From a bacterium (GTDB taxonomy: Bacteria > Armatimonadota > Chthonomonadetes > Chthonomonadales > Chthonomonadaceae): 46,603 bases of DNA. A program made the translations under genes and the position numbers. The notes under the pieces are model-generated. The model was not told where the DNA came from. It saw only the letters and a list, made by a program, of their open reading frames with translations, and did no database searches. Shown here piece by piece: positions 1-46,603 of the stretch (positions are counted from its first letter, which is position 1; every line of letters starts with the position of its first letter). The stretch spans positions 1 to 46,603 of the forward strand of contig JAJYCW010000016.1 in assembly GCA_021777995.1 (NCBI GenBank). Reading direction: 5' to 3'.

Positions 1-131
1 GTTACTCCTCTAGTTTGCTATGGCATCCTGTTCCTGGCGCGTACCGAACCGTCGAAATTGACGAACACGCAACGCTGACTCACCCAAATATTACGCCATT
101 TTGCAGGCTCGGTAATTGGTTGATAGGAAAT

Positions 132-142
132 GCAATAATTGC
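132..142. promoter_or_regulatory. Perfect 11-bp palindrome upstream of the sigma-54-like promoter
   Basis: GCAATAATTGC is a perfect inverted repeat ending 19 bp before the -24 element of the PEP-CTERM gene promoter. It could be a regulator site, but activator sites for sigma-54 promoters usually lie further upstream. An 11-bp AT-rich palindrome can also arise by chance. Confidence 0.2.
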
Positions 143-160
143 CTGTTAATCGATCGCTTG

Positions 161-177
161 TTGGCACGAATTATGCA
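161..177 (+). promoter_or_regulatory. Sigma-54 (-24/-12) promoter of the PEP-CTERM gene
   Basis: TTGGCACGAATTATGCA matches the RpoN consensus YTGGCACGrNNNTTGCW at all but one fixed position (ATGC instead of TTGC). The GG (163-164) and GC (175-176) are spaced exactly 12 bp, as the family requires. Transcription would begin near 188 and leave a 137-nt leader before the ATG at 325. PEP-CTERM genes under RpoN and the PrsK/PrsR two-component system are known in other bacteria, so the placement makes biological sense. No activator gene lies in this window. Confidence 0.6.
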
Positions 178-324
178 AGCTATTCAAATGAGCGCTCGTG
201 TTATTTCCACAGTACATTCTGGTAGGCAAATATTATAAATTATTAACTGCCCCACTGTACTACAACTACATTAGCACACGCTTGTTTTAAGTAATTGCGG
301 AGTTATTGAAAGGATTGTAGTAAA

Positions 325-891
325 ATGTTAAGTCTTAATCGTCTCGTTCCTGCAACCGCGTTAGTCGCCTTTTGTACCCTCTGCGCACCTACTGCAGCGC
401 ATGCTGATCTAGCTCTTAGCCTCTTCCTGCACGGCACAAACACCCCAACCAATACCTTTACCGTGAACGTTGGCCAGTTGCTGCAAATTGATGCACAGGT
501 ATTGAACCTGGACACCACTCAAGGGGCACTCACCGGTACTGCGAGCGACAGCATTAACCCAACCCCCAGCGGTCTGTTTGATGATTCCGGTGCTCTACTC
601 AATTTCTCAAGTGTCACACTTAATGCCGCCGGTACTCCAGGTGACAGTATTCTTGCAAATGCTATCAACTTCACGCCAGCCGCTGCTGATGCAGGGCGTA
701 CCTTCAATGGCACCTTGACCATTGCAGGTAACACTGCCCTGAGTACTGGCGCTGCGCTTCAGGACATCAGCCAGAACTACACGATCAACGTGAGTGGAAC
801 ACCGCCGGTGCCCGAGGCATCTTCCGTGGCGGCACTGGTAGGTATGTCGAGTATAGGTGGTCTGCTAGCAATGCGTAGGCGCCGCAATTAG
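325..891 (+). CDS. PEP-CTERM sorting-domain protein
   Basis: This is a 188-residue exported protein. Residues 1-27 form a signal peptide (hydrophobic core after R8, cleavage near AHA). The middle is rich in Thr, Ala, Asn and Gly with no charged core, as expected for a beta-rich surface or matrix protein. The C-terminus is a PEP-CTERM tail: VPEAS near residue 162, a hydrophobic helix, then MRRRRN. Family knowledge says such tails are cut and sorted by an exosortase, often for extracellular polysaccharide or floc formation; no exosortase is encoded in this window. The start is supported by AAAGGA about 10 bp upstream. The sigma-54-like promoter at 161-177 suggests expression on demand. The function of the mature protein cannot be told from its sequence. 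Confidence 0.85.
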   Translation: MLSLNRLVPATALVAFCTLCAPTAAHADLALSLFLHGTNTPTNTFTVNVGQLLQIDAQVLNLDTTQGALTGTASDSINPTPSGLFDDSGALLNFSSVTLNAAGTPGDSILANAINFTPAAADAGRTFNGTLTIAGNTALSTGAALQDISQNYTINVSGTPPVPEASSVAALVGMSSIGGLLAMRRRRN

Positions 892-987
892 GATGGTACC
901 GGCAGCTATTTGAATGTGCGCCCGGCTTAATTGTTGCCGTACGAACGGTTCAACTAGACTGCCCACCTATCAACATGACCCGGATAC

Positions 988-1025
988 AGGCGCTTGTCAT
1001 TTTGACCGCGGAGTGACAGGCGCCT
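988..1025. terminator. Hairpin between convergent genes
   Basis: AGGCGCTTGTCA (988-999) pairs with TGACAGGCGCCT (1014-1025) in 12 base pairs with one G-T, around a 14-nt loop. It sits between the PEP-CTERM gene and the convergent gene at 1036-1896, so it probably ends both transcripts. There is no long U tract on either side. Confidence 0.55.
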
Positions 1026-1035
1026 AGTCTTACTA

Positions 1036-1896
1036 CTACACTACTTCTTCAACGGCTAGAGGGCGAAACTGAGCCTCACACCAATCGTGGAATTGGGTGT
1101 CCAAATGCTCGCTTACAGGAATGATCCGCATCCAGAGGTTTGTACTATCCTTAATTAAGGGCAGGAGCAGTTGATGGGTCTCCGTACTAACGGTGCAGGT
1201 GCTGTCCATGGCTATCCAACAGACTGCTTCGCCGCCGGCGGTCATTGCAAAGCCCTGCGAATGCGGTCCTGTAAAGTGGGGTATCTCACAGGCAGAAGCC
1301 GGATGTCCTGGTACCGTTACGAAAAATCCCGCGGACGCGTTACTGCAGCCGATTACAACCTCTATGGTAGGTGAACCACTGTAGACTCGCACTTCCGAGG
1401 TTATACTCGCCACCGTCTCACCAGTTACTTGAGTTGTCCCTTGCACCGCCGCCCATACAGGACCGTTTTGAATTAATGCTGCAGCACTTCGGTCACTAGC
1501 GAGTGAGATGCCTTTTCCGTCTAGCAGGCCGCCTAGCCCGCTGCTGCCGCTACTGTAATCTACCAAAATATCATAATCGCGCAGAGTGATTTCGCTGATG
1601 CCAAACGTCGGATTCGGGATGGAAAGCGCGTAATCGGGCGACTGCAGGTGACCGGTACTTCCAAATACTCTTCTGGCTGCGTTATACTTTCCGGGGTAGA
1701 GCGAGAGCTCCTTAGCACCGTTTGGTTCGATTTTACCAACCATCGCATGAAGGGTAGTCGCACCGCCAATGGTAATGCACTGGGAGGCAAGCGGACGATG
1801 CCCATCGGCGAGATGGAAATCTTCACTGGGTACTGGACAACTGATTAGCCCGCCACGCGAGAAGCCAAGGCTATTTCGAACAATGTATTTCTGCAT
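1036..1896 (-). CDS. Conserved-looking hypothetical protein (286 aa), last gene of the atpDC-queE operon
   Basis: I do not recognise this protein. It has no signal peptide and no membrane segment. The pattern of short alternating hydrophobic strands and Gly/Ser turns suggests an all-beta fold. The opening (YIVRNSLGF, then TLHAMV and KELSLYPGKYN) faintly resembles the beta-sandwich domain at the C-terminus of some glycoside hydrolases, but that is a weak impression. The ATG has AAGG 5 nt upstream, and the gene begins 15 bp after the queE stop, so it is almost certainly cotranscribed with atpD, atpC and queE. It ends just before a convergent-gene hairpin. Confidence 0.65.
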   Translation of the reverse strand: MQKYIVRNSLGFSRGGLISCPVPSEDFHLADGHRPLASQCITIGGATTLHAMVGKIEPNGAKELSLYPGKYNAARRVFGSTGHLQSPDYALSIPNPTFGISEITLRDYDILVDYSSGSSGLGGLLDGKGISLASDRSAAALIQNGPVWAAVQGTTQVTGETVASITSEVRVYSGSPTIEVVIGCSNASAGFFVTVPGHPASACEIPHFTGPHSQGFAMTAGGEAVCWIAMDSTCTVSTETHQLLLPLIKDSTNLWMRIIPVSEHLDTQFHDWCEAQFRPLAVEEVV

Positions 1897-1911
1897 AACA
1901 ACCTTCTATGT

Positions 1912-2682
1912 CTAGAGAGCATGAAGCATTTTGTGCGTTTGAGGGATGACGCGGACGTCGTTTAGTGCTGCCCGGGCTTGGGCCTGAAAGCGCATTAGTG
2001 TTAAGGGATTTACCGTTTGCCTTTCGTTGCCAAAGGGTGTCACTGGCTGAAGAACAAGGGGTACATCGCGGTGCTGTGTTAATATCAAAGCTATTGCGTC
2101 GTCAATCTCCTGAGGCAGCGTGGAAGCTGTTACCACAAGTTTGACGTATGTCACCGCTTTATATTGGCATGCGGTTTCGAGAAAGGCCGCATGCGCAGCC
2201 ACTGTGCGGTCGCGTGAAATTCCGGTTGCGGATGGCGCCTTATAATCCATGGAAATATAGTGAACGTAGGGGGCAATGCGCTTAAGGTGGTCTGGAAGCA
2301 TTCCGTTCGTTTCTACGAACACCGGCAGGTTGAGTAATTGAACTTCTGGCAGCCACGTCTCAAGAAAGTTCGCGTGCAGCAATGGTTCACCACCGGTGAT
2401 GGAGAGCGAGTGATGAGGCTCGTGCAGGAAGGACTCCAGGGTGCTAGTAAGAAGCGCGGGGTCTATGGGGTTCGCAAGGCGGTAAAACTGTGAGCTGCCG
2501 GCAGGGAACTCCACACGGCATGTTTGAGGGGAAGGTGTCTCCTTCAGCGTTTCAGGGCTGTCACAGTAAGAGCAGCGGAGGTTACATCCATACATTCGTA
2601 CGAATACCTGCCGCTGCCCTACAAGAAGGCCCTCACCCTGAATGCTTGAGAAGATCTCTACCAGCCGGGCAGAAGGAGCCAC
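1912..2682 (-). CDS. queE: 7-carboxy-7-deazaguanine synthase QueE (radical SAM)
   Basis: QueE converts 6-carboxytetrahydropterin to 7-carboxy-7-deazaguanine, the ring-contraction step on the way to preQ0 and queuosine in tRNA. The N-terminus has the QueE hallmark IFSSIQGEG, then the cluster motif C33-x3-C37-x2-C40 (GCNLRCSYC), and the SITGGEPLL glycine-rich SAM motif near residue 115. At 256 residues it has typical length. The open frame extends to a TTG at 2733, inside atpC, but the GTG at 2682 fits both the family N-terminus and the atpC stop at 2687. No strong SD precedes it, so translational coupling to atpC is likely. The other queuosine genes (queC, queD, queF) are absent from the window. 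Confidence 0.92.
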   Translation of the reverse strand: MAPSARLVEIFSSIQGEGLLVGQRQVFVRMYGCNLRCSYCDSPETLKETPSPQTCRVEFPAGSSQFYRLANPIDPALLTSTLESFLHEPHHSLSITGGEPLLHANFLETWLPEVQLLNLPVFVETNGMLPDHLKRIAPYVHYISMDYKAPSATGISRDRTVAAHAAFLETACQYKAVTYVKLVVTASTLPQEIDDAIALILTQHRDVPLVLQPVTPFGNERQTVNPLTLMRFQAQARAALNDVRVIPQTHKMLHAL

Positions 2683-2686
2683 CAGG

Positions 2687-3091
2687 TTAAATACGCATCT
2701 GAGCAACGTTGATGCGGTTTTTCGCTCGCTCAATCTGAAGCTTCACATCAGCGATTCCAGATGGCTCTACCGTTCCCAGCGCACTTTCTGCAGATTGTAG
2801 TGCGCGTCGTGCGCGTTCCACATCTATGTCAGCCGCCATTTCAGCAGCGTCCGCAAGAATGATGGTTTTCTGAGTGGTGACTTCCATGAACCCACCGCTA
2901 CAGGCCACGAACTCCTGAGCGCCGTTAGGCAGCACCAGCTTAACAAGGCCAACTTTAAGCTCTGTTAGCAATGGCGCGTGGCCGGCCAGCAGGCCCAATG
3001 AACCCTCAACGCCAGGGGCACGCAGGGACTCAACCTCACCTTCAAACAGTACACGAGCGGGAGTTACAAGCTCCAGGTTAAACGTGGGCAT
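2687..3091 (-). CDS. atpC: F1Fo ATP synthase epsilon subunit AtpC
   Basis: AtpC is the central-stalk subunit that couples and inhibits the F1 motor. At 134 residues it has the usual length: an N-terminal beta-barrel (FNLELVTPARVLFEGEVESL, then GSLGLLAGHAPLLTELKVG, the classic epsilon signature) and a C-terminal two-helix hairpin from about residue 88. The frame stays open to 3133, overlapping atpD, but the ATG at 3091 is preceded by GGAGA with good spacing and gives the canonical start. It lies 13 bp after atpD and almost abuts queE. Confidence 0.95.
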   Translation of the reverse strand: MPTFNLELVTPARVLFEGEVESLRAPGVEGSLGLLAGHAPLLTELKVGLVKLVLPNGAQEFVACSGGFMEVTTQKTIILADAAEMAADIDVERARRALQSAESALGTVEPSGIADVKLQIERAKNRINVAQMRI

Positions 3092-3104
3092 GATTTCTCT
3101 CCGA

Positions 3105-4562
<1,458 letters not shown>

Positions 4563-4613
4563 TTATACGATTCAAAATTTAGAGTTTTTGCACTCACGCA
4601 AATTGTCTGCACT

Positions 4614-4643
4614 ATTTTAGCAGGTTAGGGGCACCATAATCAA
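4614..4643 (-). promoter_or_regulatory. Sigma-70-type promoter of the atpDC operon
   Basis: On the minus strand TTGATT (-35, 4643-4638) and TAAAAT (-10, 4619-4614) are separated by 18 bp. Initiation near 4607 would leave a leader of about 105 nt before the 4502 start. The match is fair rather than strong. Confidence 0.4.
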
Positions 4644-5050
4644 GGGCACAGGAGGCAATGTTAGCAGTTACGGTTTAATGCCGCAGCTGGTTTGTATCCC
4701 GTGCCTGTGAGGTGCAAAAGCATTGATCTCACCTGGTTATAGTCGATAGGGCGTTGCCCAAAACGAGGAACACACGACCGCCTTACGGCGAGTAATTGCC
4801 TTGGCTGCTTCCGGCTGCTCATGCGTGATGCAGCTAGCAGCAATAGACGCGCCTGTGGATGCGTCGTAACAGGCTCGGTAATCGACGCGATAACCAATAA
4901 GTACCGGAGTTGCTAAACCTGCCAGTGGTTTTTGGATGTGTAGAGCGGACGTGGCTTGGTCGATGTACGTGTAAGAAAAGCCTGACAATTAACGGGAAGG
5001 TTTATCCAGAAATGAACAGGGTTTTGCCAGTCGAGCGACTGATGATGCTC
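4644..5050. other. Non-coding stretch, nothing recognised
   Basis: Between the atpD promoter and the toxin remnant I see only short frames without SD sequences or recognisable protein features, and no RNA gene. Confidence 0.5.
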
Positions 5051-5371
5051 TCAGAAGCAGATGAAGGCGCGCATGATCGTGCCGAATTCATCGTTGGCAA
5101 TTGTCAACGCATCCGCAAAAGCCACGCTCGCATATGATTGACCTTCAGCAGATAGCTCGACTAGAAGAGGGTGAATGGTCTTCAAATCGTAGGTGACCAG
5201 CGTTAGGCCACCTGCCGACGCTACCAACAGCAACTCTCTATCGAGCCGCCCTCGAAAGGCGCCCTGCTGCGAGGTGTGCACGCTCTCAAACCCGATGTCA
5301 GACTGATGCTTCCGCACGTGGCCCGCTACTAATTGCGATATATTCTCGCCCAAAAGGAGATTAAGAGGCAT
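5051..5371 (-). CDS. PIN-like toxin, DUF5615 type, probably impaired
   Basis: These 106 residues follow the pattern of DUF5615-type PIN-like proteins, which act as VapC-like ribonuclease toxins: LNLLLGENIS at the N-terminus, QGAFRGRLDRELL in the middle, LTLVTYDLKTI, then a C-terminal TIANDEFGTI. In family members as I recall them, the first motif is LLLDEHIS or LLLDENIS. Here the first acidic residue is Gly (G8), which should damage the metal-binding site. No SD is visible, and the upstream antitoxin frame lacks a start and lies 81 bp away rather than overlapping. I infer a decaying toxin-antitoxin module. The family call is from memory of the motif pattern. Confidence 0.65.
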   Translation of the reverse strand: MPLNLLLGENISQLVAGHVRKHQSDIGFESVHTSQQGAFRGRLDRELLLVASAGGLTLVTYDLKTIHPLLVELSAEGQSYASVAFADALTIANDEFGTIMRAFICF

Positions 5372-5452
5372 GGGGAGGTAGGGCTTAATGCGAGATGGAT
5401 CATCCTAACTCAGGCTGGCACGCTATATCTGCAGAAAGAACCACTTAAGCCA

Positions 5453-5701
5453 CTACAGGCCCTTTCGGCTCTCGGCAAGAGCCACCTCGATCTCAGCTTG
5501 GTACGCAGCAGCATAGTCGAAGGTGGCTTGAACCCGCTCAGATCGGAAATCCAGATGCTCGGCTGTCCTTGCAATATCGTTGGCATACTGCTGCGCGATC
5601 ATCATCACCTGCCAGACCTCCAAGCGGCCTCTGAGGCAGGCCACTTGTTCGCCATTGATGCTGCGAAACTCGATAAAGGGAAAACGGTTTGGCGCAGCTA
5701 T
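5453..5701 (-). pseudogene. DUF433-type antitoxin remnant without a start codon
   Basis: The frame reads RFPFIEFRSINGEQVACLRG, then LEVWQVMMIAQQY, HLDFRSERVQATFDYAAAY and QAEIEVALAES. This matches DUF433 antitoxins, which have a small helix-turn-helix fold and pair with DUF5615 toxins. The family sequence is recognisable upstream of the only possible start (GTG at 5644), so that GTG is internal. Further upstream the frame runs into TGA at 5702-5704 with no ATG, GTG or TTG between. The normal N-terminus is therefore missing or frameshifted. It is upstream of the matching toxin and on the same strand. Confidence 0.6.
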
Positions 5702-5704
5702 TCA

Positions 5705-6348
5705 ACTACGATGCGCGTTCCTACTTCGCAGACAGAACGGCGTTCTCTCCGAGCGATCCGGCGCGTTCGGCGGCGTCTTCTTCGGGGAGGCGTAACGTTA
5801 AAGACGTTGGCACTGGCTTTGTTTTCCTTTCTGTTTCAGATCGTTCACTGCGTATCACATCTCTCAATGTGCATCAATATGTTGCACTTGAATCAGCAAA
5901 GCAGCAAGTGTGTCAATAGAGTACTCACGCCTGGGAGTCTGCGATCAATACTCGCATGGCCAGCGTCGCATCCTGTTAACAATCTTGAATATAGGCGAGT
6001 ATATCAACCGTTTTCACCTCTGAATGGGTACCAACCTCGTAGAAAGGGAGTTAGCGTTTGTTGAGGAGGTTGACAAAGTAGGGCAGGGAGACACAAAGCT
6101 GGGCTGCGCCATGCCGCGGGCATCCCTACGCGTCAATGTGGTAGGTGATTATTCACCAAAGTGGACTGTTCCGATTTGTATGGCAAGAAGGGGTCCTGAA
6201 TTGGTAGATAGTCAGCCTGAATTGGAGCCTCGTTTTATTGGTAACGAATAGGAACTTGAGAGACTACCACTAAAGAAATCCCGTAATACCGCTGCGTACA
6301 AGGTGCGTCTAGTGAGCTTGCGGGTGCCTGTACCGGCCCGGGTGAGTT
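5705..6348. other. Non-coding stretch, nothing recognised
   Basis: Several short frames exist on both strands, but none has an SD sequence, a recognisable domain or convincing protein composition. A 243-codon plus-strand frame from 5333 runs antisense across the antitoxin remnant and looks like a shadow. Confidence 0.5.
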
Positions 6349-6613
6349 TTAGTCCTCACTCGACTCCACACATTGACTACAAACACCCTTTAGAAGGTTT
6401 GACTGGGCAGTCAAACAGCGAGAACAAACGCCCACTCTCCGGCTAAGCTCATCCAGAATTTCACCGGGATTACTGTCATATTTGTGTGATACGTTGGTAA
6501 TCGTCTAAGGAGAGCTGTTGGGAAGGTTCAATGCCCAAAAGTTTGACGACGCCTCGTTTCTTCAAAAGGAGTAGCACGGGGTTTATCCAATAGCTTCCCA
6601 CATGATTATACAT
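6349..6613 (-). pseudogene. Small zinc-ribbon protein, split by one extra base
   Basis: From the ATG at 6613 one frame reads MYNHVGSYWINPVLLLLKK and continues to SQQLSLDDYQRITQI before a TGA. The next frame takes over at exactly that point with YDSNPGEILDELSRRVG, then VCSRC and GVCSQC, and ends at TAA 6349-6351. Removing one A from the AAA run at 6481-6483 joins them into a protein of about 87 residues with a C-terminal zinc ribbon (two CxxC pairs 17 residues apart). GGAGG lies about 11 nt before the ATG. The frame switch may be a true mutation, a sequencing error in a short A run, or a +1 programmed shift. The function is unknown; the zinc ribbon suggests a nucleic-acid or protein contact. 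Confidence 0.5.
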
Positions 6614-6879
6614 AGCATTCTCGTCCTCCAGTGAATGCTATCTGACGGGTAACTGCTGTACCTGGTCAAGCTCTTCTACAGCCAAGCTTCGCGATTTGAC
6701 CAATCACCGCCAGAAAATGAAGGCTTGTATACCAGCTACTTGACTTTGCGGAGCGAGGCGACCGTAAACACGATAGCATTTCCCGAGCTGAAAGAGCAAC
6801 ATCCATAGGGGTATATATGTGCCTGGCAGCAATCCGGGAAATCTAAAATGATCGCTAGGCGAGGAAAACAAGAGGAGGA
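6614..6879. other. Non-coding stretch upstream of the zinc-ribbon gene
   Basis: This holds the leader of the small zinc-ribbon gene and the sequence just downstream of tRNA-Val. I see no further gene. Confidence 0.4.
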
Positions 6880-6951
6880 TTGGCGGTACTGGATTTGAAC
6901 CAGTGACCTCTTCCGTGTCAAGGAAGCGCTCTACCCCTGAGCCAACCGCCA
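6880..6951 (-). tRNA. tRNA-Val (anticodon GAC)
   Basis: The 72-nt cloverleaf is complete. The acceptor arms are TGGCGGT and ACCGCCA (a U1-A72 pair), the D stem is GCTC/GAGC, the anticodon stem CTTCC/GGAAG frames the loop TTGACAC with anticodon GAC, and the T arm ACTGG/CCAGT frames TTCAAAT. The discriminator base is A. The CCA end is not encoded. A perfect sigma-70 promoter precedes it. Confidence 0.95.
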
Positions 6952-6965
6952 TCGTATATCAGCCT

Positions 6966-6994
6966 ATTATACACTTGCCATAATCCCGTGTCAA
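6966..6994 (-). promoter_or_regulatory. Consensus sigma-70 promoter of tRNA-Val
   Basis: On the minus strand TTGACA (6994-6989) and TATAAT (6971-6966) are both perfect and separated by the ideal 17 bp. Transcription would begin near 6959, about 8 nt before the mature tRNA. Confidence 0.9.
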
Positions 6995-7016
6995 GAAAGC
7001 AGGCAGTAAGGGCTGT

Positions 7017-7042
7017 GGAGGGCGCGTCACGGTGCGCCCTCC
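7017..7042. terminator. Strong hairpin downstream of the chemoreceptor gene
   Basis: GGAGGGCGC (7017-7025) and GCGCCCTCC (7034-7042) form a perfect 9-bp GC-rich stem around an 8-nt loop. It lies 17 bp beyond the chemoreceptor stop and before the tRNA-Val promoter. No U run follows, so it may work with Rho or as a 3' end stabiliser. Confidence 0.55.
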
Positions 7043-7059
7043 GTACTCCCTTGCAAGTG

Positions 7060-9594
7060 TCAGGCTGCTTGGCGTTGTGGTGCGCGCTGGTCACGACAAT
7101 TCCGCGCTGCCGGTCCTTCCTGTGTGACAGGCACTGGCACCTGCTGGAAAGGCTCTAGAAGCGCCGTCACTCTTCGCGCTCCCTGCTGCATGACGTCACC
7201 CTCTTTACTTACCTGCTCGATAACACCGTTCATTGTTGTAATGGCATCCGAAACCTGTTGTGCATTCCGGGATACGTCTGCCGCAGAGGCGCTAATTTCC
7301 TGCGCGACGGCTGCTGTTTCCTGGCTGGTAGCCGCGGCAGATGTTACGGCGCTCTGTACGCGCTCAGCCTGGCCCGTCATTGTGTCGGCTGCAGAGGCGC
7401 TCTCTTTGGCTCCTACTAGAATAGACTCAACCGTTGATAGGACAATCCCCGCAGAGGAGGTCATGTCGGCTGCTTGTGAATGCACTTCCTTCACTCGCGT
7501 AGAAACCGACTGTACCCCCTGTAGAATTTGCGACAGTGCTTCTCCAGCTTCACTGCTCAGCTTTGCGCCGTGTTCTACCTCCTGTCGGCTGGTCTCCATA
7601 GCCGAGATGGAGTGTGTTACCTCCTGTTGCACTCTGCCAATTAACGCACTGATCTCCGATGTCGCATGGGCAGCCCGCTCTGCTAGTTTCCGTACTTCAT
7701 CAGCAACAACGGCAAATCCTTTACCGTGCTCCCCGGCGCGCGCGGCCTCAATTGCAGCGTTAAGGGCCAGCAAATTGGTCTGTTCGGATATCTGACTGAT
7801 AACCTCTACAATGCCTCCTATCTCTTTGCTGGCCTCTCCCAGACCTACAATAAGTTTGGATGAGGAAAGTACCAGCTCACCAATTCGCTGCATGCTTGCA
7901 ATAGTCTGCTCTACGGCTTTACCACCCGTAACGGCTACCTCCGCTGCTTTGTCAGACATCTCCGTCATCTCGCCTGCAGCCTGCGCGACCATCTGGATGG
8001 TGCTGGATGTCTTGCTCACGCCCTGTTGGGCACGTTCGGCCTCCAGGCTCTGCTGGTTGGTTATATCCCGCAGACGGTGAATAATCTGCACCAGCTCGTG
8101 CATCGCCTCTGAGGCCTGGGTCACTGCTCGTGCCTGTTGGTCGCTTGCCTGGGCCATTTCCCGGCTGCCGCGGGCGGTTACATCGGCACTAACAGTGACC
8201 CTGCTTATCGCCTCGGCAATGCTCTGTGCCTCCGCGGCAGAGGTGGCGCTATGCTGAGAAAGGTTGACAGTAGAACGAGCAACACTCTCGATATTGGTAG
8301 TGAACCCATCAATTAGTAGGCGCAGGTTCTCGAGCATCCTACTAAACTGCACTCCTATAACGTCCTGATCGTCACGCACCAGAATCTCTACATTAAGGTT
8401 GCCATCCGCAATACTCCCGGCTGCCTCTGCTACGTTACGCAAGTTTGCAGCGTTTTCCGCCATGACTGTGAGTTCTGTCCGTGCGAGGGCGCCAACCTCA
8501 TCGTTCATCGTAACATTGATTTCACCAAGAAATGTGCCGCCAGCTATTTCACGGGCGGTCTTCAATACGACTGCTACACCGCCAACCGTAGAGAGGTAGA
8601 AGCCAATGAAACAGTAACCAGCGACCGCTACAAACAGGATCATCGCCAGGTTAACGCTATCTCTACGGGCAGTAAAGCCTGTAATTCGTTGCACTAACAG
8701 TGCATCGAGTTCTGCGGTAGCGCCGTCGCGATATTCGAATGCAGACTGCAGTGCACTGGTTGCACTTCGGTTTGCAGCGGAAAACGTATCCGCGGAGTAG
8801 TTTCCGGCGGCAAGCTGGCTAAGAAGTTTGGAGGTCGTCTCTGCCTTACTTCCGAAGTCATTAGCGGCGTCCGCCAACCTGGAATGAATGGACGGATCAC
8901 TTTTAGACGCCATCTGCAGGTCGGTTTGCAGCGTCGTGACGGGGAGGTCAAACTGACCCAACAGAACCGCCAGGCTTGTCTTCTGTGCGCTGCCAAGGTG
9001 GTGAGCACGCTTAGCGGCAGCTGTCTGCTGCGCGGCCTGTGCAAGGTTGATCTCTGCCTGGGGCAGCTGCGTAAGCACGCTGTCCATCACGTAGTAGCTT
9101 GAAATCTGAGGATCGAGAATAAGATTGGAGTTGTTGCCTACAGTTGTAGAGAAGGCCAACACGTCATTCAGGAATTTGTTATAGGCGTCGCTAGTAACAG
9201 TGGTGGACCTGCCCGAGTCACCTTGCAGGTTATTCCATTCTGCCTTCAGTGTTGCCCATGCGCCGCTCACCTTCAGGTCGCCACCAAACTTATGGTCTAC
9301 GGCATCTACTTCCGACACTGCGGAATTAGCATCACTAGTGTTTACCGGGGTACTACTTGATGCAGCAGTACTGGCGATAATGGCCTGTTGAAGCAGGTGA
9401 GAAAGAGGAATTTCATAAGCAACACCCTCCCGTTCCTTTTGGGCAAACGTTATGCCACTGTCTATCTCGCGTTCAAAATAGTTGGCCACTATGGCGAGAG
9501 GAACGAGAAATAGAATTCCAATTAACGCCATCTTCATTGGATAGCGCAGCCTGTTCATCAGCGCAATCGCGGGCTGGAACATCCTTGTAATCAT
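7060..9594 (-). CDS. Methyl-accepting chemotaxis protein
   Basis: This 844-residue chemoreceptor sits in the inner membrane and controls CheA kinase. TM1 spans about residues 22-42. A periplasmic sensor region of about 270 residues, mostly helical and rich in Ala, Ser and Gln, follows; then TM2 near 312-334, a HAMP region, and a long methylation/signalling coiled coil. The conserved hairpin tip is clear ([20 protein letters not shown], then [18 protein letters not shown], near residue 600). No C-terminal NWETF-type pentapeptide is present, so it does not recruit CheR/CheB that way. AGGGAGA before the ATG supports the start. No other che genes are near. The ligand cannot be deduced. Confidence 0.95.
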
Positions 9595-9639
9595 GATTGT
9601 CTCCCTGCGGAAATAGCACGACGAGGTGCGGTAGTTGAA

Positions 9640-9656
9640 CCTGCCATCGCGGCAGG
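9640..9656. promoter_or_regulatory. Leader hairpin of the chemoreceptor gene
   Basis: CCTGCC and GGCAGG form a perfect 6-bp stem around ATCGC about 45 nt upstream of the chemoreceptor start. It may be a leader structure. The surrounding divergent region (9595-10023) also holds the 10-bp palindrome GAGAATTCTC at 9756-9765. Confidence 0.3.
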
Positions 9657-9945
9657 GTGTTAACGTTCATCAGTGAACAACGGTGGGAGGTATGTTTAGA
9701 CGCACGTACCGGCAAATATATTGGTTAACTATCGCTAAATCATTACAGAATTTGCGAGAATTCTCAAAAGTTGTTTTTGTGCACTCTTTTCGTGCCAATT
9801 GTCAGGTTTGTTCCCGATTTTGGCAAAAGCATTGTACGTCTCAAACCAGGATTGACGGTAACTTGTCCGCTGCGGAAGAGGCACGGTCTGACGGGGGCCG
9901 AATTGCACGGCAGTTCATAGAACCCGCCGATTAGGGGTAGTGGCA

Positions 9946-9975
9946 CTGCCGGTGTGATGCATCTGGCGGTATAAT
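9946..9975 (+). promoter_or_regulatory. Probable promoter of the hpnCD operon
   Basis: A perfect TATAAT (-10) lies at 9970-9975; the best -35 is CTGCCG at 9946-9951 with 18 bp spacing, a poor match. Initiation would be near 9982, about 40 nt before hpnC. Confidence 0.45.
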
Positions 9976-10023
9976 AGGGTCAAAATTATGGAAATCGCGG
10001 CGCCCATATGCGACGGTTTTTAA

Positions 10024-10932
10024 ATGATCACGACCCTATCACCCGAAATTGAAAGCAAAATTCCGGCGGCCTACCGCTGGCAGGGCACGGCCACTCCCGC
10101 GGAAGCTGCGCAGTTTTGCAGCAAGCTCGCAACCTCGCACTACGAGAACTTTCTGGTTGCCACCGCCTTCTGTCCAAAGCCGCTGAGGCCGCATTTCTAC
10201 AGCGTGTACGCATATTGTAGAATTAGTGATGACCTGGGTGACGAAGTTGGAGATACCGCTGCGTCACTTGCGCTGCTAGATTGGTGGGAAGGGGAACTGG
10301 ACGCCATGTATGCAGGAGCGCCCACGCACCCTGTTTTCGTGGCATTGCAGTCCACAGTAAAGCAGTTTGGAATCCCTGCCCAGCCGTTTCGCGACCTGCT
10401 TACGGCATTTCGGCAAGATCAACGAACGACACGCTATCAAACCTACGACCAATTGCTGGGTTATTGTAAAAACTCGGCTAATCCCGTGGGAAGGCTGGTG
10501 CTCTATCTTGGAGGATACAGCGACGACAGGCGGCAGTCCCTATCAGATTACACTTGCACCGCTCTGCAACTCGCCAACTTCTGGCAGGACGTCACTCGTG
10601 ATATTGCTAAGGGCCGCATCTATATTCCTCTTGAGGACATGAGCCGCTTTGGGGTGGCCGTGGAAGATATCAACGGCCGGAGGTTCACACCGCAGTTTGG
10701 TGAGCTCATGAAATTTGAGGTTGATCGAACCCAGGAACTCTTTAGCAAGGGGGAGCCGTTGCTGGAAATGGTAGATCGCAGGCTTCAGCTCGATCTGCAG
10801 ATGTTTACTGCCGGCGGCCTGGAGGTGTTGCGCCGAATTGAGGCACAGGGTTACGATGTTCTTGGCAGGAGGCCATCCATACCCAAGAGCCGCCAACTAT
10901 TGATGCTAACGAAGCGGCTTTTCCGCCTGTGA
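10024..10932 (+). CDS. hpnC: Hydroxysqualene synthase HpnC (squalene/phytoene synthase family)
   Basis: HpnC converts presqualene diphosphate, made by HpnD, to hydroxysqualene in the three-enzyme bacterial route to squalene for hopanoids. The 302-residue protein has the first Asp-rich motif at RISDDLGDE (D69, D70, D73) and the second at FWQDVTRD (D189, D193), followed by KGRIYIPLEDM. The opening TSHYENFLVATAFCPKPLRP is typical of HpnC rather than phytoene synthase. The start lacks an SD. The stop overlaps the hpnD GTG by 4 bp (GTGA), which indicates translational coupling. Carotenoid synthesis is the alternative, but the adjacent HpnD-type partner supports squalene. Confidence 0.9.
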   Translation: MITTLSPEIESKIPAAYRWQGTATPAEAAQFCSKLATSHYENFLVATAFCPKPLRPHFYSVYAYCRISDDLGDEVGDTAASLALLDWWEGELDAMYAGAPTHPVFVALQSTVKQFGIPAQPFRDLLTAFRQDQRTTRYQTYDQLLGYCKNSANPVGRLVLYLGGYSDDRRQSLSDYTCTALQLANFWQDVTRDIAKGRIYIPLEDMSRFGVAVEDINGRRFTPQFGELMKFEVDRTQELFSKGEPLLEMVDRRLQLDLQMFTAGGLEVLRRIEAQGYDVLGRRPSIPKSRQLLMLTKRLFRL

Positions 10933-11831
10933 GCGCGTCTACATCGGGTGTCACTGCAAACTCGCAAACACTGCAGGCCTCGTATGCGTATTGTGAAACG
11001 CTTACAAAAGAGCAGGCGCGTAATTTTTATTTCTCGTTCATGACGTTGGATGCCGCACGCCGTCTCTCTATGTGTGCCATTTACGCGTTTATGCGAATCA
11101 GCGACGATGTGAGCGACGAGGCCGGCGACGACAGAGAGGAGCGCATGGCTGCCTGGACCGCCGAGGTGAGCGCTGCCCTAAATGGTAACTTTAGCGAGCG
11201 ACAGTTGTGGCCCGCGTTCTATCACACCGTAACGACTTACTCAATACCCCATCAGTACTTTTTTGATTTGTTAAAGGGTACGGGGATGGATCTGGTGAGA
11301 ACACGCTATGAAACATGGAATGATCTAAGCAGGTATTGTTACCACGTTGCGAGCGTCGTTGGCTTTGTTTGTATCTATGTGTGGGGTTTCGATACATCCG
11401 ACGAAAACGTGTTGCAGTACGCGGAGTCTTGTGGTCTGGCTCTTCAGCTAACGAACATCTTGCGCGATATACAAGAGGATATCCAGCGGGATCGCGTCTA
11501 TCTGCCCCAGGAAGAGCTTCGCAGATTTGGCGTTACAGAGGACATGCTTCTGCAAGGAGATTGCAGCAGCGCATTTGTTGCGTTAATGGAGTTTGAAACT
11601 GCCCGCGCCGAGGGGCTCTACCAGGATGCCTGGAAACTGGTACCGCTTATTCAGCCGTCTGCACGGCCTACCTTGCGGATCATGATACGGATTTATTACG
11701 GGATACTGTTGGCGATTAAGCGCAACCAGTACAACGTATTTAGAACTAGAGCAAGCGTTTCAACACCAACTAAGCTGGCCATTGTGATCGGTGAATGGAT
11801 ACGGTCCCGGTTCGCCCCCATGGGCAAATAG
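10929..11831 (+). CDS. hpnD: Presqualene diphosphate synthase HpnD
   Basis: HpnD joins two farnesyl diphosphates into presqualene diphosphate, the substrate of HpnC. Catalytic motifs are RISDDVSDE (D59, D60, D63) and NILRDIQEDIQRDRVYLP (D180, D184), and the RNFYFSFMTLDAARRLSM segment is typical of the family. It starts with GTG overlapping the hpnC stop. A squalene-associated desaturase (HpnE) is expected to complete squalene synthesis, but the next genes are a small membrane protein and a CPBP protease. HpnE and squalene-hopene cyclase must therefore be elsewhere or replaced. Confidence 0.9.
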   Translation: MSASTSGVTANSQTLQASYAYCETLTKEQARNFYFSFMTLDAARRLSMCAIYAFMRISDDVSDEAGDDREERMAAWTAEVSAALNGNFSERQLWPAFYHTVTTYSIPHQYFFDLLKGTGMDLVRTRYETWNDLSRYCYHVASVVGFVCIYVWGFDTSDENVLQYAESCGLALQLTNILRDIQEDIQRDRVYLPQEELRRFGVTEDMLLQGDCSSAFVALMEFETARAEGLYQDAWKLVPLIQPSARPTLRIMIRIYYGILLAIKRNQYNVFRTRASVSTPTKLAIVIGEWIRSRFAPMGK

Positions 11832-11833
11832 GC

Positions 11834-12220
11834 GTGAATACCGCCCCTAGGCGTGCGGCAGTAGGTTCGATTATAGTCCTTATTGCAGCCTGGTTAATCT
11901 GTTTGCCACTGCGTGTACCCGTCGCCATGGCAGTTGTAGAACTTGGCGGTGCGGCGTGTGGTGCATTGTTCGGCTTGTTCCTGGCCATGGTGACGCGCAC
12001 GCGCAACGTTGCACGCATTTACCTCTTTCTGGCATTGGCTGCGTTAACTTTGTGGCCCGTTCTGGCAGATTGGCCACCGGCGAATCCTGCCTCCATTCAC
12101 GTATGGACTGGAGCACCGACCTTGTTGTATAGTGCGTTTGACATAATGAGGCCGGCAGCGTTTATTATTGGTTTAATACCGCCGTTTGCCCTTCTAGGTC
12201 AGCATGGCCCTGATCTCTAG
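11834..12220 (+). CDS. Small four-helix membrane protein
   Basis: This is an unrecognised integral membrane protein of 128 residues from the GTG at 11834, two bases after the hpnD stop. Four hydrophobic segments are visible (from GSIIVLIAAWLICLPL; from GGAACGALFGLFLAMV; from IYLFLALAALTLWPVL; and AAFIIGLIPPFALLG near the end). An upstream in-frame start at 11795 would overlap hpnD and is less likely. The tight spacing suggests a role in, or at least cotranscription with, polyprenyl lipid synthesis; nothing in the sequence identifies the activity. Confidence 0.6.
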   Translation: MNTAPRRAAVGSIIVLIAAWLICLPLRVPVAMAVVELGGAACGALFGLFLAMVTRTRNVARIYLFLALAALTLWPVLADWPPANPASIHVWTGAPTLLYSAFDIMRPAAFIIGLIPPFALLGQHGPDL

Positions 12221-12276
12221 ACATTAGCTGAGTATTACAAGGCCTATATATAGGGCGGACGTGTAAGGAGTATTTG

Positions 12277-13185
12277 TTGGAAGACAATGAAGGCGTAACA
12301 AAATTGCCCTTAGAGAACCAGCCCACGGAACCGGTTAGGCAGCGTTCTTCAGCCGCTACGATGAGTAGATCGGGGAGGCGCCGGATGCGCATTCCCAAAG
12401 TGGGGCCCAGAGAAATCATCTTTTTTCTCCTGATATTAGGCGTCGTGTTTGGATCTGGTACTGCAGCATCGTCCATATTTGGACGGTATAAAGGGTATGT
12501 TTGGCACGCGGTAGAATATGCGTGGATCGCGTATATTGTGATCAATCTGCTTATCGATATCACAAGCGGAACCCTGCAGAAACACTGGCATTTTTACCGC
12601 AAAATAACCGTATCCATTGTAGCTCAAAGCATCGGGGCAATTTTCGTTGTCTTGATTGTGGCAGGTCTTCTTTACAGAACAATGCCATTTCTGGATCGAT
12701 CGTGGATCTACGTGCTTCAGCCCAAATACCACGTGGTGAAGACGCAGCAGGTTACGGTAGCTGGTCACGCCACTACCGTGTATCGTAAGGAACCCACCAA
12801 ATCGCAGGCACAAAATGTCATCACCCTACCGTTTAAATATGGGTTCTTAGGCATAACTTTTGGCGTGGTATTGCTAATGGCACTACCGCTTTTTGCCTAT
12901 GAGGAAGAGATGATGTTTAGGGTGGGTACACATAACTGGAAACAGGGCTGTAGGAGGAGTCTGGTCTTCGGATTGATGCATTGTATCGTTGGTGTACCCA
13001 TCTTCGTAGGTTTGGCACTGGGGGTAGGCGGTTTGTGGTTCACCCTTCAATATTTCAAAGGCGGGGTTGAGCGCAGTACGACTTACCACCTGGCGTATAA
13101 TGCCACGATTTTTGTCTCCTTCATGTGCTACCTTCTGTTTACTTTGCTTCATCATCCAGTGCCACCATTGCCTGCAAAGCATTAA
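12277..13185 (+). CDS. CPBP-family intramembrane metal-dependent protease-like protein
   Basis: This multi-pass membrane protein (302 aa) has the three CPBP (abi) motifs in order: EEMMFR (E211, E212, R216), FGLMH (F232, H236) and HLAYN (H272, N276). They belong to the Rce1-like glutamate-type intramembrane proteases, which process prenylated or exported proteins or confer self-immunity to bacteriocins. The N-terminal 45 residues are basic and soluble, and a periplasmic or cytoplasmic insert of about 45 residues lies near 140-185. AAGGAG at 12265-12270 fits the TTG at 12277 better than the TTG one codon earlier. It follows hpnCD by about 50 bp and ends against the convergent DUF255 gene. Confidence 0.8.
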   Translation: MEDNEGVTKLPLENQPTEPVRQRSSAATMSRSGRRRMRIPKVGPREIIFFLLILGVVFGSGTAASSIFGRYKGYVWHAVEYAWIAYIVINLLIDITSGTLQKHWHFYRKITVSIVAQSIGAIFVVLIVAGLLYRTMPFLDRSWIYVLQPKYHVVKTQQVTVAGHATTVYRKEPTKSQAQNVITLPFKYGFLGITFGVVLLMALPLFAYEEEMMFRVGTHNWKQGCRRSLVFGLMHCIVGVPIFVGLALGVGGLWFTLQYFKGGVERSTTYHLAYNATIFVSFMCYLLFTLLHHPVPPLPAKH

Positions 13186-15237
13186 TTAGTCTAACAGCGC
13201 TCCCAGTAGAGTGGCATTTGCTACTGGAGCACTGCATGAACGATTTCGGCAGACATACGCAGTGGCGTGATGGTCAAGCGCTTCCTTACCACTCACCAGG
13301 TCGGTATCTAACAGCTTACGAGAGTCCTCGGTAACCACAGCCACGTTGCGGGACGGTGCAAATCTGGCCCATGCTTCATTTAGCAGATCGATGGAATCTT
13401 TTGGGTCGTCGCCTTGAACAATCACTATTTCTAAACTGTCGGTGCAAGCCATCTGCATTACGGTTACCATACGGCCAAAAGCCGTTGGATATTTGGCAAC
13501 CATGTCCGTCGTTCGGTTTAGCGTGGTAGCGGCAGACTCCTTGAATGCACTGTTACCAGTGAGGTTTCCAAGCCGCGTCAACGCCTCAACAGCCATTGAG
13601 CAGCCGCCCGGTACGGCATTGTCCTGCCATTCGGCGGGGCGAATCAGCAGTGCTTCTGCATCATGGGCACTGGTGTAGAAGCCGCCACCTTCCATAGTAA
13701 AGCACTCCAATAGCGAATGCCCTAACTCAACAGCAGCTGACAGCCACCGAGCATCCCCGGTAGTTTCAAAGAGTGTACAGAGGGCGCATGCTAGTGCAGC
13801 GTAGTCTTCCAATACACCTTCATGCCGTGCCACCCCGGCTCGCCATGTGCGCCAGAGGCGAAGCCGATTGGCTTCATCTCGACGTGTCATATTCGTTAGT
13901 ATGAAGGTTGCAGCACCTCGGGCCGTATCTAGCAGGTCCTCCTGCTGAAGCACTCGCCCTGCCTCGGCAAACGCTGCAATCGCCAGTGCATTCCAACTTG
14001 TAATCACCTTGTCGTCCAGAGCGGGTGGGGTACGTTGCGCCCGGTGGTCGTACAGCCGCTGCCTGGCGTTCTCAAGGAGGTCGGCTGTCTGCTCAAGCGT
14101 AAGATTGTATTGAGCTGCCACCTGCTCCAGAGGCTTTACCACCCGAAGGATGCAGCGCCCCTCCCAATTTCCGGCAGCGGTTACATCGTAAAACGACGCA
14201 AATACATCCGCTTCGTCCGTGGGAAGTACCGCCCTAATCTCTGATTCGCTCCACACGTAGAAGGTACCTTCAGCGCCTTCGCTGTCAGCATCTTGTGCAG
14301 AGAAGAATGCGCCGTGCCCGTTCAACATTTCCCGTTTCATATACGCAAACGTCTCTTCTGCCACCCCCTGATAGAACGGATTGCGCGTTACCTGCCACGC
14401 CCTGGTATAGAGAAGGGCCAGCTGTGCGTTATCATAGAGCATCTTTTCAAAGTGGGGTGCCAACCAGATTTCATCAGTGCTGTAACGGTGGAAACCACCG
14501 GCGATCTGATCATATATTCCGCCTAGTGCCATACGCTGCAATGTTCGTTCTAAGAGGTGAAGTGCGTTTCCATCGCCGGTTGTGGCTCCGGCTCGCAAAA
14601 GCACTTCCAGCACCGAAGGCATTGGAAATTTCGGTGCGCCGTTAAGCCCGCCATGGTAGGAGTCCATACGTGCGGCTATCGTCTGCGAGGCGCTAATAAA
14701 CAGCTCTAGGCTCGCACCGTCAACACTGGAGGGCATGGTTTCGGACTGCCGCAGGCCCTCTAACACTGCTGCACCGCGCTCTTCAATATCGGCTCGGTGA
14801 TTGGTCCACGCTTCACTAATAGCGCTCATAACCTGTGGAAAACCCGGTCTTCCGTACCTATCCTCGGGTGGAAAATAGGTTCCACAGTAGAATGGTACGC
14901 CTTCCGGGTTGAGAAATACTGTCATCGGCCAGCCGCCTTGTCCAGTCGTAAGCTGTACCGCCTCCATGTAGAGCGAATCGATATCTGGGCGTTCTTCTCG
15001 ATCTACCTTGATGCAGACGAATTCTCGATTCATCTGCCCAGCAATTTCGTCATTCTCAAAGCACTCGTGAGCCATTACATGGCACCAGTGGCATGCTGAA
15101 TACCCCACTGAAAGCAGAACTGGCACGTTACGCGCCCGAGCATCTGCAAATGCCTCTTCACCCCACGGGTACCAGTGTACAGGGTTATCAGCGTGCTGCA
15201 GTAAATAAGGGCTTGTCTCTTGAGACAGTCTGTTCAT
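13186..15237 (-). CDS. DUF255/YyaL-family thioredoxin-domain protein
   Basis: This 683-residue protein is full length for the YyaL/SPATA20 family. The N-terminal thioredoxin-like domain opens with [19 protein letters not shown] and carries the CHWC redox-like motif (C49-H50-W51-C52), [11 protein letters not shown] and [13 protein letters not shown]. The rest is an alpha/alpha barrel related to N-acylglucosamine 2-epimerases, with [22 protein letters not shown] in the middle. No signal peptide is present, so it is probably cytoplasmic. The substrate of the family is not established. An AAAGG about 11 nt before the ATG serves as SD. It converges with the CPBP gene with no gap. Confidence 0.93.
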
Positions 15238-15675
15238 CTATGCAAGACCTTTCATAAGGGCATAAAACGTGGCAGTAACGCAGGCGACAACCTGGCGCTC
15301 ACCAAGTTGCGTACAATCATGCTGGCACTGCGGGAACGTAACCGGACCTGAATGGGCATCATCGTGTCACACTGTGGTGAAGGCTACTGCGTTATGGTTG
15401 TACCGCTGATTTGAGATAGTATAACAGCGTACCCGTTATATTCTAGCAGGCAACGAGCAGACTGAGAGGGATGTGGGCGGTCAAATCACAATTCGGGAGC
15501 CTTATTTTAACATGCACGTTCGCGCACTCATAAATCCGCGCGAACTGGTGTGATACGGAGGTTAACCATTGCCGAAGGATTCCGTAATCCTGGCGCTGTA
15601 GCCTTTAGCTGCGATTACGTGCCAACCCCAAAGCAGGCTAATGCGGCCAGCTGCGGCATAACGACCTGGTCAGTT
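15238..15675. other. Intergenic region, no gene seen
   Basis: This 438-bp space should contain the promoter of the DUF255 gene and the end of the DinB-like gene. I found no convincing hexamer pair, hairpin or small gene. Confidence 0.4.
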
Positions 15676-16200
15676 CTACACTTCCGGTCCGCTGGCTGCG
15701 CTCACCCAGGCTGTATCAATGCCTTGCCGCATCAGAATTTCCGATAACTGGCCAACATGACCTTGCAGATGCCGAAGGTTGAGCAATACATGCGATAACT
15801 TGTCCATGTTTTGATACCAACTGAAGCCCGTCTCCTGTGCATCCAGGTTCAGCTCATCTACCAGCATATCCACCAGATGATCCACATATTGTATGTAGGC
15901 GAGCATTTCGCTGATGGAATAGGCCACCGCGTCCTTCGCTAGCTCAAATGGCTCTAATTCAGCCGGGTCTGTCCACAGCCCTGGGTGTATCTTTTCAGTG
16001 CGGGCGGGCCACGGTTGAAACGATGCCTCCTCTTGCCCAAGGTAGAGCTGGGTGAAAAATGCAGCGTGAAATGCTATGCGCCAAACGGTTCGTGGATGCT
16101 CTCCTGTAAGCCATAAGCTGGGTGGGCACCTCTCTACACAATCTGCCAGCATTGCGAGGCCGGCGTGGTACTGTTGTTTGATGGAGGCTTTTAGATTCAC
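15676..16200 (-). CDS. DinB-like four-helix protein
   Basis: This 174-residue protein has the layout of DinB-like proteins: helix 1 with KASIKQQYHAGLAMLADCV, then RIAFHAAFFTQLYLG, and near the end LLNLRHLQGHVGQLSEILM. The three candidate metal-binding histidines (in IAFHA, and in LRHLQGHVGQ) sit in the family positions. Members are metal-dependent, often thiol-dependent, transferases of the mycothiol/bacillithiol-S-transferase type or of unknown role. The GTG start has AAAGG 7 nt upstream. A lac-operator-like palindrome lies 30 bp upstream of the start. No relation to DNA polymerase IV, also called DinB, is implied. Confidence 0.75.
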   Translation of the reverse strand: MNLKASIKQQYHAGLAMLADCVERCPPSLWLTGEHPRTVWRIAFHAAFFTQLYLGQEEASFQPWPARTEKIHPGLWTDPAELEPFELAKDAVAYSISEMLAYIQYVDHLVDMLVDELNLDAQETGFSWYQNMDKLSHVLLNLRHLQGHVGQLSEILMRQGIDTAWVSAASGPEV

Positions 16201-16229
16201 CCAATGACCTTTCTTGATGGCGGCAAGCT

Positions 16230-16245
16230 AATTGCGAGCGCAATT
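16230..16245. promoter_or_regulatory. Operator-like palindrome upstream of the DinB-like gene
   Basis: AATTGCGAGCGCAATT is a perfect palindrome (7-bp arms, AG centre) 30 bp upstream of the DinB-like start. It resembles LacI/GalR-family operators in its AATTG half-sites and central GCGC. A LacI-family gene starts at the end of the window, but there is no evidence linking them. Confidence 0.4.
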
Positions 16246-16303
16246 GCCCATGCAGATCGTCAGTTCATTCAGGGGTATTCAGCGTTGGTTTGTATGAGCG
16301 CGA

Positions 16304-17989
16304 CTATCCAGTTGAGGTGTTGGCTGCTTTTGTAATTTCTTCCATTGTACCCGGGTAAGCGCTGTTCCACCGCCATATGCGTGTGACGGCAGGAGGGCCG
16401 GCCGCTCGAAAGTGCAGATCTATCGACTGGGGCATGTTGTGCGGTCCGTTGACCGTAATCGCAAACCCCTCCGTTGCAGTACTGCTTCCTGCTGTTTGTG
16501 GGCGGGCGCCCATTAACGCTGTGAGCAGGAACGTTCGCTGTTCGGTGGAGGACATACTGCTGAGCGGCAGCCCGTTGGCAGTTTGACATTGCTTCCACTG
16601 CGCTAAGGTTAATCTCCGCAGGAACGCGCGCATACTCACCGGCCAGCCAACGTCCTGCCTCGGTAGATGAGTTATTTCAAGGGTCCGTGCTGTAATACCA
16701 AGAAACGCGTCATGGCTAAGCGACGACAGCTCCTCGAAGTCCTTTAACGTTAGGTGCGCTTTACCTTTCACCCATGCAAGATACTTTGTCAGCAATGCCG
16801 CTGGTGGTTCTGCCATGAGATCTCTTCCAAGCGTGAGAGTTCGAAAAGCTAAAACGTCGCGGAATAGAATAATATGGTGGCCGGTGCTTCGAGCCAGTGG
16901 AAGCAAAAACGACTGAAGGGTAAACGATTTGCCGGCCAAAAAACTGAACGGGTAAACAAGTTGTGGGCCTATATAGCCGTCGCTGACGATTGGAACATGC
17001 GTCTTTTTGTAAATCAATTGCAGAATAGTGTCGATTGGCGCGGGATTGAAATCTATGTTCTGCGGAACAACGAACGGAAACGTCCAGCGACCGTGGGAAT
17101 AGGGCGAAAACAGATCTACGCGAGCCTTCTCGCGCTCGGTGTTACAACCATCGGAGGCAATGAGCGCACCATCATTCCCAAGTAGTAACGTTGCGCTATT
17201 CGATTGCAGGAGCGGCATGGTGCCAGATACCCAACCCTTGTGCCTATGTGTGTACCCCCCAACATTCAGTTGGCTTGTAGACCAACAGAAACCAAGGGTA
17301 AAACCGCTCAGGTTGGTTTTGGCAGTTATATTGCCGAGCGAAAGCATACCGCCTAGCTGCTCCTTAACAGTCTCCTGCAGTTGCGGCGACAAGGATTCAA
17401 AGTGCACATTGCCAATGATATCCTTGCGCAATTGAGTGAAATCTGCTCCAGACGCTCCCACATGTAAAACGGAGGTACCAAATACAGCTTTTTTCTGCTC
17501 CTGGGAAAGCGACTGCCAGATATTGGCAACAATACTGTCGCGAGGGGCTCCGTCAATGCTCCGCTGAATAGTTGCTTCCCGGTTCCATACTCGATTGCGT
17601 ATCCATGCCTTTCGCTCCTGTATCTGGCTCTGCTCCAGGGCCAAAGTACTGGCGTCTGGCTGTAAACACATTCCGCCTGTTTTTAGCTTCACCCAGCGGC
17701 CTCTGGTGGCCCATGCGAGCGCGCTTAGAATGCTGGTTGCCGGCGTGTGGTTGCACAAGATGGTGAAGGGTCTATCTTTTGCCCAGGTGGAAATTGTAAC
17801 CTGTTGATGAGTTTGTGCCGATAGTTCTGCCGCGGCCTTGTAGAGGGGGGCGGCAACAAGTTTAAGGCTGACTTCGGCTGCTGCAGGGCCTGTGGACGCT
17901 GGTTTTGGTGGTGTTGCTGCAGAGGACGTAAGACAGAGGCAGATTAGGGGTAATTCTACAACGGTGGGTTTCAACCATCTCAATTTCAT
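16304..17989 (-). CDS. Secreted protein with an STN-like N-terminal region (561 aa)
   Basis: I choose the ATG at 17989 because AAGGAG stands 5 nt before it; the frame also opens at a GTG 18 nt earlier that contains this SD. A signal peptide ends around residue 25. The next 80 residues (VSLKLVAAPLYKAAAELSA, QVTISTW, ATSILSALAWATRGRWVKL) have the alternating pattern of the secretin/TonB N-terminal (STN) domain. A second region near residue 330-395 (TILQLIYKKTHVPIVSDGY, then SLQSFLLPLARSTGH) looks like a repeat of it. No beta-barrel or secretin domain follows, so it is not a complete secretin. It is probably periplasmic or surface-attached. It follows the tandem paralog pair on the same strand by 85 bp. 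Confidence 0.6.
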   Translation of the reverse strand: MKLRWLKPTVVELPLICLCLTSSAATPPKPASTGPAAAEVSLKLVAAPLYKAAAELSAQTHQQVTISTWAKDRPFTILCNHTPATSILSALAWATRGRWVKLKTGGMCLQPDASTLALEQSQIQERKAWIRNRVWNREATIQRSIDGAPRDSIVANIWQSLSQEQKKAVFGTSVLHVGASGADFTQLRKDIIGNVHFESLSPQLQETVKEQLGGMLSLGNITAKTNLSGFTLGFCWSTSQLNVGGYTHRHKGWVSGTMPLLQSNSATLLLGNDGALIASDGCNTEREKARVDLFSPYSHGRWTFPFVVPQNIDFNPAPIDTILQLIYKKTHVPIVSDGYIGPQLVYPFSFLAGKSFTLQSFLLPLARSTGHHIILFRDVLAFRTLTLGRDLMAEPPAALLTKYLAWVKGKAHLTLKDFEELSSLSHDAFLGITARTLEITHLPRQDVGWPVSMRAFLRRLTLAQWKQCQTANGLPLSSMSSTEQRTFLLTALMGARPQTAGSSTATEGFAITVNGPHNMPQSIDLHFRAAGPPAVTRIWRWNSAYPGTMEEITKAANTSTG

Positions 17990-18074
17990 ACGTCTCCTTG
18001 AGTGCACAGAACCTGCATGCGAGCCAATGTTGCATACAACTTACCATTGCCATTAAGAAACATGCGACTAAAAG

Positions 18075-18941
18075 TCAATGCACGATGCCGGTTGCCGCGA
18101 TGCTGGCCGGCATGGTAATCGCCCGTACTCCATGAGGGAGTTTGAGGCCAATGTAGTCTAATGGCCGCCACACTCGGGTACCCGGTGGCAACTGGAAAAG
18201 CGACCGCGGGTACGTCTTCGTATACTGAATGCGGACCACCGTAAAATCAATATTTGCCGCCTTTGCGGTCATTGCGGCACGTAGCACAATGTGTGTTGCA
18301 GCATCGATGTAGTACGTACCCATGTCGTTGGTATAGACATCGCATGTTCGACCTGCAACTTTTGCAGTGCCTTTGCGCTGAATGGTGGGATTCAGCCGCT
18401 TGAAGGGCTGTTCGTTCGGGCTTATCAATATAAAGCCAAAGGGATAGATCTGGTCAGGATGGTCATACCAGCCGTCAACAGACTTCTCTACGGGTATGTG
18501 ATATTTTTGGTCGACACGCTGTTTGCCGTAAAGATGATACAGGCGCCCGAGATTCGACCTATCGCTAGCTTGCCCAGGCGCGCAAAACCCAAGTGGATTC
18601 GACTCCCAGACCAAATCAGGGTAGGACCCATCAAAGTAGTACGTGAGATAGGCTGACTTTACGGCCAATGCCTCATTGTGTGAAAAAAATTTAGGGAGCG
18701 GCTGCCCAGGTTTCTTCAACCACATGCCATTACTGTACCAAACCTTATAGTACCGTGCCGGCATGCCTCGATCCTGCAATTTCAGCACGGCGTAGTATGA
18801 AACCCTGGGTGCGTGAATTGGTACGTACTTGCGTGAGGTATAGGGAGAACTGTGCTGTTTCGGGGCTGCCTGCGTGGGGCCAACAAATAGGGCGAACGCC
18901 GCCATAACGGCTGGTAGAGAGATCTGGATATTCAGCCTCAA
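18075..18941 (-). CDS. Secreted protein, paralog A of a tandem pair
   Basis: This exported 288-residue protein begins at a TTG with GGAGG 7 nt upstream and has a signal peptide ending near TQA-AP. I do not recognise a family, but the C-terminal half (GTAKVAGRTCDVYTNDMGT, YYIDAATHIVLR, then FQLPPGTRVWRP) has the rhythm of LolA/RseB-like beta-sheet lipid-binding folds, where a cross-linked modification or ligand is read by a half-barrel. It matches the next gene upstream throughout: YKVWYSNGMW/YHVWYCNGRW, FDGSYPDLVWESN/FDGAYPGLVWVEN, GRLYHLYG/GRLINLYG, and MPASIAATGI/MPADIAATGI at the C-terminus. The two arose by tandem duplication and lie 38 bp apart. Confidence 0.7.
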   Translation of the reverse strand: MRLNIQISLPAVMAAFALFVGPTQAAPKQHSSPYTSRKYVPIHAPRVSYYAVLKLQDRGMPARYYKVWYSNGMWLKKPGQPLPKFFSHNEALAVKSAYLTYYFDGSYPDLVWESNPLGFCAPGQASDRSNLGRLYHLYGKQRVDQKYHIPVEKSVDGWYDHPDQIYPFGFILISPNEQPFKRLNPTIQRKGTAKVAGRTCDVYTNDMGTYYIDAATHIVLRAAMTAKAANIDFTVVRIQYTKTYPRSLFQLPPGTRVWRPLDYIGLKLPHGVRAITMPASIAATGIVH

Positions 18942-18979
18942 TATAATGCCTCCATCAACTTGATATTCGGCTCTGTTGC

Positions 18980-19837
18980 CTAGTTTATTCCTGTAGCTGC
19001 GATGTCGGCCGGCATTTTAATCGGGATAACGCCGGCGGGAAGCGAAACACCGTGAAAATCGGCGGGTCGATAAACTCGTGTGCCGCGAGGCAGTTCAAAA
19101 ACAGCACGAGGAAGTTTGTGGGTGAAGTGAATGGATAAAACCTTGAAAACCACCGGCGGCGTCCCACCCATATTAATCTTCTGCTTAAGGACAAGTTGTG
19201 TGCGCTTATCTATCCACGTCATGCCGAAAGAACCTGCGTACCGGCGACATATCCGCCCTGCCACCTTGCCAACACCGTCTAGATGCATGCCATTGAGAAG
19301 ATCTTTTCCAGGTTGTTGCGAGGCAGTTACGAGAAGTCTTCCAGCCATTGGATATTGCTGAAATAGAGTATGGTAAGCTGCCTCTGCCTCGCTCTGGTTT
19401 TGCGTACCATATTTCTTGTCAACTAGGGCAATTCCGTATAGATTTATTAACCTACCGATGTTGTACCGCTCACTGGACTCAGCGGGATAGGCCATTCCCA
19501 TCTGGTTTTCTACCCACACCAAGCCCGGATAGGCGCCATCAAACCGGCGTGTCCTATAGAATGCCAACTGGTCAAGTATTGCCTTAGGATTGTACGACAA
19601 CACCAACTTCTGGGCTGGGGCAGATTTCCATCGGCCATTGCAGTACCACACATGATAAAGACGTCGGGGTTGGCTGGGCAAAATTTCCTCTACCACCGCA
19701 TAGTAGCAGAGGTGTGGGGCATGAGCCGGTAAATACGTCGCTTTGTTCTCCCTTTTGTAAGCTGGCTGTGCATATAACACGTTCACACTGCTAACCAGCG
19801 CACCCAACAAAACACCGATCCATAATCGCTTTTTCAT
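18980..19837 (-). CDS. Secreted protein, paralog B of a tandem pair
   Basis: This 285-residue exported protein starts at the ATG at 19837 (GAGGA 8 nt upstream) rather than the codon 15 nt earlier. The signal peptide is MKKRLWIGVLLGALVSSVNV followed by LYAQ. It is the paralog of the gene just downstream, sharing the HAP-x3-YYAV opening, the VAGR-x-C core and the same IAATGI ending. Nearly identical ends on both copies suggest the last segment is functionally constrained, although neither a sortase motif nor a membrane anchor is visible. It is separated from the 141-residue secreted protein upstream by a 65-bp gap with a 12-bp hairpin. The fold guess (LolA/RseB-like) is weak. Confidence 0.7.
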   Translation of the reverse strand: MKKRLWIGVLLGALVSSVNVLYAQPAYKRENKATYLPAHAPHLCYYAVVEEILPSQPRRLYHVWYCNGRWKSAPAQKLVLSYNPKAILDQLAFYRTRRFDGAYPGLVWVENQMGMAYPAESSERYNIGRLINLYGIALVDKKYGTQNQSEAEAAYHTLFQQYPMAGRLLVTASQQPGKDLLNGMHLDGVGKVAGRICRRYAGSFGMTWIDKRTQLVLKQKINMGGTPPVVFKVLSIHFTHKLPRAVFELPRGTRVYRPADFHGVSLPAGVIPIKMPADIAATGIN

Positions 19838-19861
19838 GTTGGCTGTCCTCAAAATGGTAAC

Positions 19862-19890
19862 TTCCCCTCCGGTAGTTAACCGGAAGGGAA
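19862..19890 (-). terminator. Intercistronic hairpin
   Basis: TTCCCCTCCGGT (19862-19873) and ACCGGAAGGGAA (19879-19890) pair over 12 bp with one mismatch around the 5-nt loop AGTTA. It lies between the 141-residue secreted protein and paralog B. No U tract follows on the minus strand, so partial termination or mRNA-end protection is more likely than full termination. Confidence 0.55.
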
Positions 19891-19902
19891 ACTTTGCAGC
19901 GA

Positions 19903-20328
19903 CTACAGGATAAACTCACCCAGTACGTTTGAATAGATGAGGCTTATACCGGATCCGGGTGTTGCATAGTAGTATCCAGTCGCGCGCTCGTAACCGCTTG
20001 TAGGAATTATATTCCGGGCGAGGCGTGTGAAGGTGGTTGTGTAACCCAACATGTTCTCGGCCCAGGATTGGTAACTACCCGGTGCGCCTGTCAAAGGATC
20101 AACGGGCGCAAATTCGATGGAGACGGCTCCCCACATTCCGCCGGGTGCAGGCGAACTGCCAACAATCGTGAAGTCGTAGGTTTGCCCGAAAACAGGATAC
20201 GTGGGTGCATCTGTTGTGAGCGACACCCATGGCGTTTGCGCGTTCGCGATTTGCGGAACAAAGAATACAGACAGCGTCGCAAGAATGACCGTCATTAACA
20301 CAATTCGACGGGGGGACAGAATCGACAT
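19903..20328 (-). CDS. Small secreted protein (141 aa) under a repeat-bearing leader
   Basis: The ATG at 20328 has AAGGAG about 9 nt upstream, so I reject the codon 18 nt earlier. Residues 1-32 are a signal peptide with cleavage after IANA. The mature part is about 109 residues with many Tyr, Thr, Gly and Pro, probably a single beta-sandwich (TDAPTYPVFGQTYDFTIVGS opens like a cohesin or Big-type domain, weakly). I do not recognise it. It is the first of a same-strand series of secreted proteins, with a promoter at 20422-20451 and three 18-bp repeats in its predicted 5' leader. Confidence 0.6.
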   Translation of the reverse strand: MSILSPRRIVLMTVILATLSVFFVPQIANAQTPWVSLTTDAPTYPVFGQTYDFTIVGSSPAPGGMWGAVSIEFAPVDPLTGAPGSYQSWAENMLGYTTTFTRLARNIIPTSGYERATGYYYATPGSGISLIYSNVLGEFIL

Positions 20329-20354
20329 ACGGCTACACTCCTTCATGGAAATGT

Positions 20355-20415
20355 GCGCTCTGTATAATCAAAGCGCTCTGTATAATCAAAGCGCTCTGTA
20401 TAATCAAAGCGCTCT
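20355..20415. repeat. 18-bp tandem repeat, 3.4 copies
   Basis: The unit gcgctctgtataatcaaa occurs three times without any mismatch (20355-20372, 20373-20390, 20391-20408), followed by gcgctct. It begins at the predicted transcription start of the 141-residue secreted gene and fills its leader up to 12 bp before the SD. In the RNA each unit contains the self-complementary AGCGCU. On the plus strand each unit holds a perfect TATAAT. Copy-number change by slippage could tune expression. Confidence 0.95.
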
Positions 20416-20421
20416 AATTAC

Positions 20422-20451
20422 ATAATAGCACATTAACGACATTACTGTCAA
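20422..20451 (-). promoter_or_regulatory. Sigma-70 promoter of the secreted-protein series
   Basis: On the minus strand TTGACA (20451-20446, perfect) and TATTAT (20427-20422, five of six) are separated by 18 bp. Transcription would start near 20415, the edge of the 18-bp repeat array. An imperfect inverted repeat (AATTTAATTGC/GCAATTGAATT, 20450-20476) touches the -35. Confidence 0.7.
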
Positions 20452-20634
20452 TTTAATTGCAAAAGGCAATTGAATTAAAACCATGAGGATCAGAATTAGC
20501 TGCAATGCGGGGCCAAAATCTGGAATAGGAATGGGTGGAGATGGGCGCTTGCTCACCGGTTTTACTGCGCGCCTGTTGTGCTGATTGACGGCAACGTGAG
20601 TGTGAGTTGTGCGGCCCTCAGGGCTAATACCGCT

Positions 20635-21591
20635 TTACGGACTGCCCTGCGGCTTTGTGGAATGCGCACGTGGGTGCGCACTTCGGTATACCTCGCGCAG
20701 CCGGTCTCTGCTCACTTGCGTGTAGATTTCGGTTGTCGTCACCTTGCTGTGGCCAAGCATCTCCTGAATAACCCGCAAATCGGCCCCATTGTTTAGCAGA
20801 TGCGTTGCAAATGAGTGGCGCATAGTATGAGGGGATATTCGCGCAGGGATTCCCGCTCCTTTGGCCCGCTTTATAAGTATGTTTCTCACCTGTGCGCGAG
20901 AAATTTGCCCACCCTTGTTATTGGGGAACAGAAAGGGGCTGTTGGCAACGGTGCGAGCACGGGTTTTCGCCGTTCCCTGTTTAGCCTTCAATGGCAGGCG
21001 GGCAAGGTCGAGGTACCGCTGCAGCCATTGACAAGCGACCGCGCCCACGGGAACGATCCGCTCTTTACTTCCCTTGCCCATACAGCGCACAGTGCGACCG
21101 CGCATGTCTACGCTGTCTACTCGCAGGGTACACAGCTCGGACACACGTAGGCCAGAGGCATATAGCAACTCGCACATTGCTCGATCTCTCAGCTTTGCGC
21201 TTGTGTCGTTGTCACCAAATTCGAGCAGTGCTTTCATTCGCACCTCTGACAGCGGATGGGGCAGACGCCTTGGCCGCTTTCGGCTGGGTACCAGTTCCAT
21301 AAAGTCGTCAGTGCGAACCTCTACGGTCTGAAGGTACCGTGCAAAGGAATGCATCGCAGCGGATTTGCGAGTGATAGATGCCTCACTCAATCTCTTAGCA
21401 ACAAGGGCAGCAATATAAGCCTCTGCATGTGGGCGGGTCACCTCTTGTCCACTGCTAACTCCGACGGTGGAAAGGTAAGAGTGCAACTGCATCAAGTCAA
21501 TACGGTAACTCTCAATCGTGTTGCGTGAATGTCCACGTTCGGTGAGTTCATAGTCAAGAAATGACTCAATTTGAGATGCCAGACTGGTCAT
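20635..21591 (-). CDS. Tyrosine recombinase XerC/XerD
   Basis: This 318-residue site-specific recombinase is typical of XerC/XerD, which resolve chromosome dimers at dif. The N-terminal SAM-like domain contains RGHSRNTIESYRIDL. All catalytic residues are in place: R149 (SGLRVSEL), K176 (GKGSKER), H255 and R258 (HTMRHSFATHLL), H281 (MLGHSK) and nucleophile Y290 (TEIYTQVS). I take the ATG at 21591, preceded by GAGG, over one 21 nt earlier. No attachment sites or phage genes are nearby, which argues for the housekeeping role rather than an integrase. C versus D cannot be settled here. Confidence 0.9.
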   Translation of the reverse strand: MTSLASQIESFLDYELTERGHSRNTIESYRIDLMQLHSYLSTVGVSSGQEVTRPHAEAYIAALVAKRLSEASITRKSAAMHSFARYLQTVEVRTDDFMELVPSRKRPRRLPHPLSEVRMKALLEFGDNDTSAKLRDRAMCELLYASGLRVSELCTLRVDSVDMRGRTVRCMGKGSKERIVPVGAVACQWLQRYLDLARLPLKAKQGTAKTRARTVANSPFLFPNNKGGQISRAQVRNILIKRAKGAGIPARISPHTMRHSFATHLLNNGADLRVIQEMLGHSKVTTTEIYTQVSRDRLREVYRSAHPRAHSTKPQGSP

Positions 21592-21905
21592 GGTAAATGC
21601 CTCGCCGCCCATGCGAAAGCGGTATTACGCAAAGTAGTGACTCTGGTGCATGACATTGTGTTGATCCGCAACCTATGCCCCTGTCTCAGTCTATCGTCAT
21701 GAGAAGGCTCGACGGAATTTACTTCGTTGCTGCCGATTTATGAGGCGAGGAATCACGTTGAACTAGCAGGTAATTAGATTCAATCTAGATACCCATAATA
21801 CCCATATAGGCGCAGAATTATGGCGTAAGACTGGCTGCTGCGCGTTGAACACCATTAAAAATAATACATCAGCACGTAGCCTAACATGGCTACCTGGAGA
21901 TTGAA
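21592..21905. other. Divergent intergenic region upstream of the GloVer gene
   Basis: It holds the perfect 11-bp palindrome AGATTCAATCT (21776-21786) and a short GTAGCC/GGCTAC hairpin near 21875-21892 in the leader of the plus-strand GloVer gene, followed by the GGAG SD. No gene is visible. Confidence 0.4.
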
Positions 21906-23687
21906 ATGTACAAACTTGTAAGGCGCGGCCTGGCGGCCTCGCTTCTTGCTATGGCGTTCGCGTCGGGGCCGGCGTTGGCGACGCAACCCAATGCACCGGA
22001 TGATGCGGCGATACCCTTGCACGTGTTTAGCGGCTTGAATGGAATTACCAACTCAGACGGTGCTTATCCCATGCAGCTCTCACCTGGGCCAAATGGCACG
22101 TTTTACGGGGTAACGGACTCCGGGGGTAAGTATGGACAGGGCACCATCTTTCAGCTTTTTCCCTGGGGAGATATTACTACTGTAGCGTCCTTTCCGTTTC
22201 AGGCGCACGACAATCAACATGACGCAGTACCGGTAACATATGATCCTAACAACGGGAATATTTACGGTGTAACCATGGTGAACGGGCAGTATGGCAACGG
22301 AACCATTTATCAGGTGACGCCTACCGGCGTATTTTCGATACTGCACAGTTTTACTGGTAACGATGGTGCATACCCCGTAGCGAGTGTGGTAGTGGGAGCA
22401 AATGGTGATTTGTATGGGGCGACCGCGCTTGGTGGAAGCGGCTACGGCGTACTATATGAAGCATCGCCCAAAACCGGGAACATCACTGACCTGTACTATT
22501 TCCACGGTAACCCAGACGGCGCCAATGCAGAGAGCCCTGTTCTTGAGGATCTTGCCGGTAATCTGTACGGAACCACTTCGTATATTGGAGCACACAATTC
22601 CGGCACACTGTGGGAGTATTCGCCATCAACCAATTACTTTACCGTCTTACACGCTTTTGGTGCAACCAAGACGGACGGTACAGTGCCAAAAGGACGCCTC
22701 GTTTTTGGGCCAGATGGAAACATCTATGGGGTTACCGCGTTAGGTGGTGCCGGCAGTGCAGGCACAATCTACTCCTATAATCTGCAAGCCAAAGTTTATT
22801 CCATAGCGTATACATTCGGATCCCAGCTGCTAGATACGTCTGAACCAGAAGAGGGGCTTGCAGTCGGTCCTGGAAATGCTCTCTACGGGACCGGACAGCT
22901 TGGTGGACTCGGCGGATACGGGAGTGTGTTCCGGTTTGATCCGGCCACCGGCGCGTTAGACAATATTCACAGTTTCAATGGAACAGATGCCTCATTGTCC
23001 CGCTCGGGTGTTGTGGTGGGGCCAGATCACAACCTCTACGGCAGCGGATTCAGCGGTGGGATCGGCTTCGGGACAGTCTTTCGCGTAGGACCTCGCGCTG
23101 GCTATCTTAGCCCAAATCAGGTGGCCATTAACAACGGTGGCAACGGGAATTTCACGTTCTCGTTCTACGGTTCTGGCTTTGCAACGAATGCTGTCGTGGA
23201 GTGGAACGGGGTGCCCCTGCCAACCGTTTGGCACAGCGCCTATCGCCTGGATGCAACCGTAAATGCCGCCTCACTGCTTAGTAAGCAGAGCGCACGTATT
23301 ACCGTGTTCGATCCCAACTTGCCAAACAGCAGTGGCGCGCTCGTGATGCAAATCGGCTATTCTAGAGTGCAGGTAACCTCGCAGATAGTTTCAGTGACTA
23401 GCCCAGGGCCAGGAAAAGTTGCCGTACAGATCACGGTATCTAACACAGGGACGGCAAACGCAACAGGGGTCACACTGAATGCTGCCCTGCTATACGAGGG
23501 AGGAACTGCCCTGAAGCCGCAGCCGTGGACTCCAGTTTCGATTGGTACCTTAACGCCAGGGCAGTCGTTTTCTGTAACAGAAGTTTACAGTTACTCTGGT
23601 ATTACCGGGGCACGTGGAACCGAGTTGGTACGGGGTGTGGCAAACGGCGCCTCTTTTGCAGGGGCAACGACGCTTACGCTGCCTTAG
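21906..23687 (+). CDS. Secreted GloVer-repeat protein with C-terminal beta-sandwich domains
   Basis: This exported 593-residue protein has a signal peptide (cleavage near ALAT). About ten GloVer (Gloeobacter/Verrucomicrobium, TIGR03803-type) repeats follow, with alternating elements such as GNIYGVT, GTIYQVTP, FSILHSFTGNDGAYPVASVV and GDLYGATALGG; they should build a beta-propeller. From about residue 400 there is an IPT/TIG-like segment (NFTFSFYGSGFATNAVVEWN), then a CARDB-like domain (KVAVQITVSNTGTANATGVT). The protein is probably on the surface or in the matrix, and its ligand is unknown. It has no PEP-CTERM tail. GGAG 6 nt before the ATG supports the start. Confidence 0.88.
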   Translation: MYKLVRRGLAASLLAMAFASGPALATQPNAPDDAAIPLHVFSGLNGITNSDGAYPMQLSPGPNGTFYGVTDSGGKYGQGTIFQLFPWGDITTVASFPFQAHDNQHDAVPVTYDPNNGNIYGVTMVNGQYGNGTIYQVTPTGVFSILHSFTGNDGAYPVASVVVGANGDLYGATALGGSGYGVLYEASPKTGNITDLYYFHGNPDGANAESPVLEDLAGNLYGTTSYIGAHNSGTLWEYSPSTNYFTVLHAFGATKTDGTVPKGRLVFGPDGNIYGVTALGGAGSAGTIYSYNLQAKVYSIAYTFGSQLLDTSEPEEGLAVGPGNALYGTGQLGGLGGYGSVFRFDPATGALDNIHSFNGTDASLSRSGVVVGPDHNLYGSGFSGGIGFGTVFRVGPRAGYLSPNQVAINNGGNGNFTFSFYGSGFATNAVVEWNGVPLPTVWHSAYRLDATVNAASLLSKQSARITVFDPNLPNSSGALVMQIGYSRVQVTSQIVSVTSPGPGKVAVQITVSNTGTANATGVTLNAALLYEGGTALKPQPWTPVSIGTLTPGQSFSVTEVYSYSGITGARGTELVRGVANGASFAGATTLTLP

Positions 23688-23698
23688 GTGTCTACTTT

Positions 23699-23738
23699 CC
23701 TGCAGCATGTGCGCCTATTACGGTTCACGTGCTGCAGG
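23699..23738. terminator. Bidirectional hairpin between GloVer and moxR
   Basis: CCTGCAGCATGTG (23699-23711) pairs with CACGTGCTGCAGG (23726-23738) over 13 bp with one G-T and a 14-nt loop, between two convergent genes. Confidence 0.6.
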
Positions 23739-23776
23739 CTCCGAATCTAAATGAGATTTGATTTAGTTTTCCTGGT

Positions 23777-24778
23777 CTACACGCCCCGCCGGGCGGCAAC
23801 CATACTCTCTTCAATAAGACCGTCTATCAGTTTATCGGTTGTAATGTTTTCGGCGAACCCATCGTAGTTCAACAATATGCGATGCCTCAGTGCTGCGTGT
23901 GCCAGCGATTGTATATCCTCCATGGCAGCATTGTAGCGTCCTCTCGACAGCGCCCGCACCTTAGCTGCAGCCACCATTGCCTGCGACGCACGTGGGCTTG
24001 CACCACACCTAACATACTGTTTGACCAATGCAGGGGCATACTCATCATCAGGATGCGATGCCATGGTGAGCCGAATGGCTAATGAACGTACCTCCGGTGA
24101 GGCCGGCACAAGTTTTGCAAGCTCGCGCATTCGGAGGATATTCTCACCGGTCAACACAGTCGCTACCTGTGGGTTCTCTGTTCCCGTAGTGCGCTGAAGG
24201 ATGATATCCATCTCCTTATATGTAGGTCTCCTCGCGATAAGCTTGAACATGAACCTGTCTAACTGCGCCTCCGGCAGGGGATACGTGCCCTCTTGCTCAA
24301 TTGGATTCTGCGTTGCCATGACAAAGAAAGGGGAGGGTAGCAGATGTGACTGCCCAGAAATGGATACAGATTTCTCCTGCATCGCTTCCAGCATTGCACT
24401 CTGGGTTTTTGGAGTTGCGCGATTAATCTCGTCCGCCAACACCAAGCCCGCGAAGATTGGTCCCGGCTGAAATCGAAACGTGCGCCTGCCGTGTTCTGCC
24501 TCTTCAATAAGGTTGGTGCCTGTGATGTCCGCTGGCATCAGATCTGGCGTGAACTGAATGCGAGTAAACTTCAGTCCCACAGCTTCGGCTAGCGTACGAA
24601 CAAGCAGAGTTTTGCCCAAACCCGGAACACCCTCAAGAAGGATATGACCACCCGTGATGAGAGCCACCACTACGGGCTCTATTACATCAGTCTGCCCAAC
24701 AATTACCTTCTGTATCTCCTGGTGAAGGCATTCAAACGAGTGCATGAACTCTTTTGCAGCCAACTCTACGTCACTCAA
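23777..24778 (-). CDS. MoxR-family AAA+ ATPase
   Basis: The 333-residue ATPase has the MoxR layout: an opening helix with IQKVIVGQTDVIEPVV, Walker A GVPGLGKT (near 50-57), the FTPDLMPADITGTN motif, Walker B LVLADEINRA, and the PLPEAQLDRFMFK sensor region. MoxR proteins are thought to be chaperones for VWA-domain or secreted enzymes. The frame extends to 24892 inside the upstream gene. The TTG at 24778 has AAGGAG 6 nt upstream and lies after the upstream stop, so I take it as the start. The usual partner genes (DUF58, VWA, transglutaminase) are absent: the next gene is on the other strand. Confidence 0.9.
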   Translation of the reverse strand: MSDVELAAKEFMHSFECLHQEIQKVIVGQTDVIEPVVVALITGGHILLEGVPGLGKTLLVRTLAEAVGLKFTRIQFTPDLMPADITGTNLIEEAEHGRRTFRFQPGPIFAGLVLADEINRATPKTQSAMLEAMQEKSVSISGQSHLLPSPFFVMATQNPIEQEGTYPLPEAQLDRFMFKLIARRPTYKEMDIILQRTTGTENPQVATVLTGENILRMRELAKLVPASPEVRSLAIRLTMASHPDDEYAPALVKQYVRCGASPRASQAMVAAAKVRALSRGRYNAAMEDIQSLAHAALRHRILLNYDGFAENITTDKLIDGLIEESMVAARRGV

Positions 24779-24803
24779 ACCGTGCTCCTTGCTATGGTTG
24801 GTA

Positions 24804-26501
24804 CTATCTGCGTTGAAGGGAGGAGAAGTAGTTGCGTACCTGCACCTGCATGGCAGGCGGAATATTATGCTGGCGCAATGCTGTTTCCTCACGAGACATT
24901 ATGCCGGGGGCAACGGTGTATGTGGGTGTAGATCCTGTCACCCGCCCCGGAGGAGTGCGAAAAACCTGGGTGATTTCCCCGCTGCTAGTGGTAACCCTGC
25001 CAGCTATTCTTGCGTTAGCAATAGGCGTTGCGGAGGGCAGTAATATGGACGTTTTTCCCTTATTTGCCACCTGCTTACTGGGCAAAGGTACTGTGTTTTG
25101 TGACTGAAAGGTGAGCGCCTGCCGAGGATGTCCGCGTCCTTGTGGCAGCGGTACATAACGATTATGCGATCCGCTAAGAGTATATCCTGTTCCGCCAGCG
25201 GGATGCGGACCAGGAGAGGTTGTCTGGGCGTAGCCATGATTGATCAACTGCTGAGCCTGTTTGAGTGCATCAATCCCGCGCTTGGTGCTCGCCGTGATTG
25301 GACTGGAGCCCGATAGCGCCTCTGCCGCTTGCCGCACAGCTTGCGCCATTCCTGTCAGACCGCCGCTTCCAGAAGATTTACCTGTCTGCCTCAGGCTTTT
25401 GGCAGACTTGGTAAGCGCGTCTACCTTTGCAGCCGCTTCCCGTTGGCCGCTTTGCCTTAACGCCTGTGAAACGGCGTGCAACATCGATTGAACGGCCAGG
25501 GAAGTTTGCCTGTTGTGCCGTCTGCCTAACGACGCGACCAACTTCTGAAGGTTCGCCTGCACCTCTGATTCGCGTTTGGATTGCAGGGCGAGTGCCAGCG
25601 AATGCGCTTGGGCAGCAGCTGGAGGTAGAGTTGACCCGGTATTTCTGGCCCCTTTTGCAGTGGACAATTCGCTGGAACGGGTGCCATTGGGTAAGGATGA
25701 CTGCCATTTTGCAAGCGCATTGGCAGCTACGCTGTGCGGTGCGGCGCTCTCCGCGGTCACTGCGGCATCGATGAGTCGCTGCAGTTGCGCCGAAATTGTG
25801 TGCTGCTTAACGAGTGCCATTTCGGGTGAAAGGTCGCGGCGTTGCATTTTGTCGGCAAGAGATCGTAGCTCGCGGGCTGCCGTCAAAGCTTGGGGTGCCT
25901 GCAGGTTACGGGCAGCAACAGACGTTAGCTGTGCCGCGGAGCGAACCTGGCGCGCCCGCGCCACCATTTCATTAACGTCACTCTGCTTATGCGTAACTGC
26001 AAAAGGCAGATTCACGTGGTACACAAGTGCCGTTAGGCATGTGCATGCAAACGCTGTAGAGAGTGACCGCGGCAGCTTAAAGGGAAAAAGGCAACGGAGA
26101 TCCTGAGACCTCAGGTGATTTATTGCACAACCGGTAACCAGCGAACGAAATGGATGATCCATCTGCTGTTCAATGTAGAGAGCTGCGGACAGACTATCCT
26201 TTAAATCGGCACGAAATTCCGTGATCTTTGCCGCATAGCTTTCGGGTAACGGCCACAAACCAGCTAGAGCCGGTAGTACAGTACCAGAAGTTAATAGCAC
26301 AACAGCAACCTGCAGCTCGCTTGGGCGCGTTCCCATCCTAAGGTGGTCCACGACTATCCAGATTATGATGAAGAGGCATGCAGACGCGATGGAGGTTGGA
26401 AGGACATTCCACGCGCGAATTAGTCGCAGCCTCCGTCGCACAGGCAGCAACGCAATGTGCAAATCACTATTCTGTGTGTCCAAGTTGCGAGCCTGTATCA
26501 T
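24804..26501 (-). CDS. Membrane protein with long helical domain (DUF4175-like layout)
   Basis: The 565-residue protein has two hydrophobic segments near residues 34-52 and 62-82, another near 147-165, then a periplasmic-looking Ala/Gln/Ser-rich helical region of about 280 residues with many heptad patterns (ARELRSLADKMQRRDL; VRQAAEALSGSSPITAS). The last 130 residues are Thr/Pro/Ser-rich and probably disordered, ending RNYFSSLQRR. Such proteins (DUF4175-like) stand beside MoxR in several phyla, but the family call is tentative. Its ATG overlaps the stop of the upstream permease (ATGA), and moxR follows at once. Confidence 0.65.
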   Translation of the reverse strand: MIQARNLDTQNSDLHIALLPVRRRLRLIRAWNVLPTSIASACLFIIIWIVVDHLRMGTRPSELQVAVVLLTSGTVLPALAGLWPLPESYAAKITEFRADLKDSLSAALYIEQQMDHPFRSLVTGCAINHLRSQDLRCLFPFKLPRSLSTAFACTCLTALVYHVNLPFAVTHKQSDVNEMVARARQVRSAAQLTSVAARNLQAPQALTAARELRSLADKMQRRDLSPEMALVKQHTISAQLQRLIDAAVTAESAAPHSVAANALAKWQSSLPNGTRSSELSTAKGARNTGSTLPPAAAQAHSLALALQSKRESEVQANLQKLVASLGRRHNRQTSLAVQSMLHAVSQALRQSGQREAAAKVDALTKSAKSLRQTGKSSGSGGLTGMAQAVRQAAEALSGSSPITASTKRGIDALKQAQQLINHGYAQTTSPGPHPAGGTGYTLSGSHNRYVPLPQGRGHPRQALTFQSQNTVPLPSKQVANKGKTSILLPSATPIANARIAGRVTTSSGEITQVFRTPPGRVTGSTPTYTVAPGIMSREETALRQHNIPPAMQVQVRNYFSSLQRR

Positions 26502-28057
26502 GGCTCAGTAATCGATCTAGAACGACTACGCCACCTGTTGCCAACTGCAATCAACCCAACAATCACAATCGAGGCGATTAGCCACCGCGTAAACACGAGA
26601 CTTGCAAATTGTGAGCTTGTTGGCATGGCTGAATCGCTATTAAACGCTGTGGGCTGAAAGAAGAAATAGGTCACTGCAAATGGATGAAGATAGAGGAGTG
26701 ACAAGCGAATTTGCGAGTTAACCGTATTGGTTAATCCTATTACCCCAGCTACAATAATAACTGATAGGGCCATGCACATCGCTGCCCATCGCTGATATGT
26801 TGCGCGCGACAGCAGGATACAAAACAGTGATAGGCCCGCTATAGAACATAGAACAGCTAAGAGCAGAAGTGCCAAATGACCACTGGGAACCTTCTGAACA
26901 TGGGCAGTTGTGCTACCTGCCAGGTAGATGGAGAGCATGAGTGCCGCGGTCATTACAACATGGACAAATCGTAACACGTCAGAATCTGCCCATCGACGAA
27001 CGAAGCTGTCATGTCGATTGTCCTGGTCGATTTGTGACTTCTGAATAGCTTTTGGACCATTGCTAGTTCCAAACAGAATCGTGAAAAGCACGATACCGCT
27101 GATGATGACAATTAACGGTGCATGCCCGTACTCTGTTGCACCAAAGTGGGCGTGCACATTGGTATTCACGGCGCTATGCGAATCATACCACGCCAGAGTT
27201 AGGCGCGCAGTAATCCATAACATAAATAGGGAGGAAAGAGCCCGATGGATGAGAACACCCCAACTGTTTTCTTTGCTGAGGTATAAAACCGCACTGTGAC
27301 ACATTAGTACCAGAACGAGGAATACATTAAGGTAGAAGATCACTCCTTCAGTTGTACCGCCAATGCCGTATAGGGCGGTATGTGGGTGCATTCCCAAGGC
27401 AATCTGCAGGGAAAATAAGGCCATACCTCCGACAGTTTGTAACGGGATAACTCGCGCGGCCAAGTACACCACAATCAAGATTAAGACTGTTGTATAGGAG
27501 GATAAAACAGCAAACATTGTGGTGCGGGCAATAGATGACCAGAGAATGCCCATCGCACCCATGAGCGCGGCACCCGCGGAAATGAACAAGAAGTAGGAGA
27601 CGACCATGTGGGCGTCTATTCCACCCAACACCTGGCAAAGAGCAAACAGAGGCAGTGTAGTAAACGTTAAAAGTATTGAAAAACAGGCTCCCGACAACAT
27701 TTTGCCCGTTACAATACACGTTGGGGACAACCCGGATATTAAAACCAGGTCCAGAGTCTGTTGTTCTCGCTCTATTGTGATGGCACCGCTTGTAATGGCA
27801 GGGGTTACGAATATCACAAGCATGGACTGTACTGTCACGAGTACCCCAAAGATTAGGGAGCCTATGGTAGCGGTTTCTGGGCCGGCAGTACTGTGGCGAA
27901 CGGCGAAGCTCCAGAATGCAAGCTCGCCGACCAATACTGCAGAAAGAACCGCAACGTAGCCAAAGATTAGCCACATTGCCCGTGTTCCGCGCATACGCAC
28001 GCGAAATTCTCTGGTGAGAACCGGATTGTCCCATAAAAGGTGGCTCAGCATTTCCAT
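26498..28057 (-). CDS. ABC-2 type transporter permease (long form)
   Basis: This 519-residue inner-membrane permease opens NPVLTREFRVRMRGTRAMW, the cytoplasmic helix typical of ABC-2 permeases, followed by six TM helices. The motif ITIEREQQTLDLVLISGLSP after TM2 is the family hallmark for the GldF/NosY class. Further TM helices and a long loop lie in the second half. It begins one base after the ATPase stop and overlaps the next gene by 4 bp. It presumably pairs with the ATPase and the second permease to form one exporter or motility-type complex; the substrate is not evident. Confidence 0.85.
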   Translation of the reverse strand: MEMLSHLLWDNPVLTREFRVRMRGTRAMWLIFGYVAVLSAVLVGELAFWSFAVRHSTAGPETATIGSLIFGVLVTVQSMLVIFVTPAITSGAITIEREQQTLDLVLISGLSPTCIVTGKMLSGACFSILLTFTTLPLFALCQVLGGIDAHMVVSYFLFISAGAALMGAMGILWSSIARTTMFAVLSSYTTVLILIVVYLAARVIPLQTVGGMALFSLQIALGMHPHTALYGIGGTTEGVIFYLNVFLVLVLMCHSAVLYLSKENSWGVLIHRALSSLFMLWITARLTLAWYDSHSAVNTNVHAHFGATEYGHAPLIVIISGIVLFTILFGTSNGPKAIQKSQIDQDNRHDSFVRRWADSDVLRFVHVVMTAALMLSIYLAGSTTAHVQKVPSGHLALLLLAVLCSIAGLSLFCILLSRATYQRWAAMCMALSVIIVAGVIGLTNTVNSQIRLSLLYLHPFAVTYFFFQPTAFNSDSAMPTSSQFASLVFTRWLIASIVIVGLIAVGNRWRSRSRSITEP

Positions 28058-28058
28058 G

Positions 28059-29024
28059 CTAGTTAACTGCCCCCGTGGTTACAGCCATGAAAATATCCTC
28101 AAGGTCGGAGGGTGGCGCGTAAAAGGAGAGTACTTTAACGCCGGCATTAATCAGGCTGTTTAGCAGCTGGTATTCGCTGCCCGCCTCGCCAGCATACATA
28201 ATCGAGATGGAATTTGGCTCAGCTGTTCGATCCTGGGTTCCTGGGCTTTCAACGGTCACCAACGGAATGCGTGCGAGGACGTCCCTCGCTTTCTCTAAGT
28301 CCTCAACAACCCTCAGCAGGAATTTCATGCTGCCCTGTTTAGACTTGATGATCTCGTCAACTTTGCCCTGAACTAACAGTTTTCCACGCTCAATGATGCC
28401 AATCCTCGTGCAAAACTCCTCCATCTCCGGAAGTATGTGCGAGGATACCAGGATGGTTTTGCCCATCGACTGCAGTTCCTTGAGCAGCTCGCGAATCTCG
28501 ACACGAGCTCGTGGATCTAGTCCCGATGCAGGCTCGTCCAAAAGCAGAACGGCTGGATCATGAATAAGGGTTTTGGCAAGACATAGGCGTTGCTTCATAC
28601 CTCTAGATAAGGACTCTACGTAGGCATCTTTTTTAACGGTTAAGTCGGTGAGGTCTAACACACCACTTATTACACTTTCACGGGAGTGCCTTGGAATTTT
28701 GTATGCTGCGGCAAAAAAATCCAGATATTCCCAAACTTTGATGTCATCGTAAACACCAAAGAAATCTGGCATGTAGCCAATTGATCTACGCACCATCGAT
28801 GGTTCAAGAGAGACGTCATGTCCACAAACTACTGCTCGTCCAGATGTTGGTTGTAAAAGTGTAGATAGAATTCTAATAGTCGTGGTTTTGCCTGCTCCAT
28901 TAGGACCTATGAATCCAAATATCTCGCCTGCTTCCAACGTCAGAGAGAGATCATCAAGTGCAATAAGTTCGGTGCTGCCGGATCTATAGGTTCGGGACAA
29001 ATGTTCTACTAAAACGGTTGGCAA
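28059..29024 (-). CDS. ABC transporter ATP-binding protein
   Basis: A 321-residue cytoplasmic ATPase of the ABC-2 (CcmA/GldA-like) type. It shows Walker A GPNGAGKTT (40-48), the Q-loop region GYMPDFFGVYDDI (Q replaced by M-P-D-F), the signature LSRGMKQR (139-146), Walker B LLLDEP (160-165) and the H-loop SSHI. The C-terminal 100 residues form an extra domain common in exporters with degradative or regulatory roles. The TTG start has GAGGAGA about 9 nt upstream. It sits between two permease genes and surely serves both. Confidence 0.92.
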   Translation of the reverse strand: MPTVLVEHLSRTYRSGSTELIALDDLSLTLEAGEIFGFIGPNGAGKTTTIRILSTLLQPTSGRAVVCGHDVSLEPSMVRRSIGYMPDFFGVYDDIKVWEYLDFFAAAYKIPRHSRESVISGVLDLTDLTVKKDAYVESLSRGMKQRLCLAKTLIHDPAVLLLDEPASGLDPRARVEIRELLKELQSMGKTILVSSHILPEMEEFCTRIGIIERGKLLVQGKVDEIIKSKQGSMKFLLRVVEDLEKARDVLARIPLVTVESPGTQDRTAEPNSISIMYAGEAGSEYQLLNSLINAGVKVLSFYAPPSDLEDIFMAVTTGAVN

Positions 29025-29038
29025 CGACGGTTTCTCCT

Positions 29039-29842
29039 CTAACGAACCGGGAATGTGCGGGCGGTGTTCCTTAGGTTGCGGGTAATAAACGTGAACAGTA
29101 TTACGCTTATAGACGTATAGGCTGCAAATGATAGCAACTCGGCGAGATAGCCGCCGTGATGATGCGGCTCAGTACTGGTCACGAGTAGACCGATCGGGTT
29201 AAGAAATGTCAAAGCTTCAACAAGGGTTCTTGACAGATAACCCGTCATAGCCAATACGGAAGCAATGACAGTTGTACCGATTGTTGCGATACAGACCAGT
29301 AGAGTATAAGATACGGCAATCGCATGAACTGTTTTGCGAAGGACCAACGAGCAAAACATACTGACAACGACGAACAGCACCATTATACAGAGAAGTGCGC
29401 AGTTTGCCGCCACGATGCTAACCATATTCTTCTCCGTGTAGCGCACGTTGAATATGAGTAGAAGGCAAACTGGTTGCGCCAGAACGATCACGATTGAACA
29501 GAGACCTAGTTTTCCAATCAGCTTTCCTATTGCGATTTCAAAGTTGGTCATCGGTGTGGAAGTGAGCGGCTCCCACGTCTGCTGCTCTCTCTCCTGTGAA
29601 AACGAGCCGGCTGTTATTGCCGGGGCCACAATCATGACGAGGAAACCCTGGATGACCATCATGGTCTGCCACAATGACAAGGCGCCGTCCGAAGCGAAGA
29701 TTGATAGGTCCGAAACAATCCAGTAACCGCAAAGCAGTATAGATGTCGCGGCTGCCAGTATAAGAGCCCAACGGGCTCCTGATCCTAACCGTCGTAGACG
29801 CAACCTGCGCATTTCGCGTTTAATAATAGGATTGCCGTTCAT
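29039..29842 (-). CDS. ABC-2 type transporter permease (short form)
   Basis: A 267-residue permease with about six TM helices. It starts NPIIKREMRRLRLRR and carries SFSQEREQQTWEPLTSTPMT after TM2, the same amphipathic motif as in the long permease (ITIEREQQTLDL). The two permeases are therefore distant paralogs and may form a heterodimer around the ATPase encoded between them. Its ATG overlaps the stop of the large membrane protein gene upstream (ATGA). The final TM helix is close to the C-terminus (ISVILFTFITRNLRNTAR). Confidence 0.85.
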   Translation of the reverse strand: MNGNPIIKREMRRLRLRRLGSGARWALILAAATSILLCGYWIVSDLSIFASDGALSLWQTMMVIQGFLVMIVAPAITAGSFSQEREQQTWEPLTSTPMTNFEIAIGKLIGKLGLCSIVIVLAQPVCLLLIFNVRYTEKNMVSIVAANCALLCIMVLFVVVSMFCSLVLRKTVHAIAVSYTLLVCIATIGTTVIASVLAMTGYLSRTLVEALTFLNPIGLLVTSTEPHHHGGYLAELLSFAAYTSISVILFTFITRNLRNTARTFPVR

Positions 29843-32055
29843 TTGGTGACCGTTTTTCCCACGTAATAAGCCTGGGGGCGCACACTGTTTGGTAAGAATC
29901 TTAGGCTGCTGTCAGAAACGGAAATCATCATCAGATTACGCTCCTTGCCATTTAACGGCATATGATCAACTGTTAAATGTGCTAGAGGCTGCTTGGTCCA
30001 CACTATTAACTGGGGACGCCAGGCCCGTTCTGGAACCGTAATTCCCTGACCCACAGGTGTTGGATACGTGAGCCTGATCAGGACATACCTCAGCATGGAA
30101 TCCCGTAGGGTTAGGTCGTATGGGGATTCGTATTGGGAATCATCTTCTGATGGAAGGCTACGTAGGTCAGCCCTCGAAAGCGTGCAGGTGATGGAACTAC
30201 GAGCCGCGCAGTTGGGTACCGCAAACATCTGAGGATTATTTTGTACATGCTGTAATGGGGGTTGATTGCTAAACTGTGCGAACGGATTGTTGCGAAATAG
30301 AACCGCTGCATCATTGAGTGGCTGGGCAAGATTGTTGCGAATCCTCAAGGTAAGGCGGCGGTTACTGCACGAGAGAATGTCGACATCAACGCCTGGATAC
30401 ATCCCGCTAAAAGCGCACCCAACGGTGCCTGATGCGTACGCTGGAATTGGCAGCTTGATGGCTGCCGGAACGTCGTCGTACTCGTTAATATCGCCAACGT
30501 TACTGGCATTCGATAGAAAGGGATTGCTGAACTTGACAGCGCTGGGCACATAGTTTGAACAGTCAATTCCGTTGGCAGGATCACCAAGAAATGTTAGACG
30601 ATAGTTATTTTGAGACGTGGAATAGAGAGACGACTGTATCGCCCCACTCACCTCACGCGAGCCGGACGAGCTCGCGAGTATAAGTGCGGTACGAACGTGG
30701 GGAGCGTTGCCTTTAAGTTTGATTTGCACGATCATGGCAATGAACGAAAAACCCAACACCAGCATCGGAACGGTTACCCACGAGAGTTCTTTACGGTCTA
30801 GGCGCTTTAGAACGAGATAGTTAATGGGCCCAACCAGAATGACGTAGAGGGCACAAAAGGACGCGAACAGGAATATCGACGGCATGGCAGCTGCCCGGTG
30901 ACCGGCAAGGGCAGCAGCCAGCGATTGAGTGGTATATCGTGAAAATGACAACACTCTGTGCTGAGTCGACGATTTTTGCAGCAGCTGCCTCCACAGGTTC
31001 CTGCCTTTAGGGTACGACTGCATTGCAGGATCGAAGAGGTTAAAGGCACAGTATATGACATATCCATTACCCCTGCGTATTGAAGCGACGACAGGTGTAC
31101 CGCTGGCCGTAGCGCATAAAACAGTCGCCCCCGGTTTGGGCTTCGCCACGGTGATTGCCGTACCTCCTGGAAACGACGCAGCTGCTCCTGCAAAGCTTTT
31201 GAGGGCGCTTAGATGGTTCACATTCTTTGTTGAGATGGGTACAACTGGTAACAGACCAGCCACAGTGCTATTCTGCAAATCGCTGAAGCTGCCTCCAGAC
31301 GTTATCAACAGTCCACCGCTGTAGACGTAATTTTCCAGGGCACTAATCTGGCGGCCCTTCAGGTTGTCCAGTGGGAGGTCGTGCAATACAATCGCCGAGG
31401 CCGGTTCGTATGCAAGCGGGCTTTCGGGCAGGCCAGCTGAAGACGGTCGCAGTAACCGGAAATGATCGCTCCAGTAGTACGGTTCTCCGCCGTACGCAAC
31501 AGCGCTGGAAGAAACCTGTGTACTGAGATTCCCAGCGGGCAGCAGGTACGATAGGTCACCTGTTGTGGACAGCAGAAGCAGCTGCATTGCCGGGAGCGTC
31601 GTAAAATACCGGGACGATAGGTGTGTGATTGACGAGGTTACTTCGCCGTTGGCGAGCAGTTTTGTGGTTAATGTGAGGTGCGGCGAGTAGTAGCCGAATG
31701 CAGGCGGCAGCGTACCGGGTGGGACGACGAAGTTAACAATCTGAGTATCCCCACCGGCAAGCGTTATGGTTTTGAAAAAGCGCAGAACTTCGGAACCAGA
31801 GCCATTCGTTGAAAGCGATAACTGCACGGTCGCGTTAGTGGCAGGATGCGCCCCGGTTATCTCCACCGCTACAGGGTTCCAAGTATTAAGGTCCCACAAT
31901 CTGGTGGCTGTATCGCGGGCGCCCAGCCTGGGGAATCCCGCTTTAACGGTGACGGAAACCTCAGCGTTTGCTGCCACTGCGTTGCCAATTAGCAGCGGCA
32001 GCAAAACCCATGTTAGTAGCCGGTTAACTGTTGGCCAGGCTTTCGAGCACCTCAT
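29839..32055 (-). CDS. Large exporter-associated membrane protein with GATase-like region
   Basis: About 738 residues. The signal peptide/TM1 (VLLPLLIGNAVAANA) is followed by a periplasmic beta-sandwich (VKAGFPRLG-x-WNPVAVEITG), then a Rossmann or glutamine-amidotransferase-like region (AIVLHDLPLDNLKGRQISAL, YVYSGGLLITSGGS). Two TM segments near residues 405-465 surround VGPINYLVLKRLDRKELSWV, a linker I associate with this class. A C-terminal periplasmic beta domain closes the protein. The layout resembles GldG-like or BatA-like partners of ABC exporters. The start is uncertain: ATG 32055 overlaps yebC by 32 bp and lacks an SD; another ATG is at 32100. Confidence 0.7.
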   Translation of the reverse strand: MRCSKAWPTVNRLLTWVLLPLLIGNAVAANAEVSVTVKAGFPRLGARDTATRLWDLNTWNPVAVEITGAHPATNATVQLSLSTNGSGSEVLRFFKTITLAGGDTQIVNFVVPPGTLPPAFGYYSPHLTLTTKLLANGEVTSSITHLSSRYFTTLPAMQLLLLSTTGDLSYLLPAGNLSTQVSSSAVAYGGEPYYWSDHFRLLRPSSAGLPESPLAYEPASAIVLHDLPLDNLKGRQISALENYVYSGGLLITSGGSFSDLQNSTVAGLLPVVPISTKNVNHLSALKSFAGAAASFPGGTAITVAKPKPGATVLCATASGTPVVASIRRGNGYVIYCAFNLFDPAMQSYPKGRNLWRQLLQKSSTQHRVLSFSRYTTQSLAAALAGHRAAAMPSIFLFASFCALYVILVGPINYLVLKRLDRKELSWVTVPMLVLGFSFIAMIVQIKLKGNAPHVRTALILASSSGSREVSGAIQSSLYSTSQNNYRLTFLGDPANGIDCSNYVPSAVKFSNPFLSNASNVGDINEYDDVPAAIKLPIPAYASGTVGCAFSGMYPGVDVDILSCSNRRLTLRIRNNLAQPLNDAAVLFRNNPFAQFSNQPPLQHVQNNPQMFAVPNCAARSSITCTLSRADLRSLPSEDDSQYESPYDLTLRDSMLRYVLIRLTYPTPVGQGITVPERAWRPQLIVWTKQPLAHLTVDHMPLNGKERNLMMISVSDSSLRFLPNSVRPQAYYVGKTVTK

Positions 32056-32776
32056 CGGGAATGTCGTAGTTAGCATACACGTGCTGTACATCCTCGTCAT
32101 CCTCCAGGCGCTCCATTAAGCGCAGCATGAGTGCCCCGTCCTTGGCATCCAACTGCACCGTATCGGCTGGTTCCATCACATTCTCGGCCGTGGCAATAGG
32201 GATTCCTGCTTCTTCAATTGCCTGTCGCACCGCGCCGAAATCTTCTGGCTGCGTGATCACTTCCCAATGGTTCTCATCGGACCGGAGATCCTCAGCGCCT
32301 GCTTCGGTAACCAGTGCAAACAAACTGTCCTCAGTGACCGCGCTTTGCTCCACCGTAATGATTCCTACCGGATGGAATCGGTAGGCAACAGAGCCAGATT
32401 CTCCCATGCGCCCGCCGTTTTTAGTGAATATATTTCTAATGTTCGCTACAGTACGGTTCCTGTTATCTGTAGCGCATTCCACAAGGACGGCAGTTCCACC
32501 TGGGCCGTATCCCTCGTAGGTCACTTCGTCGTACATCGCACCCTCAATCTCGCCAGTGCCACGTTGAATTGAGCGTTTGATATTGTCGTTCGGCATGGAG
32601 TTCTCACGAGCACGCTGCACTGCAAGCCGAAGCCGCAGATTGTTGTCAGGATTCCCACCGCCTGCCCGGGCCGCCATAATGATTTCCTTGGCAAGTTTCG
32701 TAAACAGATTGCCTCGGCGCGCGTCTTGAGCGCCTTTGCGCAATCGAATGTTGTGCCATTTTGAATGTCCGGACAT
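32024..32776 (-). CDS. yebC: YebC/PmpR-family protein
   Basis: A 250-residue cytoplasmic protein of the TACO1/YebC family. The opening SGHSKWHNIRLRKGAQDARR is diagnostic, followed by NPDNNLRLRLAVQRARENSM, YEGYGPGGTAVLVE and NRTVANIRNIFTKNGG. The family was described as transcriptional regulators; recent work shows roles in translating polyproline-type stretches. The ATG at 32776 is preceded by AGGAG. It is the first gene of a seven-gene operon that carries on into the ABC exporter genes. It has a strong promoter with an embedded palindrome. Confidence 0.95.
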   Translation of the reverse strand: MSGHSKWHNIRLRKGAQDARRGNLFTKLAKEIIMAARAGGGNPDNNLRLRLAVQRARENSMPNDNIKRSIQRGTGEIEGAMYDEVTYEGYGPGGTAVLVECATDNRNRTVANIRNIFTKNGGRMGESGSVAYRFHPVGIITVEQSAVTEDSLFALVTEAGAEDLRSDENHWEVITQPEDFGAVRQAIEEAGIPIATAENVMEPADTVQLDAKDGALMLRLMERLEDDEDVQHVYANYDIPDEVLESLANS

Positions 32777-32846
32777 TAATTTCACTCCTAATTCAGCAGT
32801 CGGCTGCCCGATTAGCTTTCAAAACAGTTTGGGCAGAGATTACGAA

Positions 32847-32875
32847 ATTATATCACAGTGATCTATTCTGGTCAA
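32847..32875 (-). promoter_or_regulatory. Near-consensus sigma-70 promoter of the yebC-ABC-moxR operon
   Basis: On the minus strand TTGACC (32875-32870) and TATAAT (32852-32847) have the ideal 17-bp spacing. Initiation near 32840 gives a 64-nt leader to the ATG at 32776. Confidence 0.85.
32852..32862. promoter_or_regulatory. Palindrome inside the promoter spacer
   Basis: ATCACAGTGAT is a perfect palindrome lying between the -35 and -10 of the yebC operon promoter, where a bound repressor would block RNA polymerase. A second inverted repeat, CTGGT-CAA-ACCAG (32869-32881), covers the -35. The regulator is unknown. Confidence 0.5.
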
Positions 32876-32956
32876 ACCAGTGAATACGATAGCTGGTATT
32901 GGTTCATGTAAGTTGCAAATTGTTTTTACTTTGCACCTCGCACAGTTTGGGCGACA

Positions 32957-34249
32957 CTAGTGGATGCCGTGTACGTTCAACTTAAACAGCGTTCCTCCCC
33001 CGAAGTTACCGCCGAATTGCGTAACGCCTATTAGCGTATCAGGTGTGTTAAACGCAAGCGCCAATGGTTGCGCACCCTCTTGCTGTCCCGTAGTTTGCTT
33101 TGCACTGGCAAATTCGTGAATGACTTCGAACAAATGCGAATGAGGCAGGTAACAAAAGATCGCGCCATTTTGATGTAAACCACCTAAATCGGCGGCACCA
33201 AATACGTCACCGTTTGGCGAAACCACGATGCAAGTTGGATGAACGCCGGACCGGTTTTTTCCGTTTCTGGTTGCCGAAAAGTTGTGCAGCACCGTAAACG
33301 TGTCCTCTGGGGTTATGCTGAAAAGTACCCCGTTTCCTCCGCTACCGCCTCGTGCAGTAATGCCATATATATTCCCGTTACTATCCGAAGCTAGCTGTAC
33401 CGGGTTAGCGCCATCTTTGTTGCGCAAGAAGTACCTTAACTTCGAGAATACATGGTCAATAGTCAAGCTACCTTTAGGAGATATTTTGAAAACATCGCCG
33501 AAGCCTTCATATCCATGAAAGTTAGTATCACTATCGACGCCGTATAACCAACCTCGTTTTGCACTTACCAAACTTGAGCAGCTGCTGCCAATAGATTCTC
33601 CGGGTTGCCGGGTTACAGGTTTTGCAAAGGTATATAGCGTCGAATGGCTGTGATTACTTAGGTTATACTGCAGTAATCGCGGTGGTTGCGTCCCATTAAC
33701 ATCGGAGCCTGACAAATAGATTATGTTTTTGTGGTGTCCCACAATCGTTAGTATCTCGTTCTTGGAGCTCGTTATCAAAGGTGTTGTACCAGTTTGACGG
33801 CTGAACAGAGAAACTAATTCCATGGTACTTGAATTTTGGTTTGTGAACTGAGTTGCATACACAAACCCGTGGCGATCGGTTACTAGGTTGGATGGTGGAG
33901 CATTGCCTAACCCTATACCACCGCAGAGTGGTAGCAATGGGGCTATTTTGCCGGTTTGCTCGCTATATTTACTCAACATGCCGTTTCCACGCGGTCCCCC
34001 AGTTACCGTTAAAATGTAGATATCGCCTTGTTTTCCGACGGCTAAAGAGGATGGCATTGACCCAAGGGAGGCGTGTCCGAAATTCGCGAGGATTTGTAAC
34101 GGTAGGTTGTGGACAATCACGGGCGATGATGGCTTCTCATGGCGGTAACGCATCATCAATGCCACTGCAATAATTGCAGCCACTGATAGGTAGAGTATTG
34201 CCGAAACAAGTGCTGAACGCGACGGTTGGCTCTTGACTGGTGGCGACAT
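32957..34249 (-). CDS. Membrane-anchored GloVer-repeat protein
   Basis: The 430-residue protein has a basic N-terminus and one TM helix (ALVSAILYLSVAAIIAVALM, residues 13-32) without a clear cleavage site, so it is probably anchored with the rest outside the cytoplasm. About eight GloVer-type repeats follow, such as GNIYGITARGGSGGNGVLF, FTVLHNFSATRNGKNRSGVH and GDVFGAADLGGLHQNGAIF, expected to make a beta-propeller. GGAAGGAA precedes the ATG. It is the last gene after the PhyH, esterase and serine-hydrolase genes, 18 bp downstream of the hydrolase. It is the second GloVer protein in the window, without the extra C-terminal domains of the first. Confidence 0.85.
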   Translation of the reverse strand: MSPPVKSQPSRSALVSAILYLSVAAIIAVALMMRYRHEKPSSPVIVHNLPLQILANFGHASLGSMPSSLAVGKQGDIYILTVTGGPRGNGMLSKYSEQTGKIAPLLPLCGGIGLGNAPPSNLVTDRHGFVYATQFTNQNSSTMELVSLFSRQTGTTPLITSSKNEILTIVGHHKNIIYLSGSDVNGTQPPRLLQYNLSNHSHSTLYTFAKPVTRQPGESIGSSCSSLVSAKRGWLYGVDSDTNFHGYEGFGDVFKISPKGSLTIDHVFSKLRYFLRNKDGANPVQLASDSNGNIYGITARGGSGGNGVLFSITPEDTFTVLHNFSATRNGKNRSGVHPTCIVVSPNGDVFGAADLGGLHQNGAIFCYLPHSHLFEVIHEFASAKQTTGQQEGAQPLALAFNTPDTLIGVTQFGGNFGGGTLFKLNVHGIH

Positions 34250-34267
34250 GGGTGTTCCTTCCGCGGT

Positions 34268-35497
34268 TTATGGGTGGCTGTGTAGGTTTAATCGCATGTT
34301 GACAAGGTACTGCTCAACAAGTGCCGTGGCTGCGTCGTCGCATGCTTGCGCAGCACCACCGTTACCTTGATTGGTTGCGACCATGATCGCAACATCACGG
34401 TTGGGTGCCAACCATATTACACAGTAGTTTAAGGTGTTACTGCCCGCATGGGTGTACACCGTGCCACCAGCCCATGGTCGTTGGGTCACTAACCATCCGC
34501 CAGCATAATCTCCCCCGAATAGGGGCGTAAAAAGTGGTTGTACTACTGTGCTGCTCAACAGGGTTGAACCTCCGTGCATGGCACGTAATTGCAAAGCAGC
34601 ATACTTTGCCCAATCAACAATACTACAGTGAACCTCGCCTGCGGGAGCAATACAAACTGGGTTATCTGCGAGTGGTCCAGGCCTGATTGCCACATGGACC
34701 CCCGATATGACCCTGTGAGGCCAGGGTGCATCTTGCTTACCGGGACTGCCCGCTGCGCCAAACCCTGCGGTTTTCATCTCTAGCGGCTTGAAGAGCCATT
34801 CGCTAATAAGTTGCTCCCACGGTAGTCCCGTAGCGGCCTCCTCGATTGCACCAACTACCGCATAGTTACGGTTAGAGTAGATAAACTTGCTGCCAGGGGT
34901 GGCATCTGGTGCCTGCATCAGCAGATGCGCAACGTAGTATGCTCGCTGCTGCTGAGGTGTCCCCGTTAGTTTGTGCAGTTGCTTAAGGTTAACACCAGGC
35001 AGCGCTGTCTCTCCTGAAAATCCTGAGCGGTGTTGCAAAAGCTCCTGGAGCGTTACCGATTTGTATACAGGCAGCATTTGGACGTTTGGCAAACACTGCG
35101 ACAGCGGTTCATTCCAGCGCAACTTACCCTTCTCAACAAGCATCGCCGCCAGGGTTGCTGTCATTGCTTTGGTGTCGGATCCAAGGTGGAAGGGGTCGGA
35201 GGTTGTTACTGCGCTGGTACCTTTCCATTTACGGACACCCACCGCTCCCACGGCTACAAGCCGATCGCTAGTGGTAATGGCTGCAGCCATCGCAGGTAAG
35301 CGATATTTCTTGAGGATTGGGAGCAGTAACGAGTTTATGCTTTCAACCGGTTGCTGCGTAGTCTGCATTCGATATTTAATTGCACCTGTGGACAACAAAT
35401 GCGCATTTGGTTTAGGCTTTGGAGTTGGGTCCAGCAAGGAACTTTCAACTACCGCAACACCGACCATAGCATGTTTTATATATGACCAATTAGGCAC
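34268..35497 (-). CDS. Serine hydrolase, beta-lactamase/PBP family (PF00144 type)
   Basis: 409 residues if translated from the GTG at 35497, which has GAGAGG 10 nt upstream, just after the esterase stop. The catalytic motifs are SDTK (S107-x-x-K110), YSN (Y207-x-N209) and THAGSN near residue 350 in place of the KTG triad. The family includes class C beta-lactamases, D-aminopeptidases and esterases such as EstB; activity here may be an esterase or peptidase. The first 43 residues do not look like a normal signal peptide, so location is unclear; an ATG at 35368 is an alternative start. It lies 13 bp after the esterase. Confidence 0.85.
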   Translation of the reverse strand: MPNWSYIKHAMVGVAVVESSLLDPTPKPKPNAHLLSTGAIKYRMQTTQQPVESINSLLLPILKKYRLPAMAAAITTSDRLVAVGAVGVRKWKGTSAVTTSDPFHLGSDTKAMTATLAAMLVEKGKLRWNEPLSQCLPNVQMLPVYKSVTLQELLQHRSGFSGETALPGVNLKQLHKLTGTPQQQRAYYVAHLLMQAPDATPGSKFIYSNRNYAVVGAIEEAATGLPWEQLISEWLFKPLEMKTAGFGAAGSPGKQDAPWPHRVISGVHVAIRPGPLADNPVCIAPAGEVHCSIVDWAKYAALQLRAMHGGSTLLSSTVVQPLFTPLFGGDYAGGWLVTQRPWAGGTVYTHAGSNTLNYCVIWLAPNRDVAIMVATNQGNGGAAQACDDAATALVEQYLVNMRLNLHSHP

Positions 35498-35510
35498 GAT
35501 GACCTGCCTC

Positions 35511-36503
35511 TCATTTCTCTGCGGGCATAACTTTCATAAACCAGGCCCTTATCGTAAAGATAATCATTGGATTAAGCACATGGCTGGCATCCACCTGCTC
35601 AACAATAAGGTGGGGGTCGACTCGAGCGGCCGATACGAGTGCCTTGGATGATTCAGGTGGAATAACCTGATCAAACTTCGCAGTTATGATAAACATCGGT
35701 CTAGGGGAGATGAGGCCTACAAAGTGCACCGGATCGGTAATCTCCGTGACGTTGTGAACGATTCGCATTACCTGGGGAGTGACCTTTACGGGCCAGTGTT
35801 CTTCTAAAAACGGGTACTGGGAGATATGTTTTACAACCTGCTCGAGTGCGCCGCCAGGCACGGCCAGACAGAATACCGAAACGCGTTTATCTACGCCGCC
35901 GAAGACAGATCCTAGCATCGCGCCCATCGAAAAGCCAAGGTAGCCCAAGTGCTTCCCGTCAATGTCGTTTCGGCTTTGAAGATAGTCAACCGCACGGCGC
36001 AGATCGACCACTGTTTGTACCCATGCATCGCGTGATGTATAACTGTCGGGCAAGAAAATGTCACCGTTACGATCGGGTAATTTTCGCGCACCACAGTATT
36101 GGGCATCTATTGAGAAAGTGGCATACCCTAACTGAGTAAGTGCAATGCTAGACGTCTTGATATACGACGTATCCTTGCTGCCGCCACTTCCGTGCATAAG
36201 CAGAATGCAAGGATATGGTGCGTGGCCATGAAGGGGAATCGCTAGAATTCCTGTGATGCGTTGGTCGTGAATGCTCGTGTAGGTCACGAGATATCGTCTT
36301 GCGGAAGGTAGGGTGTCTAGAGGTTCAACCTGGGAATTAAGCGGTAGATCGTGATCATAGTGGTACCACTGCCGGCGCATATAAGCCGTAAGTGCGAGGT
36401 GATGCGAGGGTTGCGTTGCCGCCGCACACGAAGGAGTTGCGGTTACCACCGGTGTGATAAGGGTCACGAAGCAGATTGCCAATAAGCGTAGGCCAGATTT
36501 CAA
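35511..36503 (-). CDS. Secreted alpha/beta-hydrolase (acetyl-xylan-esterase or dienelactone-hydrolase type)
   Basis: The 330-residue esterase has a signal peptide (residues 1-28). The fold markers are the oxyanion segment LLMHGSGGSKD (near 103), the nucleophile elbow GFSMGA (S192), the acid D278 (AKFDQVIPPES) and H308 (DASHV). It probably deacylates an extracellular polymer or glycoside; acetyl xylan esterases and YitV-like hydrolases are the closest I can think of. The TTG start has AGGAG 7 nt upstream and overlaps the stop of the PhyH gene (TTGA). The serine hydrolase follows closely. Confidence 0.85.
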   Translation of the reverse strand: MKSGLRLLAICFVTLITPVVTATPSCAAATQPSHHLALTAYMRRQWYHYDHDLPLNSQVEPLDTLPSARRYLVTYTSIHDQRITGILAIPLHGHAPYPCILLMHGSGGSKDTSYIKTSSIALTQLGYATFSIDAQYCGARKLPDRNGDIFLPDSYTSRDAWVQTVVDLRRAVDYLQSRNDIDGKHLGYLGFSMGAMLGSVFGGVDKRVSVFCLAVPGGALEQVVKHISQYPFLEEHWPVKVTPQVMRIVHNVTEITDPVHFVGLISPRPMFIITAKFDQVIPPESSKALVSAARVDPHLIVEQVDASHVLNPMIIFTIRAWFMKVMPAEK

Positions 36504-37399
36504 TTCTTCTCTCCTGCCGCTGCGAGAGTCGCACTTGCTTTACACGTCCGAAGCCAAACGCTGTTAGGCGGGGTAATGTAACCCTTCCAGGCGTAAGGGT
36601 CCGTTCCCGATACAGATACGACGCACCGACTGTCGGCGGATGCCGGAGATTGACCTGGTTCTACAGACCACGGCAGAAGCGAATATGAATTGCAATAGTG
36701 GTTCACTAGCACCCGTCGGTAGATGCTGCTGCGGTTTTTAAGAGAGCGGTGAAGCAGGTAGCCATTGAAAAAGACAACCGACCCGGCCGGAACTTCAACT
36801 GCAACCGCCTGGGAGTCGTCGAACCCGTAGCTCTCCTGAGCGAAGTCGAATTCGTCTTCGTTGTTATGCGCGTGTTGGGGATAGAGGTAGCCTGTTTTGT
36901 GCGAGCCGGGAACTACCCACAAGCAGCCATTCTTCACATTCGCGTCGTCCAGGGCAATCCATGCCCCGGTAAGCGATCGATCCCGCGTAGGTATATAGAT
37001 CTCATCCTGGTGCCATGCCTGTCCCTGGAAATTAGGCGGCTTAACGAACAACATGCTTTGCATGCATTTTACGCTGCCGTCCCAAAAGGGTAGGTGCGCA
37101 CCAACAATCGCTGCTAGCACTGTGCAGATGCCAGGGTGCTGAACATACTTCAACATCACCGGACTTACATAGTGGGGCTGGTGAATGCATAGTATCTCTC
37201 TTAAAACCTGCTCATCCGATTTGCCAGGATCGGCAGGTGTAATTCCCTCGCACGGATATGCACCACGTGCGGTCGCAATTGTGTCCGCCAGCAGTTCCTG
37301 CACCTCTAACGGACTAATGAGGTTTTTACGAACTAAAAAGCCCTGCTCAACAAACGACCGCTGTTCTTCTTTGCTCACAGAAACGTTCTCTGGATCCAC
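36500..37399 (-). CDS. Phytanoyl-CoA dioxygenase (PhyH) family oxygenase, copy 1
   Basis: A 299-residue Fe(II)/2-oxoglutarate oxygenase. The metal triad is H130-x-D132 (AWHQDEIY) and H217 (YLLHRSLKN), with R229 as the likely 2-oxoglutarate anchor. DDANVKNGCLWVVPGSHKTG is a typical PhyH signature. Bacterial members hydroxylate diverse small molecules, natural products or sugars, not only phytanoyl-CoA. GGGAG 7 nt before the GTG supports the start. It opens the four-gene run with the esterase, serine hydrolase and GloVer protein. A TATAAT stands at 37445-37440 without a good -35. Confidence 0.9.
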   Translation of the reverse strand: MDPENVSVSKEEQRSFVEQGFLVRKNLISPLEVQELLADTIATARGAYPCEGITPADPGKSDEQVLREILCIHQPHYVSPVMLKYVQHPGICTVLAAIVGAHLPFWDGSVKCMQSMLFVKPPNFQGQAWHQDEIYIPTRDRSLTGAWIALDDANVKNGCLWVVPGSHKTGYLYPQHAHNNEDEFDFAQESYGFDDSQAVAVEVPAGSVVFFNGYLLHRSLKNRSSIYRRVLVNHYCNSYSLLPWSVEPGQSPASADSRCVVSVSGTDPYAWKGYITPPNSVWLRTCKASATLAAAGEKN

Positions 37400-37919
37400 T
37401 GCCTGACTCCCTTATACAGCGCTGGATGGCGTATAACCAATTATAACCACAAAGGGTACGTTAACCTGCTACAAGAGGGCGTGTGCGCAGAGTATTTCTG
37501 CAATTACCTTTAGCAGTTGGCTGGTTTTATACGCTAGAGCAGGTCTCAAGCCTGCTGGATTCGCAGTGCTTTTAAGCCCCATCATTCTTGTACCAATTAG
37601 CCCCAGCTGTGAAGAAATTAATAGCTCCTGCGTATTTATGCTCAAAGCGTGCCAGAACTGTCTACAAGGCGGTGCCGATCGCGTAATATATATAGTTGCC
37701 CTACCGGCACAATCTGAAGTCTGCAGACAGCGTGCGAAAGCCTACCCTGGATTTCAGCAGGAATAGTCATTACCAATCAGGAATTATTGCGCACGCTTTT
37801 GATATGATCTGTTGATGCGGCAGCACAGAAAGCTGCTATAGCGCGCGCAATGACGAGTAGTCGCTAAACTCCTTCACTTCAACAGTTGAACTTTCTGTTG
37901 AGATGGTTGGGGACTAAAT
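37400..37919. other. Divergent intergenic region between the two PhyH genes
   Basis: The 520 bp should hold back-to-back promoters for both oxygenases. I see a minus-strand TATAAT (37445-37440) and the inverted repeat at 37879-37901. A 66-codon plus-strand frame at 37566 has no SD and no family likeness. Confidence 0.4.
37879..37901. promoter_or_regulatory. Inverted repeat upstream of PhyH copy 2
   Basis: TCAACAG (37879-37885) and CTGTTGA (37895-37901) are perfect 7-bp arms 9 bp apart, about one helix turn and a half between centres. The repeat ends 18 bp before the ATG at 37920, consistent with an operator or leader hairpin. Confidence 0.35.
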
Positions 37920-38795
37920 ATGGTTTGGGAGGTCTGTCCCGTGGTAACAATGGCATCCGATTTGCTTGTGTCCGCCGCAAATGAGTTTCAACAACAGGGA
38001 TTTACGGTTGCACGGTCGCTCTTTTCAGGTAGCGAAACCAATGCTCTGCGCGAGCATTTTATGGAGCTACGAAAATCACCCCGTCAAGATGATTATCCGC
38101 CAGTAGATAGTGATAACCCCGATCCTCTGCGCAGATGGCCACGGATGATTCACATGCACCGCTGGGACGAGGTCTCCATGCGGTGGCTCACGGATGCGCG
38201 CCTGAATACCTGGCTAACTGCCATACTTGGTAAGGAGCCATTTGCGGTGCAGACAATGCTCTATTATAAACCCGCCGGCGCTCGTGGGCAGGCGCTTCAC
38301 CAGGACCAGTTCTACCTGAAGGTTCAACCCGGCACTTGTGTTGCCGCGTGGATGGCGCTCGACGACTGTGACGAGGAAAACGGCTGTCTCAACGTCGTAC
38401 CAGGCAGTCATACCTGGCCGGTTTTATGCCCTGTAAAGGCGGACTCGAGCCAGAGCTTCACCGACGTTACCGTGCCGCTAAAGCCTGGTACGCCAGTGGA
38501 GCCCGTTGTGATGCGCGCAGGCGATGTGCTCTTCTTCAATGGCCAGCTAGTCCATGGAAGTTTGCCTAACGTATCAACCGACCGGTTTAGGCGGGCACTT
38601 ATTGGACATTACATTGTAGGCGAGGCTGAAAGCGTTGCCCCCTATTACCATCCTGTGTTGCGCATGGATGGCACGCAGATTTCGTTAGCGGAAAGCGCGG
38701 GTGGCGGCCCGTGCGGCATTTGGGCCGAAGACGACGGTGAACATAGCAAATTTGATCTAAAGGGGCGCCTGGAAGATGGATTCCTACACGAATAA
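37920..38795 (+). CDS. Phytanoyl-CoA dioxygenase (PhyH) family oxygenase, copy 2
   Basis: A 291-residue Fe(II)/2-oxoglutarate oxygenase with H127-x-D129 (ALHQDQFYL), H212 (QLVHGSLPN) and R224 or R225. It shares the family signature ALDDCDEENGCLNVVPGSHTW with copy 1, but overall similarity is low, so the substrates probably differ. The start may be the ATG at 37920 or the one at 37950, which would give MASDLLVSAANEF; neither has a good SD. It faces the ribbon-helix-helix gene and precedes the ligase and radical-SAM genes on the same strand; I infer that it may hydroxylate the same compound they act on. Confidence 0.88.
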   Translation: MVWEVCPVVTMASDLLVSAANEFQQQGFTVARSLFSGSETNALREHFMELRKSPRQDDYPPVDSDNPDPLRRWPRMIHMHRWDEVSMRWLTDARLNTWLTAILGKEPFAVQTMLYYKPAGARGQALHQDQFYLKVQPGTCVAAWMALDDCDEENGCLNVVPGSHTWPVLCPVKADSSQSFTDVTVPLKPGTPVEPVVMRAGDVLFFNGQLVHGSLPNVSTDRFRRALIGHYIVGEAESVAPYYHPVLRMDGTQISLAESAGGGPCGIWAEDDGEHSKFDLKGRLEDGFLHE

Positions 38796-38801
38796 CAGCT
38801 C

Positions 38802-39032
38802 CTATTCCAGTAGATGTTCACAGGTTACGGAAAGCTGCATCTGTTCCTTCTCATAACCAAAATCCTGTGGTTCATCATCAGGTGGTCGAAGGTATCCGTC
38901 ACTGGCAATCATCATGTGAAGACGCTTTCGCATAACGGCAGACATGGTGGTGCCATCCCAATGGGCGCGCCGGCGAAGCCATTCTGCTTCGTCTTCAGTT
39001 AGGTGAACGGTAATGGGCTTGGACCTTTTCAA
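38802..39032 (-). CDS. Ribbon-helix-helix (CopG-like) regulator
   Basis: A 76-residue protein from the TTG at 39032, which has GGAG 6 nt upstream; the frame extends to a GTG at 39095, but that N-terminus looks unlike the family. PITVHLTEDEAEWLRRRAHW followed by TMSAVMRKRLHMMI fits a ribbon-helix-helix DNA-binding domain (a beta strand and two helices). The tail is acidic. Such proteins are often antitoxins or autoregulators; no toxin is adjacent. It is divergent from the ligase/radical-SAM operon and may bind the TCACC/GGTGA repeat between them. The family call is by pattern only. Confidence 0.6.
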   Translation of the reverse strand: MKRSKPITVHLTEDEAEWLRRRAHWDGTTMSAVMRKRLHMMIASDGYLRPPDDEPQDFGYEKEQMQLSVTCEHLLE

Positions 39033-39091
39033 GTAGAACTCCAGTAGGGTATTTGCGGTGACTCTGCTAGTTAGGCTGTTTCGGCAGGAGT

Positions 39092-39106
39092 TCACCGTTT
39101 TGGTGA
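39092..39106. promoter_or_regulatory. Inverted repeat between the RHH gene and the ligase operon
   Basis: TCACC-GTTTT-GGTGA is a perfect inverted repeat 39 bp upstream of the ligase ATG and 60 bp upstream of the RHH start. It overlaps a weak plus-strand -35 (TTGGTG) that is 16 bp from TATTTT. It is a plausible operator for the adjacent regulator. Confidence 0.35.
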
Positions 39107-39145
39107 TAAATTGTTATTGCATATTTTGTGAACGAGGTGTAATGG

Positions 39146-40540
39146 ATGTTACAAGGCATAGACAGACTTGTTGATCTGGTTGGAGTGAGGGAATCTGCAA
39201 GATCAGCAGAGGACCACATTGATATTTCGGCAGCCGTTGCGACCGCGGATATAGCCTCGCTCTCTGCAACCACCGGTCAATGGGCGGCGGTGGGACGTGA
39301 GGGCAACACTGTGCGCCTTGCACGCACCATGGGTATTCCGTTGCGCTACTTTGTAGCAAAAATGTTCCACGGCCCGTTTCTGATTGTCTCGGACAGAATG
39401 GACAGCCTTTACAACTGGTGCGTTGATCACAAGATCGGCTGGCAGTTTGATCCCCTGTATACCCGAATGGTTCCCGCGCACTACCTGCTCGAAATCGATC
39501 AGATTGGATGCCCTGATCCTTCCCCTCGGTATCACCGGTTCTTTAATCCGGCTGTGGCTACCGGGAATGCAGACGTTTCTAGCTGTGGTGAGCAATATGC
39601 ACTGGCTGCCAGCGCTGCGTTACGAAATTGGCTGCTGACGATCCCCCGCGGTGAACAAATCGGGCTCGCATTTTCGGGCGGTGTAGATAGCACCTCTGTT
39701 TGGCTGATGGCACGTAAGGTGCTGGAAGATCTTGGTGGAAACCCGAATGATATCCTCGCCTTCACACTCGACTTAGGAGGGGGAAAGGACGCTGTGCAGG
39801 CTAGGAATGTTGCTGCCCAGCTAAACCTTACAGATCAGCACATTGTGATTGAGGCGGACCCAACGGAGATTGATCTCAAGGAAGCTATCGCTGTAATTGA
39901 GGATTACCACCCGTTAGACGTGCAGTGTGCAGCAAGTGCGTTGTGCCTCCTAAAGCACATCAGAGAATCGTATCCTACCATAAAGTTTCTCCTGGATGGT
40001 GATGGCGGCGATGAAAACTTGAAAGATTACCCGCTAGAGGATTCTGATCTTACGCTCTCTAGCGTACTTAGAAACCCTCTTCTCTACCAGGAGGGATGGG
40101 GAGTGGATGCTATAAAGCACAGTTTGACCTATACAGGAGGATTATCCCGCTCCTATGTGCGAACGGTTGCCCCAGCGGTTCGATATGGGTTTATTGCCTT
40201 TTCCCCCTATGTATCTCGCGAAGCAATTGCAGCGGCCTGTTCCATACCATTTGATGTGCTGCTGAATGGCAGCATTGATCGCCTTTACTCCCTTAAAAAT
40301 GAAATAGTAACTGCTGGGGTACTGGCAGTAACGGGCAAAGAAATGCCTGCGCCGCCTAAGAGGCGGTTTCAAGATGGGATAGGTGGCGACAACTACCGAG
40401 ATTGGCGAGTATCCAAGGCGTGGTGCCGGCAGGTGTTCCTGAAACAGTGGGAGTCTCGCCTAAGTACGGCTTGGGATCCTGCTGCTGAACGGCTCTCGGG
40501 CAATGATCTCTCCGCACCTGTTCCTACTCGAGCAAGTTAA
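39146..40540 (+). CDS. Asparagine-synthase-like ATP-dependent ligase lacking the glutaminase nucleophile
   Basis: The 464-residue protein has an asparagine-synthetase C-terminal domain: PP-loop FSGGVDSTS (177-184), TLDLGGGKD, LLDGDGGDENLKDY (283-296) and PKRRFQDG near 410. It should adenylate a carboxylate and transfer an amine. The N-terminal 165 residues keep the pattern of a class II glutamine amidotransferase (RYFVAKMFHGPFLIVSDR, MVPAHYLLEI), but the essential Cys2 is absent (the protein starts MLQG). It is also shorter than AsnB. So it should use ammonia or another amine, as in lasso cyclases and beta-lactam synthetases. GAGGTG 6 nt before the ATG supports the start. The radical-SAM gene begins two bases after the stop. 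Confidence 0.85.
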   Translation: MLQGIDRLVDLVGVRESARSAEDHIDISAAVATADIASLSATTGQWAAVGREGNTVRLARTMGIPLRYFVAKMFHGPFLIVSDRMDSLYNWCVDHKIGWQFDPLYTRMVPAHYLLEIDQIGCPDPSPRYHRFFNPAVATGNADVSSCGEQYALAASAALRNWLLTIPRGEQIGLAFSGGVDSTSVWLMARKVLEDLGGNPNDILAFTLDLGGGKDAVQARNVAAQLNLTDQHIVIEADPTEIDLKEAIAVIEDYHPLDVQCAASALCLLKHIRESYPTIKFLLDGDGGDENLKDYPLEDSDLTLSSVLRNPLLYQEGWGVDAIKHSLTYTGGLSRSYVRTVAPAVRYGFIAFSPYVSREAIAAACSIPFDVLLNGSIDRLYSLKNEIVTAGVLAVTGKEMPAPPKRRFQDGIGGDNYRDWRVSKAWCRQVFLKQWESRLSTAWDPAAERLSGNDLSAPVPTRAS

Positions 40541-40542
40541 GC

Positions 40543-41502
40543 GTGTGGCAGTATCCAGTAGCTGCATCGCAACAGACAAGATGGATCCGTGAGCTGAGGG
40601 GGCCGCGCAACCCGGTAGACCCTGAAATGGGTTGCGCCGCCCTGCACGAAACAGAGTCGTTAGGCGGTGGCCGCACGGTATCAACCAATGTGCTGTTTCC
40701 GGTTAACAGCGAATGCCCGTTTACCTGCGTAATGTGCGACCTGTGGAAGAACACGCTTCCCACTAAAACACCGGATGGCCTGGTAGTAAGTCAAATTGAC
40801 AAGGCCCTGCAGTCACTACCGCAGGCAGCGTGGATTAAGATCTACAACGCGGGAAGCTTCTTTGATCTCCATGCAATTCCTGCAGCGGATTATAGTGGAA
40901 TTGCTGAATTACTGAAGCCGTATGAACGGGTTATCGTTGAATGTCATCCAGCATTCATTGATGAACGCGTCCTCAAATTTCGCGACCTTCTTGCAGGCCG
41001 TTTGGAAGTTGCCATGGGACTGGAGACTGTCCACGAACCGACACTAAAAATGCTGAACAAACGTTGTAACCTCGGCAAGTTTGAAACAGCAGCGCGGTGG
41101 CTTGTAGACAATAACATTGACCTGCGGACGTTTGTAATCGTGCGACCACCATTTCAGGATGAAGACGAAGCAATTAGATGGGGTCTCAAGAGTCTTGAGT
41201 TTTCTAACGATCTCCATGCGTGCGCAACCACGTTAATACCTGCGCGTCCGGGCAACGGTGCGATGGAACAGCTTCAACAGGTGGGACTATTTACGCCACC
41301 CCACGTTAGAACCGTGGAGTATCTCCTGCAGGCTGGTTTAGAAATGCGAGGCAGCCGCGTCTATGTGGATACCTGGTCTCCCTCGTGGCGGTTGACCTGC
41401 GACTGCGATGGACAGCGGGTAGATCGAATTCTGCAAATGAATTGCAGCCAGTCAGTACCAGAAGCCGTGAGGTGTGCTGCCTGTGGTTCGAATTGGAGCT
41501 GA
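40543..41502 (+). CDS. Radical SAM protein of the TIGR01210/RaSEA-like group with a Cys-rich tail
   Basis: A 319-residue radical-SAM enzyme. The [4Fe-4S] motif is C58-x3-C62-x2-C65 (CPFTCVMC). The following blocks IKIYNAGSFFD, VIVECHPAFI, RLEVAMGLETVHEPTLKML and VIVRPPFQDEDEAI match the layout of TIGR01210-type proteins, a group related to the archaeosine synthase RaSEA and YhcC. The C-terminus has further cysteines (TCDC, MNC, CAAC) that could bind zinc or another cluster. It starts with GTG just after the ligase stop, so the two are cotranslated. The reaction is unknown; I infer that it modifies the same substrate as the ligase. Confidence 0.85.
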   Translation: MWQYPVAASQQTRWIRELRGPRNPVDPEMGCAALHETESLGGGRTVSTNVLFPVNSECPFTCVMCDLWKNTLPTKTPDGLVVSQIDKALQSLPQAAWIKIYNAGSFFDLHAIPAADYSGIAELLKPYERVIVECHPAFIDERVLKFRDLLAGRLEVAMGLETVHEPTLKMLNKRCNLGKFETAARWLVDNNIDLRTFVIVRPPFQDEDEAIRWGLKSLEFSNDLHACATTLIPARPGNGAMEQLQQVGLFTPPHVRTVEYLLQAGLEMRGSRVYVDTWSPSWRLTCDCDGQRVDRILQMNCSQSVPEAVRCAACGSNWS

Positions 41503-41737
41503 GCGAAAGCGCCGAACCGTTCGATTGTTACGGGTACCCGTTCACTTATTGAGACGTTGCGCAACTGGAGCGCCCAGTGCATCGATCTGTGTAATAGGGT
41601 GTTTGTTATACGGGCCTTTTGAGCAACTGTTGTACGTTCAAACATCGACGTACGTACGGAACCCAAGCCAGCTGGTGATCAAAGGGCCGCCGCTCGTATT
41701 CCACGGAAAATAGCAAGCGGCGGACAGTGAGTTAGGC
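41503..41737. terminator. Convergent intergenic region with an inverted repeat
   Basis: CCGCCGCT (41687-41694) and AGCGGCGG (41716-41723) are perfect 8-bp arms around a 21-nt loop, between the radical-SAM gene and the convergent membrane-anchor gene. It could end both transcripts. Nothing else is seen in this gap. Confidence 0.4.
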
Positions 41738-42598
41738 CTAGAAGAATCGAATGTCCGTGATGCGTCCAGACGATACAAGGAAAACGTAAAGGTCCGCAAT
41801 CAACACGGTTACGAGGCTGAACCAAAAGAATTGTCCGTGGTATTCGTTGAGTTTAGAGACACCGCTCCACACCTTAAATCGCCCCTTGGCCCTGGAGTAT
41901 CGGTTTACAACTCCGCCAACAAGGTGCCTCCACGAATGACAGGAGAAGGTGTACGCAGTGAGTGCAAGGGTATCAATCAGGAAAATGACCGTGCCCAGCC
42001 CGATGCCTATATGAGTTTGCCCGCCTTGCGAGTAAAAGAAGGCGTTATACAGGTGGTACCAGTGGAACAATACCAGAATAACTGCGGCGTAAAATGTGTA
42101 GCGATGAAAGTTCACCACGCGTGCAGGAAGTTTGGCTTCGCCCGTATAGTTGATCCTGGCGAACTTCTCTTTCACCGCACATGCTTCGGGATCTCTAAAA
42201 ACCGCACGATAGTACGTCTTACGGCAATAGTAACATGAGGCGCGAAAGGCGAGTGGAAACACCATCACGTACAAAGCCGCAGAAATTGGCCACGTAGCAA
42301 TTTTCAAACCTTTGAGAAATGGAAGGTAACCCGGTATATAAGGTGAGTAGAACGGTGACCAGTAGTGAGGTCTTATTGCATTGGCACCCTGAAGGTTTGC
42401 GGCCATCCATGGGAATGAGTGTCCATCGTAGTACGTCGAAAAGTACTTACCCATGAACGCCCGAATGGTTGAGTAGATAACGAATACCGCAAACGTTACA
42501 AGAATTGCAGTTGGGGCAACCCAGTAATTATCCTTACGATTGTTGTCTGGAGCCTCAATCCGCACGGTACCTCGTGGTGGTGCCTGTTGCGTTGCCAT
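41738..42598 (-). CDS. Succinate-dehydrogenase-type membrane anchor subunit (actinobacterial Sdh1-like)
   Basis: The 286-residue membrane protein has five or so TM helices. The markers KDNYWVAPTAILVTFAVFVI, WSPFYSPYIPG, FRASCYYCRKTYYRAVFRDP, NFHRYTFYAA and TFSCHSWRHLVGG, ending in ITDIRFF, match as I recall the membrane anchor next to sdhA/sdhB in actinobacteria and several other phyla (Mycobacterium Rv0249c type). The conserved His residues may bind haem or quinone. GGAGG 5 nt before the ATG at 42598 fixes the start. No sdhA or sdhB gene is in the window, so it is an orphan here. The identification rests on motif memory. Confidence 0.7.
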   Translation of the reverse strand: MATQQAPPRGTVRIEAPDNNRKDNYWVAPTAILVTFAVFVIYSTIRAFMGKYFSTYYDGHSFPWMAANLQGANAIRPHYWSPFYSPYIPGYLPFLKGLKIATWPISAALYVMVFPLAFRASCYYCRKTYYRAVFRDPEACAVKEKFARINYTGEAKLPARVVNFHRYTFYAAVILVLFHWYHLYNAFFYSQGGQTHIGIGLGTVIFLIDTLALTAYTFSCHSWRHLVGGVVNRYSRAKGRFKVWSGVSKLNEYHGQFFWFSLVTVLIADLYVFLVSSGRITDIRFF

Positions 42599-42619
42599 AG
42601 TTCCTCCCGGTATCAAGTC

Positions 42620-42644
42620 GAGACAGATTAACGAATCCGGTCTC
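42620..42644. promoter_or_regulatory. Leader hairpin of the membrane-anchor gene
   Basis: GAGAC (42620-42624) pairs with GTCTC (42640-42644), with GATT/AATC inside and an AACG loop, about 22 nt upstream of the start. It lies in the leader of the minus-strand anchor gene. Confidence 0.3.
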
Positions 42645-42732
42645 AGTTATGGTATCACATTACGGGCGACACCATGAATGAAAACTCGCAATAATTCTTA
42701 AAAGCAAGGCTAATAGCGGAATAATTGGCCCA

Positions 42733-43512
42733 ATGACACCCAATGAATTAGAAAAATATGCCATGCATGATGTGCAATATTATCAGTTTGGAGCGCGCGC
42801 GTCCATTCAGGGCAGTGCATGGTATCTTCGGAACGATGAACTTGCCAATTACTACGATACCAATCGTGCGCTGCACCTTAGGGACGACGGCCGGGGACCA
42901 GTTGATATCTGCCAGGAAATAGTCACCCATTTTGCGAGTTTACGGCGAAGGATTGTTGTGGATGTAGATTTCATTGCTGAGCAGCAGGGGTTTGGCAGGG
43001 TTTTGCGGTCAATGTCTGTGCTTCCAGCAGTCGGCTCTTACGTGGCCATGCGTTGGGCGCATGAGGCATTTCCGCCCTCAACCAAATCCCCCTGGCTAAT
43101 TAAAGAGCTTAATTCCTCCGGCGAAGCGGACGCCTGGGCCCAACTGGCAGGCTGTGATGAGCTTGATCCAGCGGATCGCGATTTTTGGTGTGCTGTTGGC
43201 CGCTTGGAATTCCAATACACCGATATTGTCAAACTAGGTGCATTTAATTCAGAGGGCGTGATTGTGGGCGCATGTTCTCTCTTTATGGTGAACGATTGGG
43301 CGAGAATCGACAGTGTAATCGTGAGGCCAGAATGCCGGCGTAAAGGTGCAGCAACCTCATTGATTCACTATGCAGTTGAGCGTGCGACCATTGCGGGCAG
43401 CGATGTCGTCTACCTGAATGCCCACAAAGACAGTAGTGCCCATCAGCTGTACAGCCGGCTGGGATTCGTAGTTTGGGCTACGAACCCTATGCGCAGGCAC
43501 ATGGCAGGCTGA
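42733..43512 (+). CDS. GNAT-family N-acetyltransferase with an unrecognised N-terminal half
   Basis: A 259-residue protein. The C-terminal half is a GNAT acetyl-CoA-binding domain: strand SLFMVNDWARIDSVIVRPE, the acetyl-CoA loop RRKGAATSLIHYAVERA (motif A), and SAHQLYSRLGFVVW (motif B). The first 125 residues are not recognisable and may form a degenerate second GNAT fold or a substrate domain. No SD is seen before the ATG. The gene stands alone between the divergent membrane anchor and the convergent flagellar operon. The acceptor may be an amino acid, an aminoglycoside-like sugar or a protein amine. Confidence 0.85.
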   Translation: MTPNELEKYAMHDVQYYQFGARASIQGSAWYLRNDELANYYDTNRALHLRDDGRGPVDICQEIVTHFASLRRRIVVDVDFIAEQQGFGRVLRSMSVLPAVGSYVAMRWAHEAFPPSTKSPWLIKELNSSGEADAWAQLAGCDELDPADRDFWCAVGRLEFQYTDIVKLGAFNSEGVIVGACSLFMVNDWARIDSVIVRPECRRKGAATSLIHYAVERATIAGSDVVYLNAHKDSSAHQLYSRLGFVVWATNPMRRHMAG

Positions 43513-43543
43513 TCTACCTCAAACCTCGATTGATGCAGCACGA

Positions 43544-44650
43544 CTAAGCCGTTGATGCGGAGTAATCTCGACGCCTGCGTATTCCCCGCTGCGCACGCTC
43601 CATGTTGATTTTGTAGACGAATGCCAACACTTCTGCAACTGCCGCATATAGATCCGGGGGAATTTCGCCATCTACCGGGGTCTGTTTGTAGATTGCTCGG
43701 GCAAGTGGCGGATTCTCCACGATGGGGATGTCGTTCTCCTGTGCTAGTTCGCGAATCTTAAGTGCAATCAGGTCCTGACCTTTGGCCACCACCCTGGGAG
43801 CCCGCATCTGCCCGGCTTCGTACTTTAGCGCTACTGCAAAGTGAGTTGGGTTAGTGACTACGACATCTGCCGACGGTACGTTTGCCATCATTCGCTTGCG
43901 CGCCATCTGACGCATTTTCGCGCGCATCCGGCTTTTTAGCAGCGGGCTGCCCTCTGTCTGCTTAAACTCCTGGCGAACTTCCTCTTTGGTCATGCGCAAC
44001 TGTTTCTCTGTATTGTAACGCTGGTACGCATAATCAAGGGCCGCCAGTATGAACATTGCTCCAACTATTCGCAGTATGAGGGTGTGCACTACGGCAAGCA
44101 CTCCGGAGACGCCGGTTCCAATATCGGTGCGGCTGAGGAGCAGCATATGTGGATAGGCAGCACGCACTGTAGTGTAGCAAAGGTAACCGATGAGCCCTAC
44201 TTTCCAGATGGATTTTGCAAGCTCGACGAAGCCGGTTGCGCTCACGAAGCGCTGAATTCCTTGAAGAGGGTTGAGCCGGGAGAAGTTCGGTTGAAGTCGT
44301 TCTAGCGCGAGCATCGGTCCAGTCTGGGCGATGTTCGAAACGACACCGCAAACCATGGCTAACGCAACAAGGGGTCCAATTGCACGCACTACGGTAAAGC
44401 ATATCATGGCGCCAATGTTCATTACATGGGATACGGACATCTGGGTGTTTTGCAGGCCGCCAAATGTGCGGATGAACATGTTTTGAATAACGTGCGCTGC
44501 GTTTGCCCCAATAGACGGCAGTTCCATAGTAATCGCAAGCATTACAACCAGCGATGAAAGCTCACTACTCTTCGCTACCTGTCCCTTTTTTCTAGCATCA
44601 CGCCGTCGTTTTGGCGTCGCTGCCTCTGTTTTGTCGTCACCTGCCGCCAT
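43544..44650 (-). CDS. flhB: Flagellar type III export protein FlhB
   Basis: The 368-residue export-gate protein opens with the standard DDKTEAATPKRRRDARKKGQVAKSSE, followed by four TM helices. The C-terminal domain carries the autocleavage site N267-P268-T269-H270 (VVVTNPTH) and then AVALKYE. FlhB switches export from rod/hook to filament substrates after cleavage between N and P. It is the last of fliQ-fliR-flhB. The usual next gene, flhA, is missing: a plus-strand acetyltransferase gene is convergent here. The start is an ATG 6 bp after the fliR stop. Confidence 0.95.
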   Translation of the reverse strand: MAAGDDKTEAATPKRRRDARKKGQVAKSSELSSLVVMLAITMELPSIGANAAHVIQNMFIRTFGGLQNTQMSVSHVMNIGAMICFTVVRAIGPLVALAMVCGVVSNIAQTGPMLALERLQPNFSRLNPLQGIQRFVSATGFVELAKSIWKVGLIGYLCYTTVRAAYPHMLLLSRTDIGTGVSGVLAVVHTLILRIVGAMFILAALDYAYQRYNTEKQLRMTKEEVRQEFKQTEGSPLLKSRMRAKMRQMARKRMMANVPSADVVVTNPTHFAVALKYEAGQMRAPRVVAKGQDLIALKIRELAQENDIPIVENPPLARAIYKQTPVDGEIPPDLYAAVAEVLAFVYKINMERAQRGIRRRRDYSASTA

Positions 44651-44656
44651 GGTGTG

Positions 44657-45442
44657 TTACCTCAAACTCGCGAGCAGTGCTGTGAACCCTGAACTTGTGC
44701 CTACGAGGATGCGCCCCACTACAATGCCCAAGATGGGCATTAGAAACGCTACTGTGGCAAGCCCCATAATAATCTTTGCGGGCATACCTACGATAAATAC
44801 GTTGATCTGTGGGGCAGCCCGTGCAATGAGACCAAGCCCTACGTCGGTTAGAAACAGGACGCCAATAGCCGGCAGTGCAAGTTGAAAGCTTAACTCCATC
44901 ATGGTGGAGAGGAGCGGGATCATGTTGTCTACGTGCGCAATTCCGCCAACCACTGCATCTGGAGGCACCACGTAAAAACTGCGCGTAAGTGCACCTAGTA
45001 ACAACAGTGGTCCATTCAGTATGAAATAGAGCGTGATGGCCGTTTGGTACTGAAATGCCGCCATAATAGAGCTTTGCTGCTGCGAGAATGGATCAAGCAG
45101 GTTAACGATACCAAATCCCATTTGGGTATCGATAAAAAAGCCTGCAATCTTCACTGCAGCGAAGAGCAGCATCGTGAAATACCCTATGGCCAGTCCAATA
45201 ATTCCGTTTTGTAAAATGAGGAGCGCCAAGGCAATGAGGTTGGTAGGTATCGGGCCGGTATGGACGCTTAATACGGGAGTTACCGCCATTGCAAAAACGA
45301 TGGTAAGACCTGCTAGCGCCTGCCGGGGCACAGAATGATTTCCTAAGATCGGCGTGCCAGTCAACAGGCCGCCGGTTCTCGCTCCTATGAGCAGAAATGC
45401 GTAGAATTCATGTTCTGGAACGGGGAAGGCTGCCATCGACAT
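44657..45442 (-). CDS. fliR: Flagellar type III export protein FliR
   Basis: A 261-residue polytopic component of the FliP5-Q4-R1 export gate. It has the FliR layout of about six TM helices, with LIGARTGGLLTGTPILG in the first, ILQNGIIGLAIGYFTMLLFAA and AGFFIDTQMGFGIVNLLDPF in the middle, and SFQLALPAIGVLFLTDVGLGLIARAAPQINVFIVG near the end, all family marks. The ATG is directly after the fliQ stop with no gap. FlhB follows after 6 bp. Confidence 0.95.
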   Translation of the reverse strand: MSMAAFPVPEHEFYAFLLIGARTGGLLTGTPILGNHSVPRQALAGLTIVFAMAVTPVLSVHTGPIPTNLIALALLILQNGIIGLAIGYFTMLLFAAVKIAGFFIDTQMGFGIVNLLDPFSQQQSSIMAAFQYQTAITLYFILNGPLLLLGALTRSFYVVPPDAVVGGIAHVDNMIPLLSTMMELSFQLALPAIGVLFLTDVGLGLIARAAPQINVFIVGMPAKIIMGLATVAFLMPILGIVVGRILVGTSSGFTALLASLR

Positions 45443-45712
45443 TTAGTTGGTGACCGGCGGCATATGAGTAAAAGTCATTTTGAAGAATCCCACTAACGAG
45501 TTGAGCATCCATGGGCCAAAAATGGCAAGTGCCAGAATAACGGCCAACAGTTTTGGCACAAATGTTAGGGTAAATTCCTGAATTTGAGTCACCGCCTGGA
45601 ACAGTGATACCAATACCCCAGCGACGAGGCCAAACATAAGAACAGGCAGTGAAAGCTTCAATGCAATGATCAACATTTCGCGGCCTGCGTCTAAAACGGC
45701 TCGATCGGTCAA
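45443..45712 (-). CDS. fliQ: Flagellar type III export protein FliQ
   Basis: Exactly the standard 89 residues from the TTG at 45712, which has GGAGGTG 6 nt upstream. The reading frame stays open for 71 further codons across tRNA-Phe, but that part is not protein-like. Two TM helices contain LIIALKLSLPVLMFGLVAGV and TFVPKLLAVILALAIFG, joined by FQAVTQIQEFTLTF, the FliQ hairpin. It forms the export gate with FliP and FliR. It is the first gene of the run; a sigma-28-like promoter sits upstream, and fliP is not in the window. Confidence 0.95.
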   Translation of the reverse strand: MTDRAVLDAGREMLIIALKLSLPVLMFGLVAGVLVSLFQAVTQIQEFTLTFVPKLLAVILALAIFGPWMLNSLVGFFKMTFTHMPPVTN

Positions 45713-45764
45713 AAAAGCACCTCCGAAATCCCATTGAGGCGGCCCAGTGCGGGCTTCATTAGGA

Positions 45765-45792
45765 TTATCGGCAGGTAACACTCGCAAAATTA
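45765..45792 (-). promoter_or_regulatory. Sigma-28 (FliA)-like promoter of fliQRflhB
   Basis: On the minus strand the exact FliA -10 GCCGATAA (45772-45765) follows TAAT (45792-45789) by 16 bp, against the ideal TAAA and 15 bp. Initiation would be near 45757, 45 bp before the fliQ start. It lies between tRNA-Phe and fliQ. Export-apparatus genes are usually under earlier flagellar classes, so this is suggestive only. Confidence 0.4.
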
Positions 45793-45867
45793 CGGTGAAT
45801 TGGTATACAGAACGGTGAAGTGAACAAGTGATTCGACCGAAGAGATTAAACTGAAGAGGAAGGGAAA

Positions 45868-45940
<73 letters not shown>

Positions 45941-45950
45941 AAGTAAGATT

Positions 45951-45980
45951 ATTATAAGAGATTTAGGGCCGTGATGTCAA
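45951..45980 (-). promoter_or_regulatory. Consensus sigma-70 promoter of tRNA-Phe
   Basis: On the minus strand TTGACA (45980-45975) and TATAAT (45956-45951) are both perfect with 18-bp spacing. Transcription would start near 45944, just before the mature tRNA. Confidence 0.88.
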
Positions 45981-46181
45981 GGTTGACCACGAATGGGTCT
46001 ACGATTAGCAGTGGCATCGCGTTAGGCAATTCTACGAAAAGTGCGTTTATGCGACGAACAGTGGGTTTTAAGACGAATCTTATGGGACTGCGCTAGCATG
46101 AAGGATATTGTGCTGGTTAAATGGAAATAGTCATTGCTTGGTAAAGTAACTTAATCACGTGCTTTGTGGGAGGTGGTTTGA

Positions 46182-46603
46182 ATGAATCGGCAACGAACTA
46201 CCATCGATATGATAGCAAAGCACGCGGGCGTATCGATCACAACTGTCTCTAATGTGTTAAACAATAAAGGCAGGTTCAGTCGTGACGTTGAGGATCGAGT
46301 GCGAAATGCTGCCGACGAATTGAGCTTCACTCCTAGCGCGCTGATACGGTCGCTTCAAAAGGGCAGGACGAACCTTATCGGCGTCCGTACTTGGCCATAC
46401 TGGTACACCGGCGCGGCCAGTATCAATATGGAACTTTTGAGCGGTATAGCTGACGGTTTGACTGAAGCTCATCTGGATATGCTCTTCTACATGGACGTTC
46501 CTGAACGTGATTATCGAAAATGCGCGCGGGTGTTTATGGATGGGCGCGTCGACTCACTTATCATAGCTGCCAATTTGTTTCCCGCTGAGGTGCTTCAGGA
46601 TTT
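46182..46603 (+). CDS. LacI/GalR-family transcriptional regulator (N-terminal part, cut by the window end)
   Basis: The first 140 codons are visible. The N-terminus is a LacI-type helix-turn-helix and hinge: TIDMIAKHAGVSITTVSNVL, FSRDVEDRVRNAADELSFTP, then SLQKGRTNLIGV leading into the periplasmic-binding-protein-like sensor domain (GIADGLTEAHLD and DGRVDSLIIAAN). GGAGGTG 7 nt before the ATG supports the start. It is a cytoplasmic DNA-binding repressor or activator, probably sensing a sugar. The effector and targets are not visible. Confidence 0.95.
   Translation, partial: MNRQRTTIDMIAKHAGVSITTVSNVLNNKGRFSRDVEDRVRNAADELSFTPSALIRSLQKGRTNLIGVRTWPYWYTGAASINMELLSGIADGLTEAHLDMLFYMDVPERDYRKCARVFMDGRVDSLIIAANLFPAEVLQD

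What the first reader, a model, noticed from the sequence alone, without database searches (positions are those of the whole stretch)
37920..41502. Amine-ligase plus radical-SAM pair with a PhyH oxygenase and an RHH regulator: a possible undescribed pathway
Seen: the asparagine-synthase-like gene (Cys2 absent, PP-loop and GDGGDE intact) is followed after two bases by a radical-SAM gene. An RHH gene is divergent, and a PhyH oxygenase lies just upstream. Family knowledge: AsnB-like ligases without a working glutaminase include lasso cyclase and beta-lactam synthetase, and TIGR01210-like radical-SAM proteins are related to RaSEA, which acts on archaeosine in tRNA. Inference: the four genes may adenylate, aminate or cyclise, then radically rearrange, and hydroxylate one substrate, perhaps a small metabolite, a peptide or a tRNA base. 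I found no precursor peptide gene or NRPS/PKS.
Basis: partly seen in the sequence, partly recalled or inferred. Interest (0 to 1): 0.75.

Follow-up and report, generated by a model that had tools for sequence, protein, structure and literature searches.

The report
Conserved ligase, radical enzyme, halogenase trio
Two neighbouring bacterial genes, a ligase and a radical-chemistry enzyme, are kept together across several phyla and mostly come with a predicted halogenase, so the three likely make one unknown small molecule together; the other two genes in the finding are probably bystanders.

Summary
The asparagine-synthetase-like ligase (39146-40540) and the radical-SAM gene (40543-41502) lie two bases apart. 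The ligase lacks the glutaminase cysteine: its model aligns only from about AsnB residue 41. The pair is conserved. Among 61 Armatimonadota genomes, 21 have both genes, 1 the ligase only and none the radical SAM only; among 148 Planctomycetota, 10 have both and none has one alone. It lies within 300 bp downstream in 32 of 48 loci. In the window's own genome it is unlinked (G000:C166:34619-36061). It was found in 20 of the 22 Armatimonadota genomes with the ligase and in none of the other 39. The PhyH and RHH neighbours are kept only among close relatives, and the genome has 20 PhyH genes, so they are probably not core. Best reading: an undescribed three-enzyme pathway in which the ligase joins an amine to a carboxylate, the radical-SAM enzyme cleaves or rearranges the adduct (as RaSEA does after ArcS), and the flavoenzyme modifies an aromatic part. 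The product is unknown; in some lineages the genes adjoin UnbV/UnbU-type proteins.

The parts
39146..40540 (+). Asparagine-synthetase-like ligase, 464 aa, N-terminal domain shortened, glutaminase cysteine absent; core
   Evidence: model aligns from AsnB residue 41 and beta-lactam synthetase residue 44
39674..39691 (+). PP-loop SGGVDS of the ligase (residues 177-182)
   Evidence: Alignment A3
39995..40015 (+). DGDGGDE motif of the ligase (residues 284-290)
   Evidence: Alignments A3 and A6
40543..41502 (+). Radical-SAM enzyme, 319 aa, RaSEA/Elp3-like; core partner, 2 bases after the ligase stop
   Evidence: TIGR01210 1.9e-24 but 86.4 bits against a cut-off of 212.15; co-occurrence; model
40714..40737 (+). 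CxxxCxxC motif (Cys58, Cys62, Cys65) of the radical-SAM enzyme
   Evidence: Invariant in A2 (29 rows) and A7 (36 rows)
37920..38795 (+). PhyH-family oxygenase; neighbour among close relatives only, probably not core
   Evidence: Pfam PhyH 4.2e-37; 20 PhyH matches in the genome; this neighbour conserved only in L001, L002 and the window
38802..39095 (-). RHH-like small protein; neighbour among close relatives only, probably not core
   Evidence: Weak NikA-like and RelB-like hits below cut-offs; conserved only in L001, L002 and the window

Best explanation
The ligase and radical-SAM genes are a two-gene unit that is conserved across several bacterial phyla and co-occurs with an unlinked flavin-halogenase homolog in this genome, and the three enzymes would likely act one after another on one small molecule. 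Proposed mechanism (inferred): the ligase adenylates a carboxylate with ATP at its PP-loop. Because it has no glutaminase to release ammonia, it joins that carboxylate to an amine, probably an amino acid. The radical-SAM enzyme then cleaves or rearranges the adduct, as RaSEA converts the lysine adduct made by ArcS. The PltM-like flavoenzyme halogenates (or, if its altered motif matters, hydroxylates) an aromatic ring of the substrate. The product is a small metabolite or cofactor rather than a polyketide or non-ribosomal peptide. In some lineages the genes stand in one run with FG-GAP/UnbV and UnbU-like proteins, which may use or process the product. Shown here: conservation, co-occurrence, gene order, motifs, predicted folds. 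Inferred: substrate, order of steps, product, halogenation.
Confidence: 0.45

Rival explanations
1. The trio is a maturation system for exported FG-GAP/UnbV proteins: it would install a modified residue or a small prosthetic group in them before Tat export, as flavoprotein plus radical-SAM maturases do for quinohemoprotein amine dehydrogenase (recalled).
For: In 61 Armatimonadota genomes the 22 with the ligase have 4-22 UnbV (PF07593) copies; the 39 without have 0-2, except G008 with 5. The 46 genomes behind loci L003-L048 all have UnbV, 3-24 copies, and the 10 Planctomycetota with the pair have 4-10. In L016 the trio is followed by a TPR/FG-GAP gene, a UnbV gene and a UnbU-like gene; L019 has the FG-GAP/UnbV-type and UnbU-like genes after its trio. 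Four of five UnbV proteins viewed in the own genome begin with a twin-arginine and lipobox-like stretch. The halogenase homolog hits the QhpG, GoxB and LodB maturase models below their cut-offs.
Against: 99 of 138 Planctomycetota without the radical SAM also have UnbV, at least 37 copies in two of them. The UnbU-like gene is in 11 of 148, only one of them (G074) a genome with the pair. Invariant residues of 16 UnbV sequences are mostly Gly and Asp of the repeats, with two Trp, one Phe, one Asn and two Pro; no site is singled out.
Confidence: 0.2
2. The pair modifies a tRNA base, like ArcS/RaSEA: the ligase or a partner adds an amine and the radical-SAM enzyme makes the final base.
For: TIGR01210 (RaSEA) and TIGR01212 (MnmL) are the only NCBIfam hits of the radical-SAM protein; Elp3 and queuine lyase are among the best folds.
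Against: Below the RaSEA cut-off. Patchy distribution (22 of 61, 10 of 148) and a frequent PltM-like partner do not suit a tRNA base. ArcS and TGT were not searched for.
Confidence: 0.12
3. A RiPP pathway: the ligase cyclises or amidates a small precursor peptide, and the radical-SAM and flavin enzymes add further changes.
For: AsnB-like enzymes make lasso peptides and amidate or nitrilate RiPPs (passages of PMC13060819); the albusnodin/ikarugamycin cyclase model hits weakly.
Against: In up to 700 bp upstream of the ligase (32 loci and the window) and downstream of the halogenase homolog or, in the window, of the radical SAM (25 loci and the window), the 15 largest groups of similar small ORFs are from close relatives or lie on the opposite strand beside a conserved neighbour gene. 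Precursor genes elsewhere were not excluded.
Confidence: 0.1
4. The four genes 37920-41502 are one pathway with PhyH as hydroxylase and RHH as regulator, as first proposed.
For: Kept in the same order in the window, L001 and L002; another PhyH follows the pair in L003.
Against: 20 PhyH genes in the genome; neither PhyH2 nor RHH is next to the pair in the other 46 loci.
Confidence: 0.08

Closest known systems
Asparagine synthetase B (AsnB)
   Same: PP-loop ATP-binding fold, SGGxDS and GDGGDE-like motifs, shared C-terminal domain
   Different: About 40 N-terminal residues with the glutaminase cysteine are missing; 54.5 bits against a TIGR01536 cut-off of 267.1; shares the genome with the radical-SAM gene in 21 of 22 and 10 of 10 cases
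Beta-lactam synthetase and carbapenam synthetase
   Different: 18-20% and 12% identity in the structural alignments; cyclisation of one substrate not shown here; their pathway partners were not searched for
RaSEA with ArcS (archaeosine synthase)
   Same: Radical-SAM member nearest TIGR01210; analogy of adding an amine first and converting by a radical second (passages of PMC11298593)
   Different: Far below the family cut-off; partner here is an AsnB-like ligase plus a halogenase homolog; no archaeosine route tested
PltM, tetracycline 7-halogenase and other flavin-dependent halogenases
   Same: PltM 3.1e-80 with the family profile; lysine aligned with that of PltM invariant in 23 rows
   Different: WxWxLR-like instead of WxWxIP in most rows; partnership with the ligase and radical-SAM genes
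Enediyne cassette proteins UnbV and UnbU (recalled)
   Same: UnbV_ASPIC proteins and a NQR2/RnfD-family membrane protein stand beside the trio in some lineages
   Different: No PKS family among the 25 of 55 families shown for 35 large ORFs; UnbV is common without the pair in Planctomycetota

Membership tests
Asparagine synthetase (glutamine-hydrolysing) | N-terminal catalytic cysteine and complete glutaminase domain | tested here: not met
   Protein starts MLQGID; in-frame TAA is the second codon upstream; model aligns from AsnB residue 41; no glutaminase Pfam hit
Asparagine synthetase (glutamine-hydrolysing) | Score above the TIGR01536 cut-off | tested here: not met
   54.5 bits, cut-off 267.1
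AsnB-like PP-loop ligases (superfamily) | PP-loop SGGxDS and synthetase fold | tested here: met
Lasso or albusnodin-type cyclase | Score above the family cut-off (NF033561) | tested here: not met
   18.3 bits, cut-off 300
Lasso or albusnodin-type cyclase | Precursor peptide gene beside the ligase | tested here: inconclusive
   No small ORF group conserved beyond close relatives or antisense stretches among the 15 largest groups in the flanks examined; one BLAST-based test on 700 bp flanks
Beta-lactam synthetase | Substrate cyclisation to a beta-lactam | not testable with these tools
   Fold match only
RaSEA (TIGR01210) | Score above the equivalog cut-off | tested here: not met
   86.4 bits, cut-off 212.15; 86.3 bits in the genome search
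RaSEA (TIGR01210) | Partner ArcS and preQ0 in tRNA | not tested
   ArcS and TGT were not searched for
Radical SAM superfamily | CxxxCxxC cluster motif and partial TIM-barrel fold | tested here: met
   Cys58, Cys62, Cys65 invariant; fold
Flavin-dependent halogenase (third gene, outside the window) | Conserved active-site lysine | tested here: met
   Invariant in 23 rows and aligned with the PltM lysine
Flavin-dependent halogenase (third gene, outside the window) | WxWxIP motif | tested here: not met
   Found in 1 of 23 rows, L028; WIWSLR in the own genome's copy
Flavin-dependent halogenase (third gene, outside the window) | Halogenation of a substrate | not testable with these tools
   Needs an assay

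The most novel reading that the evidence does not exclude
The trio makes a previously unknown halogenated cofactor or prosthetic group, built by borrowing nitrogen from an amino acid (ligate, then cut by a radical) and shared across at least five phyla, which a subset of exported FG-GAP/UnbV proteins and their UnbU-like membrane partner use for redox or halogen chemistry at the cell surface.
Probability: 0.12. Interest if true: 0.9.

Novelty: new variant of a known kind. Interest (0 to 1): 0.62.

Why it matters
A pair that nearly always co-occurs, usually with the same third enzyme, in Armatimonadota, Acidobacteriota, Planctomycetota, Verrucomicrobiota and Bacteroidota (by record titles), and to which none of the papers I could search assigns a product, points to a missing piece of metabolism rather than a local oddity. 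Named strains carry all three genes in one run (Limnoglobus roseus L019, Fodinibius roseus L006, Fodinibius sediminis L021), so the product can be sought directly, for example by its halogen isotope pattern. It may also give a handle on why FG-GAP/UnbV proteins are so numerous in these phyla.

Tried and rejected
PhyH as part of the pathway: rejected as core because the genome has 20 copies and the neighbourhood is kept only among close relatives. RHH: below the family cut-offs and seen only in the same three genomes. Ordinary asparagine synthesis: rejected. RiPP precursor: none seen in the flanks, not excluded elsewhere. PKS or NRPS: 35 proteins scanned (29 of the 32 neighbour ORFs of 700 aa or more in L001-L048, the three window ORFs of 600 aa or more, three UnbV-type proteins); none of the 25 families shown of 55 is a PKS or NRPS domain, nor is any hit of the 18 proteins scanned singly (some of these are among the 35). 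Smaller neighbours were mostly not annotated. UnbV as obligatory partner: proposed after the Armatimonadota result, weakened by Planctomycetota, kept only as a rival. UnbU-like gene as obligatory partner: 13 of 22 ligase genomes and 0 of 39 others in Armatimonadota, but only 1 of the 10 pair genomes in Planctomycetota, and that one (G074) is the genome of L016, which is in the search profile. Rows dropped before counts: three ligase hits near 1e-3 in G023, G049 and G058, taken as ordinary AsnB-type matches; one weak second halogenase hit in G027. Overlaps: L001 and L002 appear to be G001 and G002; L003, G010 and G061 are one genome; L016 is G074. Literature: nine searches answered; no listed title or abstract describes this trio, but the library lacks most subscription journals. 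Albofungin papers contain both search words, halogenase and asparagine synth (listing only); not read further.
Full report
Observation. A second PhyH (36500-37399, -) lies outside the given range. The ligase hits Pfam Asn_synthase (1.3e-16) but reaches only 54.5 of the 267.1 bits that TIGR01536 needs. The radical-SAM protein hits TIGR01210, RaSEA, at 1.9e-24 but with 86.4 of 212.15 bits.

Host. The nearest named hits come from Armatimonadota (Capsulimonas corticalis and Chthonomonadaceae records).

Is the radical-SAM gene the conserved neighbour? In 48 loci found with the radical-SAM protein in species genomes, the ligase is directly upstream on the same strand in 34, 4-5 kb upstream in 2 and not seen in 12, of which 3 hold under 1 kb upstream. 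By record titles these loci span Armatimonadota, Acidobacteriota, Planctomycetota, Verrucomicrobiota and Bacteroidota, with one Nevskia record. Because those loci were picked by the radical SAM, I also searched whole genomes. In 61 Armatimonadota genomes the ligase is in 22 (three hits near 1e-3 set aside), the radical SAM in 21 of these and in none of the other 39; 18 of the 21 are adjacent, 3 are on different contigs. In 148 Planctomycetota genomes the ligase is in 10 and the radical SAM in the same 10, 8 adjacent. Fisher tests give about 1e-15 in each sample, without correction for relatedness. In many genomes only a capped number of first-look candidates was scored (15, 11, 25).

The missing partner. 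Clustering of the neighbours showed a third gene directly downstream of the radical SAM. It is within 300 bp downstream in 32 of 48 loci and elsewhere in the locus in 2. Its profile matches flavin-dependent halogenases: PltM at 3.1e-80 and tetracycline 7-halogenase at 6.7e-77. The PltM lysine (catalytic by recall) aligns with an invariant lysine, but the WxWxIP motif (recalled) is kept in only 1 of 23 rows, so hydroxylation cannot be excluded. In the Armatimonadota sample a profile with no row from a record titled Armatimonadota finds it in 20 of the 22 ligase genomes and none of the 39 others. In 11 of the 20 it is beside the radical SAM; in 9, the window's genome among them (G000:C166:34619-36061, read in L079), it is elsewhere. 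Co-occurrence without linkage is the strongest sign of a shared function. It was not counted in Planctomycetota.

What is not part of it. PhyH2 and RHH stand beside the pair only in the window, L001 and L002. The genome has 20 PhyH matches. In L003 another PhyH follows the pair, at 24-29% identity.

Wider neighbourhood. In 12 of 69 loci lie FG-GAP-type genes of one cluster whose scanned members mostly carry the UnbV_ASPIC domain, and in 5 a gene of a NQR2/RnfD-family cluster. In L016 the run is ligase, radical SAM, halogenase homolog, TPR/FG-GAP gene, UnbV gene and UnbU-like gene; the search of its genome G074 puts UnbV between radical SAM and UnbU too. L019 has the trio, an FG-GAP/UnbV-type gene and the UnbU-like gene. 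UnbV copy number follows the ligase in Armatimonadota: 4-22 copies in the 22 genomes with it; 0-2 in 38 of 39 without it, and 5 in G008. All 46 genomes behind loci L003-L048 have 3-24 copies (G061 among them is the same genome as G010). In Planctomycetota the 10 genomes with the pair have 4-10 copies, but 99 of the 138 others also have UnbV, at least 37 copies in two (at least 4 copies in 10 of 10 against 62 of 138, p 5e-4, uncorrected). So genomes with the pair have UnbV, while UnbV does not need the pair. The UnbU-like gene is in 13 of 61 Armatimonadota, all with the ligase, but in 11 of 148 Planctomycetota with only one pair genome. I therefore treat the UnbV link as lineage-specific.

Feature of the window's relatives. 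The radical SAM of the window, L001 and L002 has diverged: 45% mean identity to other Armatimonadota, against 56% among those, while the ligase has 65% and 69%. Distances of the two proteins correlate across 20 genomes (Mantel r 0.61, 0 of 2000 permutations as high), which shared ancestry alone could also give.

Literature. Nine answered searches listed no title or abstract describing the trio; passages were read in PMC12758564, PMC3174227, PMC3909097, PMC13060819 and PMC11298593. The enediyne roles of UnbV/UnbU, the halogenase motifs and the amine-dehydrogenase maturases are recalled.

Verdict. The pair is real and conserved, its partner set was misjudged, and the likely set is ligase, radical SAM and flavin-halogenase homolog. 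Product unknown.

Noticed in passing
L074 5707-7551 (-), L075 6096-7787 (-), L076 4070-5803 (+), L077 4381-6186 (+): Four of five UnbV/FG-GAP proteins viewed in the own genome start with a twin-arginine stretch followed by a lipobox-like cysteine, which suggests Tat export as lipoproteins; the fifth (L078 4622-6538) lacks it.
   Followed up: partly
L078 1006-7430: A 1210-aa gene, a UnbV gene and a UnbU-like membrane gene form one run in the window's own genome, apart from the pair; the first looks by eye like the TPR/FG-GAP genes of other loci.
   Followed up: partly
window 40543-41502: The radical-SAM protein of the window and its two close relatives has diverged much more than the ligase (45% against 56% mean identity), perhaps linked to the halogenase homolog being unlinked there.
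   Followed up: partly
L033 6464-8885, L039 5727-8171: In two Planctomycetota loci the radical-SAM gene, without ligase or halogenase beside it, follows a NuoN-type gene (L033 scanned) and two further genes of the same cluster.
   Followed up: no
L081 1020-2619: ABC transporter permease and ATPase genes lie directly before the ligase in this Armatimonadota locus; not seen as a shared feature.
   Followed up: partly
L084-L088: In Bacteroidota loci, UnbV-type proteins of about 1120 aa sit beside what look by eye like SusC/SusD pairs.
   Followed up: no
window 43544-45925 (-): By eye, flagellar export genes resembling flhB, fliR and fliQ lie downstream; not searched.
   Followed up: no
L020, L030, L031, L034, L048: In several Verrucomicrobiota the radical-SAM and halogenase-homolog genes are adjacent without the ligase in the held DNA; whether the ligase is elsewhere in those genomes was not tested.
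   Followed up: no
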